Shown here: one piece after another, positions 1 through 64,000 of the stretch
Layout: every line of letters begins with the position of its first letter
How positions within the stretch are numbered: position 1 is the first letter of the stretch
Assembly: GCF_036327775.1 (NCBI RefSeq)
Contig: NZ_CP109598.1
Location: 5,902,001-5,966,000, forward strand
Source of the DNA: Streptomyces sp. NBC_01498
GTDB taxonomy: Bacteria > Actinomycetota > Actinomycetes > Streptomycetales > Streptomycetaceae
Length of the DNA stretch: 64,000 nt
Direction: 5' to 3'
The notes under the pieces: model-generated
Databases searched by the model: none
Told to the model about the DNA's origin: nothing
The model's input: the letters and a program-made list of their open reading frames with translations, nothing else
Made by a program: the position numbers and the translations under genes

Positions 1-1
1 C

Positions 2-712
2 GGCCAGGGCGCCGCCGTCGGCGCGCTGAGCGTCATCGTCCTCTTCCACGGCGGCTCGTCCGCCGTCGCGGGCGGTTCCGTCGTCGGCGGACTGCTGACC
101 GGCGCGGGCATCTATCTGCTCGCCTGGAAGCGCGGCGTGCACGGCTACCGGCTGGTCCTCGTCGGCATCGGCGTCGCCGCCATGCTCACCGCCGTCAACC
201 ACTACCTGATCACCAAGGCCAGCCTGATCGACGCGACACGCGCCGTGCTGTGGATGACCGGCTCGCTCGACGGCCGCGACTGGGCACAGGTCTGGCCGCT
301 GCTCGCCGTGTGCGCCGTACTGATCCCCGTGGTCCTCTCGTACGGCCGCCCGCTCCGCATGCTGGAGATGGGCGACGACGCGGCGTACGCGCTGGGGGTA
401 CGGGTCGAACGCACCCGGCTCGTCCTGCTGGGCGCCGCCGTGCTCCTCGTCTCGGCGGCGACCGGCGCCGCCGGGCCGATCACCTTCGTGGCGCTCAGCG
501 CGCCGCAGCTGGCGCGCCGCCTGACCCGCTCGCCCGGCCCCAACGTCGGCCCGGCCGCGCTGATGGGCGCACTGCTGCTGCTGGTCGCCGACTGGGCCGC
601 GACATCGGCGTTCGGGGAGCGGCAGTTGCCGGCCGGGGTGGTGACCGGTGTGCTCGGCGGCTGCTACCTGCTCTGGCTGCTGGTCACCGAGCGCAGGGCG
701 GGCCGGATATGA
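2..712 (+). CDS. FecCD-family siderophore ABC transporter permease (5' partial)
   Basis: Membrane permease of a ferric-siderophore importer that would work with the ATPase encoded next. The reading frame is open from base 2 with no stop, so the true start lies outside the window; about 236 C-terminal residues are visible. The FecCD/BtuC pattern is clear: several hydrophobic helices, the conserved GxxAGPI-type segment (AATGAAGPITFVAL) and the following APQLARRL loop, which in BtuC-like permeases contacts the ATPase, then a final helix and a short basic tail. The stop TGA overlaps a possible ATG of the next frame at 709. The binding protein and second permease are presumably upstream. Family assignment is firm; the substrate (a hydroxamate siderophore or similar) cannot be read from this fragment. 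Confidence 0.9.
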   Translation, partial: GQGAAVGALSVIVLFHGGSSAVAGGSVVGGLLTGAGIYLLAWKRGVHGYRLVLVGIGVAAMLTAVNHYLITKASLIDATRAVLWMTGSLDGRDWAQVWPLLAVCAVLIPVVLSYGRPLRMLEMGDDAAYALGVRVERTRLVLLGAAVLLVSAATGAAGPITFVALSAPQLARRLTRSPGPNVGPAALMGALLLLVADWAATSAFGERQLPAGVVTGVLGGCYLLWLLVTERRAGRI

Positions 713-750
713 GCCCGGACGCCCCCGGCCGGCCGCACCCCGCCCCGCCG

Positions 751-1020
751 CCACCCGGCCGTCCCGCCTCCGGCCGAGATGTGTCCGGCCGTCCCGCCTC
801 CGGCCGAGATGTGTCCGGCCGTCCCGCCTCCGGCCGAGATGTCTCCGGCCGTCCCGCCTCCGGCCGAGATGTCTCCGGCCGTCCCGCCTCCGGCCGAGAT
901 GTCTCCGGCCGTCCCGCCTCCGGCCGAGATGTCTCCGGCCGTCCCGCCTCGGGCCGTTCCGACTCCGGCCGTCCCGACTCCGGCCGAGATGTGTCCGGCC
1001 GTCCCGCCTCCCGCCTTTCC
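751..1020 (+). repeat. Tandem 30-bp repeat, nine units
   Basis: Nine head-to-tail 30-bp units run from 751 to 1020. Five units (781-930) are identical except GTG or GTC at their first codon; the first unit and the last three are degenerate. A unit reads as the decapeptide GRPASGRDVS in the frame of the following ATPase. Because 30 is divisible by 3, copy-number change would not shift frame. The array sits between the permease stop (712) and the ATPase start I prefer (1039), so it is either a long N-terminal low-complexity extension translated from ATG 709, or an untranslated spacer. There are no unique spacers, so it is not CRISPR. Confidence 0.95.
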
Positions 1021-1038
1021 GTCCCCAGGAGTACGACC

Positions 1039-1854
1039 ATGCAGCGCCTCACGGCGGACACGGTGACCCTCGGCTACGACCAGCGCGTCATCGCCCGCGA
1101 CCTGTCCGTCGAGATACCCGACCACTCCCTCACCGTCATCGTCGGCCCCAACGCCTGCGGCAAGTCGACCCTGTTGCGGGCCCTGTCCCGGATGCTCAAG
1201 CCCTCCCGGGGGCAGGTCCTGCTCGACGGCGCGGCGATCCACTCGCTGCCCGCCAAGAAGGTCGCCCGCACGCTGGGGCTGCTCCCGCAGTCGTCCATCG
1301 CCCCCGACGGCATCACCGTCGCCGACCTCGTCGCCCGGGGCCGCTACCCGCACCAGGGACTGCTGCGACAGTGGTCCCGCGACGACGAACGGATCGTCGA
1401 GGAGTCGATGGCGTCGACCGGCGTCGGCGAGCTGGCCGACCGGTACGTCGACGAACTGTCCGGCGGCCAGCGCCAGCGGGTGTGGATCGCCATGGCACTC
1501 GCCCAGCAGACCCCGCTGCTGCTCCTGGACGAGCCCACCACGTTCCTCGACATCCAGTACCAGATCGACATCCTCGACCTCTGCGCCGACCTGCACGAGA
1601 CCCGGGGCCGTACGATCGTCGCCGTCCTGCACGACCTCAACCACGCCGCCCGCTACGCCACGCACCTCATCGCGATGCGCGACGGCGAGATCCACGCCGA
1701 GGGGCCGCCCGCCGAGGTCGTGACCGCCGAGACGGTCGAGCGCGTCTTCGGGCTGCGCTGCCAGGTCATCGAGGACCCGGAGACGGGCACCCCGCTGGTC
1801 GTCCCGGCCGCGCGCCGGCCCCGGCACCCCGCCCCCGCGGGACCGGCCGCCTGA
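1039..1854 (+). CDS. FecE-type siderophore ABC transporter ATP-binding protein
   Basis: Cytoplasmic ATPase energising the adjacent FecCD permease. From ATG 1039 the protein is 271 residues, the usual FepC/FecE length. Visible motifs are Walker A GPNACGKST, a Q-loop LLPQSS, the signature LSGGQRQRVW, Walker B LLLLDEPTTFLD and an H-loop in AVLHDLNHA. I chose ATG 1039 because AGGAG lies 7 bases upstream. The same frame is open upstream, and an ATG at 709 that overlaps the permease stop (ATGA) would give 381 residues with an N-terminal Gly/Arg/Pro/Ser decapeptide repeat. Translational coupling favours 709; family length and the ribosome site favour 1039. The substrate is unknown beyond the siderophore or heme/cobalamin class. 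Confidence 0.9.
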   Translation: MQRLTADTVTLGYDQRVIARDLSVEIPDHSLTVIVGPNACGKSTLLRALSRMLKPSRGQVLLDGAAIHSLPAKKVARTLGLLPQSSIAPDGITVADLVARGRYPHQGLLRQWSRDDERIVEESMASTGVGELADRYVDELSGGQRQRVWIAMALAQQTPLLLLDEPTTFLDIQYQIDILDLCADLHETRGRTIVAVLHDLNHAARYATHLIAMRDGEIHAEGPPAEVVTAETVERVFGLRCQVIEDPETGTPLVVPAARRPRHPAPAGPAA

Positions 1855-1914
1855 GCCCTCCGGGCACCCCGCGGACGAGGGAGGACGGCCGGACGCGCCG
1901 GGAGGGCGGCGGGC

Positions 1915-2262
1915 TCAGAGCAGGGAGCGCAGCCGCAGCAGATCGCGGAAGCCCGCTTCGAGCCTGACCCGGCCCGAGCCCCACGCCTTCGCGAAGTTCA
2001 GCTCGCCGTCCACCATCGCGACCAGGTCGTCCCCCGCCATCGCCAGCCGGATCTGCGCCTTCTCACGCGGCGGCCCGTCATGGGTGTCCAGCACCTCGAT
2101 GCGGCCGTCGCCCATCCGGCCGGTGAACGTGGTGTCGAGATCCGTGATGTGGCAGCTCAGCGAACGGTCGAAACCGGCCGCCCCGCGGATCCCGTCGTCC
2201 GCCCGTGCCATGTTGTCCGAGAGCTTGTCGAGTGCGCTGCGGCACTCCTCCGTCGTCGCCAT
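1915..2262 (-). CDS. SCP2-like sterol-carrier domain protein
   Basis: A 115-residue single-domain protein. The C-terminal half has the SCP2 pattern: an acidic/aromatic strand region, then LAMAGDDLVAMVDGELNF, then FAKAWGSGRVRLEAG followed by a short terminal helix. SCP2 domains bind hydrophobic ligands in a tunnel; in actinobacteria free-standing copies have no agreed role. The start ATG at 2262 opens with MATTEECRSALDKL, a typical first helix; longer in-frame extension to 2400 is low-complexity and runs antisense across the neighbouring plus-strand gene, so I rejected it. The gene stands alone on the minus strand, convergent with the ABC ATPase gene and divergent from the small gene at 2306, leaving only 43 bases for both promoters. 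Confidence 0.75.
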   Translation of the reverse strand: MATTEECRSALDKLSDNMARADDGIRGAAGFDRSLSCHITDLDTTFTGRMGDGRIEVLDTHDGPPREKAQIRLAMAGDDLVAMVDGELNFAKAWGSGRVRLEAGFRDLLRLRSLL

Positions 2263-2305
2263 CGTGAGCGACGGTACCGCAGGGCTTCGCGGTAGCGTCT
2301 GGCGC

Positions 2306-2596
2306 ATGAGCGACGAGACGGCGGCCCCGCCCGACGACGACCACCCGGCCGCCCACGACCCGGCCGCCCCCGCGCCCCTCGGCGTCGAGCGCGTCCCCAC
2401 CGGCCATCCCGGCGTGGACGAGAATCTCGCCAGGCTCGGCGACGCGGACCACCTCCCGGCGGACGGTCACCTCGACGTGTACGAGGATGTCCACCGGGGC
2501 CTGCGCGACGCGCTCACCGCACTCGACGTACGCCCCGCACCCGGCCAGGTCACCCCCCGACCCGGCCCCTCGCCGTCGTACGACCACAGGAGCTGA
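2306..2596 (+). CDS. Small acidic hypothetical protein upstream of tlyA
   Basis: A 96-residue protein, rich in Asp, Pro and Ala, with no membrane segment or signal peptide. The N-terminal 30 residues are low-complexity; the centre has a more ordered stretch (GVDENLARLGDADHLP, then DVYEDVHRGLRDALTAL) that looks helical. I do not recognise a domain. Its stop lies 7 bases before the GTG of tlyA, so the two are probably co-transcribed. From memory, Streptomyces genomes commonly carry a short ORF at this place before tlyA, which supports it being real. The start ATG 2306 lacks a strong ribosome site (GGTAGCG region only). Confidence 0.65.
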   Translation: MSDETAAPPDDDHPAAHDPAAPAPLGVERVPTGHPGVDENLARLGDADHLPADGHLDVYEDVHRGLRDALTALDVRPAPGQVTPRPGPSPSYDHRS

Positions 2597-2603
2597 ACCG
2601 AAC

Positions 2604-3419
2604 GTGGCAGGAGTGGTACGCCAACGCCTCGACGCCGAGCTGGTACGCCGCAAACTCGCGCGCTCCCGCGAGCACGCGTCCCAGCTGATCGCCGCGGGCC
2701 GGGTCACCGTCGGCGGCACCCGGGCGACCAAACCCGCCACCCAGGTCGAGAAGAGCGCCGCCCTCGTCGTCGCCGACGACGGCGCCGACCCCGGCTACGT
2801 CTCACGCGGCGGCCACAAACTCGCGGGCGCCCTCGCCGCCTTCACCCCCGAGGGACTGCGTGTCGAGGGGCGCCGGGCGCTGGACGCCGGCGCGTCGACC
2901 GGAGGGTTCACCGACGTACTGCTGCGCGCCGGGGCCCGGCAGGTCGTCGCCGTCGACGTCGGGTACGGACAACTCGCCTGGTCGCTCCGCAACGATGAAC
3001 GCGTCACCGTCAAGGACCGTACGAACGTACGTGAGTTGACGCTGGAGATCATCGAAGGAGAGCCGGTGGACCTCGTCGTGGGGGATCTGTCGTTCATTCC
3101 GCTGGGCCTGGTGCTGCCCGCCCTGGCGCGCTGCGCCGCGCCCGACGCCGACCTGGTGCTCATGGTCAAGCCGCAGTTCGAGGTGGGCAGGGAACGCCTC
3201 GGCAGCGGCGGGGTCGTCCGCAGCCCCGAACTGCGGGCCGACGCCGTGCGCACGGTGGCCGGCCAGGCGTCCGCGCTCGGCCTCGGCACCCGCGCCGTCA
3301 CCGCGAGTCCGCTGCCCGGACCCGCCGGGAACGTCGAATACTTCCTGTGGCTCACCGCCGGGGCGCCCGATGTCGACCCGGCCGATGTCGACCGTGCTGT
3401 GGCGGAGGGACCCCGTTGA
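2604..3419 (+). CDS. tlyA: TlyA-family rRNA 2'-O-methyltransferase
   Basis: Predicted cytidine-2'-O-methyltransferase acting on 16S/23S rRNA, the family whose mycobacterial member controls capreomycin sensitivity. The 271-residue product has an N-terminal S4 RNA-binding domain (about 4-60, RQRLDAELVRRKLARSREHA) and an FtsJ-like Rossmann methyltransferase with SAM motif I DAGASTGGFTD, then VVGDLSFI and MVKPQFEVG, which carry the Asp and Lys of the K-D-K-E type active site. GTG 2604 was chosen because the S4 domain begins immediately after it and AGGAG lies about 12 bases upstream. The stop overlaps the TTG start of NAD kinase by 4 bases, so translation is likely coupled. Confidence 0.93.
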   Translation: MAGVVRQRLDAELVRRKLARSREHASQLIAAGRVTVGGTRATKPATQVEKSAALVVADDGADPGYVSRGGHKLAGALAAFTPEGLRVEGRRALDAGASTGGFTDVLLRAGARQVVAVDVGYGQLAWSLRNDERVTVKDRTNVRELTLEIIEGEPVDLVVGDLSFIPLGLVLPALARCAAPDADLVLMVKPQFEVGRERLGSGGVVRSPELRADAVRTVAGQASALGLGTRAVTASPLPGPAGNVEYFLWLTAGAPDVDPADVDRAVAEGPR

Positions 3420-4348
3420 CCACGAACACCGAACACCCGGCGGACAGCGGTGGAGAGCCCCGCACCGTCTTCCTGCTCGCCCACACCGGCAGACCCGCCG
3501 CGATCCGCAGCGCCGAACTGGTGGTGCAGGGACTGCTGCGCAACGGTCTCGGCGTCCGCGTACTGGCCACCGAGGCCGCCGACCTGCCGGTGCCGTCGGC
3601 CGTCGAGACCGTCCCGGAGGCCACGTCGGGCGCGCTGAACGGCTGCGAGCTGCTGATCGTCCTCGGCGGCGACGGCACGCTGCTGCGCGGCGCGGCCTTC
3701 GCGCGGGCGTCGGGCGTACCGATGCTCGGCGTCAACCTGGGCCGCGTCGGCTTCCTCGCGGAGGCGGAGCGCGACGACCTCGACAAGGTCGTGGACCGGG
3801 TGGTGACGCGCGCGTACGAGGTCGAGGAACGCATGACCATCGACGTCCTCGTGCACAGCAACGGCGCGGTCGTGCATCGGGACTGGGCGCTCAACGAGGC
3901 CGCCGTCCAGAAGGTGTCGCCCGAGCGGATGCTGGAGGTCGTCCTGGAGATCGACGGGCGGCCGGTGACCGGCTTCGGCTGCGACGGCATCGTGTGCGCC
4001 ACCCCGACCGGTTCGACGGCGTACGCCTTCTCGGCCGGCGGCCCCGTCGTGTGGCCGGAGGTGGAGGCGCTGCTGATGGTCCCGATCAGCGCGCACGCCC
4101 TGTTCGCGAAACCGCTGGTCACCTCGCCCACGTCGGTACTCGCGGTGGAGGTGCAGTCGCACACGCCGCACGGTGTGCTGTGGTGCGACGGCCGCAGGAC
4201 GGTCGAGCTGCCGGCGGGCGCCCGGGTGGAGGTACGGCGCGGCGCGGTCCCGGTACGGCTGGCCCGGCTGCACCAGGCGTCCTTCACGGACCGCCTGGTG
4301 GCGAAGTTCGCCCTCCCGGTGGCGGGGTGGCGCGGGGCGCCGCACTGA
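3416..4348 (+). CDS. nadK: NAD kinase
   Basis: Phosphorylates NAD to NADP in the cytosol. The 310-residue protein has the family marks: FLLAHTGRP at the N-terminus, LGGDGTLLRGA (GGDG motif, phosphate binding and catalysis), NLGRVGFLAE, the ALNEAAV segment and TPTGSTAYAFSAGGP. The start is TTG 3416, which overlaps the tlyA stop (TTGA) and follows GGAGGG with good spacing; the upstream in-frame residues are tlyA antisense-frame noise. The tlyA-nadK-recN order is a standard actinobacterial neighbourhood. A candidate terminator at 4513-4541 separates it from recN. Confidence 0.95.
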   Translation: MTTNTEHPADSGGEPRTVFLLAHTGRPAAIRSAELVVQGLLRNGLGVRVLATEAADLPVPSAVETVPEATSGALNGCELLIVLGGDGTLLRGAAFARASGVPMLGVNLGRVGFLAEAERDDLDKVVDRVVTRAYEVEERMTIDVLVHSNGAVVHRDWALNEAAVQKVSPERMLEVVLEIDGRPVTGFGCDGIVCATPTGSTAYAFSAGGPVVWPEVEALLMVPISAHALFAKPLVTSPTSVLAVEVQSHTPHGVLWCDGRRTVELPAGARVEVRRGAVPVRLARLHQASFTDRLVAKFALPVAGWRGAPH

Positions 4349-4512
4349 ACGCGGCCCTCAGCAGGCGCACGTGAAGCCCGGAGTACGTGAACGCCCGGAA
4401 CCGACAAAGGCCCTGAACCGTTCCGTACCACCCCCGCGCCACCCCCGCACGTCACCCGGCGCGGAACCGATTCACCCGGCCACTCCCACCACGCCCGCCC
4501 CGCCCTGCCCGC

Positions 4513-4541
4513 CCGCCGGGGGCCCTCGGCGCCCCCGGCGG
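4513..4541 (+). terminator. Hairpin between NAD kinase and recN
   Basis: Perfect 11-bp stem (4513-4523 with 4531-4541) and a 7-base loop. There is no T run after it, as is common for Streptomyces hairpins. It could end the tlyA-nadK transcript. Confidence 0.55.
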
Positions 4542-4593
4542 CGAACCGGAGGGCGGGGGCCGTCGCACACCGGGCCGGGGACCTCGTAAGGTC

Positions 4594-6342
4594 ATGTCCG
4601 TGTTGGAGGAGATGCGGATACGGTCGCTCGGGGTCATCGACGACGCGGTGGTCGAGTTGTCGCCGGGCTTCACGGCGGTGACGGGCGAGACCGGCGCGGG
4701 CAAGACCATGGTCGTCACCAGCCTGGGGCTGCTGCTCGGCGGTCGCGCCGACGCCGCCCTCGTGCGGATCGGCGAGAAGGCCGCGGTGGTGGAGGGGCGG
4801 CTCACCATGGCCGCCGACGCCCCGGCGGCGCGGCGTGCCCAGGAGGCGGGGGCCGAACTCGACGACGGCGCGCTGCTGGTCAGCCGGACCGTCTCGGCCG
4901 AGGGACGCTCCCGCGCCCACATCGGCGGACGCTCCGTGCCCGTCGGCGTGCTGGCCGAGCTGGCGGACGACCTCGTCGCCGTGCACGGCCAGACCGACCA
5001 GCAGGGCCTGCTGAGGCCCGCGCGGCAGCGGCAGGCGCTCGACCGGTACGCCGGGAAGGCGGTCGCCGTACCGCTGGCCACGTACACGGACGCCTACCGG
5101 CGGCTGCGCGCGGTCGCCGCCGAGCTGGAGGAGCTGACCACCCGCGCCCGCGAACGCGCGCAGGAGGCCGATCTGCTGCGCTTCGGCCTGAACGAGATCG
5201 CCGCCGTGGAACCCCTGCCGGGCGAGGACACCGAACTGGCCGCCGAGGCCGAACGGCTCGGCCACGCCGAGGCGCTGGCGTCCGCCGCGTCCTCCGCGCA
5301 CGCGGCGCTGGTCGGCGACCCCGAGGACCCGGTGGACGGCGGTGACGCCACGACCCTCGTCGGCGGGGCGGGGCGCGCCCTGGAGGCCGTACGGTCCCAC
5401 GACCCGGCCCTGGCCGCGCTCGCCGACCGGATGGGTGAGATCGCGATCCTGCTGGCGGACGTGGCCGGTGAACTCGCCGGGTACGCGGACAACTTGGACT
5501 CCGACCCGCGCCGCCTCGCGGTGGTCGAGGAGCGGCGGGCCGCCCTGACCGGGCTGACCCGCAAGTACGGCCGGGACACCCCGGACACCGACGGGGTGCT
5601 GGCCTGGGCGCAGGAGAACGCGGCCCGGCTGACCGAACTGGAGGGCGACGACGAGCGGATCGGCGAGCTGACCGCCGAGTACACCACTTTGCTGAGTGAA
5701 CTCTCCGTACTGGCGCAGGCGTTGACCGATGCCCGCACGGAGGCGGCGGCCCGCTTCGCCGACGCCGTCACCGCCGAACTCGCGTCCCTCGCGATGCCGC
5801 ACGCGCGCGTCTCGTTCGACGTACGGCAGATCGAGGACCCGGACGGCGTCGAGGTCGCCGGCCGGCCGGTGGCGTACGGCCCGACCGGCGCCGACGAGGT
5901 CGAACTCCTGCTGGCCCCGCACCCCGGCGCGCCTCCCCGTCCCATCGCCAAGGGCGCGTCCGGCGGTGAGCTGTCCCGCGTCATGCTCGCGGTCGAGGTG
6001 GTCTTCGCGGGGTCCGACCCCGTACCCACGTATCTCTTCGACGAGGTCGACGCGGGCGTCGGCGGCAAGGCCGCGGTCGAGGTGGGCCGGCGGCTCGCGA
6101 AGCTCGCCAGGTCCGCACAGGTCGTGGTGGTGACACACCTGCCGCAGGTCGCGGCGTTCGCCGACCGGCAGCTGCTGGTCGAGAAGACCAACGACGGCTC
6201 GGTGACCCGGTCCGGTGTCACCGTCCTCGAAGGCGAGGCCCGCGTCCGGGAGTTGTCCCGGATGCTGGCGGGCCAGGAGGACTCGGAGACGGCCCGCGCG
6301 CACGCCGAGGAACTGCTGGCGACGGCGCGCGCGGAGGCGTAG
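4594..6342 (+). CDS. recN: DNA repair protein RecN
   Basis: SMC-like ATPase of double-strand break repair, acting on the nucleoid. The 582-residue protein matches family length. The head domain is split: Walker A GETGAGKTM near residue 28 and, after a helical middle rich in Ala, Glu and Arg (about 160-400), the ABC signature KGASGGELSRVML and Walker B YLFDEVDAGVGGKAA followed by VTHLPQVAAFAD. I kept ATG 4594; GTG 4600 just after it (VLEEMRIRSLG) is equally possible because family members usually open with LEEMRI. The long antisense frames across this gene are GC-skew shadows. No LexA-like box was evident upstream. Confidence 0.95.
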   Translation: MSVLEEMRIRSLGVIDDAVVELSPGFTAVTGETGAGKTMVVTSLGLLLGGRADAALVRIGEKAAVVEGRLTMAADAPAARRAQEAGAELDDGALLVSRTVSAEGRSRAHIGGRSVPVGVLAELADDLVAVHGQTDQQGLLRPARQRQALDRYAGKAVAVPLATYTDAYRRLRAVAAELEELTTRARERAQEADLLRFGLNEIAAVEPLPGEDTELAAEAERLGHAEALASAASSAHAALVGDPEDPVDGGDATTLVGGAGRALEAVRSHDPALAALADRMGEIAILLADVAGELAGYADNLDSDPRRLAVVEERRAALTGLTRKYGRDTPDTDGVLAWAQENAARLTELEGDDERIGELTAEYTTLLSELSVLAQALTDARTEAAARFADAVTAELASLAMPHARVSFDVRQIEDPDGVEVAGRPVAYGPTGADEVELLLAPHPGAPPRPIAKGASGGELSRVMLAVEVVFAGSDPVPTYLFDEVDAGVGGKAAVEVGRRLAKLARSAQVVVVTHLPQVAAFADRQLLVEKTNDGSVTRSGVTVLEGEARVRELSRMLAGQEDSETARAHAEELLATARAEA

Positions 6343-6500
6343 CCGCCGTACGCCGGGCGGGACGCGCCGTCGCTCGTACGGGTGAAGTCGGGGGAGGGCG
6401 CGCCGACCGACACACCCGCGACGCCCCTCCGTGCCCGGAGGTCCTCGGCGGCTGGCATCCTTGGTGCAGCACTCTTCACCGGAACAGGAGCCCCGGCCAC

Positions 6501-7610
6501 GTGACCCAACTGCGTACGGTCCAGGTCCTCGGCGGTGGCGGCGCGGGCTGCGGCACGCACGTCAGATCGCTGGCGGCGGGGCTCGTCGACCGGGGTGTGC
6601 GGGTCACCGTCTGCGCCCCGGAGTGGCTGGAGCGCGTCCACGACTTCCGGGGCTGCGGCGCCGACCACGTGCCGGTCGCCCGGCGCGGTGACCCCGTCTC
6701 CCTGGGGGCGCTGCGGACCGCCTGCGCCACCGCCGACGTGGTGCACGCGCACGGGGTGCACGCCGCCGTACGCGCGGCCGTCGCTCTCGGCGGGCGGCGG
6801 GTGCCGCTCGTCGTCACCTGGCACACCCGGGTACACGCGGACGGGCCGCGCGGCCAGCTGCTGCGGCTGCTGGAGCGACGGGCCGTCAGATCGGCGGCGG
6901 TGGTGCTCGGCGCCTCGTCCGAACTGGTCGACCGGGCCCGTGCGCGCGGCGCCCGCGACGCGCGGCTCGCCCCGGTCGCGATGCCCGTCCCGCGCCGCCT
7001 CCCGGCGGCCGACGAGGACGCCGGCACGGAGCGCGGCGACAAGACGCGGGCCGAACTGGGCGCGGTGGGGCGGCCGTTGCTGATGGCCGTCGGGAGCCTC
7101 GTACCCGACCGGGGGTACGGCACGCTGCTGACCGCCGCGCGGGCCTGGCGGCGGCTCGACCCCGCGCCGCTGCTGGTCATCGCCGGCGAGGGCGGTGAAC
7201 GGGCCGCGCTCCAGGCGCGGATCGACAACGAGCGCCTGCCGGTCAGCCTCGTCGGCCGCCGCGACGACGTGAGCGACCTCCTCGCCGCCGCCGACATCGC
7301 GCTCCTGGCCAGCCGCTGGGAGGCCCGGTCCCTGCTGGCCCAGGAGGCGCTGCGGCTCGGCGTCCCCCTGGTCGCCACGGCGGTCGGCGCGGTGCCCGAA
7401 CTGGTCGGCGACGCGGCGGAGTTGATCCCGTACGGCGACGCCGCGATCCTCGCGGACACGGTGACCCGCCTGCTGGCCGACCCGGCCCGCCGCGCCGAAC
7501 TGGCGGCGGCGGGACCGGTCCGGGCGGCCGGCTGGCCGACGGAGGAGCACACCATCGCCCATGTCCTCAGCGTCTATGACGAGTTGACGCAGTCGCAGGG
7601 GCTCGGCTGA
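6501..7610 (+). CDS. GT4-family glycosyltransferase
   Basis: A 369-residue GT-B fold glycosyltransferase, cytosolic or membrane-peripheral. The N-terminal half starts with VQVLGGGGAGCGTHVRSLA, the glycine-rich acceptor-side loop of GT4 enzymes, and has VVHAHGVHAA and TWHTRVHA. The C-terminal half has VGSLVPDRGYGTLL, VIAGEGGERAAL and the nucleotide-sugar EX7E motif in EARSLLAQEALRLGVPLVATAVG. GTG 6501 has AGGAG 10 bases upstream. It follows recN on the same strand after 158 bases and precedes a convergent regulator. The sugar donor and acceptor are unknown; cell-envelope glycans are plausible. Confidence 0.85.
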   Translation: MTQLRTVQVLGGGGAGCGTHVRSLAAGLVDRGVRVTVCAPEWLERVHDFRGCGADHVPVARRGDPVSLGALRTACATADVVHAHGVHAAVRAAVALGGRRVPLVVTWHTRVHADGPRGQLLRLLERRAVRSAAVVLGASSELVDRARARGARDARLAPVAMPVPRRLPAADEDAGTERGDKTRAELGAVGRPLLMAVGSLVPDRGYGTLLTAARAWRRLDPAPLLVIAGEGGERAALQARIDNERLPVSLVGRRDDVSDLLAAADIALLASRWEARSLLAQEALRLGVPLVATAVGAVPELVGDAAELIPYGDAAILADTVTRLLADPARRAELAAAGPVRAAGWPTEEHTIAHVLSVYDELTQSQGLG

Positions 7611-7683
7611 CGCGGCCGGGCGACGGGCGACGAGACGTGCGCTGCGGAGGCCCGGCGGGTCCCCGCGGCCGGTCGGCTGCCGG

Positions 7684-7705
7684 AGCCGGCCGAGCGCGGC
7701 CGGTT
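7684..7705. terminator. Short hairpin between convergent genes
   Basis: A 9-bp stem (AGCCGGCCG against CGGCCGGTT) with loop AGCG, lying between the glycosyltransferase stop (7610) and the regulator stop (7910). The remaining bases of this 299-base gap look like GC-rich filler with no supportable gene. Confidence 0.4.
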
Positions 7706-7909
7706 CGAGGCGGGCAGCGCGGCGGGGAATCGCTCAGCCCTGGCCGGTCCGGTCCGTACGAAGCCGGGCGCCGAGTGCGCGAGACATCGTGGGTGCCGCC
7801 CTGCGGCCGGACGGCCCGCCCCGCCCGCCGGGCGACGGACCGGCCGACGGCCGGGGCCCGGTGGCCGTGTGACATGCCACGGAGGACAGCACGGCCCCGC
7901 CCCGGCCGC

Positions 7910-9548
7910 TCAGCGCACATGCCTCCGCGCCCGCAGCGCCAGGCTCAGGGCCAGCACCGTATGGGGGTCGTCCAGGTCCGTGCCGAGCAGATCGGCGATG
8001 CGGGACAGCCGGTTGTAGAGCGTCTGGCGGTTGAGGTGCAGTTCGCGGGCCGTCTCCGCCTTGCGGCCCGCGTGGGCCAGATACGTCGTCAGCGTCGGCA
8101 GCAACGGGGTCCGCGACGCCCGGTCGTGGGCGAGCAGCGGGCCGATCGCGCGGTCCACGAACGCCGAGAGGTCCGGGTGGTCCCGCAGCCGCCACAGCAG
8201 CAGGTCGATGTCCAGTCGCCGGGCGTCGTGCCACGGGCACTCCGGCAGACCGCCGGCCGCCGCAGCCGTCTCCGCCGCGTGCCGCAGGCCCGCGCCCGCC
8301 GCCGCCCAGCCGCCCGCGACCCCGACCACCACCACCGGCCGCCGCCCGCCGGGACGGTCGGGAGCGGCCCGTGCCACACCCGCCCGCAGCGCCGCCGACA
8401 CCCGGTCGGCCACCGCCGGGCGTTCCGACTCCGCGCGCAGCCCCAGCAGCAGCGGAATCCGCCCCTCCACGGGACGTACGCCCAGCAGTACCGGTACGCC
8501 CACCGACGCCAGTTCCTCCAGCACGGCCCGGACCAGCGGCGCCCAGGAGCCCGCCGGGGCCGGCCCGGGGCCCAGCCGCATCACCACCGGAAGCAGAGGC
8601 CCGTCGCCCGGACGGAAGCCCAGCACCGCCGCCTGCGCGGGCGCGTCGTCGGCCGTGACCCGGCCCTCCGCGAGGTCGGTGAGGAAGTCGCCCCGGCCGC
8701 GCGCCGCCAGTTCGTCCTCCTGGCGCGCCTGCATCAGGACGACCGCCAGGATGCCCGCCGCCCGTTCGGCCGCCATCCGGTGCACCGGCCGCAGCGGGGC
8801 CGCCACCGGCGGCAGCACCAGCCGGGCGCGTACGGAACCGGTCCCGTGGCCGCCGCCGGGCACGTCCACCAGCACCGTGCCCGCGGGCGGCCCCGCCTCA
8901 CGGTCGGCCCGCCCCGCCCGCAGCCCCTCCCAGACCTGGAGCGGCTCGGCGGCCGCGGGTGTCCCGGAGGTGTCGGCCGCCGCGTACAGCAGCTGCCCGT
9001 CGGCGGTCTCCAGGAAGACCGGGTTGCCGGCGAACCCGGCGAGGATCCGCAGGACCTTCGGCACACCGCCGCCGTCGAGCAGCGCGTCCGTGCACCGCCG
9101 GTGGACCTCCTCGGCCTGGCGCAGCAGGGCGTAGTGCCCGTTGACGATCTCGGTGTGGATCTCCTCGGTCACCGAGACGAACGGCACCTCGCGGTGCAGC
9201 TGCACCAGCGGCAGCCCGGCCGCGCGCCGCCTCCACGACGGCGGCGGGCAGCCGCGCGAACCTCGGTCCCAGTTCCACCACCAGCGCCGCGATCCCGCGA
9301 TCGGCCAGCCGGCGCACGAAGGCGCGCTGTTCGGCGGGGCGGGTGCCCAGGCCGATGCCGGTGGTGAGGAGCAGTTCGCCGCCCTTGAGGAGGGAGGCGA
9401 TGTGGGGCACCTCGCCCGCGTGCACCCAGCGCACGGTGCGGTGCAGCCGGTCGGCCCCGGCGACGACCTCCGGGAGCCCGCCGCGCAGCCCCGGCAGCTC
9501 CAGGGCGCGGCGCACGGTGATTCCGGTGGGGTCGTCCGGGTCGTCCAT
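7910..9548 (-). pseudogene. PucR-type transcriptional regulator, frameshifted
   Basis: Reads as one PucR/CdaR-like regulator split between two frames. The N-terminal part starts at ATG 9548 (MDDPDDPTGITVRRALELP) and carries the PucR N-terminal domain (VRWVHAGEVPHIASLLKGGELLLTTG). It then runs into nonsense, while the expected continuation, VQLHREVPFVSVTEEIHTEIV, is in the next frame and stays open to 7910, ending in the helix-turn-helix LHLNRQTLYNRLSRIADLLG. The join falls at about 9218-9228 in an alternating GC run. One extra base or two missing bases would restore a protein of about 545 residues. It could be a sequencing error in a hard GC stretch or a real inactivation; the C-terminal half is not degraded. 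Confidence 0.8.
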
Positions 9549-9708
9549 GGGTCCGGACGCTACCCGGCCCGCGCCCGGCTGTCCGTTCCGGACCTGCTCC
9601 AGGTGCTCTCCGGACGGCGGGCACGGGGCCCGCGCGGATTCCCGGACCCGCGCGGACACGACGCGGTGAGCGGTGACGAGGCCGTGAGGGTGACCACGCC
9701 GTGGACGG

Positions 9709-9738
9709 TGACGACGACCCGCGCGCGGGTCGTCGTCA
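9709..9738 (-). terminator. Terminator after GH15 gene
   Basis: A 13-bp perfect stem with a 4-base CGCG loop beginning 8 bases past the minus-strand stop at 9746. It should end the GH15 transcript before the regulator promoter. Confidence 0.6.
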
Positions 9739-9745
9739 GGAGCCG

Positions 9746-11548
9746 TCAGCCCCCGTACGCCCCCGACGCCGTCAGCCGCAGCGCCGTGTCGATCAGCGGC
9801 ACATGGCTGAACGCCTGCGGGAAGTTGCCGACCTGCCGCTGGAGCTTCGGGTCCCACTCCTCGGCGAGCAGCCCCAGGTCGTTGCGGAGCGCCAGCAGCT
9901 TCTCGAAGAGCTTGCGGGCCTCGTCGACCCGGCCGATCATCGCGAGGTCGTCCGCCAGCCAGAACGAGCAGGCCAGGAACGCCCCTTCGTCGCCCTCCAG
10001 GCCGTCCAGTCCCGCTTCCTCGCCCGAGGTCGGGTAACGCAGGACGAAGCCGTCCTCCGTGGACAGCTCGCGCTGGATCGCCTCGATGGTGCCGATGACG
10101 CGCTTGTCGTCCGGCGGCAGGAAGCCCATCTGCGGGATCAGCAGGAGCGAGGCGTCCAGCTCCTTGGAGCCGTACGACTGGGTGAAGGTGTTGCGCTCCT
10201 TGTCGTACCCCTTCTCGCACACGTCGTGGTGGATGTCGTCGCGCAGCTCGCGCCAGCGCTCCAGCGGGCCGTCCGCGTCGCCCGACTCGATCAGCTTGAT
10301 CGTGCGGTCGACGGCGACCCAGGCCATCACCTTGGAGTGCACGAAGTGGCGGCGCGGGCCGCGCACCTCCCAGATGCCCTCGTCGGGCTGGTCCCAGTGC
10401 GTCTCCAGGTACTCGATCAGCTTGAGCTGGAGCAGCGAGGCGTAGTCGTTGCGCGCCAGGCCCGTCATGTGCGCCAGGTGCAGCGCCTCGGTGACCTCGC
10501 CGTACACGTCGAGCTGGAGCTGGTGCGCCGCGCCGTTGCCGACCCGGACCGGGCCCGAACCCTCGTACCCCGGCAGCCAGTCCAGCTCCGCCTCGCCCAG
10601 CTCGCGCTCGCCCGCGATGCCGTACATGATCTGGAGGTTCTCGGGGTCTCCGGCGACGGCCCGCAGCAGCCACTCGCGCCAGGCGCGGGCCTCCTCGCGG
10701 TAGCCGGTGCGCAGCAGGGAGGAGAGGGTGATGGCGGCGTCGCGGAGCCAGGTGTAGCGGTAGTCCCAGTTCCGTACGCCCCCGATCTCCTCGGGCAGCG
10801 AGGTGGTGGGCGCGGCGACGATGCCGCCGGTCGGCGCGTACGTCAGGGCCTTGAGCGTGATCAGCGAGCGGACGACGGCCTCGCGGTAGGGGCCGTGGTA
10901 CGTACAGTGCTCGACCCACTCGCGCCAGAAGTCCGACGTCAGGGTCAGCGATCCCTCGGGATCGGGCAGCGCGGGCGGCTGCCGGTGCGAGGGCTGCCAG
11001 CTGATGGTGAAGGCGACCCGGTCACCGGGGGCGACGGTGAAGTCGGAGTACGTCGTCAGGTTCTTGCCGTACGTGTCCGCCTCGGTGTCGAGCCAGATCG
11101 AGTCGGGCCCGGCGACGGCGACCGTGCGGTTGTCCACCTGGTGCACCCAGGGCACCACCCGGCCGTAGCTGAACCGCATCCGCAGCGCGGAGCGCATCGG
11201 CACCCGGCCGCTGACGCCCTCGACGATCCGGATCAGCTGGGGCGCGCCGTCTCGCGGGGGCATGAAATCGGTCACTCTGACCGTGCCGCGCGGTGTGTCC
11301 CATTCCGATTCCAGGATGAGGGAATCGCCGACGTAGCGGCGCCGGTCGGCCCGCGGGGGCTCGGCGCCCGCCGGGGTCGCCGGTCCGAGCCGCCAGAAAC
11401 CGTGTTCGTCGGTTCCCAGCAGCGCCGCGAAAACGGCGTGCGAATCGAAGCGGGGCAGGCACAGCCAGTCGACTGTGCCGTCCCGGCAGACCAGGGCGGC
11501 GGTCTGCATGTCTCCGATGAGTGCGTAATCCTCGATGCGCCCGGCCAC
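9746..11548 (-). CDS. GH15-family glucanase/trehalase-like hydrolase
   Basis: A 600-residue cytosolic glycoside hydrolase of the GH15 type that in actinobacteria includes alpha,alpha-trehalases and glucodextranase-like enzymes. The N-terminal beta-sandwich starts with AGRIEDYALIGDMQTAALV and has GTVDWLCLPRFDS; the (alpha/alpha)6 barrel has NWDYRYTWLRDAAITL and, near the end, the acidic EGDEGAFLACSFWLADDLAMIGR. I chose GTG 11548 because GGAG lies 6 bases upstream; a GTG at 11635 extends the frame 29 residues but has no ribosome site. There is no signal peptide. It is divergent from pyrG across about 700 bases containing a phased repeat. Trehalose breakdown would fit spore biology, but substrate is not readable. 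Confidence 0.85.
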   Translation of the reverse strand: MAGRIEDYALIGDMQTAALVCRDGTVDWLCLPRFDSHAVFAALLGTDEHGFWRLGPATPAGAEPPRADRRRYVGDSLILESEWDTPRGTVRVTDFMPPRDGAPQLIRIVEGVSGRVPMRSALRMRFSYGRVVPWVHQVDNRTVAVAGPDSIWLDTEADTYGKNLTTYSDFTVAPGDRVAFTISWQPSHRQPPALPDPEGSLTLTSDFWREWVEHCTYHGPYREAVVRSLITLKALTYAPTGGIVAAPTTSLPEEIGGVRNWDYRYTWLRDAAITLSSLLRTGYREEARAWREWLLRAVAGDPENLQIMYGIAGERELGEAELDWLPGYEGSGPVRVGNGAAHQLQLDVYGEVTEALHLAHMTGLARNDYASLLQLKLIEYLETHWDQPDEGIWEVRGPRRHFVHSKVMAWVAVDRTIKLIESGDADGPLERWRELRDDIHHDVCEKGYDKERNTFTQSYGSKELDASLLLIPQMGFLPPDDKRVIGTIEAIQRELSTEDGFVLRYPTSGEEAGLDGLEGDEGAFLACSFWLADDLAMIGRVDEARKLFEKLLALRNDLGLLAEEWDPKLQRQVGNFPQAFSHVPLIDTALRLTASGAYGG

Positions 11549-12249
11549 GTGAATCTCCAGTCGAACGGCCACGTCGCCCCGCGGGGCGCTTGCTGCGGTG
11601 AAAGGGTCGTTGACGAGCTCTTTTTCCGGGAACACGGGCGCGGGTAGTGCCGTTTGCCGGCCGGACTCGGCAGCGAATGTCCGAGCAGGATACGACGCAC
11701 CCGGAGGTTACGCGCAGGTGTCCCGACAACAGGGGTGAGCCGAACGAGTGGGCCGGCGACGGTGGAATCGGGCCTCTCACGGCGGTGGTGACGGGGGGTG
11801 ACGGCGCGACGACCGAGCGTCGACGGACCGGTGACCACGCGGTGACGGTGTGGTGACCGTCCGCTGATCATGAAACGTCGTGAGGTGATCAATTTGTGAT
11901 CTCGGGGGGTGGGCGGGCGGTCGTCGCCATGTCCTGCCGGATGGCCGGAATTCGCCCCTGGTGGGGCGCTGGTGACGGTGTGACCGGTCGGCGGTTCCGC
12001 CGAATTCCGGGGCGCCCGAGGCCGCCCCGCACACCCGTTCCCGAGGTCGCGGCGGACGCCCGTCGGGAGCGCGGCCCGCCGTCGCTGATACCCTGGTGGC
12101 CCGTGGGCGGATGGCCCCCACGCGCTTCGCAGGGGCCCCGAACCGCAGCGACGGCACCCCTTCCGGAACCTCCGGTACGCATCGGCGATCCACCGGACCG
12201 GGCGCCGGTACGCACCCTCGACCGCGACCACGGGAGCCCCCTCTTGGCC
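11549..12249. other. 701-base divergent intergenic region, GH15 / pyrG
   Basis: No supportable gene. It holds the GGTGAC phased repeat (separate entry), a patch at 11866-11900 with repeated GTGATC/TGATCA words and lower GC, and the pyrG ribosome site GGGAG at 12234-12238. Open frames crossing it are in-frame extensions of pyrG or antisense noise. Confidence 0.6.
11787..11858 (-). promoter_or_regulatory. Phased GGTGAC repeats, PHO-box-like
   Basis: Five same-orientation GGTGAC hexamers start at 11787, 11797, 11830, 11841 and 11852, that is at steps of 10, 33, 11 and 11 bases. Read on the minus strand, the last three form consecutive 11-base units starting GGTCACC, CGTCACC and GGTCACC. The published Streptomyces PhoP box is a direct repeat of 11-base units with G(G/T)TCAYY cores, so this resembles a PHO box pointing toward the GH15 gene. 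Binding is inferred only. Confidence 0.45.
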
Positions 12250-13908
<1,659 letters not shown>

Positions 13909-14021
13909 GGCCCGCGCCCGAGGCGATAACGTGGACCGAGGCACCGACCCCCGGACGACCGGGAGGCGTGCCTCGGTCTCCGCTGTACGGGCGTGTGTGG
14001 AAGGACGTGTCGGACGTGTCG

Positions 14022-14648
14022 ATGGCGATCAGGGACACCCCCGAGGAGTGGCGGATCACGGCCACGGAGACGCCGTTCCGCGGCAACAAGACCAGCGTCC
14101 GTACGGACGACGTGCTGATGCCCGACGGCTCGGTCGCACGCCGCGACTACCAGGTGCATCCGGGCTCGGTCGCGATCCTCGCGCTGGACGAGTCGGACCG
14201 GGTACTGGTGCTGCGTCAGTACCGGCACCCCGTACGGCAGAAGCTGTGGGAGATCCCGGCGGGCCTGCTGGACATCCCGGGCGAGAACCCGCTGCACGCG
14301 GCGCGGCGCGAGCTGTACGAGGAGGCGCACGTCAAGGCGGAGGACTGGCGCGTGCTGACGGACGTCTACACGACGCCGGGCGGCTGCGACGAGTCCGTAC
14401 GGATCTTCCTGGCCCGTGATCTGTCGGAGGCGGAGGGCGCGCGCTTCGACGTCTCCGAGGAGGAGGCGGACATGGAGCAGGCACGGGTGCCGCTGGCGGA
14501 GCTGGTACGGGGCGTACTGGCGGGCGAACTGCACAACAACGCGCTGGTGGTGGGCGTGCTGTCGCTGACCGCCGCGCTGGCCGGAGACGGCGTGGACGCG
14601 CTGCGGCCGGCGGACGCGGAGTGGCCGGCGCGGCCGTTCGAGGCCTGA
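14022..14648 (+). CDS. Nudix hydrolase, ADP-ribose pyrophosphatase-like
   Basis: A 208-residue cytosolic Nudix enzyme, likely cleaving ADP-ribose or a related nucleoside diphosphate. The Nudix box is GLLDIPGENPLHAARRELYE followed by EAHV; compared with the GX5EX7REUXEEXGU consensus it has one extra residue before the first Glu and His in place of the last Gly, while the REL-EE core is intact. The preceding VLVLRQYRHPVRQKLWEIPAG and following TDVYTTPGGCDE are typical of ADP-ribose pyrophosphatases. ATG 14022 was chosen because sequence like the family begins there; GTG 14016 has a better-spaced AAGGA. It lies between pyrG and the STAND ATPase gene, its usual actinobacterial place. Confidence 0.85.
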   Translation: MAIRDTPEEWRITATETPFRGNKTSVRTDDVLMPDGSVARRDYQVHPGSVAILALDESDRVLVLRQYRHPVRQKLWEIPAGLLDIPGENPLHAARRELYEEAHVKAEDWRVLTDVYTTPGGCDESVRIFLARDLSEAEGARFDVSEEEADMEQARVPLAELVRGVLAGELHNNALVVGVLSLTAALAGDGVDALRPADAEWPARPFEA

Positions 14649-14903
14649 CGGTCCGTGGGGGCGGTTCCTGCGGCGGATCGGTCGGCGGATCGGCTCAAGG
14701 GGTGGTGCGAGGGGTGGTTCGGGTGAGGGTTCGGTGAGGGTCCGAGGGATCGGTAGGACGAACTGCTGATCCGATTGAGGGATGTCCGGCCGAGCCCACA
14801 GGGACCGTCGCTCAGAGTGAACTAGGCTCGAATCACCCGTGCGGACACCCGCCGGGTTCGACTCGTGCGCACCCCGCCGAACGGGCAGGGAAGGAGCGTG
14901 GCC

Positions 14904-17900
14904 GTGACGGACCAGGCGTTGGACGTGGACGGCGGCGGCCCTGCCCGGTCTCGCGGCGGGAACACGGCTCCGGCGGACGGCGCGGTCCCGCCCCGCCGCC
15001 GGGGCGCCCGCGCCAAGGCCACGCCCGACAGCCCCGCCGCTCCGTCCGCACCGGAACCCGCACCCGGCGAACCGGACCCACGAGCCGCCCCGGCCTCGCG
15101 CGCCGGGGAAAAAGACCGCCGACGGGACCGCCCGGCATCACCCGCGCCCGCCCGCTCGCGCGGCGCGGCGAAGAGTGAGGGCCCGTCAACCTCCGCCTCC
15201 GCCGCCCCGGTTGGGGGACGCCGGAACCGCGCACCGGAGACCGGCGATGCCCCGCCGACCCGGAAACCCGCCCGCCGGGCGGGTGGTGGCGCGGGTACGG
15301 AGGCCGCCCGGTCCGCTGCCGCCGCTGACGCGGGGCGCGTTGGTGGAGGTGACGGTCCGGGAACTGTGGGCCGGGGGAGAACGACGAGGGTGACGGGCGG
15401 CGGCCGGTCCGCTGCCGCGGCTGACGTGGAGCGCGTTGCCGGAGCTGACGGTGCGGGTTCCCCGGCCGGGCGCGAAGGGTCGCGTCCTCCTGAGAAGGCC
15501 CGCGCGGGCCTGCCCGCCCCCGAAGACGCGGACCGGGCGAGCGGCGATGCCCGACCGGTACTTGACCGGCCTACCCCTGACGGGGAAGCCGAGGCCGGTG
15601 CCGGGCTCGATGCCGGGCCGGTGGCGGACCGGTCGACCACCGGCCCCGGCGGAGCCGGTATCAGGAGTAGGGCCCGTGGTGCCGTGCCGGGTGTCGAGGG
15701 TGGCCCGTCACGGGCCGGTGTTCCGGACCGGGCGGTACCGGCCGAACCCGGCCGGTACGGCTCCGGGCCGATGACCGGCCGGCCAGCTGTCGCCGCGTCG
15801 ACCGCCGCCCCGGGAGCGTCCGGTCCCGGCGGAGCTCGTACCGCAGGCATGACCCGTGGCGCCCGTGGCGCCGTGCCGGATGTCCCGGGCGACCCGTCGC
15901 GTACAGGCGCTCCCGACCCGGCCGCACCCGTCGGGCCCGGTGGCTACGGTCCCGGTGCCCGCCCGGCGGGCATCCTCGCCGGGCCGGAGGCCAGCCCGTC
16001 GACCGACGCCCCGGGCGGAGGCCGTTCCGCAGGCACGGCCCATGGCGTCCGTGACGCCGTACCGGCCGTACCCCCCGGGCCCGGTGCCCGCCCGGTGGCC
16101 GACTCTTCGACCGCTACCCCGGGCGTATCCGGTTCCGACGCCCCCGGCGGAGCCCGTACCGCAGGCACGGCCCATGGCGTCCGTGACGCCGTACCGGCCG
16201 TACCCCCCGGGCCCGGTGCCCGCCCGGCGGGCATCCTCGCCGGGCCGGAGGCCAGCCCGTCGACCGACGCCCCCGGCGGAGCCCGTACCGCAGGCATGAC
16301 CCGTGGCGTCCGGGGCGCCGTGCCGGATGTCCCGGGCGACCCGTCGCGTACAGGCGCTCCCGACCCGGCCGCACCCGTCGGGCCCGGTGGCTACGGGCCC
16401 GGTGCCCGCCCGGCGGGCATCCTCGCCGGGCCGGAGGCCAGCCCGTCGACCGACGCCCCCGGCGGAGCCCGTACCGCAGGCGCGGCCCGTGGCGTCCGGG
16501 GCGCCGTGCCGGACGTCGCGGGCAGCCCGTCGCGGGCCGGTGCTCCGGGCCCGGCCGTATCCGCCGGAGGCGAAGCGCACCGGGCGGGTGTTTCTCTGCC
16601 CGGTGCCGGGTTCTTCGGGCGGCAGCGGGAGTTGAAGGCGTTGCGGGAGGACATCGAGCGGGCCGGGCTCAATACGCTCGCCGGGCGGCGGGCCGCGCAC
16701 ACCCGGGTGCTGCTCATCGCCGGGCAGCCCGGTGCCGGGCGGACCGCGCTCGCGCGGGAGCTGGCGCGGCAGGTGGGGCGGCGGTATCCGGACGGGGTGC
16801 TGCACATCCGGCTCACCGAACCCGGTGGCGAGCCCGTGCCCGTGGAGCGCACCGCGCGTGACCTGCTCGGTGAGTTCGGCATCGACGTCCCGCCCGGCGC
16901 CGACGAGGACGAACTGTCCGGGATGGTGCGCGACGCCCTGGCCGAACGCCGGGTCCTGCTGCTCCTCGACGACGCCCACGACGCCGAGCAGGTCGACCTG
17001 CTGCTCCCCGAGAACCCGGACTGCCTCGTCGTCGCCGTCGCGCGCGGCCCGCTCACCGGTATCCCGGACGTCCGCCCCTGCACCGTCGGCGGACTCGACG
17101 CGAAGTCCGCGATCGAACTCCTCGGCACGTTCGCCGGGTCCGTGCGGATCACCGTCGACCCCCAGGCCGCCGAGTCACTCGCCGAGGAGTGCGGCGGCCA
17201 GCCCGCCGCCCTCTGCGTCGTCGGCGGCTGGCTCGCCACCCACCCCCTCGTCTCCGTCGCCGACGTCACCAAGCGGCTGCGCGCCGTCCCCGAGGACCCC
17301 GAGAAGCCCCAGGGCGCCCGTTCCCTGGCCCGCGCCTTCCGGTTCGTCTACGAGAGCCTGCCGTCCGCCACCGCCGCCCTGCTGCGCCTCCTCGCCCTCG
17401 CCCCGGCCGGACTCGCCGACGCCCACACCGCGTCCGCGCTGGCGGGCTGCTCCGTCTCCGCCGCCCGCGCGGCCCTGGACGATCTCGCGGCGCTGCACCT
17501 GTTGCGCCCGGCGGGCGAGCAGTACGAGATCCCCGGCGCCCTCGCCCCGCTGACGCGCGCGCTGCTGGAGGCCCGGGACCGGCCCGCCGAGATCCAGCTC
17601 GCCCGTGCCCGGATGCTGGAGCGGACCGTACGGCTGCTCCAGTCCTGCCGCGCCGTCACCGAGCCCGACGGCTCCCCGGCCCGCAAGAAACTCGCCGCCC
17701 TGCCCCGCGCCGTGCGCTTTCCGTCCGCGCCCGCCGCCGCCGACTGGCTGCGCTCCCGCCGGCCCGCGCTGCTGGCGTCCGCCCGGCTCGCCGTGGCCGA
17801 CGGCGAACTCGACACGCTGGCCCGCAGACTGGTCGCCGCCCTGGTCCGGGCGCTGGCCGCCCACCAGGGCACGGACGCCGCCGCACCGGACCTGTACGGC

Positions 17901-18578
17901 CTCCACCACCTCGTCCTCGGCGTCGCGACCCGCCAGGGGCTGCACCGCGAGGAGGCCGCCGCGCTCCTCAACATCGGCGACCTCGACGCCCGCACCGGCC
18001 GTACGCACGACGCGCTCGTCCGCTACCGGGCCGCCCTCGACGCCGGACGCGCCGCGGGCGACCACTACGCCACCGGCCGCGCGATGGAATCCGTCGGCGG
18101 CGCCTACCAGGAACTCCAGGACTGGCACCGCGCCGCCGACTGGTACGGGCGCGCCCTCGCCCAGCGGCTCAGCCGGGGCGAACGCGCCGACGAGGCACGG
18201 CTGTACGGGCGCCTCGGCACCGTCCACACCTACGCCGGCCAGTACGGCGAGGCGCTGCGCCACTGGCGCGCCGCCGCCGCCGGTCACCGCAGGCTCCAGG
18301 ACGTCCCCGGCCACGCCCGCGCGCTCAGCGAGGCGGCCAGGGTCCTGGAGTACGCGGGCCGCCCCGAGGAGTCGCTGAGCATCTGTCAGGAGGCCGTGCA
18401 CCGGGCCCGGTCGGCGGGCGACACCCGGCTCCAGGCCGCGCTGGAGCTCCGGCTCGCGGACACCCTCGACCGCCTCGGCGACCCGACGGCGGCCCGGCTG
18501 CACCGCGCCGCCTCCGAACGATTGCTGGAGACCGGGTCCTCAACCTACGAAATCCGTAGCACCTCCGCTGAAGATTGA
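14904..18578 (+). CDS. STAND (NB-ARC type) ATPase with repetitive N-terminus and TPRs
   Basis: A 1,224-residue protein in three parts. Residues 1-560 are low-complexity Ala/Gly/Pro/Arg with segmental repeats. Next comes an NTPase module: FFGRQRELKALRE at its start, P-loop GQPGAGRTA near 607, Walker B LLLLDDAHD, and CGGQPAALCVVGGWLA in the position of the GLPL motif, followed by a winged-helix-like region. Residues about 1010-1205 form tetratricopeptide repeats (ALLNIGDLDARTGRTHDA; YGRLGTVHTYAGQYGEA). STAND ATPases act as ligand-triggered switches. GTG 14904 follows AAGGAG by 7 bases. The gene is upstream of ald on the same strand; from memory the equivalent S. coelicolor pair was reported as developmentally expressed, which I could not check. 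Confidence 0.75.
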   Translation: MTDQALDVDGGGPARSRGGNTAPADGAVPPRRRGARAKATPDSPAAPSAPEPAPGEPDPRAAPASRAGEKDRRRDRPASPAPARSRGAAKSEGPSTSASAAPVGGRRNRAPETGDAPPTRKPARRAGGGAGTEAARSAAAADAGRVGGGDGPGTVGRGRTTRVTGGGRSAAAADVERVAGADGAGSPAGREGSRPPEKARAGLPAPEDADRASGDARPVLDRPTPDGEAEAGAGLDAGPVADRSTTGPGGAGIRSRARGAVPGVEGGPSRAGVPDRAVPAEPGRYGSGPMTGRPAVAASTAAPGASGPGGARTAGMTRGARGAVPDVPGDPSRTGAPDPAAPVGPGGYGPGARPAGILAGPEASPSTDAPGGGRSAGTAHGVRDAVPAVPPGPGARPVADSSTATPGVSGSDAPGGARTAGTAHGVRDAVPAVPPGPGARPAGILAGPEASPSTDAPGGARTAGMTRGVRGAVPDVPGDPSRTGAPDPAAPVGPGGYGPGARPAGILAGPEASPSTDAPGGARTAGAARGVRGAVPDVAGSPSRAGAPGPAVSAGGEAHRAGVSLPGAGFFGRQRELKALREDIERAGLNTLAGRRAAHTRVLLIAGQPGAGRTALARELARQVGRRYPDGVLHIRLTEPGGEPVPVERTARDLLGEFGIDVPPGADEDELSGMVRDALAERRVLLLLDDAHDAEQVDLLLPENPDCLVVAVARGPLTGIPDVRPCTVGGLDAKSAIELLGTFAGSVRITVDPQAAESLAEECGGQPAALCVVGGWLATHPLVSVADVTKRLRAVPEDPEKPQGARSLARAFRFVYESLPSATAALLRLLALAPAGLADAHTASALAGCSVSAARAALDDLAALHLLRPAGEQYEIPGALAPLTRALLEARDRPAEIQLARARMLERTVRLLQSCRAVTEPDGSPARKKLAALPRAVRFPSAPAAADWLRSRRPALLASARLAVADGELDTLARRLVAALVRALAAHQGTDAAAPDLYGLHHLVLGVATRQGLHREEAAALLNIGDLDARTGRTHDALVRYRAALDAGRAAGDHYATGRAMESVGGAYQELQDWHRAADWYGRALAQRLSRGERADEARLYGRLGTVHTYAGQYGEALRHWRAAAAGHRRLQDVPGHARALSEAARVLEYAGRPEESLSICQEAVHRARSAGDTRLQAALELRLADTLDRLGDPTAARLHRAASERLLETGSSTYEIRSTSAED
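15831..16500 (+). repeat. Segmental direct repeats inside the STAND ATPase gene
   Basis: Two near-identical copies of about 200 bp begin near 15831 and 16278, offset 447 bp. A shorter repeated block (encoding TAHGVRDAVPAVPPGPGARP) occurs twice between them. All offsets keep the reading frame, so these look like in-frame expansions of a disordered Gly/Ala/Pro linker. Confidence 0.85.
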
Positions 18579-18649
18579 TGCTTTGCAAGGCTAGACAGCG
18601 AGAAGTCCTTCATTAAACTGGCTCTGTCGTAAGTCAGCGATGCCTTCCG

Positions 18650-18666
18650 ATACGCCTTCGGCGTAT
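18650..18666 (+). promoter_or_regulatory. Perfect hairpin in the ald leader
   Basis: ATACGCCTTCGGCGTAT, a 7-bp inverted repeat with a 3-base loop, 41 bases before the ald start. The surrounding 18579-18700 is unusually AT-rich for this genome, as promoter regions here tend to be. It may be an operator or an mRNA hairpin; no clear -35/-10 pair was identified. Confidence 0.45.
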
Positions 18667-18707
18667 GGGTTTGTAGGGCATTGCCCGAGAACCCTGAGCC
18701 AAGGACC

Positions 18708-19832
18708 GTGATCAACGTGCTCGTCGGCATCCCCCGCGAGGTCAAGAACAACGAGTTCCGGGTGGCCATCACCCCCGCCGGAGTGCACGAGCTGGTGCGC
18801 CACGGTCACCAGGTCGTCGTCGAGCGCGACGCCGGCGCGGGCTCCTCCATCGGCGACGCCGAGTTCACCGGCGCGGGCGCCCGCATCCTGCCCACCGCCG
18901 ACGAGGTCTGGGGCACCGCCGACCTCCTGCTGAAGGTCAAGGAGCCCATCGCCGAGGAGTACCACCGCCTCCGCAAGGACCAGACCCTCTTCACGTATCT
19001 GCACCTCGCCGCCTCCCGCGCGTGCACCGACGCCCTGCTGGAGTCCCGCACCACCGCCATCGCGTACGAGACCGTCGAGACCGCGGGCCGCCGGCTCCCG
19101 CTGCTCGCCCCGATGTCCGAGGTCGCGGGCCGGCTGGCCCCGCAGGTCGGCGCGTACCACCTGATGCGCTCCGTCGGCGGACGCGGCGTGCTGCCCGGCG
19201 GCGTTCCCGGTACGGCCGCGGGCCGCGCCGTCGTCATCGGCGGCGGTGTCTCCGGCTGGAGCGCCACCCAGATCGCCGTCGGCATGGGCTTCCACGTGAC
19301 CCTGCTCGACCGGGACATCGACAAGCTCCGCGAGGCCGACCGGATCTTCGGTACCCGGGTCCAGACGATCGTGTCCAACGCGTACGAACTGGAGCGCGCG
19401 GTCGTCGAGGCGGACCTCGTCATCGGCGCCGTCCTCATCCCCGGAGCCAAGGCGCCGAAACTGGTCACCAACGCGCTCGTCGCCAAGATGAAGCCGGGAA
19501 GTGTACTTGTCGACATCGCGATCGATCAGGGCGGCTGCTTCGAGGACTCGCGTCCGACCACCCACGCCGAGCCGACCTTCCGGATCCACGACTCGGTGTT
19601 CTACTGCGTCGCGAACATGCCGGGCGCCGTCCCCAACACCTCCACCTACGCGCTGACCAACGCCACGCTGCCCTACATCGTGGCCCTCGCCGACCTCGGC
19701 TGGACCGAGGCGCTGCGCCGTGACCCGGCGCTCGCGAAGGGTCTCAACACCCATGACGGGCAGGTCACTTACGGTTCTGTGGCCGAGGCTCACGACCTGC
19801 CGCACACCGAACTGGCCACCGTACTGGCCTGA
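18708..19832 (+). CDS. ald: Alanine dehydrogenase
   Basis: NAD-dependent interconversion of L-alanine with pyruvate and ammonia, cytosolic and usually hexameric. The 374-residue protein opens with VGIPREVKNNEFRVAITPAGV (residues 6 onward), has the catalytic Lys in LLKVKEP and His in YLHLAAS, the Rossmann motif VVIGGGVSGWSATQIA, and VDIAIDQGGCFE and the C-terminal NTSTYALTNATLPYI. GTG 18708 gives VINVLVGIP, but AAGGA ends only 2 bases before it; GTG 18717 (11 bases from AAGGA) would give 371 residues and is nearly as likely. It follows the STAND ATPase gene by 129 bases and ends at a strong terminator. Confidence 0.95.
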   Translation: MINVLVGIPREVKNNEFRVAITPAGVHELVRHGHQVVVERDAGAGSSIGDAEFTGAGARILPTADEVWGTADLLLKVKEPIAEEYHRLRKDQTLFTYLHLAASRACTDALLESRTTAIAYETVETAGRRLPLLAPMSEVAGRLAPQVGAYHLMRSVGGRGVLPGGVPGTAAGRAVVIGGGVSGWSATQIAVGMGFHVTLLDRDIDKLREADRIFGTRVQTIVSNAYELERAVVEADLVIGAVLIPGAKAPKLVTNALVAKMKPGSVLVDIAIDQGGCFEDSRPTTHAEPTFRIHDSVFYCVANMPGAVPNTSTYALTNATLPYIVALADLGWTEALRRDPALAKGLNTHDGQVTYGSVAEAHDLPHTELATVLA

Positions 19833-19855
19833 CCGTCAACGGTGCCCGTCAACCT

Positions 19856-19902
19856 CGCGCCCCCGGCTGGATCTTGCCAACCACGATCCGGCCGGGGGCG
19901 CG
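19856..19902 (+). terminator. ald terminator
   Basis: An 18-bp stem (19856-19873 with 19885-19902) with a single G-U pair and an 11-base loop, starting 24 bases after the ald stop. No long T run follows. It separates ald from the parA group. Confidence 0.75.
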
Positions 19903-19994
19903 TTCCGTCGCACGTGCGCCCGCGCTCAACTCGCCTCGAACGTAACCCTTTAACCCTTTCGCCCCCGAGGGAAAAGCGCCGACCGGCCCCTGCG

Positions 19995-20013
19995 CACCCT
20001 TGACACAAGGGTG
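19995..20013 (+). promoter_or_regulatory. Palindrome over a TTGACA element upstream of the parA-like gene
   Basis: CACCCTTGACACAAGGGTG is a perfect 8-bp inverted repeat with a 3-base centre. A consensus -35 hexamer TTGACA (20000-20005) sits exactly in its middle. I could not find a good -10 at 17 plus or minus 1 bases. It lies 146 bases before the GTG start. An operator overlapping the promoter is the simplest reading. Confidence 0.5.
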
Positions 20014-20158
20014 TTCGGTCGCCGACACATCGGGTCGGGTACGGCGGATTGTGTTGCTGCGGACCGGTGACACGCCATAGAGTCGCCAACCGTCGGCATG
20101 GTGCCACGCTGACCTATCGATAAGTTTCCTGGTCACGTCCAAGGAGGTAAGACGACTT

Positions 20159-21325
20159 GTGAATGAGTCGACATTTACTCCCGGGGGTGGTCAACCAGGA
20201 ATGTCCGCGCGGGGCCACCAGAGCCCGTCGTCCGGGCTGGAGGCTGTCGGCTCCGTCGCTGTCCGCACCTTCACCACCCACCAGCACATGACGACAGCCC
20301 ACCAGACGATGGACGGCCCACACGTGAACGCCATGGCCGGCAACGGGAGTGGCCGAGAGTCCACCCACTTCGCCGACTTCGACGAGGTGCCCGAGGGGCA
20401 CTTCTACGACCCCGACGCCGAGTACGAGCCCGACCCCGAGTACGCGGCCACCCTGGCGCCCGACGCGGCGCGCCAGCGCCGTGAGCGCATCGGCCCGACC
20501 GGGCGCCCGCTCCCGTACTTCCCGATCCCCGGCCCGGTCACCGACCACGGCCCCGCGAAGATCATCGCGATGTGCAACCAGAAGGGCGGCGTCGGCAAGA
20601 CCACGTCGACCATCAATCTGGGTGCCGCGCTCGCCGAGTACGGACGGCGGGTCCTGCTGGTCGACTTCGACCCGCAGGGCGCCTTGTCCGTGGGTCTCGG
20701 CGTGAACCCGATGGAGCTCGACCTCACGGTCTACAACCTGCTCATGGAGCGGGGCATGTCGGCCGACGAGGTGCTCCTGAAGACCGCCGTGCCCAACATG
20801 GACCTGCTGCCGAGCAACATCGACCTCTCGGCCGCCGAGGTGCAGCTGGTGAGCGAGGTGGCGCGGGAGTCCACGCTCCAGCGCGCGCTCAAGCCGCTGA
20901 TGCAGGACTACGACTACATCGTGATCGACTGCCAGCCGTCGCTCGGTCTGCTGACCGTGAACGCGCTGACCGCCGCGCACAAGGTGATCGTCCCGCTGGA
21001 GTGCGAGTTCTTCGCGCTGCGCGGGGTGGCCCTGCTCACCGAGACCATCGAGAAGGTCCAGGAGCGGCTCAACCCGGAACTGGAGCTCGACGGCATCCTC
21101 GCCACGATGTACGACTCCCGCACGGTGCACAGCCGCGAGGTCCTGGCGCGGGTGGTCGAGGCGTTCGACGACCACGTCTACCACACGGTGATCGGCCGGA
21201 CCGTGCGCTTCCCGGAGACCACGGTCGCCGGTGAGCCCATCACCACGTACGCCTCCAACTCCGTCGGCGCCGCCGCCTACCGCCAGCTCGCCAGGGAGGT
21301 GCTCGCCCGGTGTCACGCCGAGTGA
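20159..21325 (+). CDS. ParA/Soj-family ATPase of the scpAB locus
   Basis: A 388-residue MinD/ParA ATPase. The N-terminal 125 residues are acidic and disordered; the ATPase domain follows, with the deviant Walker A KGGVGKTT in IAMCNQKGGVGKTTSTINLG, LLVDFDPQGALSVGLG, the Walker B-like YIVIDCQPSLGLLTVNAL and the PLECEFFALRGVALL region. GTG 20159 follows AAGGAGG by 11 bases. This is not the oriC-linked parA: it is the second ParA-like protein that actinobacteria carry next to scpA-scpB, so a link to chromosome condensation is inferred. The next gene overlaps its 3' end by 16 bases, indicating coupled translation. Confidence 0.9.
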   Translation: MNESTFTPGGGQPGMSARGHQSPSSGLEAVGSVAVRTFTTHQHMTTAHQTMDGPHVNAMAGNGSGRESTHFADFDEVPEGHFYDPDAEYEPDPEYAATLAPDAARQRRERIGPTGRPLPYFPIPGPVTDHGPAKIIAMCNQKGGVGKTTSTINLGAALAEYGRRVLLVDFDPQGALSVGLGVNPMELDLTVYNLLMERGMSADEVLLKTAVPNMDLLPSNIDLSAAEVQLVSEVARESTLQRALKPLMQDYDYIVIDCQPSLGLLTVNALTAAHKVIVPLECEFFALRGVALLTETIEKVQERLNPELELDGILATMYDSRTVHSREVLARVVEAFDDHVYHTVIGRTVRFPETTVAGEPITTYASNSVGAAAYRQLAREVLARCHAE

Positions 21326-21894
21326 GTCTGCCCGGGGCCGACGAGCTGTTCCGTACGACCGGGGGCACGGCGCTCCAGGCTTCCTCACCGGGGGACCGGC
21401 GGCGTACCGCGAACGGTGAGCCGCGGGTCCCGGCCCCGGCCCAGGAGGGCGACCAGGGCGCCGACCAGCCGGGAGCCGCGCACCCGGCGGCCCCGGCGCC
21501 GGCCCCGGAGCACTCGGCGGCCGACGCCGACCCGCCGGTCCCGTCCCGCAGCCGCGCCGCCCCCGAGCCGGAGCAGCAGCGCCGCGCGCCGGGCGACGGC
21601 GGCGGCAGCGGTCCCACGCCCACCGTCGGCCAGCAGGGCGGGCAGCGCCGCCGGGGGGGCCGCGGGGCCAACCGCCGCCCCAGCGGGCGTGAACGGCACG
21701 ACGAGAAGATCACGGTCTATGTCTCCGCCGAGGAGCTGATGGACCTGGAGCACGCGCGGCTGGTGCTGCGCGGCGAGCACGGACTGGCCGTGGACCGGGG
21801 CCGGATCGTCCGGGAGGCGGTCGCGGTGGTCCTCGCCGACCTGGAGTCGCGCGGCGACGCGAGCATTCTCGTACGGCGCCTGCGCGGGCGCTGA
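21310..21894 (+). CDS. ParA-linked small protein with C-terminal ribbon-helix-helix-like domain
   Basis: A 194-residue protein. Residues 1-130 are disordered and rich in Pro, Ala, Gly, Arg and Gln. The last 60 residues are ordered: KITVYVSAEELMDLEHARLV, then RGRIVREAVAVVLADLESRG and a basic end. A strand followed by two helices with this spacing resembles a ribbon-helix-helix DNA-binding fold. Lying between a ParA ATPase and scpA with overlapping start, it may be the DNA-binding partner of the ATPase, in place of ParB; that is inference. GTG 21310 is the only start that fits; the disordered part makes exact start choice less certain. Confidence 0.7.
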   Translation: MSRRVSLPGADELFRTTGGTALQASSPGDRRRTANGEPRVPAPAQEGDQGADQPGAAHPAAPAPAPEHSAADADPPVPSRSRAAPEPEQQRRAPGDGGGSGPTPTVGQQGGQRRRGGRGANRRPSGRERHDEKITVYVSAEELMDLEHARLVLRGEHGLAVDRGRIVREAVAVVLADLESRGDASILVRRLRGR

Positions 21895-21942
21895 CGGTAG
21901 CCTCGGCGGGCCGACCCCGCTTCTTCCGCCTCCAGGACCGCC

Positions 21943-23244
21943 ATGCCGCCGACCGACGACCCGACAGCCCGCTCGCCCCGCCGTGCGCTGGGACGCGGGC
22001 CGGGAACGGGCGGCGCGCCGCCGGAACACCCACCGGCGACGGAGCCGGTCCCGATTCCGGTCCCGGTGCCGCCGCCGGTCGTGGAGCACGGGCCCGAGCC
22101 CGAACCTGAGACCGGGCCGCCGGGGGCCGCACCCGCACCCGCCGCCGAGCTTGAGCCCGTCCCCGTACGGGAGCCGGAACCCGTACGCGCACTTGTACCG
22201 GAGCCGGAACCCGTACGCGCACTCGTACCGGAGCCCGCCGCCGAGCCGGAGCCCGTACGCCTGCCCGAGCCCGAGCCCGCACCGGACGCCACGTCCGAGC
22301 CCGCGCCCGCACCGGACGCGATGCCCGCTCCCGCGCCGGTGCCCGAGGCCGCCGCCGGGACCGAGGCCGACGACGGGCGCTTCACCGTGCGGCTCGCGAA
22401 CTTCGAGGGGCCCTTCGATCTGCTCCTCCAGCTGATCTCGAAGCACAAGATGGACGTCACCGAGGTCGCGCTCTCCAAGGTCACCGACGAGTTCATGGCG
22501 CACATCCACGCCATGGGGCCGGACTGGGACCTCGACCAGACCACCGAGTTCCTGGTCGTCGCCGCGACGCTCCTCGACCTCAAGGCCGCCCGGCTGCTGC
22601 CGTCCGCCGAGGTGGAGGACGAGGGCGACCTGGCGCTGCTGGAGGCCCGGGACCTGCTCTTCGCCCGGCTCCTCCAGTACCGCGCGTACAAGCGGATCGC
22701 CGAGATCCTCAGCGACCGGCTGGACTCCGAGTCCCGGCGGTACCCCCGTACCGTCGGCCTCGAACCGCACCACGCCGCCCTGCTGCCCGAGGTCGTCATC
22801 AGCATCGGCGCCGAGGGGTTCGCCCGGCTCGCGGTCAAGGCGATGCAGCCCCGGCCCAAACCGCAGGTGTACGTCGACCACATCCACGCGCCGCTCGTCT
22901 CCGTCCAGGAGCAGGCGGGGATCGTGGTGGCGCTGCTGCGGGCGGCCGGCGAGGTCGATTTCCGGACGCTGGCCGAGGGCGCCCCGGACACGCTCACCGT
23001 CGTCGCGCGCTTCCTCGCCCTGCTGGAGCTCTATCGCGAGAAGGCCGTCGCCCTGGACCAGGACGAGGCCCTGGGGACGCTCATGGTGCGCTGGACGGGC
23101 GGGGACGACGACGCGGCGCCGAGGGTGACGGACGAGTTCGACCGCCCGCCCGACCCCGTGACGAACGACACGAAGGACCCGAAGGACCCGACGACCGCGC
23201 GGCAGCCCGCCGGCCCGGGGAAGACGAGTGAGGAGATGGTGTGA
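21943..23244 (+). CDS. scpA: Segregation and condensation protein A
   Basis: Kleisin subunit of the bacterial SMC condensin, bridging SMC heads with ScpB. The 433-residue protein has a 140-residue N-terminal extension of Pro/Glu/Val repeats (EPEPVRALVPEPEPVRALVP region) not found in short ScpA proteins. The kleisin core starts at FTVRLANFEGPFDLLLQLI, continues with KHKMDVTEVALSKVTDEF and LVVAATLLDLKAARLLP, and ends in a winged helix (VVARFLALLELYREKAVAL). A disordered acidic tail closes it. ATG 21943 has AGGA 5 bases upstream. The stop overlaps scpB by 4 bases (GTGA). Confidence 0.95.
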   Translation: MPPTDDPTARSPRRALGRGPGTGGAPPEHPPATEPVPIPVPVPPPVVEHGPEPEPETGPPGAAPAPAAELEPVPVREPEPVRALVPEPEPVRALVPEPAAEPEPVRLPEPEPAPDATSEPAPAPDAMPAPAPVPEAAAGTEADDGRFTVRLANFEGPFDLLLQLISKHKMDVTEVALSKVTDEFMAHIHAMGPDWDLDQTTEFLVVAATLLDLKAARLLPSAEVEDEGDLALLEARDLLFARLLQYRAYKRIAEILSDRLDSESRRYPRTVGLEPHHAALLPEVVISIGAEGFARLAVKAMQPRPKPQVYVDHIHAPLVSVQEQAGIVVALLRAAGEVDFRTLAEGAPDTLTVVARFLALLELYREKAVALDQDEALGTLMVRWTGGDDDAAPRVTDEFDRPPDPVTNDTKDPKDPTTARQPAGPGKTSEEMV

Positions 23245-23876
23245 GCGAGCAGCCGACGGTCGCCGACCTCGATCTCAAACCCGCCCTGGAGGCGGTCCTC
23301 ATGGTCGTGGACGAACCCGCCACCGAGGAGCACCTGGCCAAGGTGCTGGCCCGGCCGCGCCGGGCCGTCGCCGACGCGCTGCGCGAACTGGCCGACGAAT
23401 ACACCGTCCAGCGGCGCGGATTCGAACTGCGGCTGGTCGCGGGCGGCTGGCGCTTCTACTCCCGCCCCGCGTACGCGGAGGCCGTCGAGGGCTTCGTACT
23501 CGACGGCCAGCAGGCCCGGCTGACCCAGGCCGCCCTGGAGACGCTGGCGGTCGTCGCGTACCGCCGGCCGGTCAGCCGGTCCCGGGTCTCGGCCGTGCGC
23601 GGAGTCAACTGTGACGGGGTCATGCGGACCCTCCTCCAGCGCGGTCTGGTCGAGGAGGCGGGAGCGGAACCCGAAACAGGTGCGATCCTGTACAGGACGA
23701 CGAACTATTTCCTGGAACGGATGGGCCTGCGCGGTCTGGACGAGCTTCCGGAACTCGCGCCCTTCCTTCCGGAGGCGGACGCGATCGAGGCCGACACTCT
23801 GGAAGGCGTTCCGTCGTTCGATCCGGACGCACCGTACGCGCCGGACACTCACGCAGACGACAAGACGGACATGTGA
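23241..23876 (+). CDS. scpB: Segregation and condensation protein B
   Basis: Winged-helix dimer that completes the SMC-ScpAB condensin. The 211-residue protein shows LKPALEAVLMVVDEPATEEHL at the start, the conserved RRGFELRLVAGGWRFYSRP, then QARLTQAALETLAVVAYRRP and VSAVRGVNCDGVMRTLLQRG, and GAILYRTTNYFLERMGL. The last 40 residues are acidic and probably disordered. GTG 23241 overlaps the scpA stop; the stop shares one base with the rluB-like ATG (TGATG). The gene is fixed in the scpA-scpB-pseudouridine synthase order common in bacteria. Confidence 0.96.
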   Translation: MSEQPTVADLDLKPALEAVLMVVDEPATEEHLAKVLARPRRAVADALRELADEYTVQRRGFELRLVAGGWRFYSRPAYAEAVEGFVLDGQQARLTQAALETLAVVAYRRPVSRSRVSAVRGVNCDGVMRTLLQRGLVEEAGAEPETGAILYRTTNYFLERMGLRGLDELPELAPFLPEADAIEADTLEGVPSFDPDAPYAPDTHADDKTDM

Positions 23877-25048
23877 TGCGAAGCAACGGCAGGAACAGCG
23901 GAAGCGGCGGCGGCAGCCGGAGTGGTGGCGGCCGGGGAGCCTCGGGCGGCACACCCCAGTCGCGGAACGGCGGCGGACGCGGCACCGGGGGGAGCGCCGG
24001 AAACCGGGGCGGGGGCGGCGGCGCGCGCGGTGACAAGCAGCCGAAGCGGGAGGGCACACCGCGTCCCGAGGAGCGCCGTTACGACGTGGGGCGTTCCGGC
24101 GGCCAGGGCGGCGCGGGCGGTCCGTCGGGCGGCGGCAGCCGGGGCGCGTCGGCGCGCGGCGGCGCCAAGGGCGGCCCGAAGGCCCCGAGCGCGGCGGCCC
24201 AGCGCCGGATCCAGGGCAAGCCCGCCCGTCCGCGTGAGCTGGACGCCAAGATCGAGCAGCGCAACCGGGACCGGTACGCGGACAAGCCGGAGATCCGCAC
24301 CCCGCGGACCAACCCGGGCGCCGAGCAGGAGGGCGAGCGGCTCCAGAAGATCCTGGCGCGTGCGGGCATGGGGTCGCGCCGGGCCTGCGAGGAACTGATC
24401 GAGCAGTCGCGGGTCGAGGTCAACGGCGAGATCGTGGTCGAGCAGGGCATGCGGGTCGATCCGCAGCGGGACGAGATCAAGGTCGACGGGCTGACCGTGG
24501 CGACCCAGTCGCATCTGTTCTTCGCGCTGAACAAGCCGGCCGGTGTCGTCTCCACGATGGGCGACCCGGACGGCAGGCAGAACCTCGGCGACTACGTCAC
24601 CAACCGCGAGACCCGGCTGTTCCACGTGGGCCGGCTGGACACCGAGACCGAGGGCATCATCCTGCTCACCAACCACGGCGAGCTGGCGCACCGGCTGACG
24701 CATCCCCGGTACGGCGTGAAGAAGACGTATCTGGCCGCCGTCCAGGGCCCGTTGCCGCGTGATCTGGGCAAGCGGCTCAAGGACGGCATCCAGTTGGAGG
24801 ACGGCTACGCGCGCGCCGACCACTTCCGGGTCGTGGAGAACACCGGGAAGAACTACCTGGTCGAGGTCGTCCTGCACGAGGGCCGCAAGCACATCGTGCG
24901 CCGCATGCTCTCCGAGGCGGGCTTCCCGGTCGACCGCCTGGTGCGCACCGCGTTCGGGCCGATCCCGCTGGGTGACCAGAAGTCGGGCTGGCTGCGCCGT
25001 CTGACGAACACGGAGGTCGGCATGCTGATGAAGGAAGTCGGTCTCTAG
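23876..25048 (+). CDS. rluB: RluB/RsuA-family rRNA pseudouridine synthase
   Basis: Predicted to make a 23S rRNA pseudouridine. The 390-residue protein has a 145-residue N-terminal Gly/Ser/Arg-rich basic tract, an S4 RNA-binding domain (about 152-200, ERLQKILARAGMGSRRACEE) and the RsuA/RluB catalytic domain with the Asp in GRLDTETEGIILLTN near residue 253, plus LNKPAGVVSTM and VLHEGRKHIVRRML. The basic tail is typical of actinobacterial copies and may help ribosome binding. ATG 23876 overlaps the scpB stop by one base; GTG 23873 is an alternative. A strong terminator follows at 25057. Confidence 0.92.
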   Translation: MRSNGRNSGSGGGSRSGGGRGASGGTPQSRNGGGRGTGGSAGNRGGGGGARGDKQPKREGTPRPEERRYDVGRSGGQGGAGGPSGGGSRGASARGGAKGGPKAPSAAAQRRIQGKPARPRELDAKIEQRNRDRYADKPEIRTPRTNPGAEQEGERLQKILARAGMGSRRACEELIEQSRVEVNGEIVVEQGMRVDPQRDEIKVDGLTVATQSHLFFALNKPAGVVSTMGDPDGRQNLGDYVTNRETRLFHVGRLDTETEGIILLTNHGELAHRLTHPRYGVKKTYLAAVQGPLPRDLGKRLKDGIQLEDGYARADHFRVVENTGKNYLVEVVLHEGRKHIVRRMLSEAGFPVDRLVRTAFGPIPLGDQKSGWLRRLTNTEVGMLMKEVGL

Positions 25049-25056
25049 GACAGAGC

Positions 25057-25084
25057 CGTACGGCCTCCGGACGGAGGCCGTACG
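25057..25084 (+). terminator. Terminator of the scpAB-rluB operon
   Basis: Perfect 12-bp stem (25057-25068 with 25073-25084) and loop GGAC, starting 9 bases after the rluB stop. It isolates the pnuC promoter from upstream read-through. Confidence 0.8.
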
Positions 25085-25136
25085 ACCGCGCAGGCGGCAG
25101 GACGAAGCCCGTGGCCACAGGCCGCGGGCTTCTCCC

Positions 25137-25186
25137 TTGTGGTGAGCGCCCGTTCCCCTTTATAGTCAACCTGACCATTAAGGAGG
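25137..25186 (+). promoter_or_regulatory. pnuC promoter with overlapping palindrome (candidate NrtR operator)
   Basis: A -35-like TTGTGG (25137-25142), an 18-base spacer and a good -10 TATAGT (25161-25166) are followed by the ribosome site AAGGAGG (25180-25186) and GTG 25192, so the leader would be only about 20 bases. ATAGTCAACCTGACCAT (25162-25178) is a 17-bp dyad with one mismatch in 7-base arms and covers the -10 and start point. The fourth-to-last open frame of the operon is an NrtR-like regulator, so autoregulation by NrtR is the natural hypothesis. Confidence 0.6.
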
Positions 25187-25191
25187 CGGGC

Positions 25192-25845
25192 GTGGGCCTC
25201 GCGGATTTCCTGGACCCTCTTCAGCAGCCCCTGCTGACCGTGCTCGACACCCCGGTGAGCTGGACCGAGGTGCTCGGCTTCGGCAGCGGCGCGCTCTGCG
25301 TCTGGCTCGTCGCCCGTCAGCACCTGGCCAACTGGCCGATCGGCATCGCCAACAACCTCTTCTTCATCCTGCTGTTCGTCCCGGCCGGCCTGTACGCCGA
25401 CGCCGGGTTGCAGGTCGTCTTCATCGCCCTCGCCCTGTACGGCTGGTGGACCTGGACCCACGGGGGTGGACCAGGCTCCTCCTCACTCCCGGTGCGGCGC
25501 ACCTCGCGCACCGAGTGGGGCCGGCTGCTCGCGGCGGGGGCGGTGGGGACCCTCGGACTGACCCTGCTGCTCGACCACCGGACATCGTCCACCGTGCCGT
25601 TCTGGGACGCGGTGACCACCGCGCTCTCGCTGATGGCGACCTACGGGCAGTGCCGGAAGCGGCTGGAGTCGTGGTGGCTGTGGATCGCGGCCGACCTCGT
25701 CTACATCCCGCTCTACGCGCACAAGGACCTCTATCTGACGTCGATCCTGTACGCCGGCTTCCTGACCCTGTGCGTCGTCGGACTGCGCAACTGGTCGCGC
25801 GACCTGACCGGCCGGACCTCCGCCCCGCTGGAGGTGGCGGCATGA
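25192..25845 (+). CDS. pnuC: PnuC-type nicotinamide riboside transporter
   Basis: Facilitates nicotinamide riboside uptake across the cytoplasmic membrane; trapping depends on phosphorylation inside. The 217-residue protein has about seven hydrophobic segments and the PnuC signatures WPIGIANNLFF, VVFIALALYGWWTW, and the C-terminal WWLWIAADLVYIPLYAHKDL followed by the last helix. GTG 25192 follows AAGGAGG by 5 bases; an upstream in-frame ATG at 25111 lies before the promoter and was rejected. The stop overlaps the nadR ATG (ATGA). Its partner kinase should be the next gene. Confidence 0.93.
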   Translation: MGLADFLDPLQQPLLTVLDTPVSWTEVLGFGSGALCVWLVARQHLANWPIGIANNLFFILLFVPAGLYADAGLQVVFIALALYGWWTWTHGGGPGSSSLPVRRTSRTEWGRLLAAGAVGTLGLTLLLDHRTSSTVPFWDAVTTALSLMATYGQCRKRLESWWLWIAADLVYIPLYAHKDLYLTSILYAGFLTLCVVGLRNWSRDLTGRTSAPLEVAA

Positions 25846-26924
25846 CCGGCGGGTACGAACACGGCCTGGTCCTCGGCAAGTTCTACCCGCCGCACGCGGG
25901 CCACCACCATCTCGTACGGACCGCCCGGGAGCGCTGCGAACGTCTCACCGTCCTCGTCTGCGCCGCCTCCGTGGAATCCGTGCCGCTCGCCGACCGCGTC
26001 GCCTGGATGCGCGAGATCCACCCGGACGTACGCGTCGTCGGCGCCGTCGACGACACCCGCATGGACCTTCACGACCCCGCCGTCTGGGACGCGCACATGG
26101 CCGTCTTCCGGACGGCCGTCCCCGAACGGGTGGACGCCGTCTTCACCTCGGAGTCGTACGGGGACGAACTCGCCCGCCGCTTCGGCGCCGTGTCCGTCAC
26201 CGTGGACCCGGAGCGCCTGCGCCACCCGGTCTCCGGGACGGCCGTCCGCGCGGACCCGGCCGGCTGCTGGGAGTTCCTCGCCCCGCCCGTCCGGGCCGCG
26301 CTCGCCCGGCGGGTCGTGGTGCTCGGCGCCGAGTCCACCGGCACCACCACCCTCGCGCGGGCGCTCGCCCGGCACTACCGGGCGCGCGGCGGAGTCTGGT
26401 CCGGGACACGCTGGGTCCCCGAGTACGGACGGGAGTTCAGCGAGCACAAGCTGGCGGAGCTGCGCGCGCGCCATCCCGGCGCGCGCTGGGAGGACGTCGA
26501 ATTCACCACCGGCGACTTCCCGTTGATCGCCGGACGGCAGAACGAGGCGGAGGAGCGGGCCGCCCGCGCCGGCTCACCCGTCCTGATCTGCGACACCGAC
26601 TCCTTCGCCACCACCGTCTGGCACGAGCGCTACGTGGGTGGCCGCAACCCGCTGGTCGAGGAGATCGCCGACCGGGTGCCGCACCAGCTGTGGCTGCTCA
26701 CCGGCCACGAGGGCGTGCCCTTCGAGGACGACGGGCTGCGGGACGGCGAGGAACTGCGGCCCTGGATGACCGACCGCTTCCGGGACGAACTCACCCGCAC
26801 GGGGCGGCCGTTCGTCGCCCTGGAGGGGCCGCACGAGAAACGGCTGGCGGACGCGGTGGCCGCCGTGGACGCCCTGCTGGACCGGGGCTGGCACTTCGCC
26901 CCGCCCCTCCCGGAGAACCGATGA
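25842..26924 (+). CDS. nadR: NadR-like NMN adenylyltransferase / nicotinamide riboside kinase
   Basis: Would convert nicotinamide riboside to NMN and NMN to NAD in the cytosol. The 360-residue protein lacks the helix-turn-helix of enteric NadR. The adenylyltransferase half has LGKFYPPHAGHHHLV (11-25; GxFxPxHxGH type) and HPVSGTAVR (129-137; ISGTxxR type). The kinase half starts near residue 158 with VVLGAESTGTTTLARAL. In that P-loop the lysine position is Thr168, so a standard Walker A lysine is missing; the rest of the kinase (CDTDSFATTVWHERY, VPHQLWLLTGHEGVPFEDDG) is well kept. It starts inside the pnuC stop and overlaps the nrtR start by 4 bases. Confidence 0.88.
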   Translation: MTGGYEHGLVLGKFYPPHAGHHHLVRTARERCERLTVLVCAASVESVPLADRVAWMREIHPDVRVVGAVDDTRMDLHDPAVWDAHMAVFRTAVPERVDAVFTSESYGDELARRFGAVSVTVDPERLRHPVSGTAVRADPAGCWEFLAPPVRAALARRVVVLGAESTGTTTLARALARHYRARGGVWSGTRWVPEYGREFSEHKLAELRARHPGARWEDVEFTTGDFPLIAGRQNEAEERAARAGSPVLICDTDSFATTVWHERYVGGRNPLVEEIADRVPHQLWLLTGHEGVPFEDDGLRDGEELRPWMTDRFRDELTRTGRPFVALEGPHEKRLADAVAAVDALLDRGWHFAPPLPENR

Positions 26925-27688
26925 GCGCGCCCCCGCCGGCCCCGCGCCCCCGCGTGCCCGAGGACTACGACCCGGCCGACTTCGAGCCGTTCGCCGTCAC
27001 CGTCGACCTCGCCGTCTTCACCGTCCGCGAGAGCAGCCTGCACGTCCTGCTGGTCGAACGCGGTGAGGAACCCTACCGGGGTCACTGGGCGCTGCCCGGC
27101 GGCTTCGTACGGCCCCGCGAGTCCGCCGGGCAGGCGGCCCGCCGCGAACTCGCCGAGGAGACCGGCCTGTCGCCGGAGACCGCCGCCGGGTTGCGGCCCG
27201 AGCAACTGCGCACGTACAGCGACCCGGACCGGGACCCCCGGATGCGCGTCGTGTCCGTCGCGTACACCGCGCTGCTGCCCGACCTCCCCGAACCGCGCGG
27301 CGGAGGCGACGCCGCGCGGGCCCGCTGGACCCGCTACGACGGCCTCCGCGACCTCGGCCCGCTGGCCTTCGACCACGGCCGGATCCTCGCCGACGGCCGG
27401 GACCGGATCGGCGCCAAGCTCGAATACACCTGCCTGGCCACGGCGTTCTGCCCCCCCGAGTTCACCCTCGGGGAGCTTCAGCAGGTGTACGAGACGGTCT
27501 GGGGTGTCGCGCTGGACCGGCCCAACTTCCGCCGCAAGGTGCTCGGTTCACCCGGATTCGTCGAACCGGTGGACGGCCCGCCGCGCCGCACCGGCGGCCG
27601 GGGCAAACCGGCCGCCCTGCACCGCGCGGGCACCGCCACCGCGCTCCACCCGCCCCTGCTGCGACCGGAAGGACGGACCACCCCATGA
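26921..27688 (+). CDS. nrtR: NrtR-like Nudix-domain transcriptional regulator
   Basis: Predicted ADP-ribose-sensing repressor of NAD metabolism genes. The 255-residue protein has an N-terminal Nudix domain (TVDLAVFTVRESSLHVLLV; Nudix box from Gly61 to Leu83) and a C-terminal winged-helix region (FTLGELQQVYETVWGVALD, then RPNFRRKVLG) that is diagnostic for NrtR. Unlike many family members, which have lost the catalytic pattern, the box here fits GX5EX7REUXEEXGU completely, so some hydrolase activity may remain. Start and stop both overlap neighbours by 4 bases. The palindrome at the pnuC promoter is the likely target. A plain Nudix hydrolase is the alternative, but the C-terminal domain argues against it. 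Confidence 0.85.
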   Translation: MSAPPPAPRPRVPEDYDPADFEPFAVTVDLAVFTVRESSLHVLLVERGEEPYRGHWALPGGFVRPRESAGQAARRELAEETGLSPETAAGLRPEQLRTYSDPDRDPRMRVVSVAYTALLPDLPEPRGGGDAARARWTRYDGLRDLGPLAFDHGRILADGRDRIGAKLEYTCLATAFCPPEFTLGELQQVYETVWGVALDRPNFRRKVLGSPGFVEPVDGPPRRTGGRGKPAALHRAGTATALHPPLLRPEGRTTP

Positions 27689-28707
27689 CCCCGAAGGACC
27701 CGGCCCGCAAACGAGCGGCCACCGGCGCCCTGACCGGGCTCGCGCTCGGCGACGCCCTCGGCTTCCCCACCGAGTTCAACGACGTGCCCGCCATCCTCGC
27801 GAAGTGCGGCCCCTGGCGGGAGATGAACCTGCCGGAGCCCGCGTTCGTCAGCGACGACACACAGCTGACACTCGCACTCGGCCGGGGGCTGCGCACCGCG
27901 ATGGCCCGGGGCCCGCTCGCAGCACCGGGTCTGGCCCCGACGGTGCGCGAGGAGTTCGTGGACTGGTACCACCACCCGGACAACAACCGCGCCCCCGGCG
28001 CGACCTGTCTGGCGGCCTGTGAACTCCTCGACGGCGACCGGCCCTGGCAGCGGGCGAGCCGGATCGGCTCCAAGGGCTGCGGCGCCAACATGCGGGTCGC
28101 GCCCGTCGGCCTCGCACCCGGTCTCAGCCCCGAACAGCGGTCCGGCGCCGCCCAGTTGCAGGCCGCCCTCACCCACGGCCACCCGACCGCCCTCGCCGCC
28201 TCCGACCTCACGGCCCACGCCGTGGGGCTGCTGGCCCGTGGCACCGAACCCCTCGGCCTGGTGGGGCTGTTGCGCTCGTACGCGTACGACAACCGCTCCC
28301 GCTACCGTCACGACTGGCTCGGCGACCTGTGGACCCACAGCCAGGACCCGACCCCCGAACACTTCGCCGAACGGGGCTGGGACGAATGCCTCGCCGTCCT
28401 CGAACGGCTCCGGCGCGCCCTCGCCCACCCGTCCCCCGAGACCGACCCCTGCCTGGCCACCGGCGACGGCTGGATCGCCGAGGAGGCGTTCGCCACCGGA
28501 CTGCACTGCTTCCTGCTCTTCCCCGAGGAGCCCCTCACGGCCCTGCGCCGGGCCGCCTGCACCAAGGGCGACTCCGACTCGATCGCCTGCCTCACGGGCG
28601 CGTTCGCGGGCGCGCACCTCGGCGCGGACGCCTGGCCCGCGGAGTGGACGGACCGGATCGAGTACCGCGAGGAGCTGCTGGAACTGGGTGCGCTCTGGGA
28701 CGCTTGA
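27685..28707 (+). CDS. ADP-ribosylglycohydrolase (ARH/DraG family)
   Basis: Removes ADP-ribose from proteins or nucleic acids, or hydrolyses related ADP-ribosides, using two Mg ions. The 340-residue cytosolic protein has ALTGLALGDALGFPTEF, the metal-binding SDDTQLTLAL, and near the C-terminus KGDSDSIACLTGAFAGA, matching the GD(S/T)D(S/T) ARH motif. The middle IGSKGCGANMRVAPVGL is also typical. The ATG overlaps the nrtR stop (ATGA), making it the fourth gene of a coupled operon. Its presence ties NAD supply to ADP-ribose turnover; the substrate could be mono-ADP-ribosyl protein, modified DNA or RNA ends. Confidence 0.9.
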   Translation: MTPKDPARKRAATGALTGLALGDALGFPTEFNDVPAILAKCGPWREMNLPEPAFVSDDTQLTLALGRGLRTAMARGPLAAPGLAPTVREEFVDWYHHPDNNRAPGATCLAACELLDGDRPWQRASRIGSKGCGANMRVAPVGLAPGLSPEQRSGAAQLQAALTHGHPTALAASDLTAHAVGLLARGTEPLGLVGLLRSYAYDNRSRYRHDWLGDLWTHSQDPTPEHFAERGWDECLAVLERLRRALAHPSPETDPCLATGDGWIAEEAFATGLHCFLLFPEEPLTALRRAACTKGDSDSIACLTGAFAGAHLGADAWPAEWTDRIEYREELLELGALWDA

Positions 28708-28710
28708 TCC

Positions 28711-29604
28711 ATGCGAATGGATGACGAACACCCCGCGTCCGACGGCCCGTTCGGCCTCTCACCCGACGAACCGCCCGCGCGGGACGAGCCCGGCGGGCCG
28801 CCGGCCACGGACGGAACTGCCGGGCCCTCCGGGTGGGCGGAGCGCCTGGAGCGGGCCGGGCTGCCGACGACCGACCTCGGCCCGGCCCTCGCCGAGGAGG
28901 CCGACCCGCTGCTCTTCGCCACCGTCTCCGGCGCCCACCTGTACGGATTCCCCTCCACCGACTCCGACGTCGACCTGCGCGGCGCGCACCTGCTGCCGGT
29001 GACCGAACTCATCGGCCTGCACGAGCCCGACGAGACCCGCTCCCGGACGTGGGACCGCGACGGCGTCGAGATGGACCTGGTCAGCCACGACCTGCGGAAG
29101 TTCGTCCGCATGATGATGCGGCGCAACGGCTATGTCCTGGAGCAGCTGCACTCGCCGCTGGTCGTGCACTCCACCGAGGCGCACCGCGAACTCCTCGCCC
29201 TCGCCCCCGGCGTCCTCACCGGCCACCACGCCCACCACTACCGGGGATTCGCCGCCACCCAGTGGCGGCTGTTCGAGAAGACCGGTGAACTCAAGCCGCT
29301 GCTCTACACGTTCCGGGCGCTGCTGACCGGCGTCCACCTGATGCGCAGCGGCGAGGTGCAGGCCCATCTGCCCACCCTGCTCGCCGAGGTGAGCGCGCCC
29401 GACTATCTGCCCGAGCTGATCGAGGCGAAGGCCGAGGCCGAACACGGCGCGGCGACGGGCCTCGCCCCCGCCCGCCTCCAGAGCGACGTGGACGCCCTCC
29501 ACGAGGTCCTGGCGGAGGCCCGGAACCGCACCCGGCTACCCGACTCCCCGGCCGGGTACGAGGCGCTGCACGACCTGGTCGTCCGCACCCGTCTGGAGCG
29601 CTGA
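28711..29604 (+). CDS. Pol-beta-superfamily nucleotidyltransferase (RlaP/YcgL-like)
   Basis: A 297-residue predicted nucleotidyltransferase. After a 60-residue disordered acidic start, the catalytic motif is FATVSGAHLYGFPSTDSDVD (GS-type loop with two Asp), then EMDLVSHDLRKFVRMMMRRN and LEQLHSPLVV, typical of the family I know as COG3541/PF10127, proposed for RNA repair. The C-terminal half is helical. ATG 28711 starts 3 bases after the ARH stop, so it is the fifth gene of the operon; ribosome site weak. Its 3' end overlaps a minus-strand paralogue by 69 bases. The substrate is unknown. Confidence 0.82.
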   Translation: MRMDDEHPASDGPFGLSPDEPPARDEPGGPPATDGTAGPSGWAERLERAGLPTTDLGPALAEEADPLLFATVSGAHLYGFPSTDSDVDLRGAHLLPVTELIGLHEPDETRSRTWDRDGVEMDLVSHDLRKFVRMMMRRNGYVLEQLHSPLVVHSTEAHRELLALAPGVLTGHHAHHYRGFAATQWRLFEKTGELKPLLYTFRALLTGVHLMRSGEVQAHLPTLLAEVSAPDYLPELIEAKAEAEHGAATGLAPARLQSDVDALHEVLAEARNRTRLPDSPAGYEALHDLVVRTRLER

Positions 29605-30273
29605 CGCCCGCCGTACGCGGATCACGAAGTCCTCCACCCGCGCCCGGTCCGGCTCGGCGGGCAGCGGGGAGCCGGCGAGCGCGGCGTCCGCCTCCTCACC
29701 GAGCCGGTTCATCCGCCGCGCCACCTCCGCCCACGGCACCTCGCCGCGCTTCACCGCCAGCAGCGGCTCGCGCCCGGCGCCCGCGTCGATCACCAGCCGT
29801 CCCGTACGCAGCAGATCACGGCAGGCGGCGAGCAGCCGCAGCAGATGCATGGCGTGCTTCCAGCGGGGCGCGCCGTGCTGCCGGACGTCCGCCTCCAGTT
29901 TCCTCCGCCGGCCGATCGCGTAGCGCACGAACGTCCCGTGGGCCGCACGGGAGAGGAACGCGTCGCGCAGGGCGAGGAGTTCACGGCCGGTGTCGTCCAC
30001 GTACTCGACCAGCGGCGAGTGCAGACATTCGAGGACATTGGGATTGCTGCGCAGCGCCAGCAGACAGAACCGTTCCAGTTCCCAGGAGAACTGCTCCTCG
30101 GCCGGCCCGTCGACATGGGCCGGGGGCTTCTCGAAGGCCCAGAAGAGCGGGGTGGGCGCCCGGAACACCCCCCGGCGGTCGGTGTCGCTGTCCTCGGTCG
30201 CCAGGCCGAACGCGCGGGAGCCCATGACGCACGCGTAGACGGTGTGGTCGCGAACGAGCTCCTCGGGTGTCAT
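29536..30273 (-). CDS. Second Pol-beta-superfamily nucleotidyltransferase (paralogue)
   Basis: A 245-residue paralogue of the gene at 28711: YACVMGSRAFGLATEDSDTD carries the same G-S-x-D-x-D catalytic arrangement, and VLECLHSPLVEYVDDTGREL aligns with VLEQLHSPLVVHSTEAHREL of the neighbour. It lacks the disordered N-terminus. The end of the frame (stop at 29538) lies inside the 3' end of the plus-strand gene. Start ATG 30273 was chosen because MTPEELV begins a natural helix; a GTG at 30279 is possible. Only 169 bases separate its start from aroH on the other strand. A role in RNA end repair or tRNA-like nucleotide addition is inference from family. Confidence 0.82.
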   Translation of the reverse strand: MTPEELVRDHTVYACVMGSRAFGLATEDSDTDRRGVFRAPTPLFWAFEKPPAHVDGPAEEQFSWELERFCLLALRSNPNVLECLHSPLVEYVDDTGRELLALRDAFLSRAAHGTFVRYAIGRRRKLEADVRQHGAPRWKHAMHLLRLLAACRDLLRTGRLVIDAGAGREPLLAVKRGEVPWAEVARRMNRLGEEADAALAGSPLPAEPDRARVEDFVIRVRRASALQTGADDQVVQRLVPGRGVG

Positions 30274-30442
30274 GCGCACGGAGATTACGGCAGCCGGCTC
30301 CCCGGCCCGCTGACCGGCCCCGTAACCCTCTCCGCGCCCCGTCCCGCCGTCTCGCGCCACGGGCGCCCCACCCGCACCGCCGTCCGGCTGTCTAACCTGG
30401 GGAGACCACACGATCACTGAGCGGGACGAGGAGCGAAACGAC

Positions 30443-30805
30443 GTGCCGGTACGAGCTGTCCGAGGGGCCGTCCAGCTGGAGCGGGACGAAAGGGGACACA
30501 TGAACGAACAGGTCGCGCTGCTGCTCTCCGCCATCCTGGAGCGCAACGGCCTCACGGGGGACGACCTGATCAGCATCTGGTTCACCGCCACCCCCGATCT
30601 GCACAGCGACTTCCCGGCCGCCGCCGCGCGCGGCCTCGGTATCGTCGACGTCCCGCTCATCTGCGCCCAGGAGCTGGACATCGCCGGTGCCATGCCGCGC
30701 GTCGTCCGGATCCTCGCCCACATCGAGTCCGACCGCCCCCGGACCGACATCGCCCACGTGTACCTCGGTGCCGCGGGGGCCCTTCGCAAGGACATCGCCC
30801 AGTGA
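30443..30805 (+). CDS. aroH: Chorismate mutase, AroH type
   Basis: Converts chorismate to prephenate. The 120-residue protein fits the trimeric pseudo-alpha/beta-barrel AroH class, not the helical AroQ class: VRAVRGAVQLERDERGHM, TGDDLISIWFTATPDLHSDF and VPLICAQELDIAGAMPRVVR, the last containing the conserved region around the catalytic Glu and Arg. GTG 30443 is preceded by GAGGAG. The stop overlaps the tyrA GTG (GTGA), so mutase and dehydrogenase are made together for tyrosine synthesis. Confidence 0.93.
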   Translation: MPVRAVRGAVQLERDERGHMNEQVALLLSAILERNGLTGDDLISIWFTATPDLHSDFPAAAARGLGIVDVPLICAQELDIAGAMPRVVRILAHIESDRPRTDIAHVYLGAAGALRKDIAQ

Positions 30806-31887
30806 GAACCGCGCTCGTGATCGGCACCGGCCTCATCGGCACCTCAGCCGCCCTGACCCTCGCCGGACGCGGCGTCACCGTCCACCTCGTGGACCAGGAC
30901 CCGGACCGGGCCCGGACGGCCGCCGCGCTCGGCGCGGGCACCGAGGAGCCGCCGGCCGGGCCCGTCGACCTCGCGATCGTCGCCGTGCCGCCCGCGTACA
31001 CCGCCACCATGCTCGCCGCGGCCATGCGCGCCCGCAGCGCGCGGGGCTACCTGGACGTGGCCAGCGTCAAGGGCGGCCCCCGGCGCGAGCTGGAGGCACT
31101 GGACCTGGACCTCGGCACGTACATAGGGACACATCCGATGGCGGGCAAGGAGAGCTCCGGGCCGCTCGCCGCGACCGCCGACCTCTTCGAGGGCCGCCCC
31201 TGGGTGCTCACACCCACGCCCGGTACCGACACCGAGGTGCTGAACCTCGCCCTCGAACTGGTCGCGCTCTGCCGCGCGGTGCCGGTCGTCATGGACGCCG
31301 ACGCCCACGACCGGGCGGTCGCCCTCGTCTCGCACACCCCGCAGCTGATCTCCTCGATGGTCGCCGCCCGCCTGGAGGACGCCGACGAGACAGCCGTACG
31401 GCTCTGCGGCCAGGGCATCCGCGACGTCACCCGCATCGCCGCCTCCGACCCCCGGATGTGGGTCGAGATCCTGACCGCCAACCCCGGACCGGTCGCCGAC
31501 GTCCTCGCGGGCGTCGCCCTCGACCTCGGCGACACCGTCGAGGCGCTGCGCGCGCTCCAGTCCGCCGACGAGGCCGAACGGCGCGGCGGCGCCAAGGGCA
31601 TCGAGGACGTCCTGCGGCGGGGCAACGCGGGCCGGGTGCGGGTACCGGGCAAGCACGGCGCTGCGCCCGCGTCGTACGAGACCGTGTCCGTCCTGATCAG
31701 CGACCGGCCCGGCGAACTGGCCCGGATCTTCGCGGACGCCGGGAGCGCGGCGGTCAACGTCGAGGACGTCCGGATCGAGCACGCCACCGGGCAGGAGGCG
31801 GGCCTGGTCCAGCTGATGGTGGAGCCCTCGGCGGCGCCCGTGCTGAGCCTGGCACTGCGCGAGCGGGGCTGGTCGATCCGCCACTGA
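30802..31887 (+). CDS. tyrA: Prephenate dehydrogenase with ACT domain
   Basis: Oxidises prephenate to 4-hydroxyphenylpyruvate for tyrosine synthesis. The 361-residue protein has the Rossmann motif VIGTGLIGTS at residues 6-15, IAIVAVPP-like region, THPMAGKESSG (catalytic and prephenate-binding segment) and VSHTPQLISSMVA. The last 75 residues form an ACT domain (VSVLISDRPGELARIFADAG), which usually gives tyrosine feedback control. Start overlaps aroH. After the stop come 261 bases with a short G-rich repeat, then cmk, whose linkage to tyrA is conserved in actinobacteria. Confidence 0.95.
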   Translation: MRTALVIGTGLIGTSAALTLAGRGVTVHLVDQDPDRARTAAALGAGTEEPPAGPVDLAIVAVPPAYTATMLAAAMRARSARGYLDVASVKGGPRRELEALDLDLGTYIGTHPMAGKESSGPLAATADLFEGRPWVLTPTPGTDTEVLNLALELVALCRAVPVVMDADAHDRAVALVSHTPQLISSMVAARLEDADETAVRLCGQGIRDVTRIAASDPRMWVEILTANPGPVADVLAGVALDLGDTVEALRALQSADEAERRGGAKGIEDVLRRGNAGRVRVPGKHGAAPASYETVSVLISDRPGELARIFADAGSAAVNVEDVRIEHATGQEAGLVQLMVEPSAAPVLSLALRERGWSIRH

Positions 31888-31906
31888 GGGGCGCCGGGGG
31901 CCCGGC

Positions 31907-31950
31907 GGGGGCCCGGCGGTGGAGGGGCGGGGGCCCGGCGGTGGAGGGGC
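31907..31950 (+). repeat. Two perfect 22-bp G-rich repeats
   Basis: Two identical tandem 22-bp units (31907-31928, 31929-31950) just after tyrA, with a partial unit before. The rest of the 261-base gap to cmk holds a lower-GC patch around 32020 (TAACCTTAGT) that could be a -10 region, but no convincing -35. Confidence 0.8.
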
Positions 31951-32148
31951 GCGGAGCCGCCGTACGAACAGGTGAGCGGGCCGCTTTCGCGGGGGTGTGA
32001 GGGACGGTCCCAGCACTCGGTAACCTTAGTGCGGGGGCGTACTGACGTCTGGGCGTCCGGAGACGACCCCCCGAACGTCCCGAGACCGCCGCGCGAACGC
32101 CGCCGCGTACGACTCCGCGCCCCGTGAACCAGGAAGGTGTCCGCCCCC

Positions 32149-32862
32149 GTGGAAACCGCTGCAACCGCCGCCAGGACCGCCCCGGCCGCCGTGATCGTCG
32201 CCATCGACGGGCCCGCGGGCACCGGCAAGTCGAGCACGTCCCGGGCCGTGGCCACCCAGCTCGGGCTGAGCTATCTGGACACCGGCGCGCAGTACCGGGC
32301 GATCACCTGGTGGATGATCAGCAACGGTGTCGACGTCCAGGACCCCGCCGCCGTCGCCACGGCGGCCCACAAGCCGGTCATCGTCTCCGGCACCGACGCG
32401 GCCGACCCCACCATCACCGTCGACGGCGCGGACGCCTCCGGCCCCATCCGTACGCAGGAGGTCACCGCCAAGGTCAGCGCGGTCAGCGCGGTCCCCGAGG
32501 TACGGGCCGTCATCACCGCGCTCCAGCGCTCCATCGCCGCCGGGGCCCTGACGGGCATCGTCGTCGAGGGCCGGGACATCGGCACGACCGTCCTGCCCGA
32601 CGCCGACCTCAAGGTCTTCCTCACGGCGTCGCCCGAGGCGCGCGCCGCGCGGCGCAGCGGCGAACTGAAGGGCAAGGAGGCCGCGGACCTCGCCGCCACC
32701 AGGGACGCGCTGGTCAAGCGGGACGCGATCGACTCCAGCCGGAAGGCGTCCCCGCTCGCCAAGGCGGCCGACGCCGTCGAGGTGGACACCACCGACCTCA
32801 CGCTCCAGCAGGTCATCGAGTGCGTCGTCACCCTGGTCGAGGAGAAGCGGGCGGCTCGGTGA
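32149..32862 (+). CDS. cmk: Cytidylate kinase
   Basis: Phosphorylates CMP/dCMP in nucleotide recycling. The 237-residue protein has the P-loop IDGPAGTGKSSTS at about residue 21, SYLDTGAQYRA, the CMP-specific insert region and IVVEGRDIGTTVLPDADLKV, followed by the lid RAARRSGELKG. GTG 32149 lies 11 bases after AGGAAGG; GTG 32137, in the same frame, overlaps that ribosome site and is less likely. The stop overlaps the acyltransferase start (GTGA). The tyrA-cmk-plsC-der order is a known actinobacterial group. Confidence 0.95.
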   Translation: METAATAARTAPAAVIVAIDGPAGTGKSSTSRAVATQLGLSYLDTGAQYRAITWWMISNGVDVQDPAAVATAAHKPVIVSGTDAADPTITVDGADASGPIRTQEVTAKVSAVSAVPEVRAVITALQRSIAAGALTGIVVEGRDIGTTVLPDADLKVFLTASPEARAARRSGELKGKEAADLAATRDALVKRDAIDSSRKASPLAKAADAVEVDTTDLTLQQVIECVVTLVEEKRAAR

Positions 32863-33548
32863 GCACACCGTCCCACCCCGCCGGCGGCGCCCCCGGCAAG
32901 GGTGACCCGTCCGCCAGGGGCGCGGCCGTCGGCCGCCGTATCGGCATCGGGCTCATGTACGGCCTGTGGAAGCCACGGGTGCTCGGCGCCTGGCGGGTCC
33001 CGGCGGCCGGACCGGTGATCCTGGCCGTCAACCACTCGCACAACATCGACGGGCCGATGCTGATGGGCACCGCGCCCCGGCCCGTCCACTTCCTGATCAA
33101 GAAGGAAGCCTTCATCGGTCCGCTCGACCCGTTCCTGCTGTCCATCGGACAGCTGAAGGTGGACCGTACGACCACCGACCGGGCCGCCGTCACCGACGCG
33201 CTCGGGGTGCTCCGGCGCGGCGGAGTCCTGGGGATCTTCCCCGAGGGCAGCAGGGGAGAGGGCGACTTCGCCTCCCTGCGGTCCGGGCTCGCCTACTTCG
33301 CCGTACGCACCGGGGCGCCGATCGTCCCGGTGGCGGTGCTCGGCAGCACGGAGCGGCGCGGGCGGCTGATACCGGCCCTGCCACCGCTGCGCGGCCGTGT
33401 CGACGTCGTCTTCGGCGACGCGTTCGCGGCGGGGGAGCCCGGCGGCCGGCGCACCCGGCAGGCGATGGACGACGCCACGCTGCGGATCCAGAAGCGGCTG
33501 ACCGCCCACCTGGACGACGCCCGACGCCTCACCGGGCGCCGGGCCTGA
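32859..33548 (+). CDS. PlsC-like 1-acylglycerol-3-phosphate acyltransferase
   Basis: Membrane-associated acyltransferase, probably in phospholipid synthesis. The 229-residue protein has the acceptor/catalytic motif NHSHNIDGPM (NHX4D), KKEAFIGPLDPF, IGQLKVDR and FPEGSRGEG, the four conserved PlsC blocks in order, and IVPVAVLGS. The N-terminal 28 residues are flexible. No clear transmembrane segment is present, as in other short actinobacterial copies. GTG 32859 overlaps cmk. Exact acyl acceptor is not determined; the gene should not be taken as the only PlsC of the cell. Confidence 0.88.
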   Translation: MSTPSHPAGGAPGKGDPSARGAAVGRRIGIGLMYGLWKPRVLGAWRVPAAGPVILAVNHSHNIDGPMLMGTAPRPVHFLIKKEAFIGPLDPFLLSIGQLKVDRTTTDRAAVTDALGVLRRGGVLGIFPEGSRGEGDFASLRSGLAYFAVRTGAPIVPVAVLGSTERRGRLIPALPPLRGRVDVVFGDAFAAGEPGGRRTRQAMDDATLRIQKRLTAHLDDARRLTGRRA

Positions 33549-33607
33549 CTTGAGTAGTGCGCCGCCCCGCGCGGCGCACCGATCACGACGAACGAGGTAC
33601 GGACTTC

Positions 33608-35068
33608 ATGAACGACCACATTCACTCCGGCGACGAGCACGGAGAGCTTGGCGACGCCGAGTACTCGGAGTTCATGGAGCTCGCCGCCCACGAAGGCTTC
33701 GACCCCGAGGAGATCGAGGGCGCGATCGACGAGGCGGGCCACGGCCCGCTGCCCGTCCTCGCGGTCGTCGGCCGCCCCAATGTCGGCAAGTCGACCTTGG
33801 TGAACCGCATCATCGGCCGCCGCGAGGCCGTCGTCCAGGACAAGCCCGGAGTCACCCGCGACCGCGTCACCTACGAGGCCGAATGGGCCGGCCGCCGCTT
33901 CAAGGTGGTCGACACCGGCGGCTGGGAGCAGGACGTCCTCGGTCTCGACGCGTCCGTCGCCGCCCAGGCCGAGTACGCGATCGAGACCGCCGACGCGGTC
34001 GTCTTCGTCGTGGACTCCACCGTCGGCGCGACCGACACCGACGAGGCCGTCGTCAAGCTGCTGCGCCGCGCGGGCAAGCCCGTCGTGCTCTGCGCCAACA
34101 AGGTCGACGGCCAGAGCGGCGAGGCCGACGCCACCGCCCTCTGGTCCCTCGGGCTCGGCGAACCGCACCCGGTGTCCTCGCTGCACGGCCGGGGTACGGG
34201 CGACATGCTCGACGCCGTCCTCGAAGCGCTGCCCGAGGCCCCGGCGCAGACCTTCGGCGCGGCTGTCGGCGGCCCGCGCCGCGTCGCGCTGATCGGGCGT
34301 CCGAACGTCGGCAAGTCCTCGCTGCTCAACAAGGTCGCGGGCGAGGAGCGCGTCGTCGTCAACGAGGTCGCGGGCACCACCCGTGACCCGGTGGACGAGC
34401 TGATCGAACTCGGCGGCAAGGTCTGGAAGTTCGTGGACACCGCGGGCATCCGGCGCCGCGTCCACCTCCAGGAGGGCGCCGACTACTACGCCTCGCTCCG
34501 CACGGCCGCGGCCGTGGAGAAGGCCGAGGTCGCCGTCGTCCTGATCGACACCGGCGAGTCCATCAGCGTCCAGGACCAGCGCATCATCACCATGGCCGTC
34601 GACGCGGGCCGCGCCCTCGTCGTCGCCTTCAACAAGTGGGACACCCTCGACGAGGAGCGCCGCTACTACCTGGAGCGGGAGATCGAGACGGAGCTGGCGC
34701 AGATCGCCTGGGCGCCCCGCGTCAACGTCTCGGCCCGCACCGGCCGCCACATGGAGCGCCTGGTCCCGGCGATCGAGACCGCGCTGGAGGGCTGGGAGAC
34801 CCGGGTGCCGACGGGCAGGCTCAACGCCTTCCTCGGCGAACTCGTCGCCGGCCACCCGCACCCGATCCGCGGCGGCAAGCAGCCGCGCATCCTGTTCGGT
34901 ACGCAGGCGGGCACCCGGCCGCCCCGGTTCGTGCTCTTCGCGTCCGGCTTCATCGAGGCGGGCTACCGGCGGTTCGTGGAGCGCAGGCTCCGCGAGGAGT
35001 TCGGTTTCGAGGGCACGCCGATCCACATCTCGGTGCGGGTGCGGGAGAAGCGCGGCCGCAAGAAGTGA
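33608..35068 (+). CDS. der: Ribosome biogenesis GTPase Der (EngA)
   Basis: Double-GTPase needed for 50S subunit assembly. The 486-residue protein has a 50-residue acidic N-terminal extension typical of actinobacteria, the first G domain ([22 protein letters not shown]), the second ([23 protein letters not shown]) and a C-terminal KH-like domain ending in [18 protein letters not shown] 33608 was chosen since the frame upstream is plsC 3' overlap; a GAGG element lies about 10 bases before it. A very strong terminator follows at 35089, ending the aroH-der gene run. Confidence 0.96.
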
Positions 35069-35088
35069 CCGGCGGCGGATGACGTACG

Positions 35089-35135
35089 ACGCCGGTGGGC
35101 CGGCGCGGATCCTGTCCGCGCCGGCCCACCGGCGT
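35089..35135 (+). terminator. der terminator, 21-bp perfect stem
   Basis: A 21-bp perfect stem (35089-35109 with 35115-35135) with loop TCCTG, starting 21 bases after the der stop and followed by TCTC. It may act on both strands, since a minus-strand gene ends at 35218. Confidence 0.85.
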
Positions 35136-35217
35136 TCTCGCCCCGCACGTGTGCGGTGCCGTACGTCCCGGGCCCCGGCTCGTCCGGCCCGGGTGTGCCC
35201 GTTCCCCGTACGCGGGG

Positions 35218-35700
35218 TCAGTGGCCCCGTCGGGGTGCCGGGGGCAGGGCCATCTGCGGGCGGCCCGCCGGATACTGCCGGCCGCTTCCCCACGTCCCGG
35301 TGAACGAGGACGGGTCGGCGTGCGACGGCGACGCGTGCTTCCCCGTGCCGAAGGCCGTGAAGCCCAGGTTCTCCTCCCCGCTCCGGTCGAACGGCAGGGT
35401 CCTGAACGACCGCAGATACTCGGAGTACAGCGCGTCGAAGATCGGCGTGGCCGAATACCCGGACGCGTACCCGGCCGGAGGGTCCTGGGCCGGGCGCATC
35501 GCCGGGACCTGGGGCTGGTACTGCTGACGTGAACGGTCGTATGAGTGCACGTAGGTGCCAACGACCCCGTCCTCCGTCGGATGCGGCCCGACCGGCGAAA
35601 ATGCTGGTCGCGAGGGGTGGGCGGGGACACCCCCGGCAGCGTGCCGGCCCGGTTCCCCGGGGAGCCGCGCCCCCGAGGGGGCGTGGGCGTCGTCCGTCAC
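35218..35700 (-). CDS. Hypothetical protein with Tyr/Pro-rich C-terminus
   Basis: A 160-residue protein I cannot name. The first 50 residues are Pro/Ala/Gly-rich; the centre (YVHSYDRSRQQYQPQVPAM) is Tyr/Gln-rich; then comes a likely helix ATPIFDALYSEYLRSFRTLP and LGFTAFGTGKH. No membrane segment or signal is seen. GTG 35700 overlaps the stop of the upstream minus-strand gene (GTGA), so the pair is coupled. Small Tyr/Pro-rich proteins with an IFDALYSEY-like block are, to my memory, Streptomyces-specific hypotheticals. Function unknown. Confidence 0.65.
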   Translation of the reverse strand: MTDDAHAPSGARLPGEPGRHAAGGVPAHPSRPAFSPVGPHPTEDGVVGTYVHSYDRSRQQYQPQVPAMRPAQDPPAGYASGYSATPIFDALYSEYLRSFRTLPFDRSGEENLGFTAFGTGKHASPSHADPSSFTGTWGSGRQYPAGRPQMALPPAPRRGH

Positions 35701-36476
35701 GTGCCGGCCAGCGGCATCGCCGCCGCGACCAGACGCCCGTCGGCCGCCGCCTTGTCCAGCGCGTCGCGCAGCAGGTCCTCGCGCGGCTGCTGGCCGATGA
35801 CACCGACCGGCGCGGCGAAGACCAGGACCGTACGCGACTTGTTGGCGGCGGCCCGCCAGTCGGCGGTGACCTGGAGCGGCTGATGGGCCTGCCACCAGGC
35901 GACGGGGGTGCCGCCGCCCGTCCCCGGCTGGAGGATCGCGTGCAGCTGGCCCATGGCGAGCAGCACCGACCAGCCGGGCAGGGGGTCCGGGGCCCGGCTC
36001 AGATCGGCGACCGGCCGGAAGCCCTGCTCCGCCAGGAGCGGCAGGAACTCGTCCTCGTCACCGGCCGAACCGGGCCGGGCGATGGGACCGGTCGGCTCCA
36101 CCACCAGCGCGGGGTGCAGCTGGTTGTCGATCAGGACCAGACCGCTGGTCACGCCGAGGACGGCCTGTTCGCCGCCCCCGCCGCCCGCCGCCCCGGGGTC
36201 GCCGCCGGTGATGCTGCGGACCGCGCCCTGGAGCTGGTCCTCGGCCACCTTGACGACCTGGGAGGGAATGCAGGTGGCGTGGGCGAAGGCCAGGACGGCG
36301 GTCTCCTCGCCGATGAACAGCACCGTGCTGGTGCGTTCGGTCTCGGAGTCGCCGGGGGTACGGCAGGAGGTGCAGTCGTAGCTGCCCGGGGAGTTCTCGC
36401 CGACGAGCAGGCGGTCGGCTTCTTCGTCGCCGATCTCGGCGCGTACGTCCTCGCTGACGTCGAGCATGCGCGGCAC
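35697..36476 (-). CDS. Conserved hypothetical protein, 259 aa
   Basis: A soluble protein without a recognised domain. Residues 30-50 contain CTSCRTPGD, a lone CxxC; no second pair follows, so a zinc ribbon is doubtful. A Gly-rich loop (GGDPGAAGGGGGEQ) splits an N-terminal alpha/beta half (STVLFIGEETAVLAFAHATC) from a C-terminal half (TVLVFAAPVGVIGQQPRE). GTG 36476 is preceded by GAGGAG with 6 bases spacing. It reads divergently from the WYL regulator, 202 bases apart, and is coupled to the gene at 35218, so the regulator may control the pair. Role unknown. Confidence 0.7.
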   Translation of the reverse strand: MPRMLDVSEDVRAEIGDEEADRLLVGENSPGSYDCTSCRTPGDSETERTSTVLFIGEETAVLAFAHATCIPSQVVKVAEDQLQGAVRSITGGDPGAAGGGGGEQAVLGVTSGLVLIDNQLHPALVVEPTGPIARPGSAGDEDEFLPLLAEQGFRPVADLSRAPDPLPGWSVLLAMGQLHAILQPGTGGGTPVAWWQAHQPLQVTADWRAAANKSRTVLVFAAPVGVIGQQPREDLLRDALDKAAADGRLVAAAMPLAGT

Positions 36477-36678
36477 GGGTGGCTCCTCGAACTCGGTGCG
36501 TGGGCCGGGCTGTTCCCGGCTCGTAAAGAGACAACGGGCGACCCGTGGCCGGGGTCACGCGTGAGCCCGCACGAATCGACGGCCCCGGACCGTTCGCACG
36601 TACGGGTGACACCGCGGCCCCGCCCCCGCCGGACGCAGGCGGACAGAAGCTGTCCGCGACCGCTGACAGAATCGGCGC

Positions 36679-37644
36679 ATGCTGGAGACCTCGGCCCGAC
36701 TGCTGCGTCTGCTCTCCCTGTTGCAGGCCCACCGCGAGTGGTCCGGCCCCGAGCTGGCCGGACGCCTCGGGGTGAGCCCGCGCACCGTACGGCGCGACGT
36801 CGACCGGCTGCGCGAGCTGGGCTATCCGGTGAACGCCAGTCCCGGCACCGGCGGCGGCTACCGGCTCGGCGCCGGAGCCGAACTGCCGCCGCTCCTGCTG
36901 GACGACGAGGAGGCCGTCGCGGTCGCCGTCGGGCTGCGTACGGCGGCGGGCAACGGTATCGACGGCATCGGCGAGACGTCCGTCCGTGCGCTCGCCAAAC
37001 TGGAACAGGTCCTGCCGGGACGGCTGCGCCGCCGGGTCGGCGCGCTCAACGCGTTCACCGTGCCCATGCTCCGGGGCGGCGGCCCGACCGTCGACGCGAG
37101 TCTGCTCACGGAACTCGCGAACCTCTGCCGGGACACCGAACGGCTGCGCTTCGACTACCGCGACCACGGCGGCGCCGCCAGCCGCCGTACCGTGGAACCG
37201 CACCGGCTGGTCTGCACCGAGCGCCGCTGGTATCTGGTCGCCTGGGACCTGGAGCGCGCCGACTGGCGTACGTTCCGGGCCGACCGCATCACGCCCAGGC
37301 CCCCGCACGGCCCCCGCTTCACGCCTCGCGAACCGCCCGCCGAGGACCTGGCCGCCTATGTCTCCGAAGGGGTCTCCACGAGGGCGTACCCGGCCGTGGC
37401 GGTCATCAGACTGCACGCCCCGGCGGCGGAGGCGGCCCGGCTGGTGTCACCGTCGGCCGGAGTGCTGGAGCCGCTGGACGAGCACAGCTGTCTGCTGCGC
37501 ACCGGGGCGGGGAGCCTCGACGTCATGGTGGTCCATCTGATGCTCCTCGGCATCGACTTCGAGGTGGTCGAGCCCCCGGAGCTGACCGAGCGCCTGCGCA
37601 CGGCACGGGACCGCCTTTCGCGGGCGCTGGGGGATGTTCCGTAA
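36679..37644 (+). CDS. YafY-type HTH/WYL transcriptional regulator
   Basis: A 321-residue regulator with an N-terminal winged helix (ARLLRLLSLLQAHREWSGPELAGRL at its start, SPRTVRRDVDRLRELGYPV recognition region) and a WYL domain around residues 140-215 (HRLVCTERRWYLVAWDLER), which in this family senses small ligands or nucleotides, plus a C-terminal WCX-like extension. ATG 36679 is preceded by no strong ribosome site. It is divergent from the 35697-36476 hypothetical gene. WYL regulators frequently control adjacent stress or defence genes; here only the hypothetical pair is near. Confidence 0.88.
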   Translation: MLETSARLLRLLSLLQAHREWSGPELAGRLGVSPRTVRRDVDRLRELGYPVNASPGTGGGYRLGAGAELPPLLLDDEEAVAVAVGLRTAAGNGIDGIGETSVRALAKLEQVLPGRLRRRVGALNAFTVPMLRGGGPTVDASLLTELANLCRDTERLRFDYRDHGGAASRRTVEPHRLVCTERRWYLVAWDLERADWRTFRADRITPRPPHGPRFTPREPPAEDLAAYVSEGVSTRAYPAVAVIRLHAPAAEAARLVSPSAGVLEPLDEHSCLLRTGAGSLDVMVVHLMLLGIDFEVVEPPELTERLRTARDRLSRALGDVP

Positions 37645-38062
37645 CATCCGGGCGGTCTCCCGCCGGTCATCCGGAAGGTGTCGTACCGCCGATGTCGGTG
37701 CGGGGAAGAAGTGAATTCCCCATGCCGTGTCAAATACCGGACGGCCGCCGAACGGGGGAATTCGAGGTGCCGAAAATAAGGTGATCTTCGTGTTCTTCGA
37801 ATTTCTTCCCCGTTACTCGGGGCGGGCGGGGAACCCCGGTCCGAAGGCGGGCGGGAGTGGCCGAACACGTGTCGTGATCCTGTGACGCACGTGTGACCGG
37901 CGTCGTACACAAGTGGGGGGAGACCGTGACCGGCCGTCCGGCGTCCGCCGGGTCCCGGTCACCGTCCGCCGTCGCCGCCCCGCCCCGTCCCCGCCGTCTC
38001 CCGCCGCCCGGCCCCGCCCCGCGGCCGGGCCCGGACGGCCCGGAGCGCCTACGCTGATCCGT
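37645..38062. other. 418-base intergenic region with a GAATTC-centred inverted repeat
   Basis: No supportable gene. GAATTCCCC (37713-37721) and GGGGAATTC (37755-37763) form perfect 9-base arms 33 bases apart. The stretch 37690-37830 is markedly AT-rich for this genome (ends with CGAAAATAAGGTGATCTTCG), as a regulatory region would be. The second half is GC-rich filler before the I78 gene. Confidence 0.55.
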
Positions 38063-38278
38063 ATGGCATCGATACCGACACCCCCGGCCCAGCCCGACGA
38101 CGCACCCGACTCCTATGTGGGCCTGGCCGCCCCCGAGGCCGAGCGGATCGCCCGCGAGCGCGGCTGGACCACCGTCAGGGCACTGCCGCCCGGCGCCATC
38201 ATCACCCTGGAATTCCTCCAGGGGCGGCTGAACTTCGAGGTCGAGAACGACACCGTCGTCCGCTGCTGGGTCGGTTGA
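38063..38278 (+). CDS. Peptidase inhibitor I78-family protein
   Basis: A 71-residue protein. Residues 18-71 match the I78 pattern: YVGLAAPEAERIARERGW, TTVRALPPGAIITLEFLQGR, LNFEVENDTVVRCWVG, ending in the short Trp-Val-Gly tail in place of the usual Cys-Gly. No signal peptide is present, so it would act in the cytosol if translated from ATG 38063; the longer frame upstream (to 37913) is Arg/Pro filler and was rejected. The protease target is unknown. It is followed by a bidirectional terminator shared with the convergent phosphatase gene. Confidence 0.75.
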   Translation: MASIPTPPAQPDDAPDSYVGLAAPEAERIARERGWTTVRALPPGAIITLEFLQGRLNFEVENDTVVRCWVG

Positions 38279-38338
38279 CGGATCCGTACGGCCCCACGCC
38301 CGGCCCCGAGGGCCTGACGGCGTCCCCGCGACACGACC

Positions 38339-38376
38339 GTGGAGGGCCCCGGCGCACACGCGCCGGGGCCCTCCAC
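38339..38376. terminator. Bidirectional terminator
   Basis: A 17-bp perfect stem (38339-38355 with 38360-38376) with loop ACAC between the convergent I78 and PAP2 genes. No T run on either side. Confidence 0.75.
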
Positions 38377-38407
38377 CGTCACGACAGGGCCCGTGACCGG
38401 GCCGGGG

Positions 38408-39394
38408 TCAGCCGCCCGTGAGAGGCCGCGAGTGCGGCGGGCGGCGGCTGCCCGCCGGAGCCGCCGGAGTGCGCTCCGAGCGCGCCGTGGCGTGCGGCCG
38501 GGGCTGGGTGAGCTGCGCGCCGCCGGTGCGGCCGGCCGCACCGCACGCCGGGTGGGCCGTGTGGGCCGTCGAGAGGCTGGTGTCCTCGTCCTCCCGCGCG
38601 GGCAGCTGAGGGACCGTCACGGGCCAGGGCCCGCCGCCCGGAACCGGCTCCGCGGCCTCCGCGAGCCGGGCCCGCCACCGCTCGCGCAGCGCGAAGACGG
38701 CCGTCTCCGTACGGCCGATCAGCGGCTCGAACCACGGCAGGGCCAGCAGGATCAGCAGACCGGCGACCCAGCCCAGCAGGACGTCGCTCAGCCAGTGCGT
38801 GCCCAGATACACGGTCGTGGCGCCGACCCCGAGAGCCACCACCGCCGACCCGATCGACAGATAGCGCCTGGCCCGTGGGGTGGTGGCCAGATAGGCCAGG
38901 ATTCCCCAGGTCACCACGGCGTTCGCGGTGTGCCCCGAGGGGAATATGTCGCCCCCGGCGAAGAGTTCGGCCGAGCCGATCTGCGTCGCGTAGTGCGGGC
39001 CGAGCCGTCCCAGACCGAGCTTCACCGCCCCCACCGTCACATTGAGCAGCAGCAGCGACGCGCCCAGCACCAGCAGCGGACGCAGCGTGTGCTGGCGCCA
39101 GGACCGCCAGCCCAGCCACGCGGCGATCATCACGGCGGTCGGGCCGCGCTGCCCGAGCACCACGAAGTAGTCCAGGAACGCGTGCAGTTGCTGCCACTGC
39201 TGGTACGGCCGGAACAGCATGATCTTCCAGTCGAGCGTCACCAGCCAGCTCGGGACGAGAACGGCGACGACGACGGCGAGATAGAACGCCAGGGTCCCGC
39301 CGAAGAGAGTCGCGCGGGTCCGGCTCATCCGCGGGATCTCTATCTTCGGCGGCTCCGGCTCCCGGTCCAGTCGGGCGAAGATGTCGGTACGCAC
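38408..39394 (-). CDS. PAP2-family membrane phosphatase
   Basis: A 328-residue integral membrane phosphatase, probably on lipid or isoprenoid phosphates. It has about six membrane segments and the three PAP2 motifs: KLGLGR (KxxxxxxRP-like, shortened), FPSGHTANAV (PSGH) and GTHWLSDVLLG (SRxxxxxHxxxD-like, with His and Asp kept). A 100-residue disordered Pro/Arg/Thr tail follows the last helix and is likely cytosolic. GTG 39394 is the start; the first 22 residues are soluble. It is divergent from the MFS gene and convergent with the I78 gene. Confidence 0.88.
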   Translation of the reverse strand: MRTDIFARLDREPEPPKIEIPRMSRTRATLFGGTLAFYLAVVVAVLVPSWLVTLDWKIMLFRPYQQWQQLHAFLDYFVVLGQRGPTAVMIAAWLGWRSWRQHTLRPLLVLGASLLLLNVTVGAVKLGLGRLGPHYATQIGSAELFAGGDIFPSGHTANAVVTWGILAYLATTPRARRYLSIGSAVVALGVGATTVYLGTHWLSDVLLGWVAGLLILLALPWFEPLIGRTETAVFALRERWRARLAEAAEPVPGGGPWPVTVPQLPAREDEDTSLSTAHTAHPACGAAGRTGGAQLTQPRPHATARSERTPAAPAGSRRPPHSRPLTGG

Positions 39395-39835
39395 CCGAAA
39401 GACGTTACAGCGAGTGAGCGACCGGCTCGGTCGTTCCCGTCTCTTTGTGATGACGATGTGATGTGGAGTGGGTCTCGGATCGCCTTTTTATCCGGGACCG
39501 TTCCGCAATTTCATCGGACCGGATGACCTATTGCCCGTGACGGGACTCCGGTAAGTGTCTTTGTGCGCAACAGAATTAGTTCACCGTGGCGTCGTCCCGA
39601 ATTTTCCGGCCGCTTGACCGAGGCTTGACCCCGCGCGGACGCCCCCCGGCCGTCCGACGGCGGCCGGGGCGGGCCGGGCGCCGGCGTACGCCGAGGTGAG
39701 GTGGGCCACGTCGGCGGCCGGGGAACTCGCGTACGCTGTCCGCGCACTCGCCCGTCGATGCCGGGCCGCTCCGGGGGACCGCCACCGCCCCCGGCTGGTC
39801 CGCCGAGCGCGAGGGACTCACTGGGAGGTACACAG
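39395..39835. other. 441-base divergent intergenic region, PAP2 / MFS
   Basis: No supportable gene. The first half is AT-rich (CGCCTTTTTATCCGG near 39490; AACAGAATTAGTTC near 39575), likely promoter DNA for the phosphatase gene. The second half is GC-rich and ends in the MFS ribosome site GGGAGG (39823-39828). In-frame extension of the MFS frame back to 39701 is Arg/Pro filler. Confidence 0.5.
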
Positions 39836-41617
39836 ATGTCCGGGACCACCACGGCCGGAGCACGCGTGCGTGCCACCGTCGGCGGGGGTGGCCCCGGCGA
39901 CGGCGTCAACCGCTGGGCCGTCCTGGTCGTCCTCTGCGTCAGTCTGCTGCTCGTCGCGCTCGACGCGACGGTGCTGCACGTCGCGATCCCCGCCGTCACC
40001 GAGGACCTGCGGCCCGGCGGCGTGGAACTGCTGTGGATCGTCGACGCCTACCCGCTGGTCTGCGCCGCGCTGCTGATCCTCTTCGGCACGCTCGGCGACC
40101 GGATCGGCCGCCGCCGGGTCCTGCTCATCGGCTACGGCATCTTCGGCCTGGCGTCGGTGGCCGCCGCCCTCGCCGAGTCGCCCGCCGTGCTGATCGCCGC
40201 CCGCGCCCTGCTGGGCGTCGGCGGGGCGATGATCATGCCCGCGACGCTCTCCATCCTCCGCGCCGTCTTCCCCGACCGCCGCGAGCGCGCCCTGGCGATC
40301 GGCGTCTGGACGGCGGTGGCCGCCGTCGGCGCCGCGACGGGCCCGGTCGTCGGCGGTTTCCTCGTCGAGCACTTCTGGTGGGGCTCGGTCTTCCTGATCA
40401 ACGTGCCGCTGATGGCGGTGATCCTGCCCGTCGGGCGGTTCCTGCTCCCCGAGTCGAAGGGCCGCTGCGACGGCCCCTGGGACATGGTCGGCGCGCTGAC
40501 GGCGGCGGCCGGGGTGCTCGGTGTCGTCCTCGGCGTGAAGCGCCTGGGCGCGGGCGCCTCGATGCTCGACGTGAAGACCTTCGGCCCGCTGCTCCTCGGG
40601 GCGGTGCTGGTCGGTCTCTTCGTACGGCGGCAGCGGAACCGCAAGCACCCGCTCATAGACGTCACGATGTTCGCCCGGCCCGCCTTCTCGACCTCCGTCG
40701 GCTGCATCGTCCTCGCCATGCTCGCCCTGGTCGGCCTCCAGCTGATCGCCGTCCAGTACCTCCAGCTGGTGCTCGGACTCACCCCGCTGGAGACCGGGCT
40801 GCGGCTGCTGCCGCTCACCTTCGCCGCCATGGCGGCCGGCGCCACCGGCTCGTACACCCTGCGCGCGATCGGTCCGCGCCGGATGGTCGCCTGCGGATTC
40901 GTCCTCACCGCGGGCGCCGTCCTGCTGCTCGTCATGATGGGCCAGCACGACCGGCCGGCGCTGCTGACCACGGCCTTCGTCCTGCTCGGCTTCGGCCTCC
41001 AGTCCACGCTCTTCGGCGCGTACGAGTCGATGCTCAGCGAGGCCCCGCCCGAACAGGCCGGGGGCGCCGCCGCCATCGGCGAGACGTCGTACCAGCTCGG
41101 CGCCGGTATGGGCATCGCGCTGCTCGGCAGTGTGATGAACGCGGCCTATGCTCCCGCCCTGGCGGCGGGCGCGGTCGACGGGGTGCCGGAGGCCGCGGGA
41201 TCGGCCGCCGCCAACTCGCTGGGCGAGGCGTACCAGGTGGCCGACCGGCTGGGCGGTCCGGCGGGGGAGGCCCTGCGCAGCGCGGCGCGTCACTCCTTCG
41301 TGCACGGGCTGCATGTCACGCTCCTGGTCAGCGCCGCCCTGCTGCTGCTCGGCGCGCTGGCGGCGCTGCGCCTGCCCCGGGTGATGGACTGCGGCCCGGC
41401 GCCCGGTGGCGCGGGGGCCGACGCCGGGGCGGCCGGGACAACCCGGACAACCGCGACGACTTCGACGGCCGGAGCGGGAATGCCGTCGCCGCGCGACGGC
41501 GCCGGACCGGACGCGACCCCCGTCGGGGCCGCCGTCCCGGCCGGGCGGGGCCTCGCGCGCGGCGGGTCTGGACGGGCCCCGGGCCCACGCCGTAATGTCG
41601 GCGCCGAGCCTAACTAG
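39836..41617 (+). CDS. MFS drug exporter, DHA2 (14-TMS) type
   Basis: A 593-residue proton-driven exporter of the EmrB/QacA/SmvA class. WAVLVVLCVSLLLVALDATV starts helix 1 with motif D1 (LDxTVxNVALP-like: LDATVLHVAIPAV); GTLGDRIGRRRVLLIG is MFS motif A; GVWTAVAAVGAATGPVVGG is motif C of exporters. About 14 hydrophobic segments are visible, then a 75-residue disordered Thr/Ala/Gly tail. ATG 39836 has GGGAGG at 7 bases. Its stop codon lies inside a palindrome (41612-41628) that precedes the acyl-CoA dehydrogenase gene. Substrates (quaternary cations, antibiotics) are inferred only. Confidence 0.9.
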   Translation: MSGTTTAGARVRATVGGGGPGDGVNRWAVLVVLCVSLLLVALDATVLHVAIPAVTEDLRPGGVELLWIVDAYPLVCAALLILFGTLGDRIGRRRVLLIGYGIFGLASVAAALAESPAVLIAARALLGVGGAMIMPATLSILRAVFPDRRERALAIGVWTAVAAVGAATGPVVGGFLVEHFWWGSVFLINVPLMAVILPVGRFLLPESKGRCDGPWDMVGALTAAAGVLGVVLGVKRLGAGASMLDVKTFGPLLLGAVLVGLFVRRQRNRKHPLIDVTMFARPAFSTSVGCIVLAMLALVGLQLIAVQYLQLVLGLTPLETGLRLLPLTFAAMAAGATGSYTLRAIGPRRMVACGFVLTAGAVLLLVMMGQHDRPALLTTAFVLLGFGLQSTLFGAYESMLSEAPPEQAGGAAAIGETSYQLGAGMGIALLGSVMNAAYAPALAAGAVDGVPEAAGSAAANSLGEAYQVADRLGGPAGEALRSAARHSFVHGLHVTLLVSAALLLLGALAALRLPRVMDCGPAPGGAGADAGAAGTTRTTATTSTAGAGMPSPRDGAGPDATPVGAAVPAGRGLARGGSGRAPGPRRNVGAEPN

Positions 41618-41628
41618 CGCTGCTAGTT
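41612..41628 (+). promoter_or_regulatory. Perfect palindrome upstream of the acyl-CoA dehydrogenase gene
   Basis: AACTAGCGCTGCTAGTT: 7-base arms and a 3-base centre, 35 bases before ATG 41663 and overlapping the TAG stop of the MFS gene. The size and spacing fit a TetR-family operator. No regulator gene is adjacent. Confidence 0.55.
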
Positions 41629-41662
41629 TTAACTGACGTCCGCGAGCCGCCGGAGGCAGTCC

Positions 41663-42889
41663 ATGTCCGTACCCTCAGCCTCAACGCCGTCCTCGTCCCC
41701 GCCCTCCTCCTCGAAACGTCCGCCCTTCGACCCGTACGACCCCCTCGGCCTCGACGACCTGCTGGAACCCGAGGACCTGGCCGTCCGCGACACCATGCGC
41801 TCCTGGACCACCGACCGGGTCATGCCGCACATCGCCGACTGGTACGAGCGCGGCGAACTGCCCGGCATCCGTGAGCTGAGCCGCGAACTCGGCTCCCTCG
41901 GCGCGCTCGGCATGTCGCTCCAGGGGTACGGCTGCGCGGGGGCCAGCGCCGTCCAGTACGGGCTCGCCTGCCTGGAGCTGGAGGCCGCCGACTCCGGCAT
42001 CCGCTCACTCGTCTCCGTCCAGGGCTCGCTGGCCATGTACGCGATCCACCGGTTCGGCTCCGAGGAGCAGAAGCAGCGGTGGCTGCCCGACATGGCGGCC
42101 GGCCGGACCATCGGCTGCTTCGGCCTCACCGAACCCGACCACGGCTCGGACCCGTCCGGCATGCGCACGTTCGCCAAGCGCGACGGCACCGACTGGGTGC
42201 TCAACGGCCGCAAGATGTGGATCACCAACGGCTCGGTCGCGGGCGTGGCCGTCGTCTGGGCGCGGACGGACGACGGCATCCGCGGCTTCCTCGTCCCGGC
42301 CGGCAGCCCCGGCTTCTCCGCGCCCGAGATCAAGCACAAGTGGTCGCTGCGCGCCTCGGTCACCAGCGAACTGGTCATGGACGACGTACGGCTCCCGGCC
42401 GACGCCGTACTCCCCGAGGTCACCGGACTGCGCGGACCGCTCAGCTGTCTGAGCCATGCCCGTTACGGGATCGTCTGGGGCTCGATGGGCGCGGCACGCG
42501 CCAGTTTCGAGTCGGCGCTGGACTACGCGCGGACCCGGGAACAGTTCGGCCGGCCGATCGGCGGCTTCCAGCTCACCCAGGCCAAGCTCGCCGACATGGC
42601 GCTCGAACTGCACAAGGGGATTCTGCTCGCGCACCATCTCGGCCGGCGCCTGGACGCGGGCAGGCTCCTGCCCGAGCAGGTCAGCTTCGGCAAGCTCAAC
42701 AATGTGCGGGAGGCCATCGAGATCTGCCGCACGGCCCGCACGATCCTCGGGGCCAACGGGATCTCGCTCGAATATCCCGTGATGCGGCACGCGACCAATC
42801 TGGAATCGGTGCTCACCTACGAGGGCACCGTGGAAATGCACCAGTTGGTACTGGGCAAGGCACTCACCGGTCAGGATGCGTTCCGGTGA
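41663..42889 (+). CDS. Acyl-CoA dehydrogenase, glutaryl-CoA dehydrogenase-like
   Basis: A 408-residue FAD enzyme. The N-terminal helical domain (after a Ser/Pro-rich 28-residue lead) has LGMSLQGYGCAGASAVQYGL and DSGIRSLVSVQGSLAMYAI, strongly like glutaryl-CoA dehydrogenase; the beta domain has CFGLTEPDHGSDPSGM and GRKMWITNGS; the C-terminal domain has TREQFGRPIGGFQLTQAKLADM and the catalytic Glu in LTYEGTVEMHQLVLG. A role in lysine/tryptophan catabolism or decarboxylating acyl-CoA oxidation is likely. The palindrome at 41612 suggests dedicated repression. It is convergent with sflA, 27 bases away. Confidence 0.9.
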   Translation: MSVPSASTPSSSPPSSSKRPPFDPYDPLGLDDLLEPEDLAVRDTMRSWTTDRVMPHIADWYERGELPGIRELSRELGSLGALGMSLQGYGCAGASAVQYGLACLELEAADSGIRSLVSVQGSLAMYAIHRFGSEEQKQRWLPDMAAGRTIGCFGLTEPDHGSDPSGMRTFAKRDGTDWVLNGRKMWITNGSVAGVAVVWARTDDGIRGFLVPAGSPGFSAPEIKHKWSLRASVTSELVMDDVRLPADAVLPEVTGLRGPLSCLSHARYGIVWGSMGAARASFESALDYARTREQFGRPIGGFQLTQAKLADMALELHKGILLAHHLGRRLDAGRLLPEQVSFGKLNNVREAIEICRTARTILGANGISLEYPVMRHATNLESVLTYEGTVEMHQLVLGKALTGQDAFR

Positions 42890-42916
42890 CCGGGAGTGAC
42901 CCGGTGAGCGCCCTGC

Positions 42917-43351
42917 TCAGCTCTGGTTGAAAAAACCGTCCCGGGTGTGAGACTGCGGCTCCCCGTTGACGATCTCGGTGTCGGCGGGGGTCAGCAGGAA
43001 CACACGGGTGGCGATCCGCTCGATCGAACCCCGGAGACCGAAGATCAGTCCGGCGGCGAAATCGACGACGCGCTTGGCGTCGGCGGGCTCCATGGCGGTG
43101 AGGTTCAGGATGACCGGGACGCCCTCGCGGAACAGCTCGCCGATGCCGCGCGCGTCCCGGAAGCTCTCGGGCGAGACGGTGGCGATCCTGCGTTCCTGGT
43201 CGGGGACGGGCTCGGCGGCGATCCGCACCCGCGGGTCGGTCGTCCAGCTGTCGCCGTTCTCGGCACCCTCGGAGTAATCGTCGTCGTAGTAACGCTCGTC
43301 GTTGTCCTCGACGAGGCCCAGCCAGGCACTCGCCTTGCGCACCGATCCCAT
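42917..43351 (-). CDS. sflA: SepF-like cell division protein
   Basis: A 144-residue SepF-family protein. It starts with [18 protein letters not shown], matching the amphipathic membrane-targeting helix of SepF, followed by an acidic Tyr-rich linker ([13 protein letters not shown]) and the SepF core: [35 protein letters not shown], then [18 protein letters not shown]. SepF binds FtsZ and tethers it to the membrane. Streptomyces have sepF in the dcw cluster plus two extra copies, sflA and sflB; the neighbour (glutaryl-CoA dehydrogenase-like) matches my memory of the sflA locus of S. coelicolor. ATG 43351 is the natural start. Confidence 0.88.
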
Positions 43352-43481
43352 GGACGCCTCCTTTCACCGCGGTCGCTTGTGGTTCCGCATCCCTATGGTT
43401 GTCCATGATGCGGAGTGCGCGCCAAGTGGATTGTCGCCGCGCATGGCATTCGTGACGTTACTGGTGCAGAAGATATGGCGA

Positions 43482-43518
43482 TTCGTCAGGCTTCGTACCG
43501 CGTACGGGTACTGACGAA
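43482..43518. promoter_or_regulatory. Nested dyad between sflA and the DUF5685-type gene
   Basis: TTCGTCAG (43482-43489) pairs with CTGACGAA (43511-43518), and inside it GTACC (43495-43499) pairs with GGTAC (43507-43511). The word TACGGGTGA or TACGGGTAC recurs just downstream (43503, 43541, 43562). The divergent region 43352-43628 is AT-richer than average. Could be an operator serving both genes. Confidence 0.45.
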
Positions 43519-43628
43519 GTGAAAATATGAACGTCCGGCCGTACGGGTGACGATGGCGGACATACGGGTGAACCGGTCCGGTCGATACCATGCGCGGCAC
43601 ATCGTCGGGCGGCATCTGGGGGAGCGTC

Positions 43629-44903
43629 GTGTTCGGAATCGTGAGGCCCTGCGGTCATCGGCTCCCGGAAGGGCTCAGGACCGAGTGGACGGCTCATCTG
43701 TGCGGGCTCTGCCTGGCACTTCGCTCGGACCACGGACAGCTCTCCCGCATCGTCACCAACTATGACGGCCTCATCGTCTCCGTGCTGACGGAGGCTCAGG
43801 CCGGGTGCGACACCGGACGGCGTCGCACAGCAGGCCCCTGCCCACTTCGCGGCATGCGAACCGCCCCGGTCGCGAAAGGTGAGGGAGCGCGTCTCGCCGC
43901 GGCCGTCTCGCTGGTGCTCGCCTCGGCGAAAGTACGGGACCACGTCGCCGACGGGGACGGGCTGTTGAGGCGGCGGCCGGTGGCGCTCGCCGCGCGCCGG
44001 ATAGCCGGCGGCTGGGACCGCGCGGGCGCGCGCACCGGCGCCGAGCTGGGCTTCGACACGGCCGTGCTGGTCGACGCGGTCGACCGGCAGCCCGGCGTCG
44101 AGGCGCTCGCCGGACCGGGCACCCCGCTGCTCACCGTCACCGAGCCGACCGAGACGGCGACGGCCGCCGCCTTCGCGCACACCGCCGTTCTCGCCGGCCG
44201 GCCGGGCAACGCGGTGCCGCTCGCCGAGGCGGGCCGGCTCTTCGGGCGGCTCGCCCATCTGCTGGACGCCGTGGAGGACCAGGAGGCCGACGCCGCGTCA
44301 GATGCCTGGAACCCGCTCACCGCCACCGGAACCTCACGCGCCGAGGCCCGCCGGCTCGCGGACGACGCGCTGCACGGCATCCGGCTCGCGCTGCGCGACG
44401 CGGAGTTCGTCGACGACAAGCTGGCGCACGTGCTGCTGGCGCACGAACTGCGCACCTCCGTGGACCGCGCCTTCGGGACGTCCTCGTGCGCGCACCAGGG
44501 GCAGGCGAACGTGCAGGGCGGCAATCCGTACGGAGGCGGGCAGGGCGGCAATCCGTACGCGAACAATCCGTACGGGGGCGGCCAGGGCGGAGGGCAGGGC
44601 GGGAGTCCGTACGGCGGGGGCAGTCCCCACGGCGGCGGGCATCCGGGCGGGGCCGGTGGCTCGGGTGGTCCCGGTGGTCCCGGTGGTCCCGGTGGTCCCG
44701 GTGGTGGTCCCGGCCCGCTGCCGGGGCCGTCCCGGCCGGAGCGGCGCGGCTTCTGGGCCGGCTGCGCGGTGGCGATCGGGCTGTGCTGCACCTGTCAGCT
44801 CTGCTGCGCCGAGCAGTACGAGGGCCCGTGGTCGCGCAAGAAGCGTGAGGGCTGCTGCCGGGACTGTGACTGCGACTGCGATTGCTGCGGTTGCGACTGC
44901 TGA
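43629..44903 (+). CDS. DUF5685-type protein with Cys-rich C-terminus
   Basis: A 424-residue protein of unknown function. The N-terminal 290 residues are ordered and helical, with FGIVRPCGHRL and HLCGLCLALRSDHGQLSR (conserved Cys/His) and TNYDGLIVSVLTEAQ. Next come 100 residues of Gly/Asn/Pro/Tyr repeats (GGNPYGGGQ type). The end is extreme: about 17 Cys in the last 60 residues (LCCTCQLCCAEQYEG, then CCRDCDCDCDCCGCDC). Such a tail could bind metal or be lipid-modified. GTG 43629 has GGGGGAG 4 bases upstream; an upstream ATG 43590 lacks a ribosome site. It is divergent from sflA. Confidence 0.75.
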   Translation: MFGIVRPCGHRLPEGLRTEWTAHLCGLCLALRSDHGQLSRIVTNYDGLIVSVLTEAQAGCDTGRRRTAGPCPLRGMRTAPVAKGEGARLAAAVSLVLASAKVRDHVADGDGLLRRRPVALAARRIAGGWDRAGARTGAELGFDTAVLVDAVDRQPGVEALAGPGTPLLTVTEPTETATAAAFAHTAVLAGRPGNAVPLAEAGRLFGRLAHLLDAVEDQEADAASDAWNPLTATGTSRAEARRLADDALHGIRLALRDAEFVDDKLAHVLLAHELRTSVDRAFGTSSCAHQGQANVQGGNPYGGGQGGNPYANNPYGGGQGGGQGGSPYGGGSPHGGGHPGGAGGSGGPGGPGGPGGPGGGPGPLPGPSRPERRGFWAGCAVAIGLCCTCQLCCAEQYEGPWSRKKREGCCRDCDCDCDCCGCDC

Positions 44904-45832
44904 AGCGGCGGCTGTCGAGACGTGACTACTGAGGTGTGACTACTGCGGTTGCGCCTATTGAGGCTGCTGGGACCCGTCCGGTGGCTCCGTATCCATAGTC
45001 CGCCAACCCGGAAGGTCGAATTCCGGCCGTGCCCGGTGTGTGGCGGAGAGGTGAGGGCGGTGTGACGTGGGCCGTCCCCGCCGGTGCCGGGCCCTCGGCC
45101 GAGGGCCGGAGGGCGCCGCCGGGCCGTTTTCCCGCGTACGGCGCGAGCTTCGCCGTACGCGTCGGGAACACCGGGAAACGGGAGGCGCGGGCGCCGGCCC
45201 GGCGGTGAACCGGCCCTGACCCCCGGGGCGGTCCGGAGTGCGTGGGCCGGCCCGCCGACGAGTCCCGCCGGGGCGTTTCCCGCGACGTGATCAGCGGGTT
45301 GACCAGTCGCCGGGTCCGTTCCCCCGGTCCGGCCGTGCCCGCCGGGAGCGGCGGACGGTCGCGTGTCCCCGCCACCTTCCGCTCGTCGGCCGTCGCCCTC
45401 CGGCGCCGTCCGCGCCTTCGCCGCGTCTGCCGCCCGTCCCCCTCTTTCAGGAGCCGGTGAGGTGTCCTCGCGCGCGCTCCCGGCGTACTTCCGTTGCGCT
45501 TCCCGCGCGCTCCCGGCGGGGGAGCGGAACGTCATCTTCCGTCGTGTTTGGACGAGTTCGGAGTGGCGCCGGTCTGTCGCCCGTGGAGCGGGGTTGTCCC
45601 ATTATGTGGGCGGCGCGCGACAGTGCACGGCAACGGCGATTTTCAGACGTTCAACGGCGTTTCGGCCGGTGGAGTGGCCTAAAAGCGCCCTTGCGCTGGC
45701 GGATTGCTCATCCAATACTCCCTCAGAGCGCTTGTCAGGGGCACGGCATATCCGGAATGCGGACGCCTTCTGACTGCGCCTCACGGGCCAGACCACCCCA
45801 ATCGGGCCCCAGATTCCTTCGGAGGAACACAC
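44904..45832. other. 929-base region without a supportable gene
   Basis: Long GC-rich frames exist on both strands but show low-complexity Arg/Pro/Gly composition and no domain. Visible structure: a short duplicated GTGACTACTG right after the DUF5685-type gene, an 18-base palindrome at 45090-45107, an 11-bp stem with 7-base loop at 45133-45161, and a lower-GC promoter-like zone from about 45640 before sprB. A small RNA or unrecognised small gene cannot be excluded. Confidence 0.5.
45691..45719 (+). promoter_or_regulatory. Candidate sprB promoter
   Basis: TTGCGC (45691-45696), a 17-base spacer and AATACT (45714-45719), placing transcription start near 45726 and leaving a leader of about 105 bases before GTG 45833. 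Sequence-only prediction. Confidence 0.4.
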
Positions 45833-46732
45833 GTGAGGATCAAGCGCACCACCCCCCGCAGTGGTATAGCGAGACGTACGCGTCTGCTCGCCATCACCAC
45901 TGGTCTCGTCGCCGCCGCGGCCATCGCCGTCCCCACGGCGAACGCCAACACGGCCGGGACCTTCAGTGCGGCCCAGCTCACGGCGGCGAGCGACGCCATC
46001 CTGGGTGCCGACGTGGCAGGCACCGCCTGGTACGTCGACAAGACGACGAACGCTCTCGTCGTCGAGGCGGACTCCACCGTCAGCAAGGCGGAGATCGCCG
46101 AGATCAAGCGTGAGGCGGGCGCCAACGCCGGCGCCGTCCAGATCAAGCGCACCTCGGGCAAGCTCTCGAAGCTTCTCTCCGGCGGCGACGCGATCTACTC
46201 GCCCACCGGCCGCTGCTCCGCCGGCTTCAACGTCCGCAGCGGCAGCACCGACTACTTCCTGACCGCCGGTCACTGCACCGAGGGCAACCCGAGCTGGTAC
46301 ACCAACTCGGCGCGCACCACCCTCATCGGCCCGACGGCGGGCTCCAGCTTCCCGGGCAACGACTACGGCATCGTGCGTTACTCCAACGCCTCGGTCTCGC
46401 GTCCCGGCACCGTCGGCAGCATCGACATCACCAGCGCGGCCAACGCCACGGTGGGCATGTCGGTGACCCGTCGCGGCTCCACGACCGGCACCCACAGCGG
46501 CTCGGTCCAGGGCCTCAACGCCACGGTCAACTACGGTGGCGGCGACGTCGTCTCCGGTCTGATCCGCACCAACGTCTGCGCCGAGCCCGGCGACAGCGGC
46601 GGCCCGCTGTACTCCGGCAGCCGCGCCATCGGCCTCACCTCGGGCGGCAGCGGCAACTGCTCCTCCGGCGGTACGACGTACTTCCAGCCCGTCGTCGAGG
46701 CGCTGAACGCGTACGGCGTCAGCATCACCTGA
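45833..46732 (+). CDS. sprB: Streptogrisin B-like secreted serine protease
   Basis: An S1 (chymotrypsin-like) exoprotease made as a prepro-protein of 299 residues. Residues 1-38 are a Sec/Tat-type signal with basic start and cleavage near ANANT; the propeptide runs to 114; the mature enzyme would start at Leu115 ([14 protein letters not shown]) and be 185 residues, the same as streptogrisin B. Triad: His147 in TAGHC, Asp177 in GNDYG, Ser256 in GDSGGP. Disulfide Cys pairs are kept. GTG 45833 follows GGAGGA by 6 bases. A terminator follows. It pairs with a second family member 541 bases downstream. Confidence 0.92.
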
Positions 46733-46792
46733 GCACCGCCCCCGCCCACGGCACGCCGGTCGGCCACCGGCTGAGCCGTAGCAGAGGTTGAA

Positions 46793-46827
46793 CGAGTCCC
46801 CGCCCGTGAGCTCCGGGCGGGGACTCG
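46793..46827 (+). terminator. sprB terminator
   Basis: A 14-bp perfect stem (46793-46806 with 46814-46827), 7-base loop TGAGCTC, 60 bases after the sprB stop. Confidence 0.75.
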
Positions 46828-46930
46828 ACGCGTTTCCGGGGCCCGGCCGCCCCGGCCACCCTCCCGTTCGGGCCCGGACGCCCCTGCCGTCCGGCCCCGA
46901 ACCTGTCGCCCGTCCCGGCGTGGACCCTCG

Positions 46931-47020
46931 CCTGTCCGACCCCGAGCCCTCGGTTGTCCGGCCCCGAACTCCCCGCCTGTCCAACCCCGAGCCCTCGGTT
47001 GTCCGGCCCCGAACTCCCCG
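46931..47020 (+). repeat. Two 45-bp direct repeats between the protease genes
   Basis: Units 46931-46975 and 46976-47020 differ at one base. A decayed further copy lies just upstream. All in noncoding DNA of the 541-base gap between the two protease genes. Confidence 0.85.
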
Positions 47021-47177
47021 ACCCGGGGGTCGATTTCAAGACAGGACTAGTCCTCACCCGCTGCTGAAACAGTGATTGCAGTGAGTGTTTACGAATGGAA
47101 CGGCTCGGCTCTGACCTCCCCACGTGGACGGGTCGGGAGGGAAATGAACCCGTCGTGTGCACGTCCAGAAGTCGGCC

Positions 47178-47207
47178 TTGTGGGTTACTGGCGAGTTTAG
47201 GAATAGT
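47178..47207 (+). promoter_or_regulatory. Candidate sprD promoter
   Basis: TTGTGG (47178-47183), 18-base spacer, AATAGT (47202-47207). The arrangement equals the pnuC promoter (TTGTGG, N18, TATAGT). The leader to TTG 47274 would be about 60 bases and ends in AGGAGG (47262-47267). Confidence 0.4.
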
Positions 47208-47273
47208 GGGCGCCTCGTCCTCCACGTCATCGCACCCCACATGCGACGACGTGGCCCCCACAGGAGGTATCAG

Positions 47274-48359
47274 TTGAAGCACCGACGTATTTCCAGGAAG
47301 CGCGCGGCGATCGCGGGAAGCGCCGTTACCGCCATGGTGGCGGCGGGGATTTCCTTCCAGACCGCAAACGCCAGCGAGGGCTCCCCCGCGCCGGAGGCGA
47401 AGACGCTGTCGGCGCCGGCGGCCGGAAAGCTCGCATCCACGCTCGTGGGTGAACTCGGCGGCGCGGCGGCCGGTTCGTACTACGACGCCGAGACCAAGGC
47501 CCTGGTCGTCAACGTCGTCGGCGCGAAGGCCGCCGAGACCGTGCGCGAGGCCGGCGCGCGGGCGAAGGTCGTGACGTACTCCCTCGCCGAGCTGAAGGAC
47601 GCCCGCGGCTCCCTCACGGGCAAGGCGAGCACCCCCGGCACGGCCGTGGCCGTCGACCCGGTCTCCAACAAGGTCGTCGTCACGGCGGACAGCACGGTCA
47701 AGGGCGCCGCGCTCGACCGCCTCACCAAGACCGTCGCGAAGCTCGGCGACAAGGCCGAACTGAAGAAGACCAGCGGTGAGTTCACGAAGTTCATCGCGGG
47801 CGGCGAGGCCATCCACTCCGGCGGCGGTCGCTGCTCGCTCGGGTTCAACGTGACGGTGGGCGGCGCGCCGCACTTCATCACGGCGGGCCACTGCGGCACG
47901 GCGGGCAGCTCGTGGTCCGACTCCGCGGGCGGCGCCGAGGTCGGCTCCATGGTCGACTCGCAGTTCCCGGGCAACGACTTCGCCCTGGTCGAGTACACCG
48001 GTGCGGCGGACGCCCCGAGCGCCGTCGACCTGTACGACGGCACCACGCAGGAGATCACGGAGGCCGGTGACGCCACCGTCGGCCAGACCGTCTCGCGCAG
48101 CGGCTCCACCACACAGGTGCACGACGGTGAGGTGACCGCGCTCGACGCCACCGTGGACTACGGAGGCGGCGACGTGGTCGAGGGGCTCATCCAGACCACG
48201 GTCTGCGCCGAGCCCGGCGACAGCGGCGGCTCGCTCTTCTCGGGCACCACCGCGCTCGGTCTGACCTCGGGCGGCAGCGGTGACTGCACCTCGGGCGGCG
48301 AGACGTTCTTCCAGCCGGTGCCGGAGGCACTCTCGGCGTTCGGCGCCCAGATCGGCTGA
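47274..48359 (+). CDS. sprD: Streptogrisin D-like secreted serine protease
   Basis: A 361-residue S1 prepro-protease. Signal region 1-33 (basic start, hydrophobic [15 protein letters not shown], cut near ANAS), a long propeptide to 173 with two alpha/beta repeats, and a mature part from Ile174 ([14 protein letters not shown]) of 188 residues, the length of streptogrisin D. Triad His206, Asp235, Ser317. Residues [15 protein letters not shown] and [13 protein letters not shown] resemble streptogrisin D more than B. The start is TTG 47274, 6 bases after AGGAGG; upstream frame residues come from the leader. It ends at a strong hairpin shared with the convergent membrane-protein gene. Confidence 0.9.
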
Positions 48360-48389
48360 CCGACCGGCCGTAGCACCACACGGAACACG

Positions 48390-48421
48390 AGCCCGGCCCG
48401 CCGGAAACGGCGGGCCGGGCT
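48390..48421. terminator. sprD terminator, GNRA-type loop
   Basis: A 14-bp stem (48390-48403 with 48408-48421) capped by GAAA and followed by TTTCGG. It also lies downstream of the minus-strand gene ending at 48476 and may serve both. Confidence 0.85.
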
Positions 48422-48475
48422 TTCGGTGTGCGCGGGGGCGGAGACGGATCGGCCGCAGGGCTTGGACGGCCGGGG

Positions 48476-49048
48476 CTACCCCGCCAGCCGGAGAACCGCC
48501 GTCACGTACAGCGTGACGGCCACGGCGAGGAGCAGGAAGCTGATCACGGTACGGGCCGTGAGGCGCCCGCGCGGCGCACCGTCCACGAAGGCGCGCGCGG
48601 CCGGGCTGACGCGCGGCGCCGCGTCGTCGCTGGCGGGTACTCGCCGGAGCGCGCGCTCCAGCGCGCGCCGGCTCCTGTCGCTGGTGAGCCCCAGACGCAC
48701 GCCTTCCCGGTCGCGTACGACCAGCATGTGATGGACACGTCCGTAACTGAAGCCGATGTGCAGCCGCACGCTCGTGAGGTGCCGGAGGTCCACGGTCCGC
48801 TCGCCGGTGAGGGTGCGGGCGGTCACCTCGGACATCGTGCAGCGGATCAGCCGCCACTCCCGGCACAGCTCTTGCAGCAGGAACAAGCCGATGATCCCCC
48901 CGGCGAAGCCGCAGACCAGGATCGCGCCGGGTGGTACCAGGTCCGCCGCCGCCAGCGGCCGGACGAGGAACGGGGACAGGATCAGGACGGCGACCAGCGC
49001 ACCCGCCACTCGTGCGCGGGTGCGTGCCACCGCCGGGGAGGTCGCCAC
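48476..49048 (-). CDS. Small membrane protein, last gene of the RHS cluster
   Basis: A 190-residue protein with two N-terminal membrane helices (VAGALVAVLILSPFLV; GAILVCGFAGGIIGLFLLQ), a soluble middle of about 95 residues (TGERTVDLRHLTSVRLHIGF, then HHMLVVRDREGVRLGL) that resembles a small beta-rich PH-like module, and a C-terminal helix (ISFLLLAVAVTLYVTAVL). GTG 49048 begins 2 bases after the stop of the upstream membrane gene, so the two are made together. No family recognised. Its place behind an RHS gene makes it an immunity-protein candidate (inference). Confidence 0.65.
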   Translation of the reverse strand: MATSPAVARTRARVAGALVAVLILSPFLVRPLAAADLVPPGAILVCGFAGGIIGLFLLQELCREWRLIRCTMSEVTARTLTGERTVDLRHLTSVRLHIGFSYGRVHHMLVVRDREGVRLGLTSDRSRRALERALRRVPASDDAAPRVSPAARAFVDGAPRGRLTARTVISFLLLAVAVTLYVTAVLRLAG

Positions 49049-49049
49049 C

Positions 49050-49472
49050 TCAGGGTTCGAGCCGGCGCGGACCGGCTGTCCGGCGCGCCCGGCGCGCGGC
49101 CAGCAGACCCGGGTCGGCACGCATGTGGGGCGGCACGACGAACTTCGGCGCGTTGAACAGGACGACACCGACCTCCGCCAGCAGGCAGAGGAGGACGACA
49201 AGCAACGCGACGGCGAAGCCCACGCCCACCGGGCCGTCCAGCCCCACGTCGGTGGCTCCGATCAGGAACAGAGCGGTGATGCCCCAGAGCGAGGCGGTGG
49301 TGAGCGCGAGGGAACGGACCTCGCCCCGCTTGACCTCCGCGCCGAACGGCAGGAACGCGAACGTGTCCACGAAGTGGCCGACCAGCCCCGGATCACGCCA
49401 CAGCTGTGCCACCCGCCAGGTCATGAAGCCGGACCCGGCCAAGAAGAAGAATCCGATGAAGTACGCCACCAC
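49050..49472 (-). CDS. Small membrane protein directly after the RHS gene
   Basis: A 140-residue protein with three hydrophobic segments: YFIGFFFLAGSGFMTW (4-19), ASLWGITALFLIGATDV (about 60-76) and GVGFAVALLVVLLCLLAEVG (about 82-101), then a basic tail. No known family. GTG 49472 has GGAAGGA about 5 bases upstream. It starts 122 bases after the RHS stop and is coupled to the next membrane gene. As the first gene behind a secreted RHS protein with a hydrophobic C-terminus, it is the best candidate for cognate immunity. This is position-based inference. Confidence 0.65.
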   Translation of the reverse strand: MVAYFIGFFFLAGSGFMTWRVAQLWRDPGLVGHFVDTFAFLPFGAEVKRGEVRSLALTTASLWGITALFLIGATDVGLDGPVGVGFAVALLVVLLCLLAEVGVVLFNAPKFVVPPHMRADPGLLAARRARRTAGPRRLEP

Positions 49473-49594
49473 GTGTTCCTTCCAGCGTTCTCTGGCCTCC
49501 CTCCTGCCTTCCGGGGGGAGGAAGCTGCCGGGCGGGCTCCGAGGCTATTACACGGCCCCCGGCGCCCACCCGGCACCCTTCAGACGTCCGGCTG

Positions 49595-52500
49595 TCAGCC
49601 GAACCAGCCCTTCATTTCCTTCCATCCCTTCGACATCGCGTTGTTGATGGTGCCCGTCGACATGATTCCCACGACGGCTCCGCCCGCCGCGCCTATCGCT
49701 CCACCGATGACGGTTCCCACGCCGGGTGCTATCGCCGTTCCGATCGTCGCTCCGAGAGTGGCTCCCACCTTGGTGGCGCCGAGCACCACGGCGGTGTTGA
49801 CCGCCGTCTCCGCGACCGTCAGCGGGATGTCGCCGCCGGTGGACTGGTAGTTGGAGTAGCCGGTGAAGGCGATGCCTCCGACGAGCAGTCCGCGGCCGGC
49901 GAACTGCATCGCCTTGCTGCTTCCGATCGAGCCCACCCGGGCGACACCGGGGTGGGTCCTCTTGGCCTTCAGGATCTGAGCCGACTGACGGTTCGAGCGC
50001 ATGTCCGCCTTGGCCTTCGCCGTCAGCCCGCCCGCCTTGCTGAACCCCTCCTGGATGTAGGCGCCCGAGGTCATCAGCCCGTTGCCGGCGTTGCAGAGGT
50101 AGTTCCAGTCGGACTCGATCCCGCAGTTGGCCGAGAAGGACACCAGCGGTACGGGATCGGGACCCAGCAGGAGCGGGGGCTGGGACGGCGGTCCGTGGAC
50201 GGGACCGCCGCATGCGGCCAGGGGAGGCACGCCGCAGCTCGGAGGCCCGTAGCCGCCACCGCCCACGCCGTAGTTGCCGCCTCCGCCTCCGCCGCCGCCA
50301 CCGCTGCTGCCTCCGCCTCCGCCTCCGCCTCCGCCTCCGCCTCCGCCTCCGCCGCCACCCTGGTACTCCGGGCACTGCGGGTTGTTCAGGCTGGGACACG
50401 GAGCACCGCCTCCGCCACCACCGCCCGAACCGGGAATGCCCCCGTGACACTCGATGAGGCCCTGAAGGCACTCGGGGACCGCTTCACCCGTCGGGTCGGC
50501 GAAGGTCGTGGGGTTGTTGTTGGCGTACGCGTATCCGTTGAGGGACTGGCCCTGTCCGGTGCTGAGTTTCGGATCGGCACTGATGAACTGGCCGATTCCG
50601 GGGTCGTACTCACGGGCGTCGGCGTGTGTGAGCCCGGTGTTGGTGTCGTTGGTCTTGCCGAGGAATCCCTTGTCGTTCGGCCACGCCCCACCGGTGTTCG
50701 TGCCGCGCTCGGCACCGAACGGTGTCGTCCGGCGCTTCACGAATGTCTGCGAACTGTCCGAGGACACCGCCAGGCTCTGGGTCCCCTGATGGTCACCGGC
50801 GAGATAGGAGAGCTTGTTGGCACCCGACTCGTTGCTCCGGACGGCGATGCTCAGGGTGCCCGAGGAGTAGGTGCGCTGCGCCCAGGTGGTGCCGTTGGCC
50901 TTCAGATGAAGCTCGGTGTTGCCCGTGTACAGGACGCGTTCGCCGTTCTCGGTGCTCCGTATCAGGAGTGTGCCGTCCGCGTCGTAGAGGTAGTCGGTCG
51001 TGTCGCCGTCCTCCGTCAGCTGGGCGAGCCGCCCCTCGGACGACCAGACAAGCTCCTGCGACTCCTCGGGGCCCGGCCGGGTGAGGGTGTTGCCGGAGGC
51101 GTCATAGGTGTAGCCGGTCTCCGGTGCCGTGCAGTCGGCGCTTGTGCTCGTGCCCGACAGGACGTGCGGGCGGCCCTCCTCGTAGCAGTAGGTGGTGGCG
51201 GTGTTGCCCGTCGACGCGTGCCGGGTCTCGGTGGTCCGCTGGCCGCCCTGGTTGTACGTGTAGTCGGTCCAGTACGGGGCGGGGCCGGCCAGGCTGCCCG
51301 CGCTCGGCGCGGCGGAGCAGTCCTGTGACGACGGCGTCCAGGCGCTCTTGAGGCGGCGGTTGCCGTCGTAGGTGAAGCACTGTGTCTCACCCGCGCCGGC
51401 GGTCCCGAGAGCGGTCGGGTCGGCGATGGCCGTGATGTTGCCGGCCTGGTCGAAGGTGTAGTTGAGGTCCATCAGCATGTACGGGTGGGTCTGGTCCGTG
51501 ACATGGCTGCGGGTGAGGCGGCCGGTGCCCTCTTCGAAGGTGTTGGTGACGTAGACCTTCTTGGCGGCCTCGGTGTTCGTCGTGCCCAGCGTGTACTGCT
51601 GGGCGCGGCCGAGGGCGGAATAGTCGGCGCCGAGCAGATAGCCCGTGCTGCCGGTGATCGAGGTGACCTGGCCGAGCGGGGTGTAACCGTAGTCGATGAT
51701 CTCGGACGGCAGACCGCCGAGCGCCGGTTCCACGTTGTTGCCCAGCGTGCCGTCGGGACGGTAGGAGCTGGAGAACGAGACCGTGGCCGGAGCGCCCGCC
51801 ACGACCAGCGGATCGGTGTCGGGCAGGGTGAGGGTGGTGGCCGTCGGACGGTCCAGGGTGTCGTAGCCGGTCACGGCCTTGGTGTACGCCTTGCCCGTCT
51901 TGCCCCCCACGTAGCGGGTGTTGGCGGCGGGCAGGCCCTTCAGGACGGAGTCGTAGGTGTACGCGGTCAGCTGGTGGGCGTTGTCCTGGACCCCGTCCCA
52001 TGTACCGGTCGTCCGCCCGATCTCGTCATGGGCGGTGAGGATGCTCCTGCCCCGCGAATCCGTGCTCTTCGTGAGCTGGTCGAGAACGTCGTACCCCATC
52101 GTGGACGTCCCCTTGTCGGGGTCGTTGACGACGGTCTGCCGGCCGAAGAGGTCGAATCCATAACTCCATTCGGCTTCGTCCGGCCCGGTGACGGCGCGTT
52201 TCTTGTCGTCCAGCGTGTGCTGGAACTTCGTGGCGCTGTAAGCGACACCGAGACCGCCGCCGAACTGGGCGTCGGCCGGGCTCGGACCCGCGTACTCGCG
52301 CTGCTCGACATCCCGGCCCCGGGCGTCGGTGAGCGTCCGGGTCGCCGTGCCGCCCTGCTGTGCGGTGGTCGCCGTCGAATCGCCCGTGTACGAGGTCGTG
52401 GTCGTCCACTTCGGTACGCCGTACACGAGCAGTTCGCTCGACGTGGCGCGCTCGGCACCGTCGAAGACCGTCTCGGTCTGCTTCGGCGCTTCCCCGTACT

Positions 52501-55500
52501 CGGCCCGGGTGTAGACCGCGTTCGGCGCGGAGGCGCTGTCGAAGATCTCCTCGTGCTTCTCGTAGGCCAGGCCGCGTGAGTCGTAGCGGGTGTCGGTGAG
52601 GACCCGTCCGCCCTCCGGGCTCGGCGCCTGTACCTGGAGAGGCCGCAGCAGCGAGTCGTAGAGGGTGTAGGTGGTGTTGTACGACTCTCCGTCGGCCTTG
52701 AGCGATGCCGAGGACTGCGACGACTGCGTGGTGGCGCTGAGGCTGTAGCCGAACTTCTGGGTCGGGCCGTAGCCGGCCGCGCGGTTGCGGTTGGGCCGCC
52801 ACACGTCGGTCAGCCGGCCGAGGGCGTCGTACGCGAACTCCGTCTTCTTGAGATTCGCGTCGTAGGTCCGCAGGTCGAGGCCGCGGCGCGGGTCGATGAA
52901 CGAGGTGAGCGTGTGTCCCTTCGGATTGGTGACGACCTTCCGGGTCAGGGGGCCCGAAGCGGAGGGCGTGTAGGCGGTCGCCGTGACGCGGTCCAGTGCG
53001 TCCGACAGGGAAGTGGGGCGCCCCAGCGTGTCGTAGCCGGTGCTGTCCACCTTCTGCCAGGCCGGAACGGTGGAGCTGTAGCTCTTGGCCCGGCCGGTCC
53101 AGGTCCTGAGCCCCTTCGTCGGCTGCATGGCCGGGGACCAGGTGGCGTCGTCGTAGGCCGTGGCGGTGTCGGAGAGGACGTCGCCGCGGGTGGCCGTGGT
53201 GGCCGGCAGGATCAGCGCGGTGTCGGCCACGGCGCAGTCCCTGGCGACCACACGCTCGCGGGAGACCTGGCTGATCAGTCCGAGGCCGATGTTGCGTGCG
53301 TACCAGGTGCGGGTGCAGGTCTCGTCGCCGGTCCTGGCGTCGTCGCCGCGGTCCGCCGACTGATGGACCATGCCGAAGCTGTCGTAGCTCTTCTCGACCG
53401 TACGGGACCTCCAGGTGCCCGGCACGGTCAGATAGGTGTGGGTGGTCTCCTTCGCGGGCTGCACGAAGCGGGCGACGTGATCGCCGGCGCCGGGTATGTC
53501 CTGCCGGGCGGTCTCCGACGACCAGGGCTCACTCGAAGTGGCGCTGACGGCGGTGGAACCGCTGTAGGTGACTTTCTCGCGCAGATGGCCCGCGTACTGG
53601 TCACTGTCCTTGAGCGTGGCCAGGCCCAGGGCCGGCGAGGTGAGAGGAGCGACGTTCACCGAGCGCGTGGTGCCGTCCTCCAGCCGGTCGCCGTCCATGC
53701 CCTGCATGTAGAGAGAGACGGTCCTGGAGCGGGTGGTGTCGAGTGCGCCCTTGTGGACGGTGACCTGACGGTAGCCGCGCCAGTCGGACCAGGTCCGTTC
53801 GTCCGCCGGGATGAAGGGGTCGTCGCTGTAGTTCCACGCGGCGCCGCTGTAGCTGTAGGCGTGCTCGACGGCGTCGTTCTGGCCCGCCGGGTCGGAGACG
53901 TTCACGGCGAGCACACGGTACTTCTGGAACCAGTCCACGGACGCGTTCTCGGCGCCGTTGATGTTCCAGTACAGGGGGTAGCAGCTACGTGTGTTGGTGT
54001 CCTCGGGGGCGCCGATCACCGCGCTGCGCACGCACTCCGGCGAGGACATGGTCACGGTGGTGATCGCCCCGGTCTCCGAGGTGACGGTCGAGATACGCGG
54101 GCGGGTCAGCGGCAGGATGTCGTCCGTGCCGTCCACCCGGTTCGGGCGCATGTGGTAGGTGAACGCGATCGGGTTCATCGCGATATCGGTGCCCGCTTTG
54201 CCGGTCCGCCTGATCGACTTCAGGGTGAGCACCTGGTCGGAGGTGTCACCGATGTCCCCGCCGTCCAGGTACTGCTGGTCCAGCGCCCAGGAGTCCACCG
54301 CGTCGAACGTGTTCGACGCGGCGTTCCAGGAGAAGGTGTCGACGGACGTCATCCGCTTGCGGGAGAAGAAGGACGGACCCACGGCCAGACAGTCGTCGTC
54401 GCCGCTGGAACAGATCGCGTCGAAGGGGACGTCCGGCCAGTTGTCGGCGGTGTCCTCGGTCAGCGACGAGCAGTCCGCCGCCGTGCACCGTTCGGCGTAG
54501 CCGAAGACGGCCTTGGCGTCCGCGTCGTCGGTGAACAGCGCTCCCTCGCGCAGACCGTACTTGATCTCTTTGAGGTAACCGCCGCGTGTGTAGGCGGCGT
54601 TGGCTGTGGACGCCTTGTTCTTCCTGTAGTGGTTTCCTTCCTTCGCGTACCAGTACGTGGCCGCGTTGCCGGACGTGTCCTCGACGTAGTCGAGGTTCCA
54701 GCGCCATGCCTGGGTGAGTGAACGGTCGGCGAAGGCGGCGCCGCCGGAATATCCGGGCTCGCCGGAGTCGTCGCCGAAGACCGGGACGGTCCAGGTGGAG
54801 TTGGTGCGCTGGGTGGTGGCACCGTCGAGCTTGTCGAGACCGAAGACGTACGTGGTGCCGTCACCGGTGACGACGGTCCAGTGCTCGCCGTTGTCGTCAC
54901 CGTTGTCCGCGCCGGTGGATCGGGTGACGGTGGACGCGTCGTCGTTCTCCAGCCGCCACTTGCCGCTGGTCTCGTCCTTGACCAGCAGGGACGAGGTGCC
55001 GTTGAGGACCAGTCTGGCGTTGTCGTACTTCCAGCACTGGTCGTGGATGTCCTCGTGGCCGTCGTCGTCGCAACCGCCGTAGGCGCGCTCGATGAAGGAC
55101 TCGCTCACCGCGAAGCCCTCGCCGACCGAGGTGCCCTGGTTGTTGCTGGCGGCGGTGCGGCCGTCGACACTCCCAGAGCTGTAGGCGAGGGAGAGCGGCG
55201 GGGACGGCCCGGCCGCCGCGGGCGGCATGGTGAAGTCGTAGTTCCAGGTGAACGAGCCGGAGCTGCCCCCCGCTTCCCAGGACGCCGATTCGGCGAGGTC
55301 GGTGGCCGAGTAGTCGCCGCTCCCGTTGGGTGCCTGACCCTCGCCCGCACCGGTGGCGGTGAGGGCGAGGACGGTCATGTCGGAGGCACCGGACGTGCGC
55401 TGCGTTGCCGCTGAGCCGTCGGCGGGGAACGAAACCGGTGCGGTCACCGTCTGCTCGGCGGTGTTGTTCCGGGAGGCGAGGGGGGTCTGCTCGCGGCACT

Positions 55501-56140
55501 CGGCCCTGGCGGGGGTGGACAGTGCGCAGGCGGGCAGCCGCACCAGGCGCAGCCGTTGCGCCCAGCCGCCGCCTATCGCACCGGCCAGGTTCTGGTAACC
55601 GATGCGGACGTCCGCCCGTCCGGCGGCGTCGGCGTTCGCCGTGAACAGCACGCCGGTGATCCCGGCCGCGTCGGAGGCGGCCCTGTCGAGGACCGTGAAC
55701 CGCATCTCGGTTCCCGCCGGGACAGCGGCCTTTCCGCTCGGGGGCAGGACGGTGAGAGGCAGCCCACCGGGTGTCGCCTCGGCGGGATCCGAGCGGTGCG
55801 GCCTGAGGGTCGCGGAGCCCTTCTTCGGCCAGGCGGACCGCTGTTCCTCCGCGGCCCTGGCCGCTTGCCCGGCATTGGCCTTCTTGTCACGGGCGACCTG
55901 GGCACGCGCCTTCTTCGCGCCCGGGTCCGTCACCTCCCTGACCTTGCTCACCCGCTGGTCGGGCAGGTCGGGGCGGCCGAGTCCGCCTCCTGCGGCCTGC
56001 GCGACCGGGGACAGTCCGAACGGGACTGCCAGGGAGAGCGACACCACCGTGACCAGCGACCGGGTGCGGTGCCGCCGTACTCCGTCGCCCACGGACCTCG
56101 CCATGCTCAGCGATCTCGCTCTGATTTTGCGCCAGGACAT
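49595..56140 (-). CDS. Secreted RHS-repeat protein, putative polymorphic toxin
   Basis: A 2,181-residue exoprotein. A long basic signal peptide ends near residue 49 (PVAQAAGG). RHS/YD repeats fill about 250-1760 (for example GYDTLGRPTSL, AYDALGRLTDVW, YDANGN-like YDASGNTLTRPG). The RHS-associated core is at about 1780-1880 (GDHQGTQSLAV, FGAERG, REYDPGIGQFISADP), the point after which toxin domains vary. A poly-Gly linker (about 1895-1960) leads to a 190-residue C-terminus ending in a glycine-zipper-like hydrophobic stretch (VGATLGATIGTAIAPGVG, then GGAIGAAGGAVVG) and a basic tip. ATG 56140 has AAGGA at 5 bases. Pore formation is inferred, not shown. Confidence 0.88.
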   Translation of the reverse strand: MSWRKIRARSLSMARSVGDGVRRHRTRSLVTVVSLSLAVPFGLSPVAQAAGGGLGRPDLPDQRVSKVREVTDPGAKKARAQVARDKKANAGQAARAAEEQRSAWPKKGSATLRPHRSDPAEATPGGLPLTVLPPSGKAAVPAGTEMRFTVLDRAASDAAGITGVLFTANADAAGRADVRIGYQNLAGAIGGGWAQRLRLVRLPACALSTPARAECREQTPLASRNNTAEQTVTAPVSFPADGSAATQRTSGASDMTVLALTATGAGEGQAPNGSGDYSATDLAESASWEAGGSSGSFTWNYDFTMPPAAAGPSPPLSLAYSSGSVDGRTAASNNQGTSVGEGFAVSESFIERAYGGCDDDGHEDIHDQCWKYDNARLVLNGTSSLLVKDETSGKWRLENDDASTVTRSTGADNGDDNGEHWTVVTGDGTTYVFGLDKLDGATTQRTNSTWTVPVFGDDSGEPGYSGGAAFADRSLTQAWRWNLDYVEDTSGNAATYWYAKEGNHYRKNKASTANAAYTRGGYLKEIKYGLREGALFTDDADAKAVFGYAERCTAADCSSLTEDTADNWPDVPFDAICSSGDDDCLAVGPSFFSRKRMTSVDTFSWNAASNTFDAVDSWALDQQYLDGGDIGDTSDQVLTLKSIRRTGKAGTDIAMNPIAFTYHMRPNRVDGTDDILPLTRPRISTVTSETGAITTVTMSSPECVRSAVIGAPEDTNTRSCYPLYWNINGAENASVDWFQKYRVLAVNVSDPAGQNDAVEHAYSYSGAAWNYSDDPFIPADERTWSDWRGYRQVTVHKGALDTTRSRTVSLYMQGMDGDRLEDGTTRSVNVAPLTSPALGLATLKDSDQYAGHLREKVTYSGSTAVSATSSEPWSSETARQDIPGAGDHVARFVQPAKETTHTYLTVPGTWRSRTVEKSYDSFGMVHQSADRGDDARTGDETCTRTWYARNIGLGLISQVSRERVVARDCAVADTALILPATTATRGDVLSDTATAYDDATWSPAMQPTKGLRTWTGRAKSYSSTVPAWQKVDSTGYDTLGRPTSLSDALDRVTATAYTPSASGPLTRKVVTNPKGHTLTSFIDPRRGLDLRTYDANLKKTEFAYDALGRLTDVWRPNRNRAAGYGPTQKFGYSLSATTQSSQSSASLKADGESYNTTYTLYDSLLRPLQVQAPSPEGGRVLTDTRYDSRGLAYEKHEEIFDSASAPNAVYTRAEYGEAPKQTETVFDGAERATSSELLVYGVPKWTTTTSYTGDSTATTAQQGGTATRTLTDARGRDVEQREYAGPSPADAQFGGGLGVAYSATKFQHTLDDKKRAVTGPDEAEWSYGFDLFGRQTVVNDPDKGTSTMGYDVLDQLTKSTDSRGRSILTAHDEIGRTTGTWDGVQDNAHQLTAYTYDSVLKGLPAANTRYVGGKTGKAYTKAVTGYDTLDRPTATTLTLPDTDPLVVAGAPATVSFSSSYRPDGTLGNNVEPALGGLPSEIIDYGYTPLGQVTSITGSTGYLLGADYSALGRAQQYTLGTTNTEAAKKVYVTNTFEEGTGRLTRSHVTDQTHPYMLMDLNYTFDQAGNITAIADPTALGTAGAGETQCFTYDGNRRLKSAWTPSSQDCSAAPSAGSLAGPAPYWTDYTYNQGGQRTTETRHASTGNTATTYCYEEGRPHVLSGTSTSADCTAPETGYTYDASGNTLTRPGPEESQELVWSSEGRLAQLTEDGDTTDYLYDADGTLLIRSTENGERVLYTGNTELHLKANGTTWAQRTYSSGTLSIAVRSNESGANKLSYLAGDHQGTQSLAVSSDSSQTFVKRRTTPFGAERGTNTGGAWPNDKGFLGKTNDTNTGLTHADAREYDPGIGQFISADPKLSTGQGQSLNGYAYANNNPTTFADPTGEAVPECLQGLIECHGGIPGSGGGGGGGAPCPSLNNPQCPEYQGGGGGGGGGGGGGGGGGSSGGGGGGGGGNYGVGGGGYGPPSCGVPPLAACGGPVHGPPSQPPLLLGPDPVPLVSFSANCGIESDWNYLCNAGNGLMTSGAYIQEGFSKAGGLTAKAKADMRSNRQSAQILKAKRTHPGVARVGSIGSSKAMQFAGRGLLVGGIAFTGYSNYQSTGGDIPLTVAETAVNTAVVLGATKVGATLGATIGTAIAPGVGTVIGGAIGAAGGAVVGIMSTGTINNAMSKGWKEMKGWFG
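50309..50350 (-). repeat. (GCCTCC)7 microsatellite in the RHS linker
   Basis: Seven hexamer copies on the plus strand encode poly-Gly on the minus strand, part of the wider Gly tract before the C-terminal domain. Slippage would change linker length by two residues per unit without frameshift. Confidence 0.9.
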
Positions 56141-56257
56141 GCTTGTCCTTCCCCCAGCTGATTGGTTGACGGGCCGGGCGCCCCGGAGGGAGCCCGGCCG
56201 GTCCGATCGGAGCGAAGGACGGGCCGCGATGATGACCGCGACCCGTCCGATTCGGGC

Positions 56258-59200
56258 TCAGTCCCCGATGTGGGTGTCTATCTGGTCCGAACTGGCCACC
56301 GCGCCGGCGAAGAGGCGGATGTCCGAGATCCGGGAGGGCAGATGATGGCTCCATATCCCGGAGTAGCCCTTGCCGGCCGCGAAGTCGCCCGAGCCGATGG
56401 CCGCGGTGAACGCCTTCGCGTCACCGTTCTGGTTGTGGCCCAGGTACAGGCGGATGGTTCCGGACGCGGAGTCGTAGGCACCGGTGAGCCGCACCGGGCT
56501 GTCGAGCACCGCGACCTCGTCGGAGACGACAGAACTGAAGCTGTTCTGCACCCTGTTGTGACTTCCGAAGTGCCATTTGCCCACCGGTACGGTGCGCTCC
56601 TCGAAGGTGGTCTCGTCGATCACGGTGTCCATGCCCGTGACCTGGTACCACAGCCCCCAGTGCAGACCGTCCGAGCTTGCCTGGCTGAGCACACCGCCGA
56701 CGTAGCCGACACCCTTCGCCGCCAGTTTCGCTTCGTCCAGTGCCACCGTCGTCGTCACGGTGAACGCCCCGGTTCCGTCCACCAGCGGCCCGGTGATCCG
56801 GGCGGCGTCATCCACGCCGTCCACGATCAGGTCTCCGTCGCCGAACGTGGCGCCGCCTTCCAGCGTCAGGCTCTTGCCGTAGCCGGAGGTCGAGTCGGCG
56901 ATGGTGGTGCCGCTGCCCTGGGAGGCCTGCCAGTCGGCGACCAGTTCCAGTCCCGCATAGCTCTGGGAGGTCAGGAGCTTTGATTCGTCGGCCACCTCGG
57001 TCGGGGTCAAGGACCGCTGCCATACGGCTACTTCGTCGATGGACCCCTTGAAATGGTTGATGTAGCTGTCGGCATAGATCGTGCGTCCGATCTCCAGACT
57101 GCCGGAGGAGGCGGCCCAGGAGGTTCCGGCGTCCGTGGAGGCGACCAGGTCGCCGTTCAGATACAGGTGCACCTTCTTGGCGGCCGCGTCGTGCACACCT
57201 GTCACATGGGTCCAGACACCCCTGGGGTGGTAACTGGTGATCGACGCCGAACGGGACCAGGCGCCTTCCGTGGAGTAGGCGCGAAAGCTCCACAGTCCGC
57301 CGCTGTAGGACAGGGCGAACGGGCTGTGCTTCTGTGTCCACGGGCCGGCCGTGCCGGGCGTCTGGCTGAGTACCGAGACGGTGCCGTTGACCGAGGGATC
57401 CAGCCATACCCATGCGGAGACCGTGTACGAGGACCTGGTTTCGAGGACGGACCCGGCCGTCGAGGCATGGCCGGTGATGCCGTCGAGCGCCATCCCCTTG
57501 TCCACGACGGGGGTGGCCAGCGGCTCGCCGCCGGCACTGTGCGTGATCATTCCCCGACGGCCGCGGTCGTCGCGCGTCGCGCCCGCGGCGAGTGTCGCGG
57601 GATGCCGGGTCGATCCGGCGGTGGCCGAGTCGACCGCGGCACCGCCGGCTTCGTCGAAGTGGTATCTCGCCACCGGACCCGATCCCGCGGAGACGAGGAA
57701 GTCGACCGCGCTCCACGCCCCGTAGCGGCCGACGTTGTCACGGGCCCGCGCGAACAGTGTGTACGTGCCCGAGGCGTCGGGAGCGATCGTCACGGTCGGG
57801 TTGGAGCCGCTGACCGTGGGCCAGGTGTTCATGGACGACAGCGTGTACTCGTAGGAGAGGTTGGTGGTGTCACCGGCGGCGGGAGCGAAGGTCCACGTCC
57901 CCTTCACTCCCGGACCACCTGATGCGAGGCACGAGTTGGGGCCGCACAGGGTGTACGGGCTTCCGAAGGTGATCGTGGGTGCTTTCGGTGCGGTCGGGTC
58001 GACCTTGAAGTAACACCAGCCCGTTGTCGTGGCGTTCGACGGGCCCGACAAGTAGCTGTTGCCGCCGTTGTAGTACGAACGGGCCCAGGCCCGGTAACGG
58101 TAGAGCTTGCCCTCGGTCAGCGTCGACCAGGACATCGTCTGTTTCACCCCGTCCCCGGCATAACCCGTGGAGGGCCGCAGGTCTCCGGCACCCGCCGTCG
58201 TGTCACCCCAGCTGCCGTCGGAGTTCTTGTGATCGACATCGAAGTAGATCCTGAGCTGGGAGCCGCTTTCTCCGCCCGCCTTGGTCTGGGGTGTGGCGGT
58301 CAGCGCCGGTGTCGGGTCGGACACGATCGTCGGATTGGACTCGGTCCTGCCGCAGACCGTTCCGGTACCGGTCACCACCCCGATCGAGGTCGGGGTGTCG
58401 GGCAGACCCACGAAGTCGACCGCGAGCACGGCATCGTTGCGGAACCTCTTCCACGCGGAAGTGTCCGACTCGTCGTGTGCCCGTATCGCCAGGGTCAGCC
58501 GGGAGAAGCTTCCCGCGGCGAAGCTCTTGACGGTCGGGGTCAGGTTCTCGTTCGTCTCGTCCGGATTGTCGTTGAACTCGATGGGGGCGTCCGGCGAGTC
58601 CGGATCGCACAGGGAGCCACGTCCGGCCGACACGTCCCGGTCGCCCATCAGGTCCAGTTCCTTCGGGCGCGAGGACCACGTCGTGGACGAGGAGATGTTG
58701 TTCGTCCGCACCAGGTCGACCCAGCGCGGGTCGCACTGGAACGCCCAGGGCTCGGTGACCCGGAACGTGGCATCCAGGACCTGCTTGCCCTTCAGGCTGG
58801 TCGGCGAGAACTCGAAGTAGAGCCGCTGCACGTAGCCCGGCCCGCAGTAGTACCCGCCCCAGGTGCCGCACTCGCCGGCGCCCTTGCCGAGGCCGTCGTC
58901 GCCGTTGCCCCACCCGTAGGACTCGTAGCCGTCACTGCGCAGGAGCGTGCGCTCCGACTCGCCCCAGGTCACGGTCGGGTCGATGAACAGCGGGTAGTCC
59001 GCCGCGTCGGTGCTGGAGAGCAGCGTGGCGTCCGGCACCACGGAGAGGGAGTCCTTGGACACCCGCACGTCCATCCGGGCGACCTGGTCGCCCTGGCCAG
59101 GCTCCAGACCGCCCCCCGAGGGAGCCGACTCGGCGGGGTCTGCGGGCTCGGCTGCCGCCATGACGGTCGCGGACTTCCGGGCCCCGGGGAGTTCCGCCCG

Positions 59201-59965
59201 CGCCGTGCGGCCGGCCGAGTTCCACATCTGTGCCGTCGGCGCACGGAACACGGTCCGGCCGGCCGCGTCGACCGCGGCGAGCGTACCGGTGGGTTCCTCA
59301 CGCACCGTCAATCCGGTGCCGCGCATGCCGAAGGTCAGCTCCTCCAGCTTCTTGTTCGCCGCCGCCCGGGGCGACTTGACGATGAGGACCTGCTGGAATC
59401 CCTCGATCGTCGCCGTCACTTTGAGGTCGGTCTCCGGCAGTACCTCGCGGTAGAGGGCGCTCGGACCGTTCAGTTCGGGTGCGGGCAGTGTTCCGGGCCA
59501 GTCCAGAGCGAGGGCCCGGCCGCTCTCGGCGATGGAGGCGAGCGGGTCGTCGCTCCCCCCGGCGGAGAAGTTCATCTCCACCGAGGCGGCCTTCGGGCCC
59601 ACCGTGCCGTCCTCGCGTCGTTCCAGAGTCGCGTCCGGCTGCTGCCAGCCCCCGTTCCGACTCCTTGTTCTCACGGGAACCGACGACTCCTCCAGGGTGA
59701 AGGAGTATCCGTCGGGGTTCGCGAAGACCGTCGTACGTTCCGAACGCTCGCCGGTCACTTCCACCCGCGTGCCGGAATCCTTCGCCTCGGCCAGCGCCCG
59801 CTGTCCTTCGGAGGGTCTGGGGCTCTGTTCGTCCGCGACCGCCTCGGTGTTCATGGCGGGCAGTACGGTCATGACGGCTGTCGCGGTGATGACCGCCACC
59901 AGTCCGCGAAGCGCTCCCGTGTGTCTGACGCGATGTCTCTGTCTCAACTTCCGCCCCCAGCGCAC
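56258..59965 (-). CDS. Secreted LamG-domain protein preceding the RHS gene
   Basis: A 1,235-residue exoprotein. Signal peptide at 1-45 (basic start, GLVAVITATAVMTVLPAM). Residues about 300-520 resemble the DNRLRE-type beta-sandwich of streptomycete surface proteins (YVQRLYFEFSPTSLKGKQVL, then LDLMGDRDVS). A fibronectin-like middle follows. Two LamG/concanavalin-like domains: about 767-960 (YHFDEAGGAAVDSA; YTVSAWVWLDPS; VHLYLNGDLVAST) and about 1003-1230 (LVADWQASQGSGT; IRLYLGHNQNGDAKA). It ends 117 bases before the RHS start. LamG-RHS pairs recur in Streptomyces, suggesting an anchor or carrier. GTG 59965 lacks a clear ribosome site, so the start is uncertain. Confidence 0.82.
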   Translation of the reverse strand: MRWGRKLRQRHRVRHTGALRGLVAVITATAVMTVLPAMNTEAVADEQSPRPSEGQRALAEAKDSGTRVEVTGERSERTTVFANPDGYSFTLEESSVPVRTRSRNGGWQQPDATLERREDGTVGPKAASVEMNFSAGGSDDPLASIAESGRALALDWPGTLPAPELNGPSALYREVLPETDLKVTATIEGFQQVLIVKSPRAAANKKLEELTFGMRGTGLTVREEPTGTLAAVDAAGRTVFRAPTAQMWNSAGRTARAELPGARKSATVMAAAEPADPAESAPSGGGLEPGQGDQVARMDVRVSKDSLSVVPDATLLSSTDAADYPLFIDPTVTWGESERTLLRSDGYESYGWGNGDDGLGKGAGECGTWGGYYCGPGYVQRLYFEFSPTSLKGKQVLDATFRVTEPWAFQCDPRWVDLVRTNNISSSTTWSSRPKELDLMGDRDVSAGRGSLCDPDSPDAPIEFNDNPDETNENLTPTVKSFAAGSFSRLTLAIRAHDESDTSAWKRFRNDAVLAVDFVGLPDTPTSIGVVTGTGTVCGRTESNPTIVSDPTPALTATPQTKAGGESGSQLRIYFDVDHKNSDGSWGDTTAGAGDLRPSTGYAGDGVKQTMSWSTLTEGKLYRYRAWARSYYNGGNSYLSGPSNATTTGWCYFKVDPTAPKAPTITFGSPYTLCGPNSCLASGGPGVKGTWTFAPAAGDTTNLSYEYTLSSMNTWPTVSGSNPTVTIAPDASGTYTLFARARDNVGRYGAWSAVDFLVSAGSGPVARYHFDEAGGAAVDSATAGSTRHPATLAAGATRDDRGRRGMITHSAGGEPLATPVVDKGMALDGITGHASTAGSVLETRSSYTVSAWVWLDPSVNGTVSVLSQTPGTAGPWTQKHSPFALSYSGGLWSFRAYSTEGAWSRSASITSYHPRGVWTHVTGVHDAAAKKVHLYLNGDLVASTDAGTSWAASSGSLEIGRTIYADSYINHFKGSIDEVAVWQRSLTPTEVADESKLLTSQSYAGLELVADWQASQGSGTTIADSTSGYGKSLTLEGGATFGDGDLIVDGVDDAARITGPLVDGTGAFTVTTTVALDEAKLAAKGVGYVGGVLSQASSDGLHWGLWYQVTGMDTVIDETTFEERTVPVGKWHFGSHNRVQNSFSSVVSDEVAVLDSPVRLTGAYDSASGTIRLYLGHNQNGDAKAFTAAIGSGDFAAGKGYSGIWSHHLPSRISDIRLFAGAVASSDQIDTHIGD

Positions 59966-59986
59966 CGTGTGATCAGTTCTGACACT

Positions 59987-60015
59987 TCTACATAATGTTT
60001 AAGACGTGTGCTCAA
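59987..60015 (-). promoter_or_regulatory. Candidate promoter of the LamG-RHS operon
   Basis: On the minus strand: TTGAGC (60015-60010), 17-base spacer, TGTAGA (59992-59987). The 78-base gap to the ImuB-like stop is the most AT-rich DNA in the last 15 kb. Start would be near 59980, leaving a very short leader before GTG 59965. Confidence 0.4.
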
Positions 60016-60043
60016 TTATGAAGAAAGAGTGATGGAAGCGTGA

Positions 60044-61042
60044 TCAAGATGCTTGTCCGGTACGGGAGTTGGGGTCCGCCGCTCCTGCCGGATGTACCGC
60101 CCCGGGGCCGAACCGGTCTCGGGCGCGGTCGGTGGCTGCCTCGATGCGGCGGGCCTTCTCGTCGGTCGGGTCGAAGCTCAGCTGACGGGAGGCCAGTTCG
60201 GCGGTGATCAGGTCTTCGGCCCGCAGGGAGAGGGCGCGGACGCGGGCGCGCTGGAGGGCGAGCCGGTCGTGGAGCTCGTGGACGAACGCTGTCAGGGAGT
60301 GCGTGTGGGCGGTGGGTTCGGGCAGCGTCCGGGTGCGGGTCGTCGTCGAACGGTCTGCGTAGCGGACGGTGAGAGTGAGTGTCCGGGCCACCTGGGAATC
60401 GGCGCGCAGCTGGAGACCGAGACGGTCGGTGAGCGCGAGCAGGCCGGCGCGCTGCCGGTCCCGGTTCAACTCGTCCTGGGCGAAGCGGTGTTCGACGCTC
60501 AGCGAACGGGGTGGCGCCGAGGGGGTCACCGGTGTCGGGTCGAGGCCGTGTGCGGCGTCGTGGAGCCGGCGACCGGCGGTGACGCCCAGAATGCGCTGGA
60601 GTGTGCCGAGCGGTGCGGCGGCGATCCTGCCGACGCCGTCCAGGCCGTACGAGGACAGGGTGCGGGCGGTCGCGGGTCCCACGCCGTGCAGGGCGGCGGC
60701 GGGCTTCTCCGCGAGGAAGGCGGAGACCGTTTCGAGGTCGGCGGGCAGGGCGCGGACCGCCGAGGGCGGGCCGTCGGCCGCGACCATGCGGGCGAGCAGC
60801 GGGTTCGCGGCGACACCGATCGTCGAGCGGAGCCCGTACAGTCCCCCGGTGCGCGCCCGGATGCGCTCGGCCAGTGCCGGTGCGTCGGTGCCGAAGTAGC
60901 GCAGGCTGCCGGAGACATCGGCCAGCGCGCTGTCCGGAGGCAGCGCCTGCACCAGGGGCGTGTATTCGGTCAGCAGGGCGAGAAGGCGAGGGTAGAGCTG
61001 CTCGTCCGGCAGGTCGTGGAAGTGGACGCAGAGGATGCTCAT
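60044..61042 (-). CDS. ImuB-like Y-family polymerase-related protein
   Basis: A 332-residue protein related to Y-family polymerases and likely the clamp-binding adaptor of a mutasome. It begins MSILCVHFHDLPDEQLYPRL, without the catalytic DxDxFxxxVE of active enzymes; ALADVSGSLRYFG replaces the usual SIDE motif. The palm/thumb part LYGLRSTIGVAANPLLARM and helix-hairpin-helix LHGVGPATARTLSSYGLDGV, then a little-finger domain (PPRSLSVEHRFAQDELN) remain. Loss of catalytic acids is the ImuB hallmark. The ATG overlaps the dnaE2 stop by 4 bases (ATGA), a firm functional link. Confidence 0.83.
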   Translation of the reverse strand: MSILCVHFHDLPDEQLYPRLLALLTEYTPLVQALPPDSALADVSGSLRYFGTDAPALAERIRARTGGLYGLRSTIGVAANPLLARMVAADGPPSAVRALPADLETVSAFLAEKPAAALHGVGPATARTLSSYGLDGVGRIAAAPLGTLQRILGVTAGRRLHDAAHGLDPTPVTPSAPPRSLSVEHRFAQDELNRDRQRAGLLALTDRLGLQLRADSQVARTLTLTVRYADRSTTTRTRTLPEPTAHTHSLTAFVHELHDRLALQRARVRALSLRAEDLITAELASRQLSFDPTDEKARRIEAATDRARDRFGPGAVHPAGAADPNSRTGQAS

Positions 61043-64000
61043 CCCGCGCTCCCCGGGCTCTGGTGCCACAGCTTGCGGCTCTGCTTGACGGACTCCCCGG
61101 GCGGTTGCAGATCCGCCCATGGATGCAGTGCGTAACCGGTCTCCAGGTGGAGGCTGCGGTCGTTCGTGGCTCTGCCCGGCGCCTGGCCGGCCCGGGTGAG
61201 TTCTTCCGTCACCGCCGACAGGCCGCCTTCGTGGCGCAGTTCGGCCAGTTCGGTGAGGTCCCAGGCGGCGGAGCCGGTCACCGAGATCGCCTTGCCGCTT
61301 CCTCCGCCGCGGCGCTGCACCACGCCACGCACGAGCAGCAGCCAGGAGTGGAAGACGGTGTGCGCGCAGGCGTCGTGGCTGTCCTCGAAGAACGCACAGT
61401 CCACCAGGCCCGTCGTGTCGTCGAGCGTCGTGAAGATGACGCGCTTGCCCGAGCGGACCGGTGGGGTCTGAACGGCCCCTTTCGCGCCGGCGACGAGCAC
61501 TATCTGTCCGTGCGGCAGGTCTTTCAGCCGCTTCGCGGAGACCGCGCCGAGTTCGTCCAGCAGCCCTTGGTGGTCGCCCATGAGATGGCGGGAGGCGTCC
61601 ATGCCGAGTACTCCGAGCTCGGCGTCGAGCCGTCCGGCGTCGTCCAGGTCCGGCAGGTGGGCGGGTGCGACCGTGTTCCGGGCCCCGCCGCTCTCGCTCA
61701 GCGTCAACTGCCCCTGCGAAGAACGCAGCCGGCCGCGTTGCAGCTCGGTGAGGTGCAGAAGCAGATCGTGGCGATTGGGTCCGAAGGCGTCCAGGGCGCC
61801 GACCCGGGCAAGACGTTCGCCGACCGGTCGGGACGGCCGGGCCCGGGAGACGAAGTCCTGGAGCGAGCTGTACGGGCGCCCCGCGACGATCCGCTCCGCT
61901 TCGCTCTCGCTCATCCCGTGTACGTCGCACAGGGCGAGTCGAATGCCGGAGACCGACCGATCACTCTCATCATCAGACACCAGTTCGATTTTATAAGCGA
62001 CATCCGACACATTCACCTCCAGGGGCAGGATCGGCACCCCCCACCGCCGTGCGTCCGCGAGCAGCAGTCGCTTCGGATACATCCCCGGATCGTGCGTGAG
62101 AAGACCGGCGTAGAAAGCGGCCGGATGGTGCGCCTTCAGCCAGGCCGACTGGTACGAGGGCACGGCGAAGGCGACCGCGTGTGCCTTGCAGAAGCCGTAC
62201 GCCCCGAACGCCTCGATGATCTCCCAGGTGCGCTCCACGACCTCCTCCTCGTATCCGCGCCCGCGCGCCTCCTGCGCGAACCACGCCCGTATTCGTCCTG
62301 TCCCGCCGGCGTGCGACAGTGCCCGCCGGGTGTAGTCGCCGAAGGCCGGGGAGCAGCCGGTCATGACCGACAGGATCCGGATGATCTGTTCGTGGAAGAC
62401 GACCACGCCGTATGTCTCGCGCAGCGCGGGTTCCAGGTCCGGGTGCGGATAGTGGGGTGCCCGCCGTTCGTGCCGGGCCTTGATGAACGGATCGACCATG
62501 TTGGCCGCGACCGGCCCCGGCCGGAACAGCGATATGTCGACCACGAGATCGTGGAAGGTCTCGGGCTGGAGCCGGGCGATGAGGTCGCGCTGGCCGGGCG
62601 ACTCGGTCTGGAAGCAGCCCAGGGTCTGCGAGGACTTGATCAGCTGATACGTCTTCGGGTCGTCCAGCGGCACGTGTGCCGTGTCGTCCACGTCGATGCG
62701 GCGTCCGGTGGTCCGTTCGATCTCGGTGACGGCATGCGCTATCGCGGACTGCATGCGCACCCCGAGCACATCGAGTTTGAGCAACCCGAGGTCCTCCACG
62801 TCCTCCTTGTCGAACTGGGACATCGGCAGGCCCTCGCCGCTGGTCGGCACGACGGGTGTGCGGCGCAGCAGCGTGACGTCGGAGAGCAGTACGCCGCACG
62901 GGTGCATGGCGATCCCGCGGGGGAGCGCGTCCAGGCCCTCGACCAGGTCCCACAGGTGCGGACCGTACGCCTCCGGGTCGATTCCGCGCAGTTCCGGCAG
63001 TTCCCGCAGAGCGGCACGGGCATCACGGGCCCGGATATGAGGAAACGATTTTGCAAGCCGGTCGACCTCGGCCGGATCCAGGCCGAGGGCAAGGCCGGCG
63101 TCCCGCACGGCGTGCCGCACCCGGTAGGTCTCCGGCATGGACACGGTGGCCACCCGTTCCGGGCCGAAGCGGTCGATGATCGCCCGGTAGACCTCCAGGC
63201 GACGGGCGGACTCCACGTCGATGTCGATGTCGGGCAGTTCCGTGCGGGACTCGGACAGGAAACGCTCCATGAGCAGGCCGTGTTCGACAGGATCGGCGGT
63301 GGCGACCCCGAGAAGGTGGTTGACCAGGGAGCCCGCGCCCGAGCCCCGGGCGGCGACCCGGATACCGAGCCCGCGGGTATCGGCGACGACCTGGGCGACG
63401 GTGAGGAAGTACGACGAGTACCCCAGCCGTTCGATCAGACCCAGCTCCTCCTCCAGCCGCTCCCAGTGGGCGCGGTCGCGGTCGTAGCGGCGCCGCAGCA
63501 TCGCGGCCGCACACGTCGACCGCAGCACCCGTTCGGGGGTGCGCCGATGGGCGTTGACGAGTTCCGGCTCGGGGAAGTGCACGCGGCCCATCCCCAGGTC
63601 GTCCTCGGGATCGACACGACAGGCCGCGGCGGTCTCCTCGGTCACCTCGAGCAGCCGGCGCGCGGTGTTCGCGCGATATCCGGCGGCGTCGGACACCTGC
63701 TCGGCGATACGGGCCATGGCCGCGGCGGGCTTGAGCCATCGCTCACCGCAGTCGCGCTCGCCGCGCGGATCGATCGGCACCAGGCGCCGCGCGGAGTCCA
63801 GCACGTCCGCCACCGGGCCCTGGCCCGCGTCGGCATAGCGCACGGCGTTGCTCAGGACCGGGGCGATCCGCTGGTCGACGGCGAAGCCGAGAGCGCGGGC
63901 CGCCAGCCGCAGCGAACCGGTGCCGGTGCCGCTGAGGCCGTGGCAGACGACCTCGATGCGCAGCATCGCGTCCCCGTACCGCTCCCGCCAGGGAGCGAGC
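61039..64000 (-). CDS. dnaE2: Error-prone DNA polymerase III alpha subunit DnaE2 (5' partial)
   Basis: Translesion replicative-type polymerase. The frame is open from the window edge, so the start and the rest of the PHP domain (probably 150-200 residues) are missing; 986 residues are visible. Key parts: RVAARGSGAGSLVNHLLGV, the metal-binding ELPDIDIDVES, LLKLDVLGVRMQSAI, LGCFQTESPGQRDL, DISLFRPGP, HEQIIRILSVMTG and KAHAVAFAVPSYQSAWLK, then a helix-hairpin-helix region and an OB-fold (VLVAGAKGAVQTPP, DDTTGLVDCAFFED). The length and the ImuB partner distinguish it from the replicative DnaE. No promoter or LexA site can be seen. Confidence 0.93.
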   Translation of the reverse strand, partial: LAPWRERYGDAMLRIEVVCHGLSGTGTGSLRLAARALGFAVDQRIAPVLSNAVRYADAGQGPVADVLDSARRLVPIDPRGERDCGERWLKPAAAMARIAEQVSDAAGYRANTARRLLEVTEETAAACRVDPEDDLGMGRVHFPEPELVNAHRRTPERVLRSTCAAAMLRRRYDRDRAHWERLEEELGLIERLGYSSYFLTVAQVVADTRGLGIRVAARGSGAGSLVNHLLGVATADPVEHGLLMERFLSESRTELPDIDIDVESARRLEVYRAIIDRFGPERVATVSMPETYRVRHAVRDAGLALGLDPAEVDRLAKSFPHIRARDARAALRELPELRGIDPEAYGPHLWDLVEGLDALPRGIAMHPCGVLLSDVTLLRRTPVVPTSGEGLPMSQFDKEDVEDLGLLKLDVLGVRMQSAIAHAVTEIERTTGRRIDVDDTAHVPLDDPKTYQLIKSSQTLGCFQTESPGQRDLIARLQPETFHDLVVDISLFRPGPVAANMVDPFIKARHERRAPHYPHPDLEPALRETYGVVVFHEQIIRILSVMTGCSPAFGDYTRRALSHAGGTGRIRAWFAQEARGRGYEEEVVERTWEIIEAFGAYGFCKAHAVAFAVPSYQSAWLKAHHPAAFYAGLLTHDPGMYPKRLLLADARRWGVPILPLEVNVSDVAYKIELVSDDESDRSVSGIRLALCDVHGMSESEAERIVAGRPYSSLQDFVSRARPSRPVGERLARVGALDAFGPNRHDLLLHLTELQRGRLRSSQGQLTLSESGGARNTVAPAHLPDLDDAGRLDAELGVLGMDASRHLMGDHQGLLDELGAVSAKRLKDLPHGQIVLVAGAKGAVQTPPVRSGKRVIFTTLDDTTGLVDCAFFEDSHDACAHTVFHSWLLLVRGVVQRRGGGSGKAISVTGSAAWDLTELAELRHEGGLSAVTEELTRAGQAPGRATNDRSLHLETGYALHPWADLQPPGESVKQSRKLWHQSPGSAG

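Follow-up and report, generated by a model that had tools for sequence, protein, structure and literature searches.

Results

Our data suggest that two RlaP-family nucleotidyltransferases (NT2 and NT1) constitute an old gene pair serving Hen1-Pnkp repair and that in Streptomyces NT1 has joined an NrtR-controlled operon of an ADP-ribosylglycohydrolase (ARH), a reading which we hold with moderate confidence. The window (the whole stretch of 64,000 nucleotides from Streptomyces sp. NBC_01498 that was analyzed) had originally been predicted to combine NAD salvage, ADP-ribose removal and nucleotide addition. This prediction stood in part: both nucleotidyltransferases are RlaP proteins and RNA-ligase genes (Hen1-Pnkp) lie beside some of their orthologs, but the expected ARH-RlaP-NadR linkage across actinobacteria was found at none of 70 non-Streptomyces NT1 loci (from the best 80 of 563).

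Structure of the locus

A promoter-like element read from the sequence (25137-25166, plus strand) comprises a -35-like TTGTGG (25137-25142), an 18-bp spacer and the -10 hexamer TATAGT (25161-25166). The start formerly placed at 25137 turned out to be the TTG of this -35-like element, and we corrected the pnuC start to the GTG at 25192. An AAGGAGG (25180-25186) lies upstream of this GTG, the codon-score script also picked 25192, and in relatives (e.g., L034, L109) an equivalent start follows the same box. The plus strand then carries pnuC (25192-25845; nicotinamide riboside transporter; PF04973, NMN_transporter, 8.5e-58), nadR (26924 being the last base of 25842-26924; NMN adenylyltransferase plus ribosylnicotinamide kinase; PF13521, AAA_28, and PF01467, CTP_transf_like; the match to TIGR01526 stayed under the cut-off of that model), nrtR (26921-27688; Nudix-type regulator with an intact Nudix box; PF00293, NUDIX, and PF21906, NrtR_WHD), an ARH/DraG-type ADP-ribosylglycohydrolase gene (27685-28707; PF03747, ADP_ribosyl_GH, 2.3e-60) and NT1 (28711-29604; PF10127, RlaP, 7e-50). 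NT2 (29536-30273; PF10127, RlaP, 3.5e-30) is encoded on the minus strand.

The 4-nt overlaps described before along pnuC-nadR-nrtR-ARH were confirmed, and the shared bases are 25842-25845 (pnuC/nadR), 26921-26924 (nadR/nrtR) and 27685-27688 (nrtR/ARH). It is also correct that 3 nt separate the ARH stop (28707) from the NT1 start (28711) and that the paralog NT2 is convergent with NT1. The earlier description has to be amended in that NT1 and NT2 share 69 bp at their 3' ends. Overlaps of 69-75 bp were also seen at L032, L044, L046, L047 and L118, and elsewhere there are gaps or smaller overlaps. Genes were called with a home-made codon-score script, and the values given for starts, gaps and small genes are therefore approximations. 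With 297 residues NT1 is longer than most of the listed relatives (246-280 residues) and its N-terminus is poorly conserved; thus, the true start may be located further inside the open reading frame.

NT1 and NT2 as RlaP-family proteins

Profile searches placed both proteins in PF10127, as had been proposed, with 170.5 (NT1) and 106 bits (NT2) compared with a gathering score of 23. The invariant residues are G74, D86, D88 and D122 in NT1 and G18, S19, D30, D32 and E60 in NT2, which we take to be the Pol-beta catalytic motif. Among called genes of more than 200 amino acids, our catalytic script patterns matched 104 of 116 NT1 and 97 of 104 NT2 sequences. We know of no measured activity of an RlaP protein. 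The genomic neighbors of the best RlaP match (G103) are an aconitase and an ABC transporter and were uninformative.

Other Pol-beta-fold enzymes modify targets such as proteins or small molecules, and NT1 and NT2 might likewise act on a non-RNA target. The AlphaFold models (pLDDT 65 for NT1, 68 for NT2) are poor in the catalytic core, and Foldseek searches with the NT1 model yielded nothing significant. The top matches, aminoglycoside nucleotidyltransferases (E 0.06 and 0.09), would fit a non-RNA target, as would the lack of a related solved structure for either protein in single-sequence searches. Yet members of two phyla have the pair within or close to Hen1-Pnkp operons, a phage relative adjoins an RNA ligase and RlaP co-occurs with Pnkp (see below), so that we consider a non-RNA target improbable.

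The NT2-NT1 pair and its link to Hen1-Pnkp

NT2 and NT1 were adjacent in the order NT2-NT1 at 56 of the 70 non-Streptomyces loci, and 35 of these 56 pairs shared a 4-nt overlap. These loci come from the best 80 of 563 matches to a Streptosporangiaceae query and therefore lean to that family; contig ends cut 7 of the 70 short. In the same sample neither ARH nor nrtR, nadR or pnuC was detected within about 6 kb of NT1 (0/70), and on this basis we rejected a conserved ARH-RlaP-NadR cassette across actinobacteria. In the family survey, proteins were sorted into NT1, NT2 and NT3 by hand from E-values; for genus g1, 7 of the 17 NT3 proteins and the doubtful cases G366, G376, G396 and G442 were checked by sequence.

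Six of the 70 loci (from the best 80 of 563) carry the pair near Pnkp and/or Hen1. Pnkp lay within about 6 kb at 6 of the 70 loci, representing five genera, and no Pnkp was found in the flanks of the other 64. The assignment of Pnkp and Hen1 at these loci rests on clustering with two L159 proteins that were scanned by Pfam. In Microtetraspora fusca and Kutzneria the genes are tightly spaced in the order Hen1-Pnkp-NT2-NT1. Three Deinococcus plasmids also carry the pair near Pnkp and/or Hen1, with the orders Hen1-NT2-NT1-unknown-Pnkp (D. ficus), Hen1-NT2-NT1-Pnkp (D. gobiensis) and Hen1-NT2-NT1 (D. taeanensis), and BLAST and tree place their proteins in the NT2 and NT1 clades. An RlaP relative of a Gordonia phage adjoins an RNA ligase; for the phages Satis and Kikimora and for a Miltoncostaea plasmid, no annotated RNA ligase was present within 5 kb. 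The window's own genome encodes Hen1 and Pnkp in one operon (L228) with a 4-nt overlap and no NT genes alongside. These proteins share 57.7% and 62.6% identity with the Microtetraspora proteins, and their genes lie about 4.5 Mb from NT1 and NT2.

When we compared the distribution of RlaP and Pnkp across 246 genomes, 55 carried both, 12 RlaP alone, 15 Pnkp alone and 164 neither. In Fisher tests, which treat genomes as independent and ignore kinship, the odds ratio was 50, and 32 without genus g1. In 76 genomes of the window's genus, 63 had both, 1 and 3 had one alone and 9 had neither. Two sub-threshold matches had to be decided: Pnkp of G430 was scored absent and RlaP of G026 present. For the comparison pair RlaP/PnuC the association was weak when g1 was included (odds ratio 2.3, p 0.006) and absent without it (1.2, p 0.61), and a PnuC-RlaP association was dropped. 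KptA also follows RlaP within the genus (22/22 genomes with RlaP, 4/12 without), and gene loss in reduced genomes may therefore add to the RlaP/Pnkp co-occurrence. Thus, the genomic association of RlaP with RNA ligases consists of proximity for part of the orthologs plus co-occurrence.

In G166, Hen1-Pnkp stands beside pnuC-nadR-nrtR. We rejected this arrangement as an independent join, since Pnkp and pnuC are separated by a palindromic box core and the NAD genes thus probably form a unit of their own; in that genus, 1 of 12 genomes has pnuC of this type.

Taken together, the conservation of the pair, its proximity to Hen1-Pnkp, the co-occurrence with Pnkp and the presence of Hen1-Pnkp in the window's genome make it probable that NT1 and NT2 are enzymes of RNA repair and came to adjoin ARH in Streptomyces. 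At the level of gene context the link of the pair to RNA repair is well supported.

NrtR and its predicted operator

The regulator combines a Nudix domain with the NrtR winged helix and thus conforms to the NrtR family. Its Nudix box is intact, as in all 22 NrtR sequences collected, a few of which come from the same or near-identical genomes. By palindrome comparison, the 23-bp sequence TTTATAGTCAACCTGACCATTAA (25159-25181, plus strand), which overlaps the -10 element, is probably the NrtR operator. It occurs once in the genome at up to 3 mismatches and, as in NrtR systems, this candidate precedes NAD genes. The same palindrome or a variant lies upstream of the first gene or of nrtR at 13/13 other nrtR-bearing loci examined, and a looser box core precedes 11 of 12 other pnuC operons. 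Within the window NT2 has no NrtR-type box, and where nrtR is absent a core-pattern search detected no box upstream of NT1 (0/13 loci).

ARH and the Streptomyces locus

The PDB relatives of the ARH protein are DraG and ARH3. DDT and GD[ST]D[ST], presumably the metal-binding motifs of ARH/DraG proteins (PF03747), are present in all 38 locus sequences. ARH adjoins NT1 in 21 of 22 hand-sorted Streptomyces genomes with a full-length NT1. NadR was found anywhere in the genome in 12 of 25 NT1-bearing Streptomyces genomes (3 of the 25 fragmentary) and, judged by coordinates, at the NT1 locus in 10 of them, so that NAD supply is optional. NT1 was missing from 39 of the 63 Streptomyces genomes that have an ARH, and among the 76 genomes of the window's genus 24 have both genes, 1 NT1 alone, 39 ARH alone and 12 neither (p 0.05 by plain counting).

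These figures bear on the possibility that an insertion-tolerant interval between rsuA and aroH simply gathered ARH, NT1, NT2 and the NAD genes by hitch-hiking, so that NT1 and ARH share a promoter and do separate jobs. The interval is indeed variable, and relatives carry unrelated genes there (sigma factor, MFS, DUF72, Rieske, DUF952). In two Peterkaempfera-type genomes (G025, G011) the locus has ARH but no NT genes, with the NT pair located elsewhere, and the absence of ARH near NT1 at all 70 non-Streptomyces loci (from the best 80 of 563) points in the same direction. On a 49-locus tree, gains and losses of NT1 and ARH showed no coupling: of five pairs, too few for significance, on average 0.3 changed in the same direction, 0.7 in opposite directions and 4.0 showed no difference. 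The loci were picked for carrying NT or ARH, which under-samples genomes with neither, and our trees are quick builds with many weak branches. What speaks against hitch-hiking is the close coupling of the two genes in two orders, with a gap of 3-4 nt at 9 of 10 named Streptomyces loci and the reversed order NT1-ARH in genus g7, where 7 of 10 loci show a 4-nt overlap. Four g1 loci with wider gaps (23, 99, 166 and 203 nt; two with truncated NT1) weaken this point. Hitch-hiking is thus plausible, and we lean only slightly against it. The locus tree gives no support for ARH and NT1 acting together; a functional link of the RNA-repair pair to ADP-ribose removal is no more than possible. The same holds for the single damage-response module proposed before, for example for the repair of ADP-ribosylated or NAD-derived RNA ends.

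Alternatively, the locus might be an anti-ADP-ribosylation defense, in which ARH would clear host molecules of ADP-ribose, with NrtR as the ADP-ribose sensor and the nucleotidyltransferase as effector or as a second repair arm. ARG-centered systems with Nudix-HTH regulators are described in actinobacteria (PMC9503650), and a 4-nt nrtR/ARH overlap exists in the window as well as at 12 of 13 other loci. However, in the rsuA-aroH interval of the window our gene calls revealed nothing besides the described set, and phosphatase, chaperone, Macro, NADAR and REase were absent among ten neighbor proteins scanned in relatives. The housekeeping flanks and pnuC-nadR suggest NAD balance instead, and we regard a defense role as unlikely. 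RNA ligase, 2H and kinase genes were also absent from the Streptomyces island, both in the window and among the ten neighbor proteins.

Discussion

In the reading we prefer, NT2 and NT1 would most likely put back nucleotides that broken (t)RNA ends have lost, Pnkp would then heal and seal the restored ends, and Hen1 would methylate the junction. In Streptomyces the pair sits in the rsuA-aroH interval, and NT1 appears to have become the last gene of the ARH operon, with nrtR upstream in many strains and pnuC-nadR also in some. NrtR would sit on the palindrome over the -10 element and be released when ADP-ribose builds up; NT1 would therefore be made while NAD is consumed. Several observations speak against this reading: the 4.5 Mb or so between the pair and Hen1-Pnkp in the window's genome, the 64 of 70 loci (from the best 80 of 563) with no Pnkp detected in their flanks, the 12 and 15 genomes with RlaP or Pnkp alone, the lack of a box at NT2 and the many ARH-bearing Streptomyces that lack NT1.

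A bolder version is a co-regulated Streptomyces pathway: ADP-ribose caps would be placed on RNA phosphate ends by KptA/Tpt1 or toxins and taken off by ARH, NT1 and NT2 would restore the ends, and Hen1-Pnkp would seal and methylate them; the ADP-ribose set free would relieve repression by NrtR, and PnuC-NadR would replenish NAD. We consider this pathway rather unlikely, if conceivable. RlaP gains a partner that can be tested (Hen1-Pnkp) and a two-enzyme form that is conserved, and Streptomyces becomes a place to ask whether NAD consumption switches on part of RNA repair through NrtR.

Comparison with known systems

ARG-centered conflict systems are recognized in PMC9503650 by an ARG with a Nudix or WYL regulator, a combination present here. 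Their accessory genes (phosphatase, chaperone etc.), described there as frequent and not obligatory, are absent from the rsuA-aroH interval of the window and from the ten neighbors in relatives.

With NrtR-regulated NAD operons the locus shares the Nudix plus winged-helix regulator and a palindromic box before NAD genes. The box has the same length (23 bp) as the mycobacterial NrtR box described in PMC6800001, but the half-sites differ (TTTATAGTC-N5-GACTATTAA in the window, GTTTTCGA-N7-TCGAAAAC in mycobacteria). According to that source, ADP-ribose (50 mM) frees M. smegmatis NrtR from DNA. The mycobacterial operon comprises de novo genes and MsNrtR has lost its hydrolase activity, whereas the window has salvage genes and an intact Nudix box. 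Unlike known NAD operons, this one is extended by ARH and RlaP.

RlaP of RNA-repair systems, predicted to restore nucleotides before ligation (PMC7824862), belongs to the same Pfam family, and some orthologs or relatives of our proteins adjoin RNA-ligase systems (Hen1-Pnkp, Gordonia phage ligase). In contrast to known RlaP systems, two diverged paralogs are kept as an NT2-NT1 pair, and the Streptomyces pair stands apart from a ligase, with NT1 beside ARH. PMC4411300 describes Pnkp and Hen1 genes as always sharing an operon and methylated repaired RNA as withstanding re-cleavage. Three Deinococcus plasmids and several actinobacteria have the NT pair within or close to this operon, whereas the window's genome has Hen1-Pnkp as a separate locus.

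In vitro work on S. coelicolor proteins showed that RNA phosphates can be ADP-ribosylated and that an ARH-like enzyme reverses the modification (PMC11833690, where the physiology is called unexplored); the NAD/ARH/RlaP operon is a candidate physiological setting. The D. radiodurans operon described in the same source likewise combines an ADP-ribosylhydrolase with RNA/DNA end-repair enzymes, but consists of a macrodomain-type PARG, a ligase and a kinase, in place of ARH and RlaP. If the co-regulated pathway were true, it would add to this PARG operon a second, independent case in which an ADP-ribosylhydrolase is coupled to nucleic-acid-end repair.

Gene layout and probable control of the operon

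We found that the window carries all six genes of the original prediction where it had placed them. The overlaps of 4 nt between pnuC and nadR, nadR and nrtR, and nrtR and the ADP-ribosylglycohydrolase gene (ARH, 27685..28707, + strand) were borne out, as was the distance of 3 nt between the ARH stop and the start of the nucleotidyltransferase gene NT1 (28711..29604, + strand). The tail-to-tail arrangement of NT1 and its paralogue NT2 (29536..30273, − strand) holds as far as convergence is concerned; in addition, the two genes overlap by 69 bp. Pfam assigned both nucleotidyltransferases to RlaP, as had been proposed, and identified NMN_transporter in the pnuC product, AAA_28 and CTP_transf_like in the nadR product, NUDIX and NrtR_WHD in the nrtR product and ADP_ribosyl_GH in the ARH product. 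Against TIGR01526, NadR scored 194 bits, which is under the cut-off of 341 bits. For the flanking genes, a Pfam check covered aroH and tyrA; on their side, we take cmk, plsC and der to be the further neighbours (order aroH-tyrA-cmk-plsC-der), and scpA-scpB-rsuA presumably forms the other flank. The scpA frame opens with a long proline-/glutamate-rich, repeat-like stretch (21943-22340) and its true start may come after it.

Position 25137, where pnuC had been thought to begin, is that of a −35-like element. Upstream of pnuC we observed TTGTGG, 18 bp, TATAGT and then AAGGAGG with a GTG at 25192, which is the likely pnuC start. The −10 element is spanned by a 23-bp palindrome (25159-25181), and this palindrome or a variant of it was present upstream of the first gene or of nrtR in 13/13 other nrtR-bearing loci printed. 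At ≤3 mismatches it was detected in 16 of 20 chosen genomes, as a single site in 15 of the 16, and the backwards control pattern gave no match in the same 20 genomes at this tolerance. Genome G360 has an additional weak second site, G029 a match at a pnuC-nadR-nrtR set located elsewhere in the genome, and G214 a weak site at the locus, though no nrtR was called there. No palindrome site (≤3 mismatches) was found in G416, G055, G317 and G336, and no nrtR was seen at their locus. A looser core, GTC-N5-GAC, occurs ≤150 bp upstream of 11 of 12 other pnuC operons examined, a set that shares two operons (G029, G048) with the strict-palindrome matches. From these sequences, we infer that the operon is under NrtR control.

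In G048, a variant with three mismatches (L116, G048:C29:38389-38411) lies at pnuC-nadR, far from the nrtR-ARH locus of this genome, and suggests control of pnuC-nadR in trans. According to excerpts of PMC6637917, sco1767 ("DNA hydrolase") is upregulated with dnaE2, dinP and uvrA when topoisomerase levels change, and one table there has recA and lexA also up alongside it. Judged from its gene number, sco1767 may be the nrtR of the locus.

Conservation of the ARH-NT1 arrangement

We sorted 220 genomes of the family by hand, 76 of them Streptomyces. Among these 76, NT1 is full-length in 22 and fragmentary in three, and ARH adjoins the full-length gene in 21 of the 22 (exception G416). An ARH match without NT1 was observed in 39 genomes and neither gene in 12, with any ARH at E ≤ 1e-50 being counted, at the locus or elsewhere. 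NadR is present in 12 of the 25 NT1-bearing Streptomyces genomes, and 10 have it at the locus itself. Many Streptomyces loci separate ARH from NT1 by 3-4 nt; wider gaps measured 23 nt (L049), 99 nt (L044), 166 nt (L046) and 203 nt (L043). In genomes taken to be Actinacidiphila, a high-scoring NT1 was found in 17; NT1 comes before ARH in 10, the two genes overlapping by 4 nt in 7 of these, and the remaining 7 of the 17 are without a full ARH at NT1, one (G021) keeping a remnant.

In a quick ARH tree, 15 Streptomyces locus ARHs form one starred clade, with that of L107 outside; the Actinacidiphila locus ARHs are close to this clade and most ARHs from elsewhere are separate. ARH and NT1 may have been joined in one or two events. 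In two underpowered tests on a 49-locus tree, gains and losses of NT1 and ARH were not coupled, and NT1 and NT2 leaned toward changing together. The nadR homologues of two family genomes contain one in-frame TGA each (G298:C152:80044-81159, G054:C107:357574-358680).

The NT2-NT1 pair and Hen1-Pnkp

The NT1 loci named here are the best 80 of 563 (70 non-Streptomyces, 10 Streptomyces). Outside Streptomyces, NT2 is directly upstream of NT1 in 56 of these 70 loci; in the other 14, NT2 is within the flank of about 6 kb in five, none was seen in eight, and a contig end cuts one. Linkage to ARH and NadR across actinobacteria had been predicted, but tblastn with the window proteins detected ARH, nrtR, nadR or pnuC in 0/70 of the non-Streptomyces loci among the best 80. 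In the 10 Streptomyces loci of this set, NT1 follows ARH in nine and NT2 in one (S. smaragdinus). In a Planomonospora genome, the NT2-NT1 pair has a gene for class I lysyl-tRNA synthetase 170 bp upstream (L055 6123-7811).

The expectation of RNA-ligase genes nearby held for 6 of the 70 non-Streptomyces loci among the best 80, which have Pnkp in the flank (five also Hen1); no Pnkp was found in the flank of the other 64. The order is Hen1-Pnkp-NT2-NT1 in Microtetraspora sp., M. fusca and Kutzneria, and the same with one extra gene in Bailinhaonella; Pnkp is downstream on the opposite strand with one gene between in Actinomadura sp. DC4, and upstream with several genes between in Actinocorallia. 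In Thermomonospora, NT2 and Pnkp are ~3 kb apart. Plasmids of Deinococcus, another phylum, have the order Hen1-NT2-NT1, followed by Pnkp in D. gobiensis and by one uncharacterised gene and Pnkp in D. ficus, and their nucleotidyltransferases fall in the NT2 and NT1 clades (BLAST and quick tree, both clades starred). The protein encoded between NT1 and Pnkp in D. ficus (L240 6442-7155) has 237 aa and no Pfam match. In the window's genome, Hen1-Pnkp is near 1.40 Mb (L228), and KptA/Tpt1 is present in one copy. In G166 (L247 6676-13147), an NrtR-like box and pnuC-nadR-nrtR come directly after Hen1-Pnkp; this type of pnuC was found in 1/12 genomes of that genus.

Among 246 class genomes, 55 carry both RlaP and Pnkp, 12 RlaP alone, 15 Pnkp alone and 164 neither (36/12/15/161 without Streptomyces). 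The corresponding numbers were 196/5/5/14 for the 220 family genomes and 63/1/3/9 for Streptomyces. The comparison pair RlaP/PnuC gave 38/29/65/114 with Streptomyces (odds ratio 2.3) and 19/29/62/114 without (odds ratio 1.2). KptA was found in 26 of 34 genomes of the genus, 22/22 with RlaP and 4/12 without. Since KptA tracks RlaP within the genus, general gene loss may contribute to the RlaP/Pnkp co-occurrence.

The RlaP of Streptomyces is of the NT1/NT2 type in 46 genomes, of a different type, NT3, in 17 (sequence check on 7 of the 17) and a degraded copy in one; at the search threshold, both types together occurred in 0/64 RlaP-bearing genomes. Two NT3 included in a tree (NT3 loci include L072-L074 and L256-L259) cluster with a Streptomyces phage RlaP. 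This distribution looks like replacement within one function.

Proposed chemistry and comparison with known systems

RlaP is predicted to put back lost nucleotides ahead of ligation (excerpt of PMC7824862), and Pnkp-Hen1 repair yields a methylated junction resistant to re-cleavage (PMC4411300, in part). NT1 and NT2 are probably both active, because three carboxylates are retained in each (D86, D88, D122 and D30, D32, E60; alignment by eye). Passages of PMC11833690 describe that in S. coelicolor the ARH-like SCO5809 strips ADP-ribose off RNA phosphate ends and the KptA-like SCO3953 is able to ADP-ribosylate the RNA 5′ end, and that genes for a ligase and a kinase-phosphatase accompany PARG in a putative D. 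radiodurans operon. The genus thus has chemistry for joint action; for the locus ARH, joint action is hypothetical. This ARH is presumed from the gene number to be SCO1766, which parts of PMC5087735 and PMC9411070 place among the uncharacterised DraG homologues.

Among the open-licence papers listed, we saw none on an operon of ARH and RlaP, on the NrtR box of this operon or on NT2-NT1 as a pair; the founding RlaP and NrtR regulon papers, outside that search, may cover parts. Each of the following is of a known kind: RlaP alongside RNA ligases, Hen1-Pnkp, the regulation of NAD genes by NrtR, and ARG accompanied by a Nudix regulator. The NrtR of M. smegmatis has lost its hydrolase activity, yet ADP-ribose frees this protein from DNA (excerpts of PMC6800001); in contrast, the Nudix box is intact in 22/22 collected NrtR sequences >200 aa.
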